DNA of 60,000 bases from positions 10,878,427-10,938,426 of the forward strand of contig OX442315.1 of the NCBI GenBank assembly GCA_949358305.1, in the 5' to 3' direction. Of this stretch, positions 1-60,000 are shown piece by piece. Within the stretch, counting starts at the first letter, position 1, and each line of letters starts with the position of its first letter. Origin of the DNA: Strigamia acuminata. Taxonomy: Eukaryota > Arthropoda > Chilopoda > Geophilomorpha > Linotaeniidae. The notes below the pieces were generated by a model that saw only the letters and a program-made list of their open reading frames with translations, did no database searches and was not told the origin of the DNA. The position numbers were made by a program, and so were the translations under genes.

Positions 1-580
1 TGATATTTATATTTTACTAATCATTTTTTGCTAATCATTTTTATTAATCATTTGTGATCATTGAAATTTTGCTATCTTTATATTGTGATAATTGACGCCA
101 AATCAGCGCCTAATCAATATTTTTATTTGCTAATAATTTACATTTTTATAGAAATTTTGCCACCCATAAGCATTGTTAATTAATCTTAAATTATTTTATT
201 TCCTAGTCATAACAAAAATACCATTGTTAATTTCAAGTGTTATCAAATAATTTAACAAATTTTATAATTTTATTTAGAATTTAGTCGTAATTAGCGCCTA
301 AACGTCTATTGATTTTGTTAATTTTTAATCAAACGATTTTTTACAATATTCCTCTCCTAAACCCATTTGTTTGTGTTTGTTTGTTTTTGTCTGTAATTGC
401 GCCAAGTTGTGCGCCTGTTGCGTCTGTCCAAATAAATCCCTACCTGTGTTATGTGTTTATTATGAGATTAATGTTATTGATTCATTATTTTTATTTATTT
501 ATATGTTCAAATTTTTATCAATCATGTTTGTTAACTCCATTTAGATGTTGATTATATAAAAACCATATAATAAACATCTA
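1..580 (+). other. AT-rich 3' tail of an LTR element
   Basis: No coding region I would support is visible here. The stretch is AT-rich and runs directly into a polypurine tract and an LTR start, so it most likely is the 3' untranslated end of a plus-strand LTR retroelement whose body lies left of the window. Confidence 0.4.
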
Positions 581-592
581 GGTGGGGGGGAA
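581..592 (+). other. Polypurine tract
   Basis: A purine-only run (GGTGGGGGGGAA) sits immediately before TGTCACGG. This is the expected primer site for plus-strand DNA synthesis next to a 3' LTR and fixes the orientation of the element as plus. Confidence 0.6.
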
Positions 593-1633
593 TGTCACGG
601 TCCTGACTTTAGACAGTAATAATTTTCGAAATTTTAAGCGCATTTTGCGCCTTTCCTTTAAATTTTCCCAATTTTATTGAAAAATTGCTTTAGTTTCTTT
701 AAATTATTTTATTTTTCCCAAATCTAAATTTATTATTTTATTTTGTATTATTTTCCTTATTTTTGATATTTATCTTTAATTTGGCCTGGTTTTAATCACC
801 CCATCCAGACAATTCATGAGAATTCTGCAATAAGTTGATATAATCGCGCTCTAAATTTGCATATTTCACCCCTGGTCGCCTGTTTTCTGCCCAGTCCCCA
901 TTGGGAATTGACTTGGCCTTTGACATGTGATCAGAGGTGACTTGTTCTGTCAAGACATTTTTGACAGAGAGAATAATTTTCGCCTTCGACTAGTCAACAT
1001 CTTCTGTCTCAACTAGAAGATTTCCAAGTGCGATTTATGTTGCGTCTCAACGCATACGGTCACATTGCAGCCCGAATTCTCATGGTTGGCTATCTAACCA
1101 CAACCTTTATTATTTGCCCATTATTTGCGTACAAATTACTGGAAAAACGGCGTATTCGACGGTCTTAATTCGTCAATACATTTTATGCCACGACTGTGAC
1201 TTCCTCCTCAGCCTAGACATTTTGAACTTATACTCGTCTCAATTGCGTATTCATTTCATTATCGACGGTTCGACGACGTTGTCTGCGGTTTGGTACCTGT
1301 TTGCGCGTTCACCCAACGTTTGCGCGTGTCCAGGAGAAGAAATATACTCTTCGTAAGTACGCCTAGCATATGACGACATTTTCCCTAGTGAAGAGCGATA
1401 TTTTGGTCTTAAATTCGAAGTATCAACGTTCGCCATTTTGTACGGCGCCCGAATTGAATCCTGCACCCATAAAATACAGATTTCACGAATAGACGCTGTC
1501 TTAACCTAGCTACCACCCCCGGCAAAGTTTTAAGAGTTGCAGCGCCTGCGAACCTAAATTTTCTGGTTATTACAATCCCTGGAAATTCTTAAATTTCCGA
1601 AACTATTGTTAAAAAGTCGACTACGACGTGACA
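593..1633 (+). mobile_element. 3' LTR of a gypsy-like retroelement
   Basis: The segment starts TGTCACG directly after the polypurine tract and can be closed at CGTGACA (1627-1633), giving perfect 7-bp inverted ends of the TG...CA type. A length of about 1.04 kb is long but possible for a Ty3/gypsy LTR. The right boundary is less certain than the left because the other LTR and the target duplication are outside the window. Short ORFs inside it are not credible genes. Confidence 0.5.
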
Positions 1634-2159
1634 CACTTAAAAATTTAAATGTCTGACTAACCGTTCGGTTTCGAAGCACTAAAACTTAAGAAATAAAGGA
1701 AAATAATAATAATAATCACTTCACTTATGAGTCCTTATCACTTGTGATGAAATAAATTTGCGCATCAAACATGGAACATTAAAGATGAATCTGCACAGTT
1801 TGTGGAGTAATTACCTGAAAGTTTAACATAAAGGTGATAATGAAAGTTGTTGTGGATACCCTTAAAATTTGAAATACAACACAGCCTTAACTCAACACTT
1901 TCGTGGAGATATTTTACCAGGGCACAGTGTGCATTGAAGGGGTTACCGGAGATCCACTATCCGGTGACATGTTTAGAAAGATGAAGGATGATAAATTTTT
2001 TACGCGAACACAGCAAATTCTCACTTAAATATTAGAAACACTGTCAGACGGGCCCAAACTCGGCGGGTGTGCGGAGATGTTCGACAGGGTACAGTGTCTA
2101 ACAGGATTACCTTTACTGAAGCAGAAAACTAATCGGTCCGGCGCAAAGTCACATTCAGG
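1634..2159. other. Non-coding stretch, nothing recognised
   Basis: I see no gene, structured repeat or RNA gene here; the sequence is moderately AT-rich and probably degenerate element sequence. Confidence 0.4.
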
Positions 2160-2530
2160 TAGAGATTTTATTCAAACTCCAAGGTTTGATGGTGTCGGGA
2201 AATACGAAAGTATTTTGGCATGTTAAAGACCAGTTCGACAACTACTCGTTGCGCATCACGACACGTCACTGCGTCTTGTCGGTTGACTCTGCTGCGACAG
2301 TGGTCGAGGAAGAGTTCTCCATAGCGTCGGTAGAGAAGATTCAGAAGGGGTTCTGTTTCGGCATGCGTCATGCGCAAATCGGCAATGGCCAGTGATCGGA
2401 ATAACTGGCGCAGACATACCAAATTGAAGGCACTTACCTCCGCCGTTGGTGAAATTACAAACCACCGCAGCAGGCGCCATTAACCTTGGCAATAGCTCAA
2501 ACGTGATGGTCGGAGGCGCGTTGTCCCAAC
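2160..2530 (-). pseudogene. Degenerate Gag-like fragment, copy 1
   Basis: Read on the minus strand, this gives a patchwork of frames including a segment with PAAVVCNF (near 2470) followed by a segment with EPLLNLLYRRYGELFLDH (near 2330). The same two blocks recur in the same order at 6400-6860, so this is one of two diverged copies of one coding region. Surrounding sequence is LTR-element debris, so a Gag origin is the simplest reading, but I recognise no diagnostic Gag motif. Stops and frameshifts break it. Confidence 0.4.
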
Positions 2531-4011
2531 CTGGTTGTCCTTGTAATAATCTGACAGCTGGTGCAAATATTCATAATATGGCACACCATAAATTCATCAA
2601 TAGTTTTTAAACTTGATTCGAGCTTCCAGCGCCAACATTCAGATTCCGAATTCTGATTACGAAGACTATCTCCTGGCAGTCCATAGAGTATCGGAAAATG
2701 GTTACACTGTTGTTGCTGTGGTGGAAACCCTACAAGTCGCTGGAATACTGCACAATGGAATTTTGCGCGTAGGTGATAGGTCCAGGTGTCGATTTCGGAA
2801 GGTTCACTGTGGGGTTGTCAAAACACGGTGGTGTCTCAACCACTCATGGAACGATGATTATTGGCGATCACACTCGTCTTTGCTGCCTATGGCGGGGCCA
2901 ATCAATCTCTCATTGGCGCCGGCATTCGTGCACTTGATGATGGTCCTTTGATCGTTGCTGGTTGCTGGTTGCTTTAGCCAACGGGTGGACTGGCTTATAA
3001 ATAGTGTCGGCCTCGATCTGCTGCACATTTAATTGCGCAACCATTGTTCCTAGCGTTGTCCTTCCAGGAATGTATCTAAGGTCTGGCACTGGTTTTGATA
3101 CACAAATAGTCGGTTGGAAGACCAACTAGAAGTTAGAAGTTGAGGCCGACATCCAGAGTTCTTCTCCTCGATATTACCAATTTCCAAACGTACGACAGAG
3201 GAGGTGCATGGTTGTGTACTTTGCACTTTCAATTTTAAGTCACAGATGGTCGTGAAAGATACTGTCCATTGGCGGTGTCCTTGGTCCGGTTACAAACAAA
3301 GGCGGCATTTGGAAACTGCTTGCGTGTGCATGCCTAGTTGGATCACTTGATTGCTGTCGGCAATATTGGTTTTGGTTTGAATGTACCTATTTGCTCAACC
3401 ACAAATAACACTTGCCACTCATGATGAACGAGACACAAACAACACGTACACAACATATACAATATGTAGTTCAAAGAACAATCACACATTTCCCAGCGCG
3501 AACGCTTCGAGAAACTTCAATGAGTTAATAGGTGTTATCAAGAGCGCATATGTGAAGAGACAGTCATAGACAGGTCAATATCAAGATTAAACTTCTATAA
3601 TTTAATACAGAAGAATAACCTCTAGCAAGAAGATGTAAAAACTCAAAGACTGTTTAACTGTAAGAGTCGACACATAAATTGAATGCATATGAAAATAATT
3701 ATCTTGTAATAAAAACTAAGAACACATAAAATGATTTTAAACTAAGATGTGCAAAAGTTGTCATAAACCATTAATTGTTAGTTACTGGTTAAAGTTATTG
3801 CGCATTGAGTTAAAGATAGTATTTACTGGACATGCCATTTCTAGAGCATATCAAACACTAGATGTTAAGACTTAGTCAGTTTAACTCGCGCATACAAACA
3901 TAAAACATAAAAACATAAATAAACATAAAACATAAAACGAAAATAATTTTTGTTAACTCGAATGAAAACTGCGCATGGTGCACTACATTCGGTTTTTTTT
4001 TTTTTTTCTTT

Positions 4012-4061
<50 letters not shown>

Positions 4062-6399
4062 ATTTTGACATAAAAATATCATAAATATTTTAAACAAAAT
4101 ACTCAGTATGGCTTGTTGATCGCCGTAACGTCGACGCCGGCAAAACACCTTTGGCTGGGATCCAAATCCACTGCATTTTCCGACTGTCAGATCTCTAGCA
4201 CTGGCTTCTTGATTGACAATGTCCAAATAACCAGGTCCAGCTGGGCATCGGGTGGTAGAAGACACGAAATTACTAACATTAATGTTGGAACAGACATAGG
4301 CTATAGTAGAATTCATGTTGGAATCATTGGGAATTAGTTAAGATGATGGGACAATGGGCAAGAGAAATAGTTCAAAAACAAAGTAGAAAAGATTTAGTTA
4401 TTTTGGTAACATTGAAAAATAAATTAAAGTCCACGACGTTGGATTATCGTTGCAGAATTTTGCGCAAGTCACAACACAAACACATAAAAGTATTAAAGAA
4501 ATATTTGCCCAATTGTAACATTTCAACAATCCACAACACTGAACCGGCACATAAACCGCCATATTGTCGAGCAACGAAAGTCTGTTGACACTCCAACACT
4601 CGGTTGACGTCGCCGGGTCCAGTTGTCGTCGTGACTCTTCGAGGGTATTCTTTTTTCTTCCATCGCTTCGCAATGTTGTAATTTGCTCTTGAAGTGTGCT
4701 TCCACAGCTACTTCCCAGTGATAAACGTTGTAAGCAGGGTGTCCGTTCATTCCAAGCTAGTTGTTAAACTGTTTTGACATCAATCACCACACTGGACACA
4801 AAACCATTTAAACAAAGCAACATATAAAGGTGTGGGTTGCTATAGATGTAATTTTCCATGTTGGCAATACGTTGCAATGATGTTAGATTATAAGCAAATA
4901 CGGTTATTGATATTGTAAGTTCCGAATCAAATTAGACAATAGAAAAGTCAGAGTTGCATAGTTACGCTAAACTGTGCCTAGATGTAATTCAGGTTCAGGA
5001 ATACGAGTAGTCAGTCACCGTGAGTATGCAGAGAAGTCATATTCGCCCTTGTATCACCGTGGTTAATGTTGTAGAAGATGGCTCAGCAGATTAAATTGGT
5101 AAACTCACTGTGGACTTGATCACATATGAACATGATGGTGTTTGCGCATACATGTGCTTAGCCCTGCTGTTCAAGCTGTAATGTAAACTGTTATAGGCGG
5201 AGTTGTGGTTACCATTGGTCCGGCTCAGATGAGGCATCAACTTAACACACTCAAAATGGTGGTGGTATCTGGAATATTCAGACCTTTGGACATCACAAGT
5301 ATTAATACAGAAATAATGACGATTTCCTAGCTGTTCTTAATGTTCAGGCATCACTGCAGACAGTGGATCACCTGTTTGCTGATGTTGAAAGGCGATGATA
5401 CACTACTTCAACACTGAACACAACACCAAACACACTTGACAAATTGCAGTTATCATAAAGAGTCAATTTATAAAGTCTAGATGTTAAATTAATGTTCATA
5501 ATCTTGGATAGACATCATTTGGTGAAATTATACTTATCAATCCAGACTCTTAGTACCAGTTTTCCTTCAAGGTGAAGTAGCTGTGCTTCAATATGGTGTT
5601 GCTCTAAACCGGATAGTGTGCGCGATTTAGATTGCGCTTTAAACAGGAAAAGATCTAAATCCTGTCTCCAATCACGTGCTCGTACTGCTTTACATAGAGA
5701 TCTAAAAGCACAGCAACACCAAGCACTCCGCAGCATTGCTTGCATGCAAAAGATCTCAGGTGGTTTACCGGCCTACAACAATGCTCACAAACTATTTAGG
5801 TTATGAATGAATAAATAAATATTTGAAAAATAAACGTGAAATAATAAATTAATAATAAAAACAATAAAGATAATTTGAAACAAAAATACTAAACAAAAAT
5901 ATAGGTGGATAGCACTGGTGGGTAGCACTATTTTCCATTTTTTTTTTTTTTTTTTTTTTTCTTTCTTTCTTTCTTTTTTTTTTTTTTTTTTTTTGTGTGA
6001 TATTGAAAAGATGAAAAATAAAATATGAAGGAAAGAAAAATAGAATAATTAGAAAGAATAATGAAAATATTTAAAGTGAAATTTTAAAATTGTGATCCAC
6101 TAATAATAATATTAGGGTTGATTAATTTAAAGGATCTTAAAAATTCAATTTGTTAGCAAGTCTAAAGCTATATTTGGATATTATTCTCACATTAGTGAAC
6201 AGGGGAAATAAATGAATGCTTTTGCAATTACAAGGGGAAGTTAATTCAATCACTCTTTTCGAATTTCATTAATTTAAAAGGAAAGAAAACGACATAAAGT
6301 GCCCCTATTTATACTACAATTCTGCAGGCAAATTTTTATACTATTGGCTTATTTAAAATTTAAATGGAAACACTAGAATAATCTAACATAACAATGTCT
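2531..6399. other. Gene-free, degenerate repeat sequence
   Basis: Apart from the homopolymer-rich repeat annotated separately (3885-4045) and a second T-rich run at about 5938-5995, no supported feature is visible. Short ORFs (for example 2613-2951 plus, 4398-4673 minus) have no recognisable domain and no matching partners. The stretch sits between two copies of the same Gag-like fragment and is probably decayed retroelement sequence. Confidence 0.4.
3885..4045. repeat. CATAAAA-rich block plus long T-run, copy 1
   Basis: Repeated CATAAAA/CATAAAC words are followed by a GCGCA...CACTACATT segment and then about 55 bases of nearly pure T with a few C. The same order of words is found at 7685-7852, so it is a duplicated unit and not just a simple-sequence run. 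The lysine-rich ORF on the other strand (3876-4316) is produced by the T-run and is not a gene. Confidence 0.6.
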
Positions 6400-6860
6400 C
6401 ACGCGACCCGGGATCTCAAATTCCGCTTTGAAATTCTTGCTTGCATCCCGCAAAAGTTCGAAAGATGCATGCTGTCCACTCAACTCTTGAAGATGGTACT
6501 TGTTTTTCCAAAAACCTCCGGGGAGCTGGCACTCGGAAATACTCTGGTATATTTAGCCGCACATCTCGAAAATTCATAGGACCACGACGTTTCATTTCAG
6601 TCCCACTATGATCCAGAAACAATTTTCCATACCGACGGAAATGTAGATTCAAGAGTGGTTCAGCCTCTTCCCTTGGGATGCGCAAATCAGCACTGGCTAA
6701 GAATCTAAATAGCTGACGCTGAGCTTGTATTAACCTCCCAAATGGAAGGCATGTCCCAATTCAATTCGCAAAATTGCAAACCACACCAGCGGCTGGCAGC
6801 AAACTCGGCAGGAGTTCTAAAGTGATGGCCGGGGTGATGTCTCAATCTATTTGATAACAA
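6400..6860 (-). pseudogene. Degenerate Gag-like fragment, copy 2
   Basis: On the minus strand this reads a block resembling ELLPSLLPAAGVVCNF (near 6800), then, after a stop, EPLLNLHFRRYGKLFLDH (near 6640). Both blocks match the fragment at 2160-2530 in order and spacing. The repetition shows that both descend from one coding sequence. Neither copy is open across its length. It lies on the same strand as the gypsy relics that follow. Confidence 0.45.
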
Positions 6861-7684
6861 GAAGGCGCGATATTTTGAAGCATTTTGTCTCAGCTTGGCG
6901 GTTTTCCTCGGCTTTTCGTTCTTCTCCTTGCGACGTCTTTTCCGCTTCGACCTGTCGGTATTTGGGCATGACACGTTGTACGCGCTGCCAGTATCAAAAC
7001 AACCTCGTTCTGAAAACGGTGCACTGCAGCAGAACTCCCATTCAATGGTCGGAATGGAACTTAAATAGTTTTCGGCGCAAATCTCCAAGTCCCTGGCAGG
7101 CATGGCACGAAAGGTCGGACGCAACAGAAGAACTTCAATCCCGCAACCTGAACAGATAGGGCATCTCACAATTGGGAAAGCTTCCAATCAAAGGCACGTC
7201 CGGTGGCGGATGTAGTTCTGATCTTATGTGCCTACTAGGTTGAATGTTGAATTTATAGATCAATTAAACAATTAAAAACGTAACACCCACGGTACTCACA
7301 GACGTTCACAAGACACGACACAACAATTTAATGAAAAATGTTAGTGAAGATTTTTTATCGTCCGATAGACACTTCTATAATTTTCTCAAACAGGTGTTAG
7401 AAAACATATGGTTCAAGATTATTCTCCACTATCTATTGATGGTAGGAGTGACGTAACTCTGGTCTATTAATGAGTGGTGAAATAGTTGCACTAGATATAA
7501 TCGGGAATTCGCACAAACTATGCTAATCAAATAGAATGTACTTAAATTAAAACAACATGAATTTAAATGTGTTTACGTTAAAGGAAGCGCTAAATTAAAA
7601 AGTAAATCACATGAATGGCATCTCGTGAGCATGTCGCTCGCCAAAGCAGTAAACTTTGCTATTCCTAACTCGCGCTATGCAATA
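6861..7684. other. Non-coding stretch between element relics
   Basis: The longest ORF here (6705-7187 minus) changes frame against the copy-1 homology and shows no recognisable domain. I see nothing else that can be supported. Confidence 0.35.
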
Positions 7685-7852
7685 ACATAAAACAAATACT
7701 ATAAAATAAACATAAAACATGAAACATAAATTAAAAATAATTTTTTACAAACATAAAATGAATGAATTAGATGACCCAATGTAACTACGCACTGCACACC
7801 ACATTGGTAATTTTTTTTTTTTTTTTTTGTATTTTTTTTTTGTTTTGTTTTT
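7685..7852. repeat. CATAAAA-rich block plus long T-run, copy 2
   Basis: The order of CATAAAA/CATAAAC words, then a CGCAC...CACCACATT segment, then T-runs interrupted by G repeats the arrangement at 3885-4045. The pair suggests that a unit of several kb (Gag-like fragment plus this tail) exists twice in the left part of the window. Confidence 0.55.
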
Positions 7853-7856
7853 GTAA

Positions 7857-8740
7857 TTAAAAGAAAATGAAATGGAAGATAATATTAAAAATATCAAGAA
7901 TAGGATTTTGCGCGCTCACATGCCCTACATTCTCAAACCCAAATTTGGACGTCTTTGCGCATCTTTGGCCAGAAAACACGCATTTTATCTGTGCAGGGTT
8001 TTTTTTTTTTTCAACACTAATGTGTTCTACAATGGGAGGGCAGTGTAGCGTGTGAAAATATTGTTCTCTTAACCCTTCCAACCCGAAAGAATTGGCTTCC
8101 CATCTCTCCCTAAGATGGGCATTATATGACCCAGATTCTGCGCATGCGCAAAATCCGGGTCTTAAAGATTTCCGAAGGAATTTGGCCAACACGTGTGTTT
8201 TTGACAACAACAAAGATGGCCACCGCGACACCTGGTGGCAATGGTTGACATTAGCGGAGCCTGCTGATGATCATGATTTATGTCCTTTGGACTCCTAAGA
8301 TGGGTCTTTTTTGACCCAGTTAAACTTTGAGTTCAAATTATAGAAAAACTTAAAAAATTAAAAAAGTTTCAACTGTGGTATAGTGTCTAGTGATGTTTCA
8401 AAGGAATAGTCAGCAAAAATCAGAGAGAAAAAAAAATTATTTCTTATAAAAATAATGATTTTTTTAAAACAGGGTCACAAAATGACCCATCTCAGGGTTG
8501 GAAGGGTTAAAGATAATGGGAGGTAAATTTGACGTCTTTTTTTAGTTGCATCTGTGTGAGTTAACAAAAAACGACACAGTATGCTGTCATACATTTCAAA
8601 TTGTTGTGCGCAAAGTTTAACAGTCTCAACCCTACCAAGATCTCTAGGCAAAATATTAGCTATTAAATATTGCATTAACTTACGCGACCAGGGGTCTTGT
8701 AATTGGGCTTCAACAATTTCAGCATTAGTTGGCAACAATC
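7857..8740 (-). pseudogene. Ty3/gypsy pol relic: integrase N-terminus
   Basis: Minus-strand relic of the pol region just before and inside the integrase zinc-binding domain. The block at 8475-8738 reads as the linker typical of gypsy elements (VEAQLQDPW ... YDSILCRF ... RQIYLPLSL). After the TTAA-flanked MITE (8073-8506) is taken out, the same frame continues as REQYFHTLHC...VEHISVEK, matching the H...H half of the H2C2 zinc finger. A FWPKMRKDVQIWV block follows, then a stop and ECRACERAK, the CxxC half. No catalytic D,D,E core is left. It is dead by stops, frameshift and insertion. Confidence 0.65.
8073..8506. mobile_element. piggyBac-type MITE (TTAA target)
   Basis: A 434-bp non-coding element is bounded by CCCTTCCAACCC and its reverse complement GGGTTGGAAGGG, and flanked on both sides by TTAA (8069-8072 and 8507-8510). 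TTAA duplication with C-rich ends beginning CCC is characteristic of piggyBac-type elements. Inside, the words AAGATGGG and TGACCCA recur several times. It has no transposase and interrupts the gypsy pol relic cleanly. Confidence 0.8.
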
Positions 8741-10905
8741 TGAACGGTTAGAGCTCGCTTGAGGTGTCACGTTCTTGTGTTGTCTGTCTAGAGATTGTTG
8801 CGAATTTTCTATCTTCAATCTAGGCAGCGTCCTTGAAGTTGTCATACTTTGCACTTGATGTTCCGTTCAGTAGGTGTCAAAATCTGGTTCGAAACTGCAG
8901 TTGGCAACGTTGCAGTCCTCGAAATGGTCTGTGAGGCAAAACTCAAAAGCAACAGGTTGCCGGGCTGCAAACTTTGAAATTGTCCCCGTTGGAAATGATA
9001 AAAAGGATGGTGATGAAGTTGAAACAGCATTCTTCGGTTTAGACTCTAAAAGAGTACAAGTCAAAGGTGTTGTTAAAGATGTAACCCTTACGGAATTTCT
9101 TCTGGAAAGGTTGAATGTTGGTGAAGCGCGTCCATCGGTTTCCATACATTTCGCGATTGATTGGTTCAGTATTTTTAATGTTGACCTCTCTAGCACTCCG
9201 TAGCAGTCAGGGCAGCGAGATTGTTGTTGGTTAACTAATTCCGCTCCAAAATAGCTGTTGTTTGCTTCATTTCCTTCAAACTGTACTGGTTGACCAGTCC
9301 AGGGGCCTAAAGCGGTCCAATCGGAAGAAAAACGTTTTCGAGAGTGCGCAAAATGTTTGGTATTGTTGTTGGTGTTATATGTCATACAAATTCAACAAAA
9401 GTTAAAGATGTTTGAATGATCAATACTACACTTCCAATGACTAGTCCAAACTCATTCGCATCCCTGCAAATGGAGTCATGTAAAGGCATCATTTAAGGTT
9501 CCATTTGGTTGCGCAATCCATCGAAGAGTTGTTTAGACATGGCACAGGTTGAAACACGAGGATCAAACAGTGCAACACAAGAAATGTCCGTGCACATAAT
9601 CTTGATGTATGGTGCCTTGTCCTGTTGCTAATTTCTTGAAGCAATCCCGATGATAGGCGGTTGGTGTGGGGATGGATTCGAATTCTTCCAGTGATGATGC
9701 AACAAAATCAGTGGCAAAAGGGGTAATTACTTCCCTTAGCCCAAACTCTGCAATATTGTCACTGGGAACAGAATTAGTTACTGGATATTCAACTGATTTT
9801 TCACCTTGGATGTTAATAAATGAAGCAATATCAGTTGGTTTTAAATTTTGTGATGAAGAAAATTCCCTTGATGAAAACTTCACAAATCCAACATCATCCA
9901 GAGCAGTTAGTTGGTTCCTTATGAATGGAAGACTAAACACTTTCTCTGGAAATAAGGCTATGCGAATTAGACATTTTAGGAACAAATTTACAATTATCGG
10001 GTTTTTTTAATCCTAGCACTAACAATTTCTTTATCAGACTAAGAAATAAAGTTAGATTCAAATTCAACAAATTTAGCACCGGTTACTAAGTGAAGAATAG
10101 AATCAAAGTCACTGATATTTAAAGTCAAATTCGGGAAAAGTCAAAATCAGAATTAAAAATTAGGATTAAAAATCAAAATTAGAAGTTAAAATTAACAAAG
10201 TCAAATTCAAAAATGAGATTAATAACTTTATACTCCCAAGGAGTTGAGATTAAACATAATGAATGTTAATTAGACACTGGTGAAACTTTACTATTTCTAG
10301 TAAATGATAAAATTAACAATTAATTAATACTTTCCGGAGTTGCTAAGCAGTGTCCTCGAATGATTGAGGCCATTGGGTCCTGATTTAGCTCTCTAAGTTC
10401 ACCATTCCTGGTTACGTGCTTCCTCCCTTTCTTTGATCAAGTCCTTGAAGTAAATCCCGCAGAAAGAGGTTTTCTCCTCTCTTTTGGTCAAGTCCTAAAA
10501 GTAAATCCCGCAGAAAGGAAGAAAATACTTTGAACTAAAAACACTGTTCAACTCCTGGGAAAGCTGCAGCACTGTGGGATTTCTAATCTCCGCTGACAAA
10601 TGTCTTTTAATCAGTGATCTTCTTGGGCTCGAGCAACAAGAGATCAGATGATGATGTAACATGTTCCCGAGTTTCCAGGAGTCTTGCGCATGTTGGATCC
10701 GGTTACTCCATTCTTGGGTTGTCAATGCTGATCATTAACTTCCAATTACTGGATTTATCCAGATGTTGGATGTATTGTTTACTTCCGGGGTTAATGGTTC
10801 CAGTCGTAACGTACTTGCATTTTAAAGCTACAACCAACTGTTCCAATGGTGGCGCAAGGCATCTAGATCTGGAGAACATGGGCGGCTTTGGTTTCTTCAC
10901 CTACT
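8741..10905 (-). other. Decayed middle of a minus-strand gypsy element
   Basis: This stretch lies between Gag (10906-11690) and the integrase relic (7857-8740), where protease, reverse transcriptase and RNase H would be expected. I can recognise only a possible protease remnant (annotated separately). The ORFs at 8867-9385 and 9563-9985 on the minus strand are open but show no motif I can name. Reverse transcriptase appears to be lost. Confidence 0.4.
9480..9600 (-). pseudogene. Possible retropepsin remnant
   Basis: The minus strand reads CVALFDPRVSTCAMSKQLFDGL. Spacing resembles the start of a retroviral-type aspartic protease, where a hydrophobic run leads into D-T/S-G-A and then a serine-containing helix. 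Here the catalytic triplet is spoiled (D-P-R). The position between Gag and integrase relics on the same strand supports the reading. Weak on its own. Confidence 0.35.
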
Positions 10906-11690
10906 TCACTTCTGGTGTTTCCTCGCAGCGTTCAGCATCGTTGGTAAAAATAACTCTTTGGGGTGTGGCATTCGTTGGTCTGCGTAGTCCCGAGGTTTAT
11001 ATTCGTGAATTTGTAGCGCTTCAAACTGTAGTTGCTTTTTGGCGTCACGTTCTCTCTGGATAGCTTCATCGATGGATGGTGCATTCCAGTTGCGCATGAG
11101 TCGTATGGCGTCGTCTGGCAACATAGTTGGCGCTTTTTCCACTGAAAATTGTTATTCTCATTACCTGCGGACGTTTTTGCAGTTGTCACACACGTTGGTC
11201 GCGCTATTGTTGTAATAGTTGGCGTTATTAATCTTCGTTCCGTGGTTGAACTCAGATATCGATGCGTACAAGCTGTTTGGAATCCAGATCCTGATGAAAT
11301 CGAGTCGCCATTCCCCCAAATGAATCTATGCGGGGATCCACCATCCGCGGACTGGGTAGTCCTTGGCTGTGTAGGGCTGGGGCCTTGTTGAAGAATGTTG
11401 CGCATTTCGTTCAGCAAACCTTGAGCCTGATCGAGAAAATTGAACATCAACCTGTATTCCAATGATAAATGAGGATGGGCTGATGTCCTTGGCGAGGTCA
11501 AACGGAAAAAAGATGGCGTCGCAAATACATTATTTTCTAGCGTCGTAATGTGCACATCACTAGTAGCATTATTGGTTCGCGATACGGTTAATTCCTCCAA
11601 CCGTCCAAACTGTTGCCAATTCTGCTCAATCTCAGTCTCGTTCGTGCTAAACGAGTCGCATGAAATGAAAATATTCTCATCTCTCTCCAT
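10906..11690 (-). pseudogene. Gag-like ORF of a Ty3/gypsy relic
   Basis: An ORF on the minus strand starts at 11690, about 95 bp after a primer-binding-site-like sequence and an LTR end, which is where Gag of an LTR element begins. The first ~170 residues are rich in T, S, N and Q, and the remainder (10906-11142) continues in another frame as a charged segment (DDAIRLMRNWNAPSIDEAIQ...), so one frameshift near 11145 divides it. I see no zinc knuckle. The call as Gag rests on position and context rather than on a domain. Confidence 0.5.
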
Positions 11691-11782
11691 CGTACTCGAT
11701 AGGGTGAAAAAAATGTGAAAAGTGATTAATAATTAAACAAAAAACTAACCTTTTCTCGCATTTATGCCTTATAGGTGAGAGC

Positions 11783-11802
11783 GAATCCTGTCAGGCTCGC
11801 CA
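11783..11802 (-). other. Primer binding site (tRNA-Arg-like)
   Basis: On the minus strand the sequence TGGCGAGCCTGACAGGAT directly follows ...AACAAACA. It begins TGG, as expected for complementarity to a tRNA CCA end, and resembles the complement of an arginine tRNA acceptor end, differing at two adjacent-type positions by memory. It marks the end of a minus-strand 5' LTR. Confidence 0.45.
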
Positions 11803-12474
11803 TGTTTGTTACGAATCAACCCAGATGTATTGGTTGATTTGATCTGAATTTGCGCGCATGGGAATGTAGCGCAAACCAGTGGGCTCGTTCGTAGATTTAC
11901 TCGGTATTACCGCCGTCAAATGTGGACATCGGGCGGGAAGTAAACCTAAACTCGCTGTAACACCATTATTTGTATTCGACGGGCTCAATCTCACTTTGTG
12001 GGTCTTTACATTTAAAAAGAATGAGTATGCACTGAGAAATTAACAAGCAGGTGGGCGAGAAATGTCACAGGCATGCGAATTAAAAGGTGGGCAAAAAGCG
12101 GCGCTATTACGGTTAAAATGGAGGTGCGCTGTTGAGGACGCGATGTTTAAATAATAGTGACGTTCCCAGCTCACTCTAGAGATGTGACTCTGTCGAGAGA
12201 GGCATGAGAAGTGATTGTTAGATGGAAAACAGTCACGAGGTAAACTTGAGTCATATGATCGGGTCTAGGTAAGTGGGTGAGGGGGTGAAAGGTATAAACT
12301 AAGTCTGATTGTTATAAATAATGAAATGCGCGACGTGAATCGGCGCATACATTTAAGAAGGTGAATCATCGATTTTAGATGAGAAGATAAAGTGGGATAA
12401 ATAATAAAACTAAAGATGGATCAAACCAAGTGGGAAATAAACAAAAAAGAAGGGTGGGTAACCTGCCCGTGACA
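11803..12474 (-). mobile_element. 5' LTR of the gypsy relic
   Basis: Read on the minus strand the segment starts TGTCACGGGC at 12474 and ends ...AACAAACA at 11803, immediately before the primer binding site and about 115 bp upstream of the Gag-like ORF. The start resembles that of the LTR at 593 (TGTCACGG). An alternative reading is a plus-strand LTR at 12063-12474 (TGTCACAGG to CCGTGACA, preceded by a purine-rich GGTGGGCGAGAA); nested elements of the same family could explain both signals. Confidence 0.45.
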
Positions 12475-13112
12475 TAGTTATATTTTTAATCATGCATATT
12501 TTTTTATATAATTTTTATTGTTCTGTAAACTCTGCTTGCTTGCACACATGTACATACATGTAAACCTACGCAAACCACAAAGACCTAATGATAATAAACC
12601 GTGACTGTGACATAGGGGGTAGGGGGGGTGAAGCTTAGCGTGACAGTAGTGTGACATGGGGGGAGGGGGAGTCTAAAAAAAGCCGATTTTAGCGTGACAT
12701 TCTTTATGGATGACCCCCATTCTCTCCTTTCTATATCCTAATTCACCTTTAGGTGTCTAGGAAGCTGCTTCACCGTCGTTTACGAACGTATTTAACGAGT
12801 CCACTTACCTTTACACCCGATTACTCTAGTAGCCAAAAAATATAATAGTTGTATAATTAAATAGTAATAGTTATTTATTTACTAGTAAGCCAAATGCTAT
12901 ACAATAAACAATCACTGTGTCTTCTTACAAAGTCAAGTCAAGATGGTGTCCTGGTCTGCGTAGTTGTTTCGCCTCTTTCACGTGGTCCTCTCGGTCGTCT
13001 TGATGTCGTCTCTGTTCCTGGTACTCGATATTTGTCTTGGTCCTGGTATTCACTTGTTTGCGCGAGTGAATGCTTGGTCTGAGTCTTATATTGATGGCCG
13101 TGTTGTCTATGG
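12475..13112. other. Gene-free stretch with a retroposon-tail-like block
   Basis: Between about 12600 and 12720 are two G-rich runs, each beside a GTGACA word, ending in TAGCGTGACATTCTTTATGG and then C-rich sequence. Such tails are seen at the ends of some non-LTR retroposons; this is only a resemblance. The rest shows nothing I can support. Confidence 0.3.
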
Positions 13113-13555
13113 CAGCGTTTCTCAAACTGTGGGTCGTGAGCTGACTTTTGGTGGGGTGCAACAATGTTCAATCATTTTGTGGCTCTAAAATTTTTGTTTC
13201 CTAATTTTTTTATTAAATTTTTTTTTTTAATTTTTGCCAATTTCAATTCAAACTTACTGACTGTAGTTGGTTGCAATACAACAATGGCTAGCAAAAGCTA
13301 TAAAATCCTCTAAAATCTTTACAAAAACAACCCAAATTCTTCAAAAACCTACAAAATCCAGCCAAAACTCTCAAAAATGGAGGTTTGTAGTTATTGTAAT
13401 TCCCCAAAGTGATGAATTTTGAAAGATTGAAAAATAGTAACAACCTATGTCGTAGTTCATTTTGAAAATTTTTAATGCACCGATGATGAAGTGGGGCTCG
13501 GAAGATCCCCTTTCTTAAAAATGGGTCGCAATGCTAAAATGTTTGTGAACCTCTG
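13113..13555. mobile_element. hAT-type MITE
   Basis: The element starts CAGCGTTTCTCAAAC and ends GTTTGTGAACCTCTG, which are imperfect inverted repeats of the CAG...CTG type typical of hAT elements. The flanks are an 8-bp near-duplication, GTCTATGG (13105-13112) and GTCTAGGG (13556-13563), the length hAT transposases make. There is no ORF of note. Part of its interior recurs at 36110-36330. Confidence 0.8.
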
Positions 13556-13651
13556 GTCTAGGGGGTTTCGTATTCTACGAATCAGCAGAGTACTTTGTGA
13601 GGAAGTTTCCTCACTGTTTGGTTACTATGCTGATGGTGTTGAACAATACAC

Positions 13652-14011
13652 TGTGACCGCTTGGCCACCCTCAGTGACCTGCGTCACTCCACACACCACC
13701 CAGAGACCCCAAGCCATCCCCCTCACGGAGTGGACCGGCCTAGCAGGGGAGGAGGCGAACTGAGTGGTGTGGTGAGACATGAGACATCACACATGGATGG
13801 GACTTAGGTTCTGTGTGTGACGGGACGGTTGCTGGTGTAGCGTGTCTAGCAGCACTGCCACACAGTGCGATAGAGGACCCCACCACTAGACAACGGATTA
13901 AAGGCCAAAACCCGACAATCTGGAGTCCCTGTCTTATTATTTACGTGAGTATGCGTCCCTCCGAAGGTGGTAATCCCCATACCGCCATGGGTAAGACCAT
14001 ATTCAGTCACA
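13652..14011 (+). mobile_element. Solo LTR related to the 55.2-kb element
   Basis: A 360-bp segment starts TGTGACC and ends CAGTCACA and is flanked by ATACA (13646-13650, one base away from the start; 14012-14016). Both its first ~60 bases and its last ~120 bases align by eye with the LTR at 55243-55838 read on the minus strand, including the shared ACGTGA.GTATGCGTCCCT block. With no internal region on either side it is best read as a solo LTR left by recombination. Confidence 0.7.
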
Positions 14012-15249
14012 ATACAAACAAATTTCCAGGTTACTGGAAAACTCATCGATTCGCAGTTAGTACACTGTGGAAGTATTTCAGCGAGAAACAACTTACACAT
14101 GATGTGTACCATATCCTATGTCAATTCGTTTCTTTGTTGTAAGGCTTGGCATTTTAGAATGGTAGTTTTAAAGTGTTGTTGGCTCTGTTGATGATTTGGT
14201 TGTCTTTTGCCGAGCTCTAGTGGAGTCACTCCACAGTCTTAAAATTGAAGAAGATTGGTGGTACAGAGATAATACCCAAATTAAAATAAGTGCCTGTGAC
14301 AAGCTGAATATCTAAACTTGAGGGATGATTCCCATTCATTTTATTAAGATAATTTTAAATGGATATAGGATTTAAGCATGGTAAACTTCTGTTGCTTTTT
14401 AATGCAGTACAACAAATCATTTAAATGTATCAAATTCAAACATAGTGTGATAAAACTAGTGTCCGGTTAAGTGACATTGTGTTAAGGTAGGTTTACACTT
14501 GTGTTCACACTAGACGCAACATAAGAAAACTAATGCAACCCAAACTGCTTGCGTCCTTAAATTCCTGACGTTGACGCCAATTTCTGCTTCAACTCCAAGT
14601 TGAAGTAAACGACGCATGTCAAATGCTGACACTAGTTCTCAATTTAAGTAGTGAGTTCCAAAGTCCTAGTTGCAAATGTTGATTTGAAGTTTAAAATTTG
14701 ATGTTTCTTGTAGATTCCAAGATGGCAGCTAGAGTAGAAAATAAAGCACACACACAGTTTTGAGTCCAAAGTTATACTGAAGGTTTTATTTCACTGGGTG
14801 GGGGATTCCTAACATATATACAACAGACGCTCCCATTGGTTCAATGGATTCAAACCCAACAGGTGGGGGTAATTAAAGATGGAAACACATTCCAAACTTG
14901 GAAGTGTCTCCGAGGTCATCTCTGGGGTCACAGACCTCAATTTGAGTGAAAATAAAACCAAATACAATAAAACAAGTAAAAATATTATTTGGAATATTTA
15001 AAACAAATGAAATATAAAAACACTTTAGCAACTACAAATTAATGTAAGAATAAAGAATTTCAACAACTAAATAGTAAATAAAATCAAAAAAGTTGTAAAA
15101 CCACACGGTTTTCACAACGCAACACACGGAAAGGTCTTGCGGTTAACAATTCAGAATCGACCCCGACTCGTCGATTGTCGTCTCAGTTGGTGAGATTTGG
15201 CGATATATGCAAATTGCTGTTTAAAAATGCCAGCACATCAAATAAGCAT
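14012..15249. other. Gene-free stretch with LTR-like signals
   Basis: The minus strand between about 14960 and 14700 has a TATATA word, an AATAAA and a start TGTGACCCC, a combination expected of an LTR, but I cannot fix the ends or find a partner. Short ORFs have no recognisable product. Confidence 0.3.
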
Positions 15250-15468
15250 AACTAGTGACGAAAAAATCAATTTTCTGATTTAAAAACTTATTTTTGGGTT
15301 TAAGAACTCATTTTAGAGTCTAAATAAATGCATTTTCTGGTTTAAATCCCCACTTTCATATCTAAAAATGTATTTTGGGTCTTACAAACCCATTTTTGAG
15401 TCTAAAAACTATTTTTGTAGTCTAAAAAATAAATTTTTGAATCTTAAAACAGCTTTTGGGTTAAAATA
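15250..15468. repeat. Diverged tandem repeat, period about 25-30 bp
   Basis: Variants of a unit like GTCTAAAAACCCATTTTTGA recur here and resume at about 16268 after the inserted mariner-type element, showing that the element landed inside the array. Confidence 0.55.
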
Positions 15469-15470
15469 TA

Positions 15471-16263
15471 CTCCCTCTGTCCCAAATTATGGTATACATT
15501 TCTCTAAAAAATTCTTGATTATCGTTGGTTTTGTATATTTCTACGATATTTTAACTGAATATCCTTCAAAATTAAGTGTGTTTGCTAACCAATGGATTGC
15601 ATTATGGGTAATTAGTTTTATCATTCCGTTATTGCTGAGTTGCATCTTCTCAAAATGCAGTCAAAATTAAGTGACACCTGTTCTGCTTAAAGTAAAGTGA
15701 AAATGAATTCGAAAAATGGCTGTTTCCAAAGAAAAATGACAAAATAGAATAAATTAACTGATAATCAGCGAAATTGTATACAACAGCTCTAGCTGAAACA
15801 AAGCATTGTTAGGAATAAGGCACCATTAATGAAATTTGCAGGCAAATTGAAATTACTCCACTAACTATTTCACGAATTCGGCGAGAAGTTAAAAACCAAT
15901 ACAATGAAGGACATATTCCTGCCAAAAGATAAACATAACAATGTATTTTTGACATTGCAATGTTGTATGGGGTCAGGGATGATAGCAAAGAATGGCAACA
16001 ATTACAAAATTCACAAATTCAGAGCAATCATTACAAGTTATTGTTATGGAGTATTATTTATTGTTATTGCTTACTCTTTATTTTTTATTGTTGTTATTTA
16101 CTCCATATTATTTATTGTTTACTTAATTTATTTATAATTTAACTTATTTATATTAATTTTGCATTTTTATAATGATAAAAATCAAATAAAACTTGAAATG
16201 TATACCATAATTTGGGACAAAAATAATAGTAGAAATGTATACCATAATTTGGGACAGAGGGAG
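15471..16263. mobile_element. Deleted mariner-type element
   Basis: A 793-bp element has 33-bp inverted ends that are perfect by eye, beginning CTCCCTCTGTCCC, each flanked by TA. One internal frame (plus, about 15838-15930) reads CRQIEITPLTISRIRREVK, which resembles the helix-turn-helix of Tc1/mariner transposases, followed by stops; no catalytic domain remains. Near the right end a second partial copy of the terminal sequence (about 16193-16220) precedes the true end. It is a non-autonomous deletion derivative. Confidence 0.8.
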
Positions 16264-16566
16264 TATGTATTTTCGGATCTTAAAACCCATTTTTGATTGT
16301 ACTATTCTGATTTAATTTTCGTATGTTGAATCTGATCTTTGAACTAGATCCAATTCCAGGTCTCATTAAAACCATCTGATTGGCCAGATGCAATATCAAT
16401 TGTCTAAGCTCTGTTCACACGTGCCATACAGTGTGAACAGACTTCTAAGCTGTGTTCAATAATTATTTTATGAAAACTTATCCATAAAATCACGTTAAAA
16501 TTGAGATTTATTACTTCGAAGAAAAATGAATTCACGACAGTTTACATTGTTTAAGCAACAGTTGTT

Positions 16567-16915
16567 AAAAACTACACATTTTTGCTACAAACTACATACT
16601 TTTGCTACAAACTACACATTTTTGCTACAAACTACACATTTTAGCTAAAAACTACATATTTGAGCTAAAAACTACATATTTTAGCTAAAAACTACATATT
16701 TTAGCTAAAAACTACATATTTTAGCTAAAAACTACATATTTTAGCTAAAAACTACATATTTTAGCTAAAAACTACATATTTTGGCTAAAAACTACATGTT
16801 TTAGCTAAAAACTACATGTTTTAGCTAAAAACTACACATTTTAGCTAAAAACTGCATATTTTAGCTAAAAACTACATATATATTTTTGCTAAACTACACA
16901 TTTTTGCATTTTTAC
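16567..16915. repeat. 20-bp minisatellite, about 17 units
   Basis: Consecutive 20-bp units of the form ACATATTTTAGCTAAAAACT run with few substitutions; the first units have TTTTGCTAC in place of TTTAGCTAA. It lies about 0.5 kb downstream of the DEG/ENaC stop codon. No spacer structure is present, so it is not a CRISPR-like array. Confidence 0.9.
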
Positions 16916-17375
16916 ACCTAAATTCAAAATGGCCGCCTTGATAGTTAGATCGACGGATTGGATTTTCATGTGTCATAATCACTTTCCGGTGATGCATCCA
17001 TTTCTCAAAATGTGAGTTCGCTAAATTATGTTTAAATAAGTGGGCCACAACCACAATTTGCTGGTTAAATAAAAAGAAGAAATTTTTTGCACCATGTACT
17101 CGCGCTAATGATGCAAAAACGATAAAACAAACGGGCCTGGTGAAAAAAGACATTTTTTTTATATAAAAAGATATTTTTATGGTGAAAAGAGACATTATTT
17201 TTGTGAAAAACTTGGTAGGCCTACATGTAAATAGAAATGTTGATTTTATATTAAACTTAACTAAGCTTCAGTCTAGGAAAAATTTGTCTGATAGCTGATT
17301 AAATGACACCAGCTCTAGAACTACATATATTCAACGAGTATGATTAATACTTTGATAAAAGCGTGCTAAATTCAT

Positions 17376-20300
17376 TCAGAAATGCATTTTTCTTAAAGAA
17401 TAAATAACGATGGCCTCTCCAAATTGAAACATTGCAGGGATGCTTAACCCTAAGAAGAGACCCAAATTTCCACCAACATCGCACATAAGAGAGATGAAAC
17501 TGTAGAGGTAATTTTCATTAACTATTTCAATTACATTATCATCAAAGTAGATGTATAACAATGCGTCATCGGATTTCTGGATCATTTTGAAGTGCTCAGC
17601 GTACAAAATTTCGTCACATATTTTAGGACATTTGCATTTTTCTGAATAGTCAAATGAGATGACAGATTTCAACAGTGCGTTGTAAGCATCAAGCGAATTG
17701 TTTGGATTCGTGCACAGTGGCACTTCCGACGGAGTAGTCAAAGGCAACCTGTGGTTGGGGATGAATAATTACAAGCTGAAATAAAAATGGTTTATCATTT
17801 CTCACCTGCAATGATTATTTTTTTTCAGATTAGCCTCGAAGCAGTTTAGTTCACACTCGTTGACAACTTTAGTTGTATCGCATGGTCTTTTGGTTGTATT
17901 GAAGAGCTTGAACTAAATGAAATGTCATAGTTAACTCGTAATTGCTGATTAAAAGTAACCAACTAACTCTTTTAGCAGATAAGCCGTACACAAGTTTGGT
18001 AAACGGTTTCAGAGCTTTGCTTTCTCGTGATACTTTGTAAGTGACAATATCATCATCGTTATGCAGCATAAACTATAATGAAAGGTGGTATTAAATTAAT
18101 GTCAGGTTAATTCCAAATTTATTTATATTTATATCGACGGAACTGCCCAGTAGACCCAACTCTTTCGACTCAATCTCACATTGTTATAATCGTGTGTGTC
18201 ACCAGGCCGAATATGTATAAATCCCGAATGAGGGTCTCCGACCGCTAGGGGGAGTTGGTTGTATTTTCGGGTCACGGCGGATGACGTGACGTAAACGTGA
18301 CTTCCGGTCACTTGTTCTTCTGGAGACGCGTGCCCTGTATATGCCGTGCGAATAAAACCTCTCATATCTTTTCATCCGAAGTCATCCAGTCTTTTCCCAA
18401 ATACAACAAAGGGTTATGGGCCACAGCATCTAACACTGCGTGAGTTTTTACATCTCGTATCGATTTTCCGGGCGTTTTGACGAAGGAGTGACCACTGACC
18501 GGACCACGAGACGTTAGGCCTAATTTCCAACGCGTGGTAGATCGCCAATCAACCTTCAAAAATGGCGGACAGAGATGCGATGAGGATCGAAAAGCTGGAG
18601 GATGAAAACTACGCCACGTGGGCGTTCAAAATGCGAGTATTCCTGAAGAAGTCGGAATGGTGGACGGTCATCGTTGACGAAGCACCAGTGAACGGAGCAG
18701 CGGCGGCGAGGAACGCGTGGCGTGGCAAGGACGAAAAAGCCATGAACGCAATCGTCCAGGCCCTGTCGCCAGCACAGACAGTGTACGTGATAAACAAAGA
18801 CACGGCACGCGAATGCTGGGAGAAATTGGAGGAAATCCACCGAGGGCGAGCGCGCCAAAGACAGACTATTTTGCGCCGAGAGCTGACCAAAACGAGATGG
18901 GAAAAAGCTGAGACGGCCACGAAGTTCCTGCAACGTGTGGAGTCGACGGTGAACCAGTTACGAGCTGTTGGCGGCGAAATTTCGGAGCAAGAGGTGGGAA
19001 CTTTAATAATACAAAACCTGCCAAAACCATACCACAGCATCCAGAGAGCGTTTGACATGTGCGACGAAGATGAGGTGACGATGGTCAAGCTGCGGCACAT
19101 GATCATACAGGAGGAATCGCGACAAACTGGAGACGATGAAGTGGTCGAGAAACTGCATAAAGTGAACCTGTCCAGCCGCACGAAGAACAACTATCGGGGC
19201 GGCGAACGGAACGGTGACCACGACGGAAAACGAGACCTGAAAAACGTAAGATGTTTCAATTGCCAAAAATTCGGGCACATGGCCAGAAATTGTCGCAGCC
19301 AGAAGGAGAGCGAGGGACGTCGCGATAACAATTCCAAGCAGTCGAGAGGAAATGCCAAGAAGGAACAGCAGCCAGACGCCACCGCCAGGGCTGTGAAAGA
19401 CAGACCAGAGTTTGCATTTCAGGTCAGAATCGACCAAACGGAAGGACGGCAGTGGAACCTCGACTCCGGAGCGACGAGGCACATGACGGCGAACAGGGAC
19501 TTTCTCGAATCGTTCGTGGCAGATGACGGAAGTCGAAAGGTGACGCTGGCAGATGGGCGCCAAATCCCAATCATGGGCTGCGGAAACGTGAAATTCATTA
19601 CGAACGACGCTGACTTGATCGCGAAGGAGGTATTATACATTCCTGATTTAAATGACAATTTGATTTCGGTGCCAAAACTCGACGACGCGGGTTTACTCGT
19701 TGCTTTCGGAAGCGGGAAGTGTACGATATCGAGCGGGGACCGAGTGATAATGACTGCTACGAAGATCGGGGACGTGTATAGACTGAACGTGGAGACCGTG
19801 GTGGCCGCGCAGGCAAACACGTGCCAACAATCGACCGAGATCGATGTGTGGCACAACCGAATGTGCCATTTGAACACGGCAACACTGGCGAAAATGCACG
19901 AAACGGGTGCAGTTTACGGTTTGGGGCCAATACAGAAGGACGGGCGGGCATGCGACGAGTGTGCAGCCGGGAAGATGGCCAGAAAACCATTCAAAACGAT
20001 CGTGAGCGACCAATCGACCAAAATATTGGAACTCGTGCACATGGATCTGTGCGGGCCGCTGACAGAGACGATTGGCGGCAGCCGATATTTGTTTTTGCTA
20101 ATAGACGACTTCAGTCGCAAAATGTTTGTCTATTTTATTAGGTCGAAGTCGGACGTTTTCGAGAACTTTAAGGAGTTTGTGGCGGCTGTGGAACGCGAAA
20201 CCGACACGAAACTTAAACGTATCCGATCCGACAACGGAGGCGAGTTCGTCAACCACGAAATGGGCGAGTTCATGAAGTCGAACGGCGTCCACCACGAGCT

Positions 20301-23300
20301 TACGGTGCCATTCTCACCTGCCCAAAACGGCATCGCTGAACGCGGCAACAGAACGCTGATGGAGGCAGCACGCACGATGCTGACGGCGGCGGCTTTGCCT
20401 TCCAAATTCTGGGCGGAGGCAGTCGCGACGGCCGCACACGTGCGCAACAGATGCTCGACAAGAGGAAACGGGGACAGGATTCCACAAGAACTTTGGAGCG
20501 GACGGAAGCAGCAAGTTGGCTATTTTCGAATATTTGGCTGTGCTGCGCAGATGTGGATCCATAATTCCAAACGAAAGAAATTGGACGCGAAGTCGAAACC
20601 TGTCATTTTTATGGGTTACTGCGTCAACAGAAAGGGCTACCGAGTCTACGACCCGAAAACTGAGAAGCTAGAGCCGACACGCGACTTGAAATTCAACGAG
20701 GCGAGATGGGGCGGAGAAATGCTGACTTCGCCTCAGGGTTCGAATTTCGTGTCGCCGTACGACGCCGAGCAAGAGACTGGGGAGCAGACAACAGACAATC
20801 CAGAGCCCAACGAAACGGACAACGGTGCCACCGAAGACGAGGAGTCCACCACTGGAAACGGAGACGGAGACGACGAAGAAGCTAACGAAAACACGACAAC
20901 ACGCAAATCAAAGCGCATCAAGAGGAAGCCAGACCGACTGGTGGTGCAGCCAAGAGGCGCCACATACTGCAAGAGCGTGAAGCACGTCGAGCCAAACACC
21001 GTGGTCCAAGCACAGGACTCTCCGGAACACAAGAAGTGGGAAAGCGCGATCCAGGAGGAACTGAAATCTCACGAGGAATTCAAGACGTGGAGACTGGTGA
21101 AAAGAGCCGTTGCAACAAATGTGCTGAAGTCAAGATGGGTTTTTAAAATCAAAAAGAACCAGCAGGGCGAGATCGAGCGTTACAAAGCCAGATTGGTGGC
21201 CGTCGGATGCGGACAACGGCCGGGACTGGATTACGAGGACACATACTCACCTGTAATGCGACTTGCGAGCCTGCGACTACTTCTAGCCATTGCTGTCCAA
21301 CAAAATTGGCGAGTACGACAATACGACGTGAAAACAGCGTACCTGCACGGGAAACTGCTTGAGAAGGTGTACATGGAGCAGCCACCCGGGAACGAGGAAC
21401 GAGACCGAGAAGAGTGGGTGTGCGAGCTTCTAAAAGCCATCTACGGACTCAAACAGGCCGGACGCACATGGTACCTGACACTCGACAAAATACTCAGAAA
21501 AAATGGATTTCGGCGACTATACGCGGATGAAGGCGTGTACGTGCTCAACAATCAAAGCGGGACAACAATATTGGGGATTTTCGTCGACGACATGCTGAAC
21601 GTGACGTCAAATATCGGGATCGAAGATTGGACGGCGGACTTGCTGAGAAAATCGGTCGAAATCAAGGATTTAGGCACACCAACGAGAATTTTGGGGCTTG
21701 ACGTGGAATGCGACATCGAAAATGGATCGATCACCGTGTCGCAAGAAGCCTATATCGAGGAGGTGTTGGAAAGTTTCCAGATGGGGCCATGCAAACCAGT
21801 GTCGACGCCGATGGTCAAACACGACCAACCGAAGCCCGAAGACGACGTAGATCCAGACGAGGTGCCGTACCAGAGCCTGATGGGGTCGCTAATGTACCTC
21901 GTGCAGGGAACGAGACCGGACATCGCTTACGCAACTCACTACCTGTGCCGATACAATCACAGCCACGGATTGTCCCACTGGAAGATGGGAAAGAGGATTT
22001 TGCGTTACCTGAAGGGGACGAAGGGGAAGAAGTTGCGATTCGTACGAAACGAGGAACAGATGACGGGATACGTGGACGCGAGCTGGAATTGCAACACCGA
22101 GGATGCAAAATCGACAACCGGATTTATTTTTCTACTTGCAGGGGCCGGCGTAGTATGGAAGTCATCGAAGCAAACGTGTGTCGGGATGTCGAGCTGCGAA
22201 TCCGAATTCATCGCCATTAGCGAGGCGGTAAAAGAAGGACTTTGGCTCAAGAAATTTCTGGAAGAGCTGGGGCTGAACGAATTGATGGGGGACGCTGCGA
22301 GGCTGTACACCGACAGCGAGTCGGCCGAGATGTTGGCACGAGGACTGGCGCAGCATCAGCGGTCGAAACACATTAATTTGCGCTATTGTTTTATAAAGGA
22401 CGAGGTCGAGAACGGAGAAGTGGAGTTGCTGCACGCGGGAACCGACAAGATGGTCGCGGATATGCTGACGAAGGCGGTGACTTTGCAGAAGCAGTGCTGG
22501 TGTTCAAAGATGTGTGGACTGGATTAATATTTTTCGTATTTCATATGTCTTGCAGCAATGTTATATTTCTTGATCTTTTATTATTCGATTGTATTAGTGT
22601 ATTTCTGTTATTACTTGCCCATTTTTAGTTTTTAGTAATGTCATTCATTGATTTTGTATTTGTTTGTTTTTACACATTGACCAGGTGAAGAAGGTGTATG
22701 TTATAATCGTGTGTGTCACCAGGCCGAATATGTATAAATCCCGAATGAGGGTCTCCGACCGCTAGGGGGAGTTGGTTGTATTTTCGGGTCACGGCGGATG
22801 ACGTGACGTAAACGTGACTTCCGGTCACTTGTTCTTCTGGAGACGCGTGCCCTGTATATGCCGTGCGAATAAAACCTCTCATATCTTTTCATCCGAAGTC
22901 ATCCAGTCTTTTCCCAAATACAACACACATGACTTGTTTTAATGTTTCTGTGTGTTTGTACCAGATGTCAACTCTTCTTTGAAGTCGCCGAACTTTAAGT
23001 AAGGCTTGAAGAATTGAAACATAAATTATTTTGGGGAGAAAATCTATTTTAAAATTTAAAATGTTTAGTTTTTTTTTAAATAAAAAAAAACCAAACATTT
23101 TAAATTTAACTAGCATAATTCAAACAAAATGTTTTGTAATTGTATACAATGCTAAACTATTTCATTGCCTGCATTGATTTATGGCATTACTAAGCCTTTA
23201 CACTGGTTTCCATCGGGTTTTTTTTCTTGTAATTTTATAACAAATATATCTCTTATTCTTTTAAAATATTCAAAACTAATTATGCTTGTTGTTGTCTTGA

Positions 23301-24224
23301 ACATATTGTTGATTGGGTATAGAGGGCGCTCACTAATAGTTTTTATACAAAGCCAATGTTATTTGTGTCACAACGTTGATGGTTTCTAAACTTGAATACC
23401 CACATAAAATCAGCTTTTTCAAATCGGTGGAGATTTTCTGAAAATCAGTTAAAATACAACATTGTAATTATTTTTAAATAATAAAATGAATATCTGTTTA
23501 CAACTTACTAAAAATCTCTGTGTGACATGTGCCAAGCACGGTTTTCGCTTTATTTTTCGGATAAGGCAATTTCACCATCTTATTAGAGAATTTTGGGACT
23601 GCTCTTACATTTTTGGATTCCTGAAAATTAAAGTCTGACTTTCTGTAATTTTTAGATTTTTTTAAAAACTTTTCTTACCTTATGCGTAACAACATCTACT
23701 AATGTGTACTTAACTGACATGTCATCCCAAAAGGTAGAAATATCAAGGGGATCATTAATCAAACTAAAAGGGTGAACATCGCAAAAATTTGCCTTTCCAG
23801 TTTCCTCAGCTTTTTTCTGTCGCAAATATACCAAAGGAACGTGGTTTTGGTTTCCAACACATACAGTTACAGATGGGAACTTCACTGACGAATTGCGTAT
23901 TAAACTAACTCGTGTATCAGTGGGCCGTGATAAAAAGAAGCTTATTCGTTCGTAAGTTTGATACATACATGTGAGAGCACTGAAAGAAATAACCACAAAC
24001 CACAGAAAATAATAGACGAAGCTTTTTTTAGAACGTATGCCTGGAACTGCATTGTTGAAAGCATTCACTCGATCACGTTTTCTATTATTCTTGTAAACAA
24101 AGACTTTTCTTTTGCCATTTCTTTTGTTAGCATATTCTGCAAAGAATTAAAAAAAATAACCACATTAAGAAATTAGCATACGGTTTCTGAACTACTTACT
24201 TATGTCAAACTGTGATGTTTTCAT
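17376..24224 (-). CDS. DEG/ENaC sodium channel, split by a copia insertion
   Basis: Cation channel subunit of the degenerin/ENaC family, acting in the plasma membrane, often in mechano-, chemo- or osmosensing. Exons I can support: 24200-24224 (ATG), 23679-24136, 23509-23620, 17968-18072, 17806-17912, 17376-17748; a further exon at 22934-23004 is tentative and fits the phase. Exon 2 carries transmembrane segment 1 (FVYYFLWFVVISFSAL) and the KFPSVTVC motif; exon 3 ends in LGTCHTE; the last exons have the cysteine-rich ECELNC and CKCPKIC motifs and the second membrane segment with GGNLGLFLGLS. The summed length is about 416 residues, short of the usual 500-600, so a middle exon is probably unseen or lost. 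An intact Ty1/copia element (18182-22925) lies antisense inside the gene, at or beside the tentative exon's donor site. Function after insertion is uncertain. Confidence 0.85.
18182..18408 (+). repeat. Copia 5' LTR
   Basis: Starts TGTTATAATC and ends AATACAACA. It contains TGTATATG and AATAAA words in promoter and polyadenylation positions. It is the same as 22699-22925 by eye. Confidence 0.95.
18411..18422 (+). other. Copia primer binding site (internal tRNA-iMet)
   Basis: GGGTTATGGGCC begins two bases after the LTR. It is complementary to the anticodon stem-loop of initiator methionine tRNA (GGCCCAUAACCC, containing the CAU anticodon). Drosophila copia is known to prime from a half tRNA-iMet cut in the anticodon loop; this site indicates the same mechanism. 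Confidence 0.8.
18562..22527 (+). CDS. Copia Gag-Pol polyprotein
   Basis: Single 1321-residue ORF with all copia domains in the copia order. Gag occupies roughly residues 1-225. A CCHC zinc knuckle (C231, C234, H239, C244) follows. The protease has DSGA at 301-304. The integrase has an HHCC zinc domain before D495, D557 and E593, a DD35E spacing, with the usual NG.AER context at the glutamate. Reverse transcriptase has VFKIK... and the catalytic FVDD at 1007-1010. RNase H has the YVDASW and TDSE (D1251) motifs near the end. Integrase before reverse transcriptase separates it from Ty3/gypsy. There is no stop or frameshift. The start at 18562 (MADRDAMRIEKL) is the first ATG of the frame and gives a normal copia Gag N-terminus. 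Gag and Pol are in one frame, as in Drosophila copia, so their ratio would depend on something other than frameshifting. Confidence 0.97.
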   Translation: MADRDAMRIEKLEDENYATWAFKMRVFLKKSEWWTVIVDEAPVNGAAAARNAWRGKDEKAMNAIVQALSPAQTVYVINKDTARECWEKLEEIHRGRARQRQTILRRELTKTRWEKAETATKFLQRVESTVNQLRAVGGEISEQEVGTLIIQNLPKPYHSIQRAFDMCDEDEVTMVKLRHMIIQEESRQTGDDEVVEKLHKVNLSSRTKNNYRGGERNGDHDGKRDLKNVRCFNCQKFGHMARNCRSQKESEGRRDNNSKQSRGNAKKEQQPDATARAVKDRPEFAFQVRIDQTEGRQWNLDSGATRHMTANRDFLESFVADDGSRKVTLADGRQIPIMGCGNVKFITNDADLIAKEVLYIPDLNDNLISVPKLDDAGLLVAFGSGKCTISSGDRVIMTATKIGDVYRLNVETVVAAQANTCQQSTEIDVWHNRMCHLNTATLAKMHETGAVYGLGPIQKDGRACDECAAGKMARKPFKTIVSDQSTKILELVHMDLCGPLTETIGGSRYLFLLIDDFSRKMFVYFIRSKSDVFENFKEFVAAVERETDTKLKRIRSDNGGEFVNHEMGEFMKSNGVHHELTVPFSPAQNGIAERGNRTLMEAARTMLTAAALPSKFWAEAVATAAHVRNRCSTRGNGDRIPQELWSGRKQQVGYFRIFGCAAQMWIHNSKRKKLDAKSKPVIFMGYCVNRKGYRVYDPKTEKLEPTRDLKFNEARWGGEMLTSPQGSNFVSPYDAEQETGEQTTDNPEPNETDNGATEDEESTTGNGDGDDEEANENTTTRKSKRIKRKPDRLVVQPRGATYCKSVKHVEPNTVVQAQDSPEHKKWESAIQEELKSHEEFKTWRLVKRAVATNVLKSRWVFKIKKNQQGEIERYKARLVAVGCGQRPGLDYEDTYSPVMRLASLRLLLAIAVQQNWRVRQYDVKTAYLHGKLLEKVYMEQPPGNEERDREEWVCELLKAIYGLKQAGRTWYLTLDKILRKNGFRRLYADEGVYVLNNQSGTTILGIFVDDMLNVTSNIGIEDWTADLLRKSVEIKDLGTPTRILGLDVECDIENGSITVSQEAYIEEVLESFQMGPCKPVSTPMVKHDQPKPEDDVDPDEVPYQSLMGSLMYLVQGTRPDIAYATHYLCRYNHSHGLSHWKMGKRILRYLKGTKGKKLRFVRNEEQMTGYVDASWNCNTEDAKSTTGFIFLLAGAGVVWKSSKQTCVGMSSCESEFIAISEAVKEGLWLKKFLEELGLNELMGDAARLYTDSESAEMLARGLAQHQRSKHINLRYCFIKDEVENGEVELLHAGTDKMVADMLTKAVTLQKQCWCSKMCGLD
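22684..22698 (+). other. Copia polypurine tract
   Basis: Purine-rich AGGTGAAGAAGGTGTA-type run directly before the 3' LTR, in the expected position for plus-strand priming. Confidence 0.6.
22699..22925 (+). repeat. Copia 3' LTR
   Basis: 227 bp, TGTTATAATC to AATACAACA, identical by eye to the 5' LTR, followed by the target duplication CACAT. Confidence 0.95.
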
Positions 24225-24725
24225 GTTATTCAGTAATGTACTACTCTGTGTAAGAGTAAGAGCAATTGGCTGGGTTGAACAAACGCAGAGGAAAACTTAT
24301 CTAGGACTTACCTCACCAAAAATATGAAGAAGTATGTACAAAAATTGTGTTACCATGCCAACAATTATTGAGGTAATATAATTTTAATGGCATTTTGTTT
24401 TGAAAATTCTCAAGAGGTATTTTATTACTTTGTTTGTGAATTAAGTTGTCAATCGAGATAACTATGGAAACATCAATCGAGAATGCATAACAAAACGGTT
24501 TTATTGAATTTTAAACGTGTACAGAAATGATATTATTATCCAAATTCTGTTACGATCTTCCACAATGTACTTTTCAATATAACTTAAAATTTCAGATAAT
24601 TCTGAAATTTAATAACACTAGGTGTAAATCTGGCCGCAGACATTGTTTGCACGTGTTAGTATGCCCACTTCAGCCTTAAATATCGTAATAATAGCTTGAA
24701 ACGTCGAGAATATTGATGTAAAATG

Positions 24726-27700
24726 TTAATGATGGCTGCCAAATGTCTTATGCGCAAATATTTCCAGAATGAGCACCATTACTGAACATAATATACCACC
24801 AACAATGACAAGGAAAGCTGTGATCGTGTGGTATATAGACATGGGATTGACAGTGCGCTCTGATTGTCTACATAATGATTCTAGAGTTCCATCTTCGGTT
24901 ATTTCGCTTAGGATTCCACGTTCGTTTAACTTTAAAAGTCTGTGAAAAAGGTTTTTTCATCATAACATTGAAAATGGTATTCGGATATAGTATTTACTTT
25001 TGATTAAATGTTTCCAAATGTTTCGATCCTTTTGCAAATGAAAAATATCTGGAATAACGTATTGGAATTCTCTTAACGTTGAATTGACATTTGCGTCTAT
25101 AACTGTATGTCTCCAGTAGTGCTGAGTATTTTTGAATTATGGCATTGTTAGCACGCTGAAGCAGAAGTTTTTCATTTAGTTTATCTTTGTATGTTCCTTT
25201 GTTGGGATTATTTTTTATTCGTTGCCGTATCATTTTTGCTAGGTCAGTGTCTGACTTCTGTAAACAAGTGAGATAGAATGTTTTGATTAAATTACAAGTA
25301 CAGTATAATCACTAGCTGTTTGGATGGGAGAGGGGATTTTACATTGCTGGGTGTAGATCGGGATCTCTAAACCTGTCCGAACCATACCCAATGACTAAAT
25401 AAGTTGTAAAAGCCAGGATATTACCTCCAAATGCGCCAAATGCATACGATTGCTTGCAAATAAATTAACTTTGTCGTCAGATAGTAATTCGTGAATGTCA
25501 TTGTGTCGAAAGCCAGTTGGACGGACTGTTAGTGATGAGTATATTACAGCATTGTAGCTGAAGAAGATGATCATAACAAACATGCGTTTCGTATAAAGAA
25601 AAGTAGAAACTGCAAAAAATGCAAAATATAGAGTTTATATTTCTGTAGGTTATTTGTTCATTGCTTTAGTGATGTGAAATTACGTGCTTGCAAATGAAAT
25701 TGGTTAGGTAATACCATGTTCACATCAACGGATCGGGTTTGGCTGGATCTGATCCGCCCGATCAGATCTAACTGAACGGAGTTCCAATATTCACTTGGAT
25801 GGAGTTGTGTTCACACTAAAATATGATTCAATCAAACCAAACCGGGTTTTAGTAGCAACAGGTTTTAGAAACACCTCACTGCAATGGCTCCCATTTTATT
25901 ATCGATTAATGCGCAGCAATGGAATGCTACAGACTGCTGACATTATTTAATGAATTCCAATCCGAATCCTATCGTCGAATCCAGTTGTGGGAACTCAATT
26001 GACGAACGGAGTTGTTGGGCACATGGATCTAGATCCGTGAACAGAGTTCAGTGTTCACACCAACAAAACGTTCTTCCACTCATGCTGCTACCATCTAGAT
26101 CCGCAGCTTCGGATGAGATCCAAAAGCTTGGTGTGAACATGGTAATAGGTTGGGTTAGGTTGGTCGTATTATTAAATTGATGTTTGTTATTATAAATTAG
26201 GCAACCTGAAATTGATGTGTTGGATGTGTCGGTCTTCATTCTCATTGTTAGGTGTGAACATAAAACGGTGAGCAAATATATAGAACACACACACAACCAA
26301 ATAAGCATGGTAAACGGATTTAAATATGTCATCCATAAATATTCTGCTTCTTTCTTGTCTTGTCTGATTATAAATCCCCAACAATCTATTTTTGAAGGAA
26401 AACTGGTGATATCTTTCTTTATAATATCAGCTGAATCAAAATGTAGTGTCCATTTTCTCATATCAGCTTTCTGACGAAGTATAGAAAAAGATACTGCAGG
26501 TCATTAAACAAATACTGTATTATAGCAATTCTTTCAAAAGAGTCGCCCTCGAATAGTAGCCGCGGCTGAGACACCAAGAATACCGTATTTTTGCAAAAGT
26601 AGGGTATTGTTTCCGTGTTTAACCTCACGAACGATGAACGTACGCTTCGTTCGTGATGTTCAGACTTCGTTTGTTACATTAAACAAACGTAACAAACGAA
26701 AAACCAAAATTTTAATTGCTGACAAAAATGGGAGTTTTGAATAAGAGTCGCGGCTCTTAATCGATAAAATACCGTATTATAATTTCAATCTGTATAAAAT
26801 TGATACTCACAGTTGCACCACTTAGTTTATTCTTATTTTCGGGTTTTAAAACCGAGCTGTAAACATAATTTTTTTGTAAAAATAAATTAGTTTTTATTCA
26901 TTTTTGGATTTGATTTTCCATTTTACAACCTTACCGCAAATCATTCGTTAGGTACATAATAACAACAGATAGAATAGCAATGTGCAGATCTTCTGGTTTT
27001 TTTGAAAAGCCTTGCTGCTTATTAATATATTTAGCAAATAACATGCAGGTTATAATCATTTTGTTGAAATGTGATGTCAGTTTTTGTTACCTTTCTAAAG
27101 CAGCAAATTGTAAAAATTTGTTTTTCCAAAAAAATATTTTTTTCAGAAATTATTTCAAATTCACATTTTGTTAGTAATGCACAGTTTATGTCATAACTCC
27201 TTTTGGTCAAAAGATTAAACGTTTTGTTGTGTGGATGCTGATAAGTCAATGCAAACTGGTTATAACTCTGCAATTTAATTAATATTTTAATTTGAATTTA
27301 TTATACTTTAGTTGTATTTTCGATTCTTACATTTTTATGTTGAGAATATACCAGTACGTAAGCTTTATTTTGTTTCACTGTAATCTGCTCTTGTAAGTAT
27401 CTTAACAGAATCATTTCATTCTGTTGAATCAGTGTGTCCTCAATAACAAATAAGACACATTTATTTTTCAAGCTTCTGTACTTTGCAATTTTTTTAATAA
27501 TCTGCAGAAATTTAATTGAGAAAAAGTGAAATCATTAGTGGAAGGAAATAAGAATTGGAAGTCTTTTTTGTACTTCAGTGTTATCCACCCAAATCACAAT
27601 TAGCTGATAAGGAGTGTAATCGAAGATGTATGGCATGTTTTTGATTGCTTGCGCTGCTACTTCAATTTTTCCAATCCAGTGGTCAGATATCAGTTTTGAC

Positions 27701-28279
27701 AAACATTTTGTTGCTGAAATAACAAATATTTTCGTGTGCAAGCAATACATAAAATAAATTAGCATATTCAATACCATAATTATGTTCATTCATAATAAAT
27801 ACTCTTCTAGAATTGATGGTATTAACAAAGTTAGATATTTGCAAATGAAGTTGGTCATCACAGTGAGATGTATTATATAATGGTTTGTTTTTTTCTGGTT
27901 TCAAAAGAAGAAGATAATTTTTTGTCAAGGTTTGTACTCCATCACCACCACATTTTAAGGCAACAATGCTCGCAACTGTTTACAAGGCATTGTTTCTGGT
28001 TTCTAGGTTAAGGCATTTCAATACTATTGCCCAGTTACATTAGGTCAAAAATATGACCATCAGTAGTCAGTAGGTTGACTTAATTTATTTTTTTTTACTT
28101 AATTCAGGTCAACAATTAGTGATGCCGGCATCCAACTAGCTGTTCTCTGCCTAAAACTGTGGTAGGCTAACTGATGCTAAGACCAAATGAATTATTGACT
28201 TACTTCGTTTTGAATTTACATTCACTATCAATATGATCACCATCATAACAGAGATGACAAAAAATTGGTTGGGTGGCAT
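24726..28279 (-). CDS. Ionotropic receptor (iGluR-like)
   Basis: Ligand-gated cation channel of the ionotropic glutamate/IR family, probably a chemosensory receptor in the plasma membrane. Eleven exons with consistent GT-AG sites and phases: 28204-28279, 27775-27975, 27574-27713, 27331-27501, 27091-27267, 26935-27014, 26811-26856, 26206-26470, 25425-25609, 24998-25257, 24726-24939; joined length 1815 bp, 604 residues. Exon 1 encodes a signal peptide (FFVISVMMVIILIVNV). Exons 2-6 form the amino-terminal domain. Exon 8 carries TYLNPF and membrane segment 1 (about 350-371), exon 9 the second (about 394-414, ending SYNAVIYSSLTV), exon 11 the last (about 570-595) after LNERGILSEI. The front half of the first ligand-binding lobe, normally about 50-70 residues between exons 7 and 8, is missing although the phases still match. 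A MITE occupies intron 8. Exact ligand unknown. Confidence 0.88.
25712..26144. mobile_element. Non-autonomous DNA element (ACCATGTTCACA ends)
   Basis: A 433-bp element in intron 8 of the receptor gene begins TACCATGTTCACA and ends TGTGAACATGGTA, inverted ends with 3-bp AT-rich flanks. Further inward are long partly complementary segments (GATCTGATCC...). The ends resemble those of the paired elements at 45361-46073 (TACCATGTTCGCACC). There is no coding capacity. Superfamily unassigned; 3-bp AAT or TAA flanks would suit Harbinger-type elements. Confidence 0.7.
26530..26790. repeat. Repeat-like block in receptor intron 7
   Basis: The words AGAGTCGC and ACCGTATT occur near both ends, and a perfect 10-bp inverted pair, TCACGAACGA (26625-26634) and TCGTTCGTGA (26647-26656), lies in between. 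It may be a small mobile element; I cannot fix its ends. It sits where the missing ligand-binding exon of the receptor would be expected. Confidence 0.4.
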
Positions 28280-30514
28280 AGTTGAAATTTTCAATTTCTG
28301 TAATATAAACTGAAATAAGAAAAATTTAGATTGACACAAATGTCAGAAAATGTTTTATTAGTGTAAAAAAATTGTAAAGGGGCAATGTATTACAAAAATA
28401 ATTACTTCTTATAATTTATGAATATTCCAAAATAGTGTGCAAACAAAGGAATTTTATTCAACAAAATTTGAATTTATTATTTTTTTATTTGTTCATTTTG
28501 ATGAAATTTCAGGTAGAAAATCCCATTAGTTTTAAAGATATAATTAAAAACGCATTTAGAGATCAAAATTGATCCTAAGTTGGGCCGGGGAGGATTAATA
28601 AAAGTGAAATGACATTTCCGGACGACCATAACATGCTAAATTTAGCAATGAAAGTAGAAATTGGAATAATTTTATTACCGCTCATAAACTATATTTAGTA
28701 TGATTTGCTGTCCAAAACAAAAAAGTAATCAACTTCTAGGCCAGTAGAATTAAAGAAAATCGATTCCAATTCTTTCCACAGCTGAATCTTATTAAATGAC
28801 TACCAATTAAACATTTAATATAAATTCTGAATTAATATTGTAGTCAACTAGGAACACTATAAATTATTACACTTATTGTTAGAAGGCTTACGTTTTGGTA
28901 CAGTTATTTAGATTATTAGGTAACCAGGCAAAAAAAATAATCTAAAAATAACATTAACAGCTTAATACGTAAAAATAAGAACTTTGGCAAAACAATTGGT
29001 TCTTCCAGTTCTCGGTGCAAATGCAAGTCGTCCCACAGATTGCGGATTGCATGGCCTAATCTGCAGACGGGCACTCTGCTAAGCTAAGTGTTTCAATACA
29101 GAACAATACAATACAATACAATAGGAACTTACAGTTTTAGTCCGACTGCAACGCTACGATACTACATCCAAAGTGCACAAATTGCTTTGTACACACAGCC
29201 GGTCACAAACCACATTGGTCAATAGTTATCTTACTTGTGCGTGTCATCATGCAGGAGAAGCTTTAGTCGATATGGGTTCATTGTTTGGTGCGCAAGTTGC
29301 TTGGATATGGTTGACACTTCACAGTAACCCAAAAAACCGTGGTTTGAAAATTCGCGTCGAATTTTAACAATTGTCTAGTGGTCATCAGAAGGCAAGATGA
29401 GAATGGGCTTTGCAAATGACTATTTTAATACAGTCCGCGACAAAAAGATGAGTTTTGACCCTCAATTTTCCAATATTATGATCAAAAAAGTGATAATTTG
29501 TATTAACACAGAAATTATTTATATTTACACAGAAATAATACCAGGCTGAAGTTGGCACCACATTCACATTCGTCCAAACTACAGATAGAACAAATCCCAA
29601 TTTTTTTTTACTACGGATATCAATGGTTTTTACACGAAAAGATAGAGGACTTTCTCCTAAACAAACCGTGAGCAGTTTGATCTAAAAGTTGCTGTTGGAC
29701 ACAAAGAGATCTCAATTAAACGGGCTCCATTTTGAGCTAATTTTTTCAAAAATTGTGTTATCATGTTTTCAGTCGCCGGAATCGAATATCGAGCCTCTGG
29801 AGGCTGCATCTGCCAGGCAGTTCTCAGTGCCTGGGATATGCTCGGCAATTAGTTTGCCAATTACAATGTTCAGCAAAAATGTTTCCCATCTCTGGTTCAC
29901 CCGATGAGTTTCTGCAATTATAGAATGTTACAGTGCATAGTGGGAAATCTGGAAAGCAGATTGGAAATGTGTGTGCAGGCATCTCAGTGACATCATTTTC
30001 CATACATAAAAATGCCATTCAAATCTCTGTATACAGGTATTAGTTTAAAATAGTAATTTCATTGCTTATGGTATAATTACATTTACAAAATCGTCAGCTC
30101 TGTCTGGCTGACCCTGTAGTCACATCCTGCGTAAAAATTGTGAGCTTCCTAACACAAATCTGGAAAGATTGATTAGTAAGTCAAAGCCATCCAGTCGTTA
30201 CTCTGAATTTGAAGGTCATCTTCAAATTTGCAATTTAGCATTGGTTTTTATTTACAAAATGTATTAAGTGTTTTATAAAATGCTCTGAGCATCAACTTTG
30301 CAACCCTGTTCTTATCCATATCAATTTACTGATAAACAACAATTTATTTTAGTTTGATTGCCACACTCTGCTTCCCAGTTGTCTTATTAAATGGTGTTAA
30401 TGATTACTTAAGCATAATACTTTATTTTACATGTACAAATATAGATGTAGAACATTGTTCAGTAAAGTCAGATGATAGAACAAGGTTTTCAATGCATATT
30501 AAATAATTAGAAAA
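28280..30514. other. Gene-free spacer
   Basis: AT-rich sequence between the receptor's start and the NACHT-LRR stop. A short AATAC microsatellite lies at about 29100-29122. No ORF has a recognisable domain and I see no tRNA-like cloverleaf. Confidence 0.5.
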
Positions 30515-33500
30515 TTACTTAGACCTTGATATCGATATTGCCTTGACATACGTAAAATCTGGATTCCTCAATCTCAAACTATTGCTGAAATACCCCCAAT
30601 AAATATCATCATAATCATAATTGATATGATCAACTCTAAAATCAGACAAATACTTTCTAATGTCACACATACCAACCACGTTTAATACTAAACGCACTTC
30701 ATCCCAATGGCTGCATTTAAGTCCTTCGATCAATTCTAAAGCTGCTTTTACGTCAGTATTTCCTGATGCTTCCCATGGGTTGCGAGAGACAAATTCTATT
30801 GTTTTTAAATGTGATTTGCTTCTACTGCCCCATAAACAGTTCATGCAGGTGAATAATTTTAAGGGCATAGAGGCTACTTCGATCACCAACTTTACAATAG
30901 AACTTTCATGAATGGATTTTGCGGTCCATTCCCCATCTTTAGAGTAGTTTTTCGATTGAAGATTTAATGTTTGTAGATTTGTCCAGGCACTTACAAACCT
31001 TTCGTTACAGTCCCCATTTGCAAAGCTAACTATTAAATGTTTAACACTGTTAAAACCAACCCATCTTGGATAATTCTGTATCAAATGATTAATGTTCGCC
31101 ATGGAACAAGCAAACTTAGATGGCTCCACCTCAGTTACTGCTTCAATATTCTTCGGACAGCTTAGCCTTAGGTAATTACAACAATTTCTTTCTGTTAGAG
31201 ATTTCCTGCAAGTGATAGTACAATTATCCAGATTGATGAGATCGTATTTCTTGGTTCCACCATTGGTAATATCGTAAAAATCAACGGTAGTATTGTTCAA
31301 GTGTAGACATGTCAAATTAGTCGATTGAGCAACCGCACTCAAAAGGTCATTTGTATCCATCGTCTCACATCTAGCTTGCATAATTGCTTTGAGATATTGA
31401 ACTTGATTATTTTTTAGTAATCTCGAATTCACTGAAAATATTAATACGTAAACAATGATATTTGATTTTGTTGAATGTTTTTTCGGTCATTATACTTTCC
31501 ACCATTTTTGAGAATGATATTTCCAAACCACAAGATTTGATGTTTGGTGATACAGCAAAACGGACGCATGCCATAAATGTTCCAAAAAATGGGATCGAAT
31601 TAGAAAAAAATTTTTGCAAATTAGGCGACATTGTTGAGTGCATTATCACCTGTTGATTACTAGGTAATTTAATAATTATTTCCAAACTTGTTGTGAAATT
31701 ATCTGAGAACATTTCTGGAGGAACCGGTTCACTAATTTTCAGTTGTTTAATTTTACCACACTCCAATCCATATTTAAGTAAATTACTGTACGAGGATAAA
31801 TTTCTTTTGTAGATGGAAAACTGGCGGTACAAGTGAATGTGCGAAGAAATAAAATTTTTCAGATATTTGCTTTTTGAGAGATTGGTTGACGAACATTCTG
31901 CAAATTGTCTCACAGTTAAATCAAAATATAAAGAAAACCAGCCACTGAAAGACTCGATTTGGACGAGCAGAAGATCCAACTCATCATCCATTAAATTGGC
32001 GAGATAAGGCATAATTTGAGTTGTACTGCCAGTTTCAAGTGAACAATCTACAATTGATTCTAAACTGCCTTTTATGAGAGCAGATTCATTGGATTTCAGG
32101 TGAATCGAAAGAGCAAATGCTGCTGCAAACTCCATGAAAGACAAATGGAATGCTTCGTAATAATTTCTTGATGTGAAGAATGTGACTTCCTTATGGTTGA
32201 TTAACAGTCCAAGATGATATATCTCTGTTGTCAAATCATTCATGTCGAAATTCAAATCATTTTGGAGTATTTTTTGAATGCATAATTTTCCAAATTCTTT
32301 CATTTGTTCGCAAATTCTGTTGGATGGTGAGTTGAAATCAAATAGGTCGAAATCTTTGTCAATATCCATCCCACGTTTTACACAAGTGTGTCGCAGAATG
32401 GAATTAAATAGCGCCCTGTATAAGTCGGTTTTAGATGAGAAATATCCAATATTTTTTTCGTTTTTCATTATTATCGGCAACATCATTAAAAATAACGGCG
32501 AGTTAAACAACTCCAACCGGGATGACATACGTTCAAATATATCATTGACGTTTTCTTCAGAGATGAAATTTCTTAAAAATCTCCGTTTACTGTCGACGCT
32601 CTGAATCCCCAATATGCCGATCCGCTTGTCGCAAAACTCATAACTGTGGTTAGTTTGCCCGAACAGTTTAGCATGTTCACTTTCAGTTAACTTGAACAAG
32701 CTCGTTCTACAGAAGGCAAGTACTGTTGAATCACTGTACATTTGACTGTACAATACTTCCATTGTTTCGTATCTGTCTTCCAATGATAATTCGTCCACAC
32801 CGTCGAGCACAAAGAGAATTTCGCCCTTGTGTCTGGTCAGTATTTGCATGATGTTGACATTTCCTTGATAATCACATCGTTTTCCAATATTCATAATTGC
32901 ATCCTTTATAGTTCGTTGTTTCAGTTCTCGTAATGGTATGAAGAAAATCAATTTGAAGTTGATGTATTCTTTCTTTGTCGCCCAATCAAAAGCCAATTTT
33001 GTCGCCAGTGTTGTTTTTCCAAATCCAGGTTGTCCTTCAATCAGAATTCTGAGCGGTTTTTTGCCTTTGATCGAGTGGAAAATCTCATCAATCTGTATAA
33101 ATTTTCCTGACTTGTGGAGTTGGAGCTGGACAAAATGTTTCTCTAACGACAACTCACTTAAACCTTGGTTTAACCATGCAGTTTTTGGTAATTTTAACTT
33201 GGAGTAGAATGCTTGAAGTTTAGCTTTGAGAATATCACATTGTTTATTCCCATTGAAGTCTACGATTGTGCAACAATTTTTGATCACTTCCCTCTGTTCG
33301 CTAGTGGTTGCTTTAAAAAAAATGTTACTGTTATAGATATGAGTTTGAATAAGAAAATGACAATACTAACCTTTGGCAACTGTTGGAAAATATTTATTTA
33401 TAGTACATTGTTTGTATATTTTTGGTCCAGCATTAATTGTTCCGACTTTTGAGTCTTCAATATTAAAATGCACACTTCCACTGCTTTCGCTACCACATTC

Positions 33501-33707
33501 ATAACTTGTACTCGGTTCACTAGTGGTTGCTATAAATAATACAAGTTTTTAAGCATCTTGTACAGTTCATCATTTAATTATGTTACGTATTTTTGTATGA
33601 ATAGTAATCAGAAAATACTAACTATGTGTTTGTGGTGGTAAGTTCTTGGCTTCAACATTTTGAATTGCATATCCAATGTCATCACTACCACTAGTACTTG
33701 GATCCAT
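30515..33707 (-). CDS. NACHT-LRR (NLR-like) protein
   Basis: Predicted cytoplasmic STAND NTPase of the NLR type, a class used in intracellular sensing and immunity. Four exons: 33623-33707 (ATG), 33371-33529, 31496-33310, 30515-31431; introns of 93, 60 and 64 bp; phases agree; 2976 bp, 991 residues. Exons 1-2 and the start of 3 encode a Ser/Thr-rich tail without a recognised CARD, DEATH or Pyrin domain, but with a short SKVGTINAG motif (55-63). The NACHT domain has Walker A GQPGFGKTT (174-182) and Walker B LFVLDGVDEL (up to 256), with helical NACHT-associated sequence after it. Exon 4 reads as irregular leucine-rich repeats (LTCLHLNNTTV, LQTLNLQS). The third intron joins two overlapping open frames: without it there would be a frameshift, and its donor GTATAA and acceptor TTTTCAG look normal. 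The ligand is not predictable. Confidence 0.88.
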
Positions 33708-35640
33708 AGTGCGCAGAGCAATATCTGAAACATTTTAAACGAATTCTTATGTTTTTATAAATGGTATACAACTGTTATGCAGTTCTAGGATTAGAAAATC
33801 AGAAAGGTGTGTAAAGCTGGCTCTTTAACCCTAGCTGAATTTATGGAAATTGATTGAGTCTCTAGTGTGCTAGTAAGCAACTCAATGAGCCACAACCTTT
33901 GAGCAATTGATCTTAACTTACTCATAGCAAACTATGGGAATTATGGAGTAAGCTATAACCTTTCTCATCTGCCGTTTCAATTCAAAATTTTGACTTAAAA
34001 AGTATTCAGCTGTAGTTTACTAGCAATGAGCTGAACGTGATCAATATTTTCAACAATTCGGCTCGTTCATACCATTTATTACACCGCCATCTGCACACAG
34101 AACTTATTAAATAGTTTAACGGTTTAATCCCGCAGCATTGAGCTCTAGTCTGCTGATAATGAGCTCAAAGAACCCATTATTTTAATGATTGAGCTTATGC
34201 TGAATTGCTCCTTCTAAATTCTAATATTTTTCTGGTAATGCTTAAATGGATTTAACGTGATTGATATTACTGTATACTCACGATTCACCCATAAATGGAT
34301 TTACACTAACTTACATAATCTAGACAATATGAAGTCGTCTGAGTCGTTTTTTTTGACACAATGTCGAGAAATGTTTTCTGTATTAGCACCTTTTTATTTT
34401 AATCTTATCAAACTTAATATATTTTGTGATCGCATGAAGCGATAACAAAATTCTGCTGAAAACTGAGATTAGTACCGGATGTTTACCAATGTATGCACAA
34501 GCCAGTCATGAGTTCAATGATAAATCATCCTTTGATATTTCCAAAAAAATATTTTTATTTCCTTCAATGTCCTTTTCAGAGTAATTAATTTTCTTAGTTA
34601 GCAATTCTGAATTTTGTATAAAAATTTGCATTCATTAACATTGTAAGTGCCACAACAATATCACGCAGAATAATAAACTAATTAGTTAAATGTTATTTAA
34701 CCAAATAAATGATCGATGCTCTCCAGCGAGCTAATTTGCCATTTCTTTCAAACTCTTTCGTACAAGAAAATCAGAAAATGTCATGTGTGATTTTCCTTCA
34801 CTATCTTGTCTAGTCTAGAAGGGTCTACAGGGTGGTCACTGTTACCTGAAGTTGGTTAGTATTTATTTTTAATTGGAATTAAAATTGATTTTGAAGTGTT
34901 TTATAAAAATTTTTTTTTGTTGTATCCATATCAATTTACTGATAATAAACAGTTAATTTTTATTTATCAGAGTTGCTTAGCAGAGCAGGTGTGTTTCACA
35001 ATGTTGCAATAGTTTTTATATAAAAGATTATCATTATTTTTTTAATAAAAAAAGAAATTCGTTTTTACTCTGATTTCATAGGAATTATATTGACAGATTT
35101 CTAAATTTTGATCCCTAAACAATTGCGCTCTTATCTGCTAGCAATGAGCTCAAGTGCCCACCATTTTTAATGATATGAGATCTGAATTATTTTTTATAAT
35201 TTTTAAATTTTACTTACGATTCACCGCAACGGATTTTGTACCACATTAATTCATGTTTAGCAGTATGGTATTTCAGGATGATAACTATTGTGTTTTATAG
35301 CCTCGATTGTTGAAGATTGCGATTACGATGTAAAAGAAGCAGCTATTCTTGTTACAGAATTAATATAACTGAATTTAAAACAAAATTTAACATAGGTGGC
35401 GGCGGATGCTTACGCGTCATACACACTCCAATAACCTTACATTTTGTGACGCGTGAAGCGATAACATTTCCGCTGAGAACTGGAACGGGATGTTCACATA
35501 AATAAGAAATAACGAGTTACGACAAGGTCGAACAAGGATGTTAGGTTCAGTCAATATGCTGGTAATAGTTTGTTTACATACGCAGCAAATATAATAATAT
35601 CGCCGTGTACTGTTTTGAACTCGAAAAATACCTACAAAAA
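33708..35640. repeat. Diverged direct duplication upstream of the NLR gene
   Basis: Two segments, about 33950-34510 and 35090-35515, share an order of matching words: CTGCTAGCAATGAGCTCAA-like sequence, a GATTCACC word, and GCATGAAGCGATAACA/GCGTGAAGCGATAACA followed by CTGCTGAAAACTG/CCGCTGAGAACTG. A TCCATATCAATTTACTGATAA word also recurs here (34926) and downstream of the gene (30318). No ORF is convincing. It may be the remains of duplicated flanks of an NLR gene. Confidence 0.5.
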
Positions 35641-35696
35641 TTCAAGAAATTAAAATAGAAAGTTTTTTAGCTTTCTGAAAGTCTTGACCCGAAGAG

Positions 35697-36022
35697 CAGT
35701 TTGAAGTTGGGCAAAGATACAATGTTTGGAAGTGTGTAACTTTTTTATGCGAAGACCTGATGGTCTGAAATTTGTTGTGGTGGCCAAGGAGGGACCAAAG
35801 CCTTGCCAAAAAAAGTTTGGGACATATCTCCAGCCTGGTTCCTGTGCAATGGCAGTTTGAAGTTGGGTGCAATTTTGGGCAAAGATCCAATGTTTGGGTG
35901 TCTGTAACCTTTTTACCCGAAGACCTGATGGTCTGAAATTTGTTGTGGTGGCCAAGGAGGAACCAATGAACTACCAAAAAGGTTTTGGGGGATATGCCCA
36001 GTCTGGTTGTTACACAATGTCA
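35697..36022. repeat. Two-unit tandem repeat, about 165 bp each
   Basis: AGTTTGAAGTTGGG opens both units, and the block GAAGACCTGATGGTCTGAAA followed by TTTGTTGTGGTGGCCAAGGAGG is the same in both. Parallel minus-strand ORFs across both units simply reflect the duplication. Confidence 0.8.
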
Positions 36023-36109
36023 ATTCAAAGTTTGGAATCTAGGCGCAAACCTAAGTCCTAACTTTAAAACATATTTCTCAGGCCTTTGCGCACACATTTG
36101 GCACTTCTA

Positions 36110-36330
36110 CTATACATATTCGGAATCAGCTCGCTAAAAATGTTTGTTCCCAAATTTATTTGTTCAATTTTTTTTTTCAATTTTTGCTAATTACAATTCC
36201 AACGTGTAGTTGGTTGCAATACTAGTACAACACAGGTTAGCAAAAGCTACAAAATGCTCTAAAATCTTCACAGAAACCACCCAAAATTCTCGAAAAACCT
36301 ATAAAAAATACAAACAATGAATTTTTGTAC
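36110..36330. mobile_element. Fragment of the hAT-type MITE
   Basis: The sequence TGTAGTTGGTTGCAATAC...TTAGCAAAAGCTA and the AAAAACCTA words that follow align by eye with the interior of the element at 13113-13555. The CAG...CTG ends are not preserved here. Confidence 0.6.
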
Positions 36331-36666
36331 AAGAAAACACATGTCTGCTGAAGGAAATAAATATTTACACATGAAAAATACACCTACAAGTTTTAAAATA
36401 AAATTTTTAAAGTTAAAATATGCAGTCATATTTGTTTATACTTAATTCTTTTCGTTTTTACCGAAATATAAGTCAACTTATGGCTGACTTCACTACATGG
36501 CATTGAAATCCAGATTGACTTAAAACCTACTGCTCAAATTGTCGTCGACGCACCACTCGAATACTTTAATTACCGTAAGAAATTTGCCAAATTATACAAA
36601 ACCCCGTAACGTAAGCCGACCGTATACCAACGTTCACCAAACGTCTCCCAATTAACAAACGCATGG

Positions 36667-36673
36667 TATATAA
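36667..36673 (+). promoter_or_regulatory. TATA box of LRR gene A
   Basis: TATATAA lies 52 bp before the start codon. The same arrangement, with AGACGCC and AAGCACAAAC before ATGCCGTACA, is kept in front of LRR gene B, so the spacing is probably functional. Confidence 0.65.
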
Positions 36674-36724
36674 CCATGGTGTATTCGCTAACAATTTTAA
36701 AAGACGCCCTAACCAAGCACAAAC

Positions 36725-37363
36725 ATGCCGTACACGAAATCAGTTTCGAGTCTCGAAGATCTGTGCTTGACCAAAGCAACTATCCATTTAAACGAAATCA
36801 AACATCAATTAACGCAATTACCCGACATGTTTATCGAAACAATTTATCTTCGACTCGGTGATCACTTTAGACGCGATCACCAATTGCCTTCGACCATTTT
36901 TATTAATTCGGGCACTCCATTACTCCGCGATCCGTATAAGTTTGATCTTCCACTCGGGCCTCTATTGGAGAGAATGAGCGAGGTTTGTGAAAACCTTATA
37001 GATTTAAACTTGGATCAAATTCAAAATGAAATTTTATATGCAAACAGACACTACCTACAAATCCCATCGCTAATCAAACTGCTGCAACGTTCTCCGAAAC
37101 TTGAACGTCTAAGCCTCGTTCAAAGATTAGAATGCACTGACCGAGTCGTCGCTGCAATCGGTGAACATTGTCCGCGTTTACACTACCTCAACTTGGAGTG
37201 CTGCCGAAACGTTTCTGATTATTCAGTCGGTTCAATTAGGAACATGAAACTGCAGTATTTAAACATCATGTATACCAAGGTGACAGCCGAAGGTTGTTTA
37301 GCCATTCTAAACCAACTGCCGCTTTTAAAAGATTTGCAACATCATCTCTGGGATAAGATATTT
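36725..37363 (+). pseudogene. LRR gene A, 5' part (interrupted)
   Basis: First 213 codons of an intronless LRR protein starting MPYTKSVSSLEDL. The N-terminal ~110 residues have no clear domain, with only a weak similarity in pattern to an F-box helix. From about residue 125 onward there are leucine-rich repeats of the cysteine-containing/AMN1 type (LHYLNLECCRNVSD, LQYLNIMYTKVTAEGC). The frame runs unbroken to ATATTT (37358-37363), where a 5.2-kb DNA transposon begins; after the element the same frame resumes at 42558. Without the insertion and one copy of the 6-bp duplication the gene would encode about 452 residues. Gene B matches residue for residue over most of this part. Role unknown; LRR proteins of this sort often act as substrate receptors of ubiquitin ligases. 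Confidence 0.85.
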
Positions 37364-37399
37364 CCGAGGGGGGCGACAATCAGAATCTGCTTGTCAGAG

Positions 37400-37635
37400 A
37401 TTCGAATCTTTTTTGGGATTCGAAAGATTCGGATGGGATTCGGAAAGATTCGGATGGGATTCGGAAAGATTCGGAAAGATTCGGGGGATTCGGAAAGATC
37501 CGGATGGGATTCGGAAAGATTCGGAAAGATTCGGGGGATTCGGATGGGATTCGGGGAGATTCGGAAGGGATTCGGCGGGATTCGGTAGGATTCGGTGGGA
37601 TTCGGATGGGATTCGGATGGGATTCAGAAAGATTC
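37400..37635 (+). repeat. Left subterminal GATTCGG array
   Basis: About twenty short units of GGATTCGGAAAGATTCGG and GGATTCGGATGGGATTCGG follow one another, starting some 35 bp inside the left end of the transposon. The same words in the same orientation recur near its right end. Such arrays usually bind a transposase. The ORFs rich in IRK/FGKIR here are by-products. Confidence 0.85.
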
Positions 37636-37768
37636 ATATGATTTTTTCGGATTTTTTTCAAATAAATTTAGTAAAGTGGGAGATATTTTTTCATTTTATT
37701 TGAGACATTTAATAAAATGAACATTTATTTAGTTTTATTTGAGACTATTGAAATATTAAAATTTACAA

Positions 37769-40700
37769 TCAAAATTTTCCTTGTACACGTAATTGTCTAT
37801 CTGATGACAAGAATCCTCTTTCATGGATAAGTCTAAGAGCTGTTGTTTTTCGAATTAAAACATTTTTTTGTTTGATCATATACGGCACGTACAGACTTTC
37901 AATTGGAATATCATCAAATGAAAATGGTTCTTCTTGGTCAGCATATACAAAGCATGACAGTCCATTTATTTTCACTTTTTTTAATTTTCTAGTTAAATTA
38001 TTTCGTGTCATAACTTCTAAATTTGCCTGTGTTTCCTCATCTTCATCTAATATCGGAGTTACTTTTTCATTTGGTTCAATGTTGGTTTCGGATTCTTCCT
38101 CTTCATTTTGACTTAAATGGTCAGATCTGACAATGACATCCTTAACAAGTAAATTATCATTGAATATGTTGTTTGGATATAAAAAGCCGATCCCCACACT
38201 GTGCAATAATAGCACAGCTTTTCGTTGTGCCTTAGAAATACCGTCTATGATTATTTCATTCTTTGTTGGACAGCTAACATTTTGGAATGTCGAAGGCATT
38301 TCACCCATCTTAGATGAATATTTTTTTAATTTTGGCATCTTTAGAATGTTATTCGAATTGGCAGAAGCTCTGACAGCTAATTCGGATTCAATTCGATAAA
38401 TTTTTTTTATCAACTCACTGAGACTGAAATTAACAATTGTTGAATTCACAACAGAGTAACTTCTGGCAATACGAAAGAGTTGTTCACATTGTTGCGATCC
38501 AAGTAATTGTGGTAAAAATGGCAATGAATTTTCTCTGCAAGTTTCAATAACACGTATTAAACTGTGGCCATTTAATTCGATGCACTGATACGCATTGGTA
38601 GTTATAAAACTGTCCAGTTGCTTGCAAGTGGTACAGTTTTTTAACCAGAATCTCCATCCTCGTAAGATGAAAATCGCAGTCCAAATTTTCTCTATTCGTT
38701 TGAGAGGAGACAAGTCGTCTGCTAAAAAACAATCCAACACAAATTTCATCACTTTTAGATACAATAATGTTCCTCTAAATTCTTCTTTTTTTTCAATTAA
38801 TTCAAGAACATTTTTGGACACCATTCGCTCGACAGCTGCATAGTTCATCTTGTCTCGGCAATCAAGATCAGAAAGTCTTAATGGATGTGAATCCTTTGAA
38901 TTATTTTCCACTATATGCTGTAAATGTGAAATGCATATAAAACGGTGTCCAATTGGTAAACGATTTTTCTTAAGCAAACGACAACGTAGCTTTGCCCCAA
39001 TGTGAATAGTGTCCTGAATGAGAGAAAACTTTATGTTTCCATTCATAATAAACCATTTGTTTTCAGTTGAAGAAATCCTGTTTGGATCCTCTTCTTTTTC
39101 TTGAAAGACTGTTTTTGGTTCACAAAACAGACCACTTGATAACTGCATACTCCTTAATAATTTCGGATCACCATCAGCGCTGAAACCTGCGATCACAATA
39201 TCATTTGCATTGCACTCATCAAGTGTTGTTTTCCATCGGTTCAGAACATTAGTAGATGTGAATTTATTATCACTTCCAAATAAACAAAAACAAATGGCTG
39301 GAACATTTGGACACATTGGTTGTGCCATAATAACGTATGCTTGATTAGCAAAATTATAATTTTTGAAGTAAGCTTTGACATCTGGTATGGATGTGAATGG
39401 AAACGTATTAATTTCCGGCAATCCACTTGCTGATATCGGTGAGACAAATCCAACACATGCATTTTTATCGCCATCATAGTTGATTGATTGCACTAGGCGT
39501 GTTGCATCCTCACTTAACCAAACAGTGTTGTTAGTACAGTTGTACCTCTCCATATGTTGCTTCAAATAACCAATTCTTAGTTTTCCCTCTGTAATATCGT
39601 TTTGGAATTTTTTTAGGTATCTTTCAACCTGGCGACTGCTTGGTATACCGGAATTTAAATTCGCATATAAAATTGTGTATTTCGATGGTCCAAGCCACAT
39701 AAATAACAACATAGCAAATTCTTTTATCGAATCTGAGTCGTATTCATTTCGTTTTCGTTTGGTATTTGAGATAGCTGCATCCCACATTAGCTGCAAAAAA
39801 TTGCTGGGTTTAACCGTGGATTCAACAGTGTGTTCCAGGCTTGAGTGGTCTTCAGTAACTGCCGTACTTTGCTGCTGCAGCAAATGCGTTATAAAGTTGT
39901 TTAAATTTTTGTTTTCAATTAACAAGTGTCGAATTTCATCAAGAGGGTTGTAAAAATTGGTAATCTTTTGGCACATCGCACTTGATTGTAACAATTCCTT
40001 TTTGCTTTTTTCTTTTCTGTAATAAGCTCTGGAGTACATTTCTGCAATTTTATAAAAATTTGTTATCATTTGTAAAAGGCATAAAACAATTTATTTATTC
40101 ATTACCTATTGGCGTGGTTGTTACAATATCTTGATTTGCACCCAACTCAAGATCTAATTGCATTTCATTCGTACATAAGCTTACATTGTCATTATTTTCT
40201 GTAACATAATTAAACTGGTCATTATCATTATCATCGTTGTGGGTTATTTCTTCCCCATTCTTCTCTCCTGTTGCACGGAAATATAATGGCAAACTTTTTT
40301 GGGTCATGTTTCCAAATTTACACCTTTTAGCGCACTTTTCTAGATGTCTTGTTGCATTGAAAACAGTAAAGTGTTTATCTCTGATGTGCAATCGTATTTT
40401 CCCATTACACATCAAACACAACACCACAACTTCATAATGTTCAAATATATTGTCACTGCTTGATTCGCTGGAGGATACGGTAAATTTAAAATCTTTTTCG
40501 TGTTTTAAACTCTTTAGCGCTGGATCAGTCTGTTTTGCAAGCCATTTTCTCATTTTTAATTTCACATCAGTGTAAATTATGGATTCATGAGTGTCGGTTT
40601 CTGACGTATTGGTGTTTGATGTGGTGCTTTTTTCAGTTCCATAGTTGCAAAACTTCTGACCACAAGAATCATTAGCTTTGTCTGACAGTCTCAGCCGCTT

Positions 40701-41018
40701 ATGTGTTTTCACCACGGTTTTCTCGTTGTCATCGATTTTCCTTCGACAGATATCTTTAAATCGTGTTATTTCTTCATGTTGTCCAGGTGCAAAACGAAAT
40801 TTCTCGGGCTTTTTATGGAATTTTCCATAAATCGCTTTCAGCTCTTTCTCATCTTCGTATAGATCAGCTGTATCCTGCAGATATTTTTCAATCAATTCAT
40901 TGCTTTCAATTTTTGAAATTCCAGTTAATGTGAAATATCCTGCAGCTTTCAAGCAGGCTTGGATCTGTGGCGAAATATCATTCTCTGTTGCGAATTGCCA
41001 AACCGTTCCATCCGACAT
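37769..41018 (-). CDS. Putative DDE transposase, about 1061 residues
   Basis: Two exons, 40106-41018 and 37769-40041, joined by a 64-bp intron (donor G|GTAATG, acceptor TTGCAG), phases matching; ATG at 41018. Exon 1 has a CX2C...HX3C cluster (C201, C204, H225, C229) like a BED-type zinc finger, likely DNA binding. The second exon shows a set of conserved-looking acidic motifs: SEDATR (D483), GFSADGD (D594, D596), QDTIHIGAK (D648, H651) and GSQQCEQLFR (E824). The order D, D, insert, E recalls the RNase H-like core of hAT- and P-type transposases, but I know of no family with exactly these motifs; similar uncharacterised proteins may exist in other invertebrates. The frame is uninterrupted. It is the only gene in the element. 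Which acidic residues are catalytic is inference. Confidence 0.75.
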
Positions 41019-41194
41019 CCTTCCCACAGAAAAAGAAATCTGAAGCAAAACATTATTTATTAGTAAAGCTGCTATTTTTGCGGGCCTAAAACGACGTAAT
41101 TGTAGCCGGAAAGCGGATCAAAAAACCGCCCTTTTGCAGACGCATTGCGAAGTTATTGCCGGCTCATTTTTTGGGTGTAAATAACAATTTTTTT

Positions 41195-41375
41195 TAACCT
41201 AAAAATGAATTTTTTTAACATAAAAATGAATTTTTGGTCCAAAAAATAAATTTTTCGTCCAAAAAATAAATTTTTTGTCAAAAAAATGAATTTTTTTTAA
41301 CCTAAAAATGAATTTTTCGTTCAAAAAATGAATTTTTCGTCCAAAAAATGAATTTTTGGTCGAAAAAATGAATAA
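41195..41375. repeat. Internal tandem array, about 20-bp period
   Basis: Units of the form GTCCAAAAAATGAATTTTTC repeat about nine times with variation, upstream of the transposase start codon inside the transposon. Confidence 0.8.
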
Positions 41376-42419
41376 TATCCTCGATAATATCTTTGCGAGA
41401 CACCTCTATCATTGGCCAATATAAGTAAAAGTAAGGTAAATTATAAAAAAATTTGTTCATTATTCCATTCGATTCCATTACATTTGTGTATGGAATATAA
41501 AAAAAGAATCAGGTAATATATTTTATTTATTTTGTTTTATTTATAATCCATACTCAAATTTAATAAAAAAAAACAAAAAAAAAAGATCTTATTTTGCTAA
41601 TTACAAATTTTAAAGAGTTTCATTTTCCTTTAAATTAATAACTTACAAGTTAGTAGTAAATCAAATCAGATTTTTTTTTCATTAGAATAAAAAAAACGAA
41701 TAATATATTTTCTTGTGGAATAAGGAACATTTTTTTTAGTAGGAATTTGGCGATCATTTCAACCAAAATCGGTGAAAATAGCCCGAAATAGCCCATACGT
41801 CGCCATACGTATATTTCAACCGATATCAATAGAAATAGCTTTTCCGAAATATCAAATTAACGCGCACTTAGTTCATAATCTGTTACCGTACTAATTATTC
41901 AATTTCAATTCAATTTCAATTCAAGTTTGACTCGAATTTCACCGTAGCGCTAAAAAAATCGTCGACTTTCGTAACAATTTTCGTATGGTCGTATGAATGG
42001 AACTTGCCAGAGGAACCTGTAGTTGGAACGAAAAGCATCATAAAAATAATCAATGAGAAAATAATAATCCGCAAAAGTCTTACCTTTAATAGGATAAAGT
42101 AAAATACGAGGTAAAATAGCACGCAATCCAACTCAATCACAATTGCGAACAATGTTGAATTCCGGGATTAATTTGAAGTTCGCGCTAAATCATAAATGCG
42201 CATGCGCAGATACCGCGCAGCGAGGTGCGCAGGTATAATTTCCTCCGATACGGACAATTTCAACGACAATTTCCGACAATTTCAATGTGGAACATTTATT
42301 TCTCGATTTATTTACAGTTGTCAGTTATTCCCTTGGTTATTCCAGTTTTTTGTAAAAATATTATTACATTTTTTTATCATAAATTTTGACTTTATTTTCC
42401 TCGATTTGTATACAATTTA

Positions 42420-42520
42420 AAGATTCGAGATTCGAAGATTCGGTGGGATTCGGAAAGATTCGGGCGGGATTCGGAAAGATTCGGGCGGGATTCGGAAAGA
42501 TTCGGGCGAGATTCGGAAGC
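42420..42520 (+). repeat. Right subterminal GATTCGG array
   Basis: GGGATTCGGAAAGATTCGGGC is repeated three to four times, ending about 40 bp inside the right end of the transposon. Orientation is the same as in the left array, so the arrays are direct while the terminal repeats are inverted. Confidence 0.85.
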
Positions 42521-42557
42521 CATTGTCAGAGATTCGGTCAAATGTCGCACCCCTCGG

Positions 42558-43283
42558 ATATTTCGTTGGTTAGAACAACAAATCATTTCGAACAAACCAC
42601 TGCGCACTTATTCCCTCAAGGAGTGTGGGTATTGTCCTTATGATGTTAAAACGATCGCCACTGTCACCGCCGCTTTCCCCAATTTATGCAAGTTGGCTAT
42701 TACACGCCCACATCTGAACTTGGGATCGATCTTGAACCACACACAAGACAAATTACTACGAATAACCAGTCTAACTCTGAACCGATGTTGGAATGTCGAA
42801 ATTAGACTTATTGATCATTGCTTTCCACTGCTTGAGAGTTTAGAATTGATTCGATGTGAAATTTCTGATGAAAGTGACGATACTGTCTTTTTACGGCAAT
42901 CGGCTGAGCATATTCCTTACACGAACCTTCGTCGTCTGTATGTAGATGCCTGGTGGAATAGTGACGAGTTAACCGACAAGTTTTTGGATCTTTGTCAGAA
43001 TTTGGAAAGCTTAAAAATCACTAGGTGCGATGAATTTTCTCACCAATTAGTTTCAAAACATGTTCGATTGGGCACGTTTAGAAATCTGAAATTTCTATCA
43101 CTTACTGCTTGTGACTCGATTACTTTGAGTTCGATCAAAGAATTGTTGGATATGCACGGACCATTAAATGCGTTAAATTGTTATTGTTGTAGAAACATAA
43201 ACGCTGCAGCCTTCGTTAAAATTGGCTCCCACGTGAAAAGTAAGAACTTGGATATCGAGATTATGAACAAAGACATAATTTGA
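42558..43283 (+). pseudogene. LRR gene A, 3' part (interrupted)
   Basis: The second part of LRR gene A, from the second ATATTT to the stop. Read in frame it continues with RTYSLKECGYCPYDVKTIAT, AAFPNLCKL, RLIDHCFPLLESLELI, LCQNLESLKITRCDEF and LKFLSLTACDSITLSSIKEL, typical LRRs, and ends MNKDII. It aligns with the C-terminal part of gene C along its whole length. No other lesion is seen, so this copy was probably intact until the transposon arrived. Whether it still makes a truncated protein is not visible. Confidence 0.85.
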
Positions 43284-44068
43284 ATTCCATCCTAGAGATA
43301 CAACTCAAAACAATTAACAATTAACAATTGACATTTAATATTTAAACTCAGCCTGTGTTGTGAAGATTTAAAAAAATCACTCATCTTTGTATTTTCGTTT
43401 GTAGATCATAAATTGTTATAATTTTTAATCTGTTTATTAAAGTATTACTTACGGCATATTGCAGGCGGTAGCCGAGCCATGTGTATTCTGGCGGCGTCAA
43501 TTCAAAGCTTCACCAGTTCATGCACCAGTGAACTATCAAATAAATAAATGAAATTAAGCATTTTGGAGCTGTCATTTTTAATGAAGATCAAGACAACAAA
43601 CTGTAAGTACATTTCTAATTTTTAATAAACCCTAAATTTATCCATTTCGCATATTTCGCATATTTCGCATATTTCGCCTCGTGTGCGGAGGTCGTTTTCG
43701 GTAAATAATAATGGCGGTTGTTCTGATGCTTTTCATTGCGCCAAGCATTTATTGCATTGGTCATAATTTGCACTTTTCTGAATTTGACTGTTCTTATCTG
43801 ATTTAAAAAATAAATATTGTCATGAAGCTTAATGTGACATGCATACGGATACAGTATTCCTAGAGATTTAATAATCTGAATGAGTGGGGGTAAAAGAGAT
43901 TGGTTGGTCAAACGATTTCAATCATTAGTTGTGCTAATATTTTCATTAGTTTGTTTTGTTGACATTTAATATTTAAACTCAGGCTTTTGTGTTAAAAAAA
44001 CACACTCATTTTTTCTCATATTATTGCTTTATTTTTTCATTTGTAGATTACAATAATTGCAATTGTGA
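43284..44068. other. Spacer between LRR gene A and the metalloprotease
   Basis: The two genes converge here. ACATTTAATATTTAAACTCAG occurs twice (about 43331 and 43961, the second with a G change near its end), so a short direct duplication is present. A 9-bp repeat CATATTTCG runs four times at about 43649-43680. No gene is seen. Confidence 0.5.
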
Positions 44069-44074
44069 TTTATT
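44069..44074 (-). terminator. Polyadenylation signal of the metalloprotease gene
   Basis: AATAAA on the minus strand about 42 bp after the stop codon, a normal distance for a short 3' untranslated region. Confidence 0.5.
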
Positions 44075-44115
44075 TAAAGCATGATAAATAAGAAATGCTA
44101 ATTAGTTGAAAATGT

Positions 44116-47100
44116 TTAATGAGCGATACATTCTCCTTTGATGCAGACCTACCGAGAAGAGAAATGTGGTCTTAGAAATATTTAGATTTTCACAGAAAAC
44201 CGTGTTATTACAACAAACCTTTTCATCATCCCCACAAGGAGTTCCTTCGGGAACCCACATAAGTGCTTCTACCTTCTTGGGATCGTTTCTTTCACAAAGC
44301 ACAAAAACGCAAGGTTTTGCCACTGGAGAATACATATCCTGACAGAAAAGAGTAAATAAAATTCTTTGATGCATTTTGAGAAAATTAACTGATTATATTA
44401 CCAATGACATTGCATAGAAATCGGCACCGTACGCCATTTTGCAAATGGCATCTCTTGTCATTGTTGACTCTTCTGGTCCCAGCGGTAGATGGGGTTGAGG
44501 CGAATCAAAAAGGCAAGACGCTCCATCAGAACTGTAAAATTATTTAATTTAAAGACGAAATTGTTCGATTTTTTATTTACTTACATTACCTGAGGAGGGT
44601 TCGGATTTTCTCTATGCTTGAATTACAAAATAATTTAATGCTCGGACTAATGGGTTGCAAGATTGGTAACATTATGGCATCGTTGTCGCAGTCGCTTTCG
44701 CTATCATGATCTGCCCCTAACCTGAAGCCAAATTTAAATCATTTGACATGAAAAGTGTGTGTGTAGAAACGATACATAAAATAAAAGAGCTGTGATTAAG
44801 CTCCTAATATTGTTAAAGTATTTGCATTTCTTATGGGATATGCAAAACAAACTAGAAGCTATTGCATCTAGATAGCGAGAGACTGTAAAGGTTACGGTCC
44901 AGCCAGGGATTTGCATTATTCTTATTACGTAAGCTTACAAATGTCCGATTTCATGGACAGCAGTCATTGCTCCTGAGAACGTTGGAGCATTAAAATCTTC
45001 AAACACACAAATGCTCGCTGTGGCTTTTTCTTGTGGCATTTCAACACATATTTGTCCAACTGGTGCTACCCCAAGTGTAGCCGTTGTGATTTCACCCTTG
45101 TCCACATAAGATAAATCCAAACTACAAATAAGATAATCCGTAAACAGAAACTATCTTCTCTAGAGTATCTGGCAGGAAATGCTGATGCTTACCCAGTATG
45201 CAGCACAGCAACATCGAATTTCGGAAGGTCTTTTTTCTGTTGTTTCTGTTTGTATGCCCAAAAAGCAAAACTTTCAACGAATTTATCGTCGTTTGGCTCG
45301 TTGGGTGCTAAGAATATATCACCCATCCATCCCATATCCTAAAGAAAATGTTGGTTGTTATACCATGTTCGCACCAGAAAGTTTGGGCTAGCCCAAAGTT
45401 TAAATCTAGTTCTGGCCTGATGTTGGCTTAAAAAGTTCAGGCTAGAGCGTTCGCACCAAAAAGCAAAAAGCCACATATCTAGGCTAGCATGCAGCCAATA
45501 GACAATCAACTGACCAGGTTACGCATGGAATTGTGGGAAGTGACCTTGACAGTTATCTAGTTCTTTGACAATTATCTAGTTCACACAACTGGATTAGAAT
45601 TATCTAGTTTAAACATTTTTAAACTAGATAATTTTGGGCCAGATGCGTTCGCACCAAGAAAAAGAACTAGATTTAAACTTTGGGCTAGCCCAAACATTCT
45701 GGTGCGAACAAGGTATAATACCTTGTTCGCACCAGAAAGTTTGGGCTAGCCCAAAGTTTAAATCTAGTTCTGGTTGTTGGTGCGAACGCATCTAGCCCAA
45801 AATTATCTAGTTTAAAAATGTTTAAACTAGATAATTTTAATCCAGTTGTGTGAACTAGATAATTGCCAAAGAACTAGATAACTGCCAAGGTCACTTCCCA
45901 CAATTCTGTGCGTAACATGGTCAGTTGATTGTCTATTGGCTGCATGCTAGCCTAGACATGTGGCTTTTCACTTTTTGGTGCAAACACTCTAGCCTGAACT
46001 TTTTAAGCTAATATCAGGCCAGAACTAGATTTAAACTTTAGGCTAGCCCAAACTTTCTGGTGCGAACAAGGTATTAGGGATATCTATTTGTGGACGCAAT
46101 GCTTAGTGCACTTACTCCTATGGCGATCACTCCGGATAATGAAAATTGGATTTTAGGGTTTGAAAAAATTTTGTATTTGTTTTGTACCTAGAAAGGAAAG
46201 ATCAATTTGTGTGTTGAATTGTATTAATTCGTGACTTGCATCATTCCAAAATATGCCCATGTATGTTTTTATGTTGGCTTTTCTGTCAACCAGGTTTTTG
46301 TGGACAGTAGGGTCGATGAAAACCAGCACTTCAACAGTTGCTACCTCGTGTTGAAGTTTGTTTTTGCCGAAAGAAGGCTTAAACGATGGTGCTGCAATAA
46401 ATGTTCAAAACAATCTTAGATAGATGGATGTCTTAGTTTGATTGTTTTTTTTGGAAATTTACTTTTGAAATCGAGAATTCGGTCAATTTGGGTTTTTTTA
46501 TGTTGTATTTTTAACGCTGTGTGGCGTCCTTGGGAATGATTAATCACGAAGGTGTCATCCACGAAGCCATTCTAAAAACAAATATTTTAGCTTTGATTTG
46601 TACACATGGATTTTTATTTACCAATTGAATTTCCCCATTTTTATGCTGGATGTAAAAAGATCCTCTTCCATTCTCGTCGGTGTAAAAAGAGCCTTCGAGA
46701 GGTTCCGATTCCTGGAAAAAAAAAACGACTCAATTCTGTGAAAATTTAGTCAGATATATTGTGTAGTTAAGATTTGATACCTTAAGTGTTTGTAAATCGA
46801 TTTGATAGTCGATTTGACGTCCACTTTGCATGATCTTAAAGTTGGGTGAAAAAATGGAATTTGCGGGAGCGAGTTTGAAAGAGTAAGGCTTTCCGAACAT
46901 TGAAAACTGGAGCAAGTTTAGATCATCATCATCAAATTGTTTAGCCATTTTTAACTCTTCAACAATGCTTTCATCATCAGTACCGATGTCTCGTGATACC
47001 TAACAGTGCAAAATACAAGCATTATTTTACATTAAAAGCGAGTACTTAAATTTTCTCATTAGTCTTTACCAGATGAGAGCTGCATTGGTTCCACAGGATC

Positions 47101-47138
47101 AGTGAAAAGACGATGAAAATAGATCGAACCGACGTCAT
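44116..47138 (-). CDS. Reprolysin-type (M12B) zinc metalloprotease
   Basis: Secreted zinc endopeptidase. Twelve exons, all phases agreeing: 47070-47138, 46781-46999, 46622-46711, 46463-46571, 46240-46391, 46116-46187, 45193-45338, 44939-45121, 44590-44721, 44402-44531, 44219-44338, 44116-44148; 1455 bp, 484 residues. Exon 1 is a signal peptide (FIVFSLILWNQCSS). Exons 2-4 form a propeptide. The catalytic domain begins with VEVLVFIDPTV; the zinc site HEIGHLLGADHD (H342, E343, H346, H352) is split between exons 8 and 9, and AIMLP provides a likely Met-turn. The C-terminus is a short cysteine-rich tail ending KGECIAH, without disintegrin or membrane segment, as in many tick and mite salivary or gut enzymes. 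Intron 5 has a GC donor (GCAAGT). Intron 6 holds two inverted MITEs. A duplicated fragment lies at 53178-53375. Substrate unknown. Confidence 0.92.
45361..45715. mobile_element. Palindromic MITE, copy 1 of an inverted pair
   Basis: A 355-bp element in intron 6 of the metalloprotease gene begins TACCATGTTCGCACCAGAAA and ends with its near reverse complement. The ends are about 50 bp of imperfect inverted repeat including GGGCTAGCCC and AAATCTAGTTC, with further internal inverted words (TTTAAACTAGATAATTTT). No ORF. TA or TTA flanks the ends. Confidence 0.8.
45719..46073. mobile_element. Palindromic MITE, copy 2 of an inverted pair
   Basis: A second copy of the same element, about the same length, in the opposite orientation and only three bases away. 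The composite could fold on itself over about 700 bp. TTA stands on both outer sides of the pair (45358-45360 and 46074-46076), suggesting either insertion as a unit or insertion of one copy beside the other. Confidence 0.8.
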
Positions 47139-47775
47139 TTCGCAATTGAAGATCGACTAACTTGAGCTCTAATTCCAGGCTTATAAAAGCTGTTTTTAAT
47201 TCCTGTTTTTAATTCCTGTTTTTATTATTCATCCTTTTTTAATCTTCAAATATAACTTTGTTTACAAAATTATGAGAAAAATACAAGTTTTTATCATAAA
47301 TTTATGTTATTTATTTGAAGCGTGTAGATTATACATGCAAACACGATTTGTTTGTTCCTGTGGGATAATCAGCAGCGGAACTACCATGAGTAGCTTAGTT
47401 TTAATGCTGGTATTGTGTGTTCACCATTTCTTAGTTTGTATGGCATACATTTGTTCTAATACTTAAAGAGCTTAAATTTGAAAGATGAATTCTTCTCATA
47501 TGGCCAACTATATGTTGGAATGTTAAGATCAAAGGATCCAACAAAATTATGCATCAATGATGCCAACACCAAAAATATTCTAACGCACTTATTCCTCTTG
47601 TAGTTGTTATTTTTAATGCACTAATGTACAGTATAGTTATCTTGTTGATTCACCAGCAGACCCTGATGTGCAATATTTCACTCAGAATTTTAATTTTTTG
47701 GGCGATTAATGCATTGTTTTTACAACAATTGGAATTGACAATTGTACTAGTATATATCTTACTAATAATTATTCA
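47139..47775. other. Upstream region of the metalloprotease gene
   Basis: AT-rich sequence before the ATG; TTAATTCCTGTTTTTA is repeated twice at about 47195-47225. I see no clear TATA box and no further gene. Confidence 0.4.
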
Positions 47776-47934
47776 TGTGAATGGTGGTCAGAAATAACGG
47801 ACAGTCTTGGTAAGGTTAAACTAACAAGTGATTTATTTAATATGCAAAATACATAGGTGGCGCTGGGGGTACAGCGCCCAAGTAAAACCTGGCGGTCACT
47901 ACACAGATATGCAGTGAAGCCGAACACAGCATCA
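47776..47934 (-). mobile_element. Possible 3' LTR of the gypsy remnant
   Basis: On the minus strand, downstream of the pol ORF, purine-rich ATGGGGAA precedes TGATGCTG; an AATAAA follows and the segment can be closed at ATTCACA, giving TG...CA ends and 159 bp. No second LTR is available for comparison, so the boundaries are tentative. Confidence 0.4.
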
Positions 47935-48150
47935 TTCCCCATTAATGGAACATTAATCAATTAAAGAATACAATAAAAACAATTCAAAAAAAGACAATGC
48001 ACCAAGTAAATAAATGACAAAACAATACACTCAATTTCTTGCGTCGCATCCGTAGAATTGTGTCGGGTTGCGCGTACGCTGAGGATGGCGGTACGGAGCA
48101 ACAGGAGTACGGACAGGGACGGGAGGAGGTGTAGGAGCTGGACTCACGTC

Positions 48151-50803
48151 TCAAACATTTGGTGGATTGGGTGAATTTGGAGGAGAATTAAACACTAGCG
48201 GTTGAACAACAGGCGGTGTGTTTTCGGGATCTGAATTCAAGTCGAGGAGTGGAAAATACCCACGATTTCTCCCCCCCTCCGAAGGCTGAGTGCTCAGGGT
48301 CTGGCGCTTTCTGAGTTGATCCGCGTGTCTGTTCCACATCACGGCGTTTCCGACGGTCACATCGTAAGTGGTGGACGAAGTTTTGGCAGATATTACGCCA
48401 GGAACCCATCTTGAGGCGTGCAGATAGTCGCGTGCAAACACCAATTCCCCAGGTTCGAAGGAACGTCTCGTTTCTACATTTGTTGGTTCCGGCATTAAGC
48501 GCGGATTGAGCAGGTGTAACCTTGTTCTAACAGTTCGTTGCAGGAAAGCCTCGGACGGCGTAATTCGTGTTGAGACATGCGGCGTCGAGCGGTAGGCGAT
48601 CAGGAACTGGTCAACGGCTTCTGCAATATTCAAGTTCAGGTTTAGAAACTTTCTGACTTGGTTTTTGAAAGTCTTGACGAAGCCTTCCACTGCTCCGTTG
48701 GTGGCTGGGTGGAAAGGCGGTGAGCGCGTGTGTCGAATGCCATTTCGTGACAAGAAGTCAACAAATTCCGCCGAAGTAAATTGCGACCCGTTATCGGAGT
48801 GAACGTGAATCGGCAAGCCGTGGCGTTTAAACCAGCACTTTAGGACGGCAATCGTCGCTTTCGAGGTAGTGGTGGTCATTGCTCGGACTTCGCACCACTT
48901 GGTGCGCGCATCCACATCCAGCAGGAACATTTTGCCATGAAAGGGGCCGGCGAAATCGAGGTGAACGCGTTCCCAAATTTCGTCGGGAATGGGCCAACGC
49001 AAGTCGGACGTCTTTGGCGGATCCGGGAGTGCGCGCTGGCACACGTCGCACGAACGCACCATCGTCTCGACATCACGGTCGATTGACGGCTACCAAACTG
49101 TCGCGCGAGCAAGTGACTTCGTGCGGACAATTCCGAAATGTCCTGCGTGTAATTCCGTCAGGACTGCACGGCGAAGCTGCTCTGGCACGACCCAACGCTC
49201 TGACAAGAACAAGAATGGTCCATGTGTTGAAAAGGCGGACCTGTGCTTGTAAAAGTTCATTAATTCGGGCGTTCTCGCTTTCCAGCCGTCTCGAATGCAC
49301 TGCAGGACTGCTTGCAACTGGGCGTCTGCGTCGTATGCTGCACGCAAGGCTGCCTGCGAAACCGGGAACTGTGAAAGAGAAACAGAAAATATCTCGTTAA
49401 CGTGCATATCGAGGTCTTCTCGACCGTCGACTACGGGTTGAGGGTTGCGAGACAATCCGTCTGCAATTTGGTTGTCGACAGCAGGCACATGCTCGATAGC
49501 ATAATCGTAGGCGCTCAGGAATATTGCCCACCGATGCAAACGAGCTGCCACAATTTGATTACATCCTTTCTTTTCTCCGAAAATTGCCACGAGCGGTTTA
49601 TGGTCAGTTCGCAAAATAAACTTTCTTCCAAATAGGTGATGATGAAATCTGCGGACGCCATAAACGATCGCCAAACCTTCGCGGTCAATTTGCGCATAAT
49701 TTTTCTGTGCGCTGGACAACAGGGAACTGGCAAAGGCGATTGGACGATGGATTCCCCCTTCCAAGTGGGAGATGAAGGCGCCCACACCAACGGGCGAGGC
49801 GTCAACGGGCAAATAAAGTTGTTTCTTCGCGTCGTAGTGCGCCAACGCCGAATCGACAGTCACTGCTGCCTTGACCTTCGTCCAGGCCTTGTGCTGTTCC
49901 GGTCCCCATGTCCACGGAGTGTCGTCACGTGTCAGGCGATAGAGTGGCTGTAGTAAAGTGGATAAATTATGAATAAATTTGCCATAATAGTTTATAAGCC
50001 CCAGGAACGATTTGAGCGATAAAACGTCGGTGGGCTGCATGGCGTTGCGGAGTGGAGCCAATTTTGAGTCCACGGGCGTGATTCCTTGCTTGGAAATGTT
50101 CAGCCCTAAAAACTGCACACATGCACGCAAAAACTTGCACTTTTTTCTATTTAATGTTAGATTGGCTTTGTTAAATGCGCCCAGGAGTTGATCCAAGTTG
50201 CATAAGTGCGCTGCATTTGTGGCACCAGTCACAGCCGAATCATCTATAAACGGCTGCGTACTCTCGACTTTAGCTGTCAGTTTATCCATCTCGCGTTGGA
50301 TTGCCATCTCGCGTTGGATTGCCGGCGCACTGGATATCCCGTAAAAAAGTCTATTCACTGTAAAGAGACCCAAGTGGGTATTAATTGTACACACTTGTTT
50401 GCTTTCTGTATCCAACTCCAGCTGGTTGTAGGCGTGATTCATATCTAATGTAGAATACGTCTCACCGCCCGACAACTTCGCTGCAACGTTTTCAAACAGA
50501 GGCAAAGGGGAGAACCGCCTTATTCATGGTTCTATTATAGCAACCTGCTATCTTTAGTGTGCCGTCTGATTTAAGGACATGCATAATGGGTGTCGCCCAT
50601 TTGGAAGAAGCGACAGGAGTTATGATACCTAAATCCTGCAGTCTGCGCAGCTCTTTCTCCAGTCGTGGCTTCATCGCGAGCGGAACTGGATAATTTTTCA
50701 GGAATATCGGTTGTACTGCCGGATCGATGTCGATGTGGACCTTGTGGACATTGTAGCAACCGATTTCGTCTCGGAACACGTTAGCATGACGTGCCAAAAT
50801 CAA
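48151..50803 (-). pseudogene. Ty3/gypsy Pol remnant (RT, RNase H, integrase)
   Basis: Minus-strand pol of a Ty3/gypsy element without Gag, protease or 5' LTR. The segment at 50492-50803 is the front of reverse transcriptase (KPRLEKELRRLQDLGIITPV, SKWATPIMHVLKSDG). After a small deletion with frame change near 50505 it continues at 49090-50505 with GLFTVNRLFYGISSAPA, a diverged catalytic FIDD, RNase H (YLPVDASPVGVGA, YAQIDREGLAIVYGV, RTDHKPL) and the integrase H2C2 start. An in-frame TAG at about 49087-49089 ends this frame; integrase resumes in the same frame with CDVCQ, HLDFAG, SDNGSQF and NGAVEG, keeping all three acidic residues. A short tandem duplication (AIQREM twice) lies before the catalytic motif. 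It abuts LRR gene B without an LTR. Confidence 0.9.
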
Positions 50804-51723
50804 TCAATCAATTCTAAACTCTCAAGCAGTGGACAGCAATGATCAATAAGTCTAATCCTGACACCTCCACATGCGTACAGACCTAGACTGGTTAATCGTA
50901 GAAATTTGTCTTGTGTGTGGTTCATGATCGATCCCACGTCCAGAATTTCTGAAATCGATAATTTGCATAAATTGGGGAAAGCGGCGGTGGCAGTGGCGAT
51001 CGTTTGGACATCATAATGATAAGGATGACGCAAACACTCTTTGAGGGAATAAGTGCGCAGTGGTTCGTTCGAAATGATTTGTTTTTCTAACAAACGAAAT
51101 AATCTACGCCAGCCGTTACCATTATGTTGAAATTCTTTTAAAAGCGGCAGTTGGTTCAGAATGTCTAAACAACCTTCAGGTGTCACCCCGGTATGTATGA
51201 TGTTTAAATACTGCAGTTTCATATTGCTAAATGAAGGGACCGAATCATCAGAAACGTTTTGGCAGTTCTCCAATTTGAGGTAATGTAAACGCGGACAATG
51301 GTCACCGATTGCAGCGACAACTCGGTCAGTACATTCAGCGAGGCTTAGTCGTTCAAGTTTCGGAGAACGTTGCAGCAGTTTGATCAGAGCGGCGAATTTT
51401 ACACCCGGTATATTGTAATGTTGAAATTGATCCAAGTTTAGATCTACAAGGTTTTCACAAACGTCTCTAATTCTCTCCAATAGAGGCCTAAATGGAAGAT
51501 CAAACTTATTCAGATCGCGGAGTAATCGAGTGCCCGAATTAATAAAAATAGTCGAAGGCAAACGGCGATCGGTACGTCTAAATTGATGACAGAGTCGTAG
51601 ATAAATTGTTTCGATAAATACGTCGGGGTATTGCGTTAACTGATGTTTGATTTCGTCTAAATGGATAGTTGCTTTGGTCAAACACAGTTCTTCGAGACTC
51701 GAAGCTGATTTCCTGTACGGCAT
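50804..51723 (-). pseudogene. LRR gene B, truncated at its 3' end
   Basis: A paralogue of gene A starting MPYRKSASSLEEL at 51723, open for about 306 codons through the LRRs (LHYLKLENCQNVSD, AAFPNLCKLSI, CCPLLESLELI). Homology to genes A and C stops at GAATTGATTGA (50804); the next bases belong to the gypsy remnant. About 145 C-terminal residues present in genes A and C are missing, and I find them nowhere nearby, so a deletion took out both the end of the gene and the front of the gypsy element. The upstream region with its TATA box is kept and similar to gene A. Confidence 0.85.
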
Positions 51724-51774
51724 GTTTGTGCTTGATTACGGCGTCTTTGAAAATTATTAGTGATCAGATCAGGG

Positions 51775-51781
51775 ATATATA
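51775..51781 (-). promoter_or_regulatory. TATA box of LRR gene B
   Basis: TATATAT on the minus strand, 51 bp before the ATG, aligned with the TATA box of gene A. Confidence 0.6.
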
Positions 51782-52050
51782 CCATGAGTTAGTTAAGTGG
51801 GACACGTTTGGTTAACGGTCAGCTTACGTTACGGGGTTTTGTACAATTTGCCATTTTTGTTACGGTAATTAAAGTGTTAGAGTGGTGCGTCGAGCCGTCG
51901 ACGAAAAGAAATAAATATAAACGTATGCATATTTTAAACTTTAAAAAATATATTTTAAAACTTGTATGTGAATTCTTCAAGTGTAAATATGTATTTTTTT
52001 CAGCAGATATGTGTTTTCTTGTACAAAAATCATTATTTTTTTTGCCATTT
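51782..52050 (-). promoter_or_regulatory. Conserved upstream region of LRR gene B
   Basis: Read on the minus strand this region aligns by eye with 36325-36665 upstream of gene A, including GACGCACCACTC, ACTTTAATTACCGTAA and ACAAAACCCCGTAACGTAAG, with one insertion of roughly 90 bp in A. It shows that the duplication covered the regulatory region as well as the coding part. Confidence 0.65.
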
Positions 52051-52169
52051 GTTTCTGTTTGACCACAGACGCTTCATGTGTGTGAATAAATTTAAAATGA
52101 CACGCTGGTCACTTTATTTCAACGACTAACTTCACAATTTGACTTTAATGGATTGAATTATATGAATTA

Positions 52170-53061
52170 TATTTCAATTGAAGGCGATTTTAGAGGGACG
52201 AGAGTTGTGAAAAACAGCCACATGGGAGGGACGCAGGACGACGGTAAATTTCACGTAGTTGAGAATGCCTGGGACGAATGACGAATGACCGGGCACAAGG
52301 CAAACAAATGCCGAAACCAGATTTTTTGTTTTAATTGCCAAGGAACAGGGCACAAATCGATGCCCCAAACCGAAGCAAGATCGACGAGGACGTAATAATC
52401 AAAAACCGAAGAAAGGCAACATGTGGGCGTTTGAAATTGACAACGATGGGCCTAGTGAAGGACACACGTGGAGCGATTTGGACGATTCGGGCGGAGAAGC
52501 GGAACTAGATGCGAAACGAGTAGACGTTGATGCGACGCAAGCGAAACTAGATGCAAAGCAAGCGGAACTAGTCGCGAAATTAGACGAATTGAATGCGGAA
52601 CTAACCAAGCTTGATGACAAAATTAGCGAAATCAAAGCTAAAAGAACTAAATTGGACGAAAAACCAGACGGAATTGTTGCAGACGACGATAACAAACCGG
52701 ACGAATCGATGCCATGCGGAGAAGCCTGAAAGGTAGAAACTACAGCGAAGGAAATAAAATTGGATACGAATTTAGACGGGATTGCGACGGAATTAGACGA
52801 AAACGATACGAAACGGGATGATGTGGATTCAGACGAAATTAAACCAAAATCGGACGAAACTAATGTGAGTTGCAGTAAAAGGAAGAAAAGAAGCAGACGA
52901 CAACGACAAAGAGATCGAAGAAGAGCGATAAAACAAAGGAATATAGAAGAAAAAGGACCGATTCGACCCACGAGAAGTGTGAGTAACCGCCGAATACCCG
53001 ATACGACCCACAAAGGGAAATTCGAGAAGAATCGAGATAGAGTGAGAATTTTATGTAGATA
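52170..53061 (+). pseudogene. Gag-like remnant with zinc knuckle and charged tail
   Basis: Plus-strand relic. Near 52330 it reads CFNCQGTGHK, the start of a CCHC knuckle, then after a frame change CPKPKQDRRGR. From 52421 a frame rich in D, E, K and L (KLDAKQAELVAKLDELNAEL) looks like a coiled coil, is stopped once by TGA at about 52727, and continues in the same frame to a basic tail (KRKKRSRRQRQRDRRR) ending at 53061. The single stop separates two otherwise matching pieces. A retroelement Gag is the simplest origin; I see no polymerase next to it. Confidence 0.55.
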
Positions 53062-53177
53062 AAACGTTTATTAAGTGTGCATTGACGGCCCGTGAGGAGA
53101 ATTTGTTGGCAGTTAACGGTCGGTTAATGGCACCAGGGCGACGTTTGGCGCGCCCATGCGAATACGTACGACGTCAT

Positions 53178-53375
53178 TGCCAATGGGAATGATTAATTAC
53201 GAAGGTGTCATCCACAAAGCCATTCTAAAAACAAATATTTTAGCTTTGATTTGTACACATGGATTTTAATTTACCAATTGAATTTCCCAGATCCTCTTCC
53301 ATTCTCATCGGTATAAAAAGAGCCTTTGAGAAGTTCTGATTCCTGGAGAAAAAAAGATTCAATTCTGTGAAAATG
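53178..53375 (-). pseudogene. Duplicated fragment of the metalloprotease gene
   Basis: About 200 bp align closely with 46530-46745, covering the start of exon 4, the whole intron 3 and exon 3 of the metalloprotease gene, including AGCCATTCTAAAAACAAATA and AGATCCTCTTCCATTCTC. About 25 bp of exon 3 are deleted, so it cannot code. The intron is present, so this came by DNA duplication and not through RNA. Confidence 0.9.
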
Positions 53376-54267
53376 CTTCTCGGTCAAGGAGTGTAAGGTG
53401 AAACAAAAGCCGTGCAGCAAGGAATTTATCAAATTAATACCACATTTTTAACTATAAATTTTCTTGAACAAAAATGGATTTATTAGAGTTTTTTTAGTGA
53501 GAATAGATGACGCGGAACCGGAAATGTCCAAAGTGTCATGAATCGTTCAAAATAGCCCCTTATTTCGTCGTTTATTATCCTGTTTTTTTTTGTATGTAGA
53601 CCCCAAAGTTGTTACAATAAACTTAACTTTACACCCATGAGCATGTTTTATTTTAAGCAGCAGCAAATTCAGTAAAAAAAAAATGTAAATATATTTTGGT
53701 GTTTCTGTTTCATATGCCAAAGATCACACCAAGATACTCGGGCCTAGTTGTCAGAACAAGGCCCGAAAGGAAAACCATCCGACTCTCACTCAAGCTTGAC
53801 ACAGAGTAACCTTTATTTCATGTGGTTGCTAAAAGCAACCACAACAACAATCAATGAGCAACCACAACAACAATCAATTTAGTTCATTACAATGAGTTGC
53901 TAGCATAGACAATTAGCATATCTTAAACACCACAATATACTGTTATAATTTTAAATAATCATAAATTTGTTATTTCAAATTTTCTTCAGCGGAGGCACAG
54001 TAGTAACTGTACCGCAATGTTAAACTACGGTATATGGGAATGAGATTGTTTGTTGTTTGTCATTTCTTTATGGGATTTGCTGTTAATTTCAGGAATTATT
54101 TTATATTGTGGTATATTGTTTATTCTGGTTATTAGTTCCAAAGAGCATCACCCTACATCAAAAACGTAGTCTTTTCTTATAAAAACAATTAAAAAATGTG
54201 AATGAAATGTTTATTGCGTTGTATTAATTATTATTTTTTTGAGTTGTCAGTATCTCCAGGATAAAAT
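53376..54267. other. Spacer with possible LTR remnant
   Basis: At about 53740-53830 the minus strand has an AATAAA followed by GGTTACTCTGTGTCAAGCTTG and GGCCCGAGTATCTTGG, reminiscent of the 3' part of an LTR. GAGCAACCACAACAACAATCA is repeated with little change just beside it. AATAAA at 54210-54215 (minus) is a plausible polyadenylation signal for LRR gene C, about 53 bp after its stop. Confidence 0.35.
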
Positions 54268-55242
54268 TCAAATGGGATTGTCCGTAATCTGGATATCCAA
54301 GTTCTTACTTTTGACGTAGGAGCCAATTTTAACTAAGGCTGCATCATCTATGTTACTACAACGATGACAATTTAACTCATTTAATGGTCCGTGCATATCT
54401 AACAACTCTTTGATCGAACTCAAAGTAATCGAGTTACAAGCAGTAAGTGAGAGATTTTTCAGATTTTTAAATGTGCCCAATCGAACATGTTTTGAAACCA
54501 AAGGGTCAGAAAAATCATTCATATCAGCGATTATAAAACTTTCCAAATTCTGACAAAGCGACAATAACTTGTCGGTTAACGGTACGTCATAATACAACCT
54601 GCAATGTACGTGTAGACGACGAAGGTTCTTGTAAGGAATATGCTCAGCCGAATGCCGTAAAACAGCATCAGTATCGTCACTTTCATTAGAAATGTCACAT
54701 TCAATCAATTCTAAACTCTCAAGCAGTGGACAGCAATGATCAATAAGTCTAATCTTGACATGTTTACTTTGGCACAGACATAGATTGGTTATTCGTAATA
54801 ATTTGTCTTGTGCGTGGTTCAAGATCGATCCCACATCCAGAAATTGTAAAAGAGATAATTCGCATAAATTGGGGAAAGCGGCGGTGAGAGTGGCGATTGT
54901 TTGGACATCATACCGAAAAGAATAACGACAACACTCTTCGAGGGAATAAGTGCGCACTGGTTTGATAGTCAGGAATTGTTGTTCCAACAAGGGTGATAAC
55001 TTACCCCAGCGACCATGTTTGAAATCTTTTAAAAGCGGCAGTTGGTTTAGAATGGCTAAACAACCCTCGGGTGTCACCTTGGTAAATATGATGTTTAAGT
55101 GCTGCAGTTTCATGTTGCTAAATGAAGGGACCGAATCATCAGAAACGTTTTGGCATTTTGCCAAGTTGAGGTAATGTAAATGGGGACAATGTTCACCGAT
55201 TGCAGCGACAACTTCATCAGTGCATTCTAATCTTTTAACGAG
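54268..55242 (-). pseudogene. LRR gene C, 3' part (interrupted)
   Basis: The third copy of the LRR gene, here about 324 codons from RLECTDEVVAAIGEHCPHL to the stop after ITDNPI. Repeats match A and B (LNLAKCQNVSD, AAFPNLCELSL, CCPLLESLELIECD, LKNLSLTACNSITLSSIKEL). Homology begins abruptly at CTCGTT (55242 downward), and the next base starts the TG...CA end of an LTR, so an LTR element inserted between two codons; the N-terminal part should lie beyond 60000. The part present has no stop or frameshift. Confidence 0.85.
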
Positions 55243-55838
55243 TGTGACTGGTATGGTCTCGCCAATGTGACTAGGGGACTAATCACACTGGGTAGGGACG
55301 CATACATCACGTAATAATAACAAGATTCCCACAATATTGGTTGGTTGGCCTTTATTGTCGTTGTCTAGGGGTATGGGGAATCTTGTTACCCGTTGCAGGG
55401 GCGCCACGAAGGCGCGCCGCACCGGCAACCGACCCGTCACACACTGGGCAGAAGTCCAATGTGTGACGTGGTCGGTTCGACTTAACATTCATGTCGCGCT
55501 TACCTGCGACCCGCGTATCCGGTCATGGAGGCTGCACTACGGACTCCGCCATAGCACTGAGGATCAACGTGGTGAATGGTGAGGAGTGTGGGGTTCAACC
55601 TGGGACACTTCTCGTCCCTCTCGATGACTACTTCTCCTCTCTGGGAGCTGCTGCAGACACGTCCTTCTCAGGCCGTGTCCAACACTCAACTCTCTCTCTC
55701 ACTCCACTCCCTCCTCACCATACCGCTCCCCTCCCTCCTCCCCGGGCTAGGTCAATCACCCACAGAGGGGTTGACCTTTGGGGCCGTATGGTGGTGTGTG
55801 GCAGTGCCGCAGGTCACCCAGGTGGCCTGAAGGTCACA
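55243..55838 (-). mobile_element. 3' LTR of a GC-rich retroelement
   Basis: On the minus strand a G-rich polypurine tract is followed by TGTGACC...; the segment has an AATAAA (in ACAATAAAGGCC) and ends CCAGTCACA at 55243, directly against LRR gene C. TGTGAC/GTCACA are inverted ends. The same start and end are found in the solo LTR at 13652-14011, which confirms both boundaries. 596 bp. Confidence 0.85.
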
Positions 55839-55852
55839 TCTCCCCCCCCCTC
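55839..55852 (-). other. Polypurine tract of the GC-rich element
   Basis: GAGGGGGGGGGGAGA-type run on the minus strand immediately before TGTGACC; it fixes the orientation and marks the LTR start. Confidence 0.7.
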
Positions 55853-56557
55853 GAAGAAGGTAGGTTCTAAGGGGCCACACACAACACCAACGGGGACACG
55901 CAAGTCGAGGCAAGCGCGGCAATAGTGCCGGTCAAAGACCACACACTGTCGGGCTACCGGCGCTGACTTCCGGTGCCGGTTGTCCAAGGATCACCGCACC
56001 GTCGGTCCACGATGTTCGAGCAACGTTGGGCAACGGAAAACACCCAACCCTAGATTGGCCGAAAAATAAAACAAACTATTGAGGTTATACAAAGTAAAAA
56101 ATAATTCACCGGGCCTGAACGTAACAAGCCCAGGAGCAAACCATAAAATAAAACAAAAGAAAAATATTGACACAAAACAATAACAAACAAATTAAGTTAA
56201 AAGGTAAAACAAGGATGCGGGAGGTTGGTCAAGCCTCTCAAGAACGTTAAAAAAAAATTACGTTAAACAAACGAAAAAAAAAAAGAAAAACATAAATAAC
56301 TTTGTACATCAACCGGGATCTGACCAAGACCCACGGATGGGAGGTTCCGGGAACGTGGGAAACCTCCGACGTCTTCTGTCGTCGGGCGTCTGAGCGCGTG
56401 GCGCGGCGTCACCGTCTCGTCACTCGCACTGGCTCGGCGTCCATGTCTTGGGACAGGCATCTCATGGAATCCTGTTTAGGGGGAAAAAAGATATTATCGG
56501 GACCAGAGGTCCGTCGTTTGTACAATTCCGGCTTCTAAGGACAACGATCGGGGCTTT
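55853..56557 (-). other. 3' untranslated region of the GC-rich element
   Basis: Between the stop codon of the long ORF and the polypurine tract; no ORF continues and no reverse transcriptase motif is present. Confidence 0.5.
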
Positions 56558-58882
56558 TCACGGCTCCGGCGTATCCTCGGACGGCGGTTGCGGTTGAGAG
56601 GGGCCGCGGGGCTCCTCTTCGGACGCAGCCGCGACCTCCGGCGCGATCTCTCGTGCGGGCCTTGCTGGGGCTGGAGAAGTTCTCGCTGCCTCCAGCACGG
56701 ATCGTATGGATGGTGGTGGTGGCATCAGTCGCTTGTCCTCCGCTGCGGCTGCTGACGTTGATGGGGAAGGATGCGATCGAACCTTCTCCACCATTGGTGC
56801 AGCAGCCGTCGACACTGGCGAAGGTGGTGCGCAGCGCGCTCCCCTCTCGCCCTTCGTTGGAGTGGAACCCGGCGCGGCCTTGCGGGACTTCTTCCCCTTC
56901 CCCTTCTTCTTCCGCTCGCGCTCCACCTCCTTCTTGTGCGCATCGTACTCGGCCTCCACCGGGTCCCAAACTTCGGCGCTAAAGTCGTCCTTGTAGGCCT
57001 TCCGCCTATGCACCCGCTTGACGATTACCTCCTCGTAAGTAGGTGGGGGTGGTGGCGATAGTGTTGCCAGCTCCGGAGGCATCTCGATCGGGACGGGCAC
57101 GTGGGATGCCGGTCTGAACACCCGCTGATGGCCATGGTTGTCCACCAGCTTGGGCAAACTCGCCAGCGTCTCCACGTAGCCGCGACAGACCGATGGGTCG
57201 ATGTCGGCGAAATCCGCCCCGACAGTCTCCTCCAGCGTCCATTCCTGAACCGCGAACGGTGACGGCAGATGGAGGTACCAGGCGTTCATGGCCGCCCCGA
57301 CCGTCCACGCGACGATCCGGACAGTCTCGAACCACCTGAGCCTCCTTGCTGCTGCTGACGCGACAGAGGGGATGCTGAGAATGATCCACATTCTCTGTCT
57401 TATCAGTGCCACCGCTCGGGTCATTCGGATGTCACTCCCCCTGGCATCCTCGAAGCGTAAATGGAGTTCCCTCCAACGCTTCGCTTCCGCAACCCAGAGC
57501 GCCAATGTTTGCTCGTGCGCGTGCTCAAGACGGGGAACACCCTGTATGAGCAGCTCAGCACAAACAACTGGGGCTCCGGGCGGCAATTCGGCGATCTCGA
57601 GCGGCGTCGGGCCCCCTACGGGCTCGAGGAACTCCGCTCCTTCCCGCTGCTCAGGGGGGTGTGGTACCTGGGCAGGTTCCTCACTCCCCGCCGCCGTTTC
57701 TACTTCCATGCCGACCGTCTCGGAGTCGGCGAGTCGCAGAAGTTGCGCCTCGAGAGACAAGCCCTCCAAGACGGACAACTCCAGCACGTCGTCCTCCGAA
57801 ACAGCCAACTGGAACTCTTCCTCCACCGAGGCAGGTGACTCGCACTGCTCCATTGGCAGCTCGGCGCAAGCGCCCTGCATCTCCTGGGGAACCGAGCACT
57901 CGTCCCGCGGCGTGGACTGAGTCGACCATCCTGCCAGCGATGCGAGGCTACCCCAGGTACGGTGCGGAAGGCCGCCTGTTCCGTTGAACGAGTCCACTGG
58001 AAGGCCGAGAGCAAACGACGCGCAAGCAATCGCTTCCTCCGAGCACGCTCCGATCACAGGCTCGTCGGAAACCACAGGAAGGCCCAAAGCGAGTGGCATA
58101 GCTGCAATAGCCTGTTCCTCGACTCCGGGCTCCCCCGCTGGCAGCTCGATGACGTTGTCGGGGCGATCCAGAGCAACGGACACGGCCTGTGCGGCCTGTT
58201 CGCTGACTCCCGGTTCCCCGACCGGTTGGGTTACTGCCGATACGGCAGCAGCCTCGGCCTCTTCCAACGCCTTGGCCCGTATGGCGTCGGCACGCGCCCT
58301 TCTCGCCGCCTCCTTGAAGCGGCAACGCAGACGCTTTTCTTCGCACTCCACCTGGAACGGCGTGGCCTTGGGGTGAGTGGCACGCCAATTCACCATCGCG
58401 GCCGCGTGCCGCACGGTCATCTCCTCCGTCCAAGTGGAGGGCGGTGGCTCCTGCCTTTGGCGCTTCGGGCTCGGCTGGGCTGGCGCCTCTGCAGACGCTG
58501 CTCGTCCAGCCTGAACCCGGCGCGCTGGTTGCGGGATGCTCGACGGGGCAGGCTGCTGGTCCCGAATCCTCACCGCCTCGACTGTCAGCCAACGCGGGAG
58601 AAGCGCGAAACCGTTCCGCACCAACGTCTGCGTCCTGGACTCCCAGGAATCCACCTGCATCCACGTCGTTGTCGGGCGGGTGTGATGGCGATCTCCACCC
58701 TGCCTCGACAAATGTCGCACGAACCATCTTTGTCTGGGCACGGAGAAGTGGACTAATCCGTGTCCCAAACAATTCCCGCAAGGGGACTCCCAGCCGCTGG
58801 CCGCAACCTGACACCGTTCGCCGAGGCAAACGGGACAGATGCGCCACTGGTCCGAACCATCATCACCAGAATCTCCTGATTT
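56558..58882 (-). CDS. Long ORF of a GC-rich LTR element, unknown product
   Basis: Open frame of about 775 codons. It opens at 58882 right after TTTCTTTAG, a good splice acceptor with an in-frame TAG just before, so the start is probably in an upstream exon; ATGTGGCGAGGG at 59732 with donor GCG|GTAAAA would fit the phase but is tentative. Near the N-terminus is CPVC...CGNC (CX2C, 16 residues, CX2C). A low-complexity acidic part holds three imperfect repeats (GEPGVSEQA, GEPGVEEQA, ACSEEA, each followed by AL..P). The middle has a helical, tryptophan-rich part. Then PPPPPTYEEV gives a PPTY late-domain-like motif, a basic KKKGKGKKSRK stretch and a proline/serine-rich end. The PPTY motif favours a structural (Gag-like) protein, but its place next to the 3' LTR favours a third ORF. 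I recognise no family. Confidence 0.6.
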   Translation of the reverse strand, partial: KSGDSGDDGSDQWRICPVCLGERCQVAASGWESPCGNCLGHGLVHFSVPRQRWFVRHLSRQGGDRHHTRPTTTWMQVDSWESRTQTLVRNGFALLPRWLTVEAVRIRDQQPAPSSIPQPARRVQAGRAASAEAPAQPSPKRQRQEPPPSTWTEEMTVRHAAAMVNWRATHPKATPFQVECEEKRLRCRFKEAARRARADAIRAKALEEAEAAAVSAVTQPVGEPGVSEQAAQAVSVALDRPDNVIELPAGEPGVEEQAIAAMPLALGLPVVSDEPVIGACSEEAIACASFALGLPVDSFNGTGGLPHRTWGSLASLAGWSTQSTPRDECSVPQEMQGACAELPMEQCESPASVEEEFQLAVSEDDVLELSVLEGLSLEAQLLRLADSETVGMEVETAAGSEEPAQVPHPPEQREGAEFLEPVGGPTPLEIAELPPGAPVVCAELLIQGVPRLEHAHEQTLALWVAEAKRWRELHLRFEDARGSDIRMTRAVALIRQRMWIILSIPSVASAAARRLRWFETVRIVAWTVGAAMNAWYLHLPSPFAVQEWTLEETVGADFADIDPSVCRGYVETLASLPKLVDNHGHQRVFRPASHVPVPIEMPPELATLSPPPPPTYEEVIVKRVHRRKAYKDDFSAEVWDPVEAEYDAHKKEVERERKKKGKGKKSRKAAPGSTPTKGERGARCAPPSPVSTAAAPMVEKVRSHPSPSTSAAAAEDKRLMPPPPSIRSVLEAARTSPAPARPAREIAPEVAAASEEEPRGPSQPQPPSEDTPEP

Positions 58883-60000
58883 CTAAAGAATAAACAGAAA
58901 ATAAATCAATTAATAAAACCGTCAAAACTACTGAAAAACGCATGGGATTGAAAAAGAACAATTGAAAAATAGCGTAGAGTAAAGAATGAGAATTGAGGAA
59001 ATAATGGGGACAAAACTTGGCACGCGGGGGCGACCAACTCGGCCTCGCAGCGCCAAGTGCCTGATCATGCGCAGAGCGCGTGACGTAACCGGACGTTACA
59101 CAATCGTTGAGGGTACCGAGCTGGCGGAAGCCTAGCCTCGGCGCTCCGACGACGTGAGCGAAAGTCCTTCCTGGGTTCAAGAAAATTGAACCGGGATTAT
59201 GATGGAATCCTGACCGAAGCGTAGGGCTCGGTTAACGGTACGATGGTTGCTCGAGTTCCAAACACGACAAGGCAAGGGATGGTGACTCCAACGTAAATCG
59301 CAACCAACATGGCGGACCGTTCTGCACAACGGCCCGGCATGCCGGTAGTCCTTGGCGTCGGCACCAAAACCCAGTCAAGTCGCGAGCACACGAGCAGAAC
59401 ATCGATGATGACAAAGAGGATTACATTAATGAAAGCACGCGAGCGGGTGAAGAAGTGAAAAGACACCTTCTCAACCCGGAGCGAGCGAAAAGAGAAAAGA
59501 AATAATGAAACTCCAATTTAAACGTGAACAAAAAACAAAACCAAACCGAACGAGAGCGAAAAACTCGAGTTCGGGGCAAAATAAGCAAAGAAGGGGTCGA
59601 AGAATAAAGAAAAGAACGAAAAGCTCCAAACAGATGCGGACTTTGATTTCTTCGAGTCGCGCCGCAGTGACGAGTGAGTCGGAAAGCGAACTTCCCGGCT
59701 CCTTTTACCGCGGCGTCGACCCCTCGCCACATGCTATTGTTCCCCTAGACTGACAGTCTCTGATCAAGCCGCCGATGACTCAAGTGACCAGCTGCGGGTC
59801 TTTGACCTCAATTAGGGACAATAGAAATGGGGATGCACAGATTCCGAGGGGTTAGGCGCGGGCCAAAAAAAAAAATTAACCTTTGCCACTCTACTCGTGA
59901 ATCTGTCGCCGATACCCACCTGTTTCACAGAAAAAACCGGGGACACGGCGAATGGAGGTAAAAAACAAAAAAAAAGATAAGAGCAAAAAAAAATTAAGCG
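58883..60000 (-). other. Interior of the GC-rich LTR element, no ORF assigned
   Basis: No LTR start is found here, so the 5' part of the element lies beyond the window. Short frames (for example 59197-59466 minus) show no recognised motif. The region may contain an intron ending at 58883. Confidence 0.4.

Follow-up and report, generated by a model that had tools for sequence, protein, structure and literature searches.

A very recently copied DNA transposon, probably of a divergent P type, in the centipede Strigamia acuminata

We identified in the genome of Strigamia acuminata (assembly GCA_949358305.1) a 5192-bp element that, with a probability of about 0.88, belongs to a divergent lineage of P-type DNA transposons and moves autonomously by cut and paste. 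It was found in a window of 60,000 nucleotides, the whole stretch of DNA that was analysed (contig OX442315.1, positions 10,878,427 to 10,938,426, forward strand). The P-like catalytic core, the target site duplication (TSD) and the target site place the element in the P superfamily, broadly defined, where it forms a branch of its own.

Element boundaries and target site

The copy in the window has the following boundaries.

37365..42556, no strand assigned, complete P-type DNA transposon, 5192 bp
37357..37364, no strand assigned, left target site duplication, GATATTTC
42557..42564, no strand assigned, right target site duplication, GATATTTC
37365..37378, plus strand, left terminal inverted repeat (TIR), CGAGGGGGGCGACA
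42543..42556, minus strand, right terminal inverted repeat, reading CGAGGGGTGCGACA on the minus strand

The first-pass annotation had described a complete element with 15-bp inverted ends and a 6-bp duplication, ATATTT. The complete element with inverted ends stands, but with the ends corrected the TIR of the window copy is 14 bp long (13 matching) and the duplication is 8 bp. The outermost bases of the earlier reading, 37364 (C) and 42557 (G), differ among copies and equal the matching base of the flank in 13 of 14, and when the copy ends are aligned CGAGGGG is constant and the base just outside it differs. Both bases are therefore part of the duplication GATATTTC. Perfect 8-bp TSDs flank 13 of the 14 full copies, the exception being one member of an inverted pair. 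Of the 53 elements with a complete TIR pair, 14 of them long and 39 short, 50 have such a TSD, all 50 being distinct; the three exceptions are L010 (that same member of the inverted pair), L016, with a shifted duplication of 7 bp, and L027, with two mismatches. These pairs come from 68 loci recovered by genome searches with the element and the TIR, the TIR loci being taken from the first 100 of 151 matches, and seven TIR starts with no partner inside the fetched stretch were left out of the count. Across the genome of 237.5 Mb we counted 151 occurrences of the 14-bp TIR and none of a reversed control pattern; this abundance is not due to chance. Searching the genome for further copies with the same ends, as had been suggested, thus returned many copies, with duplications of 8 bp and not 6.

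Taken by itself, the window copy has flanks that would allow an unrelated DDE superfamily with a true 6-bp duplication, but the outer bases vary among copies and match the flank, and the 8-bp TSDs of 50 of 53 pairs refute this reading, to which we give next to no probability. The earlier argument from an unusual duplication length falls with it. The IS3EU and Dada groups have TSDs of about 6 or 7 bp, and are contradicted by the same 50 pairs. A model of KDZ elements had no match in this genome and none in the control genomes either, and is uninformative on a relation to Novosib or Zisupton.

Across the 50 rebuilt empty sites we found a weak palindromic preference, 14 bp wide and centred on the TSD: A or T at position -2 (43/50), G at -1 (14/50, p 0.065, not significant), G at 1 (20/50), T at 3 (29/50), A at 6 (24/50, p 0.011), C at 8 (23/50), C at 10 (28/50) and A or T at 11 (50/50). 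The counts were not symmetrised, and the eight positions were chosen from the profile of the same sites, which makes the p-values optimistic. For the P element, a 14-bp palindromic pattern centred on an 8-bp TSD is described in a passage of PMC4168063, and the same preference is seen here, position -1 alone being not significant.

Both ends of the element carry arrays of a short direct repeat.

37365..37684, plus strand, left subterminal array with 18 GATTCGG, the opposite strand having none
42397..42556, plus strand, right subterminal array, nine GATTCGG in the same orientation

The motif is thus found 18 times in the left 320 bp, nine times in the right 160 bp and not at all in the intervening 4712 bp. 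These direct arrays, confined to the ends and to one strand, are probably sites bound by the transposase.

Host locus and other contents of the window

36713..37364, plus strand, left half of a host reading frame split by the insertion, with matches that resemble leucine-rich repeats
42565..43283, plus strand, right half of this host frame

In the empty site the flanks join into a single frame that runs from stop to stop over 456 codons, and its halves gave leucine-rich-repeat matches at E 5e-4 and 7e-6, below the Pfam cut-offs. The open reading through the flanks and the repeat-like halves suggest that the window copy probably interrupts a coding exon. Other long open frames in the window lie at 18541-22527 (1328 codons), 31407-33365 (652) and 56558-58882 (774). 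Inside the element, upstream of its gene, 41164-41351 is AT-rich and repetitive, with a match of about 70% to its own reverse complement; an Rfam scan of 37000-43000 gave no match.

Copies, recency and short relatives

We identified 13 uninterrupted full-length copies in the genome, the window copy among them, and two further copies split by other elements. Compared with the window copy, six of the 12 others are identical over 5192 bp, three differ by one base and three carry indels. The 773-codon main frame is complete at 13 places with about 100% identity (window copy counted), although at one of these, C11, the exon-1 part is interrupted by another element. Given identical insertions in multiple copies and near-identity of the rest, the transposon has very recently been copied, and it may be active at present. 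A search for excision footprints with both full 14-bp TIRs found none, which counts against the proposed cut-and-paste P-type element, footprints with lost ends lying outside that search.

Thirty-nine short elements (L016-L027 and L029-L055) have the same TIR, 38 of them 738-769 bp long and one, L034, of 182 bp. Perfect 8-bp TSDs flank 37 of the 39, and in the fetched sample they are more numerous than the 14 long copies. With the same ends and TSD, they are probably mobilised by the transposase too.

Among the individual loci, C1:515242-530795 (L067, L014, L068, L010) holds two copies in opposite orientation, 58 bp apart, with swapped TSDs (GATCAAAC, GCGCACGT), an arrangement that recombination between the two copies would produce by inverting the spacer; an assembly error is also possible. 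L068 is interrupted by an insert that has a 1510-residue frame, resembling Copia gag-pol by eye, and whose ends are repeats of 150 bp or more, and L015 by a 2.7-kb insert with a 723-residue frame, gag-like by eye, and a 6-bp duplication.

Transposase gene and N-terminal part

The element encodes one spliced open reading frame of about 1061 residues, as had been annotated from the letters of the window.

40106..41018, minus strand, transposase exon 1, ATG at 41018
40042..40105, minus strand, intron of 64 bp, GTAATG...TTGCAG (GT..AG), predicted from sequence
37769..40041, minus strand, transposase exon 2, stop at 37769; whole protein 1061 aa
40704..41018, minus strand, N-terminal helical domain, about aa 1-105, seen in the multiple alignment with relatives only
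40332..40418, minus strand, zinc-finger-like CX2C...HX3C, C2HC here and mostly C2H2-like in relatives

The motifs SEDATR, GFSADGD, QDTIHIG and GSQQCE were likewise present, with their key residues kept in relatives. Searches for relatives returned four with the window ORF as query, six with an alignment and 256 with P0001, of which the best 120 were listed; the viral contigs searched held no relative. Database names among the matches listed include 'Maturase K' and '30S ribosomal protein S4E', which are clearly wrong. Alignment A3 comprises 78 rows, the window protein and 77 of 124 proteins, and its residue counts are inflated because rows were picked partly for showing the motifs. The counts below are therefore given for all 124 proteins, including the 47 outside A3, aligned to the A3 profile.

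The finger annotated earlier, CX2C...HX3C, is present. In the aligned set the relatives carry CxxC...H after the helical domain, mostly C2H2-like with W..SN...H, P0003 being without a finger, and of the 22 relatives whose N-terminal part is long, 20 show a loose finger pattern. Identity over the N-terminal part is 17-24% in the multiple alignment, and it is from this alignment that a shared N-terminal part is read, since a phmmer search at E 10 with residues 1-305 of the window protein matched none of the 124 relatives. The N-terminal model has low overall confidence (pTM 0.39), and fold searches with it gave no significant match. Pfam found no THAP domain in the window protein and 15 relatives, which counts against a P-type assignment; the positive control L069, one of the conventional P elements that this genome also contains, gave a THAP match at 2e-16 in the Pfam scan.

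Catalytic core and homology to P transposase

Structure prediction, proposed as a check in the first-pass annotation, gave a model with an RNase H-like fold and a helical insertion domain.

38321..39796, minus strand, P-like core with RNase H fold, helical insertion domain and preceding region, ORF residues 99-590, predicted model
39506..39508, minus strand, putative first catalytic Asp, D483 (ORF D195), aligned with P D230
39173..39175, minus strand, putative second catalytic Asp, D594 (ORF D306), aligned with P D303
39011..39013, minus strand, D of the DxxH motif (ORF D360), aligned with P D339
38483..38485, minus strand, putative catalytic Glu, E824 (ORF E536), aligned with P E531 in global mode only

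Among the covering relatives of the 124, the first D is kept in 122/122, the second in 124/124, the D of DxxH in 124/124 and the E in 123/123; D596 is invariant among relatives as well. D483, D594 and E824 are thus likely to be the catalytic triad. Identical multicopy insertions, open frames, an RNase H-like fold and this likely triad support the earlier proposal that the element is intact, may be active and encodes a transposase of the DDE type. A D, D, E triad with a D/CxxH motif is given as the signature of the P superfamily in a passage of PMC8230255, and the new family carries the triad together with DxxH.

The closest relative that we found, by predicted structure and by sequence profile, is the P element transposase. 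With this relative and a TSD of 8 bp, the earlier view of a superfamily that could not be named is not supported. A profile of nine proteins from the genome's places that match the P-type model PF21787 aligned with the new family at a probability of 98.0 (E 2e-13, 317 columns). With the same program, four P proteins gave 97.3% and one P protein alone 91.5%, whereas the controls, namely four hAT and three MULE proteins of the same genome, taken jointly and singly, and three column-scrambled P alignments, reached at most 1.1%. Several results count against a P-type assignment: the structural alignment of the predicted model with P has 13% identity, no Pfam family reached its cut-off in the window protein and the 15 relatives scanned, and PDB sequence searches with the protein and two alignments gave no significant match and no P structure. 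The window protein gave a PF21787 signal at E 0.13, below the cut-off, and other weak sub-cut-off matches were to PF21787 in P0111 and PF12017 in P0058 and P0042.

Elements of the hAT type make 8-bp duplications and often carry BED fingers. The TSD would fit a hAT element, and the C2H2-like finger is reminiscent of BED; the fold search with the N-terminal model gave no significant match. The structural alignment to P and the profile comparison disfavour a hAT origin, and the new family shows no hAT dimerisation domain or hAT profile match; we consider this origin very unlikely.

Positions that contact GTP in P

In a passage of PMC7776569, P is described as the sole transposase known with a GTP cofactor, contacted via D528, K385, K400, V401, S409, F443, D444 and N447. 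In the relatives the position of D528 (aligned in global mode only) is Gln in 123/123, that of K400 is Asn in 124/124 and that of V401 is Phe or Tyr in 117/124. Three residues of the P pocket are thus replaced, which counts against a P-type assignment. The comparison rests on these three, the alignment being uncertain or the column variable at K385, S409 (variable in the new family), F443, D444 and N447. In conventional P elements of the same genome, five covering sequences, two of them nearly identical, keep K, V and S at K385, V401 and S409 by eye, and at K400 three have K and two R.

In the new enzyme the residues at these positions would line one pocket. With other residues at three contact positions, the cofactor may be absent or different. 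It is conceivable, though less likely than not, that a large arthropod lineage with the P fold works free of GTP or with another ligand, held by an invariant set around D701, N704 and Q821 (ORF D413, N416 and Q533), and that it exchanged or never had a THAP domain and uses a C2HC/C2H2 finger instead.

Discussion

The narrow P-element/THAP9 family is marked by a 17-nt staggered donor cut and GTP dependence. As no THAP domain was found and three GTP contacts are replaced, two marks of this narrow family are missing here, while a TSD of 7 or 8 bp, a mark of the P superfamily, was found at 8 bp in 50 of 53 pairs. Like Drosophila P (PDB 6p5a, 6pe2), the new element has an RNase H fold with a helical insertion domain at the same place, in the predicted model, a D-D-E triad with DxxH, an 8-bp TSD, a 14-bp target pattern and a terminal G on the transferred strand (for P, as given in part of PMC7776569). 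It differs in its 13% identity, in that no THAP was found, in its TIR (31 bp in P, 14 bp here), in Q, N and mostly F or Y for D528, K400 and V401, and in its direct GATTCGG arrays at both ends.

Among other members of the P superfamily we compared zebrafish Pdre2/THAP9, Galileo and 1360. Passages of PMC10983969 and PMC4168063 give TSDs of 7 or 8 bp for Galileo and Pdre2 and 13-bp TIRs for Pdre2, similar to ours; THAP9 differs in having a THAP domain, and zebrafish THAP9 in that its GTP-interacting residues are reported as conserved in part of PMC10983969. Within the centipede genome itself, 117 places match the P-type model PF21787, several in identical copies, and two P-type lineages thus share one genome. 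Their catalytic core can be aligned with that of the new family, but L069, the only conventional P element scanned with Pfam, matched THAP, RNase H N, GTP-binding and RNase H C domains.

This difference bears on a separate P-fold superfamily deserving its own name, split off before P gained THAP and GTP use, a reading that shares its mechanism with the P-type one and differs in naming. The contrast between the four domains of L069 and no Pfam match at cut-off in the 16 proteins of the new family, the different invariant residues at GTP-contact positions and the different N-terminal part in the aligned set speak for it. The insertion domain, the DxxH motif, the 8-bp TSD and the 14-bp target preference are common to P, and it is usually by the catalytic core that superfamilies are delimited; we regard separation as conceivable but doubtful. 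The group appears to be poorly described, as had been supposed: besides the Pfam result, the literature searched held no fitting description, although the group may be filed in Repbase or Dfam.

As a divergent P-type transposon, the element would move by cut and paste. The transposase would bind the ends, probably with its N-terminal finger on the GATTCGG arrays, and pair them; the RNase H-fold active site (D483, D594, E824) would then cut, and the 3' ends would be joined to target strands 8 bp apart, within the weak 14-bp palindrome. Joining at this distance would give the 8-bp duplications.

None of the 16 members scanned is recognised by Pfam, and some relatives are misnamed in databases, among the matches listed. 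With its short TIRs and six further copies that match it base for base along all 5192 bp, the element is a practical candidate for a transposition assay. A related and apparently recently active enzyme with altered GTP-contact residues makes the origin and role of the cofactor testable by comparison, and if the conceivable arthropod lineage is real, the pocket for GTP, which is described for P and no other transposase, would be a derived trait of one branch of a wider superfamily.
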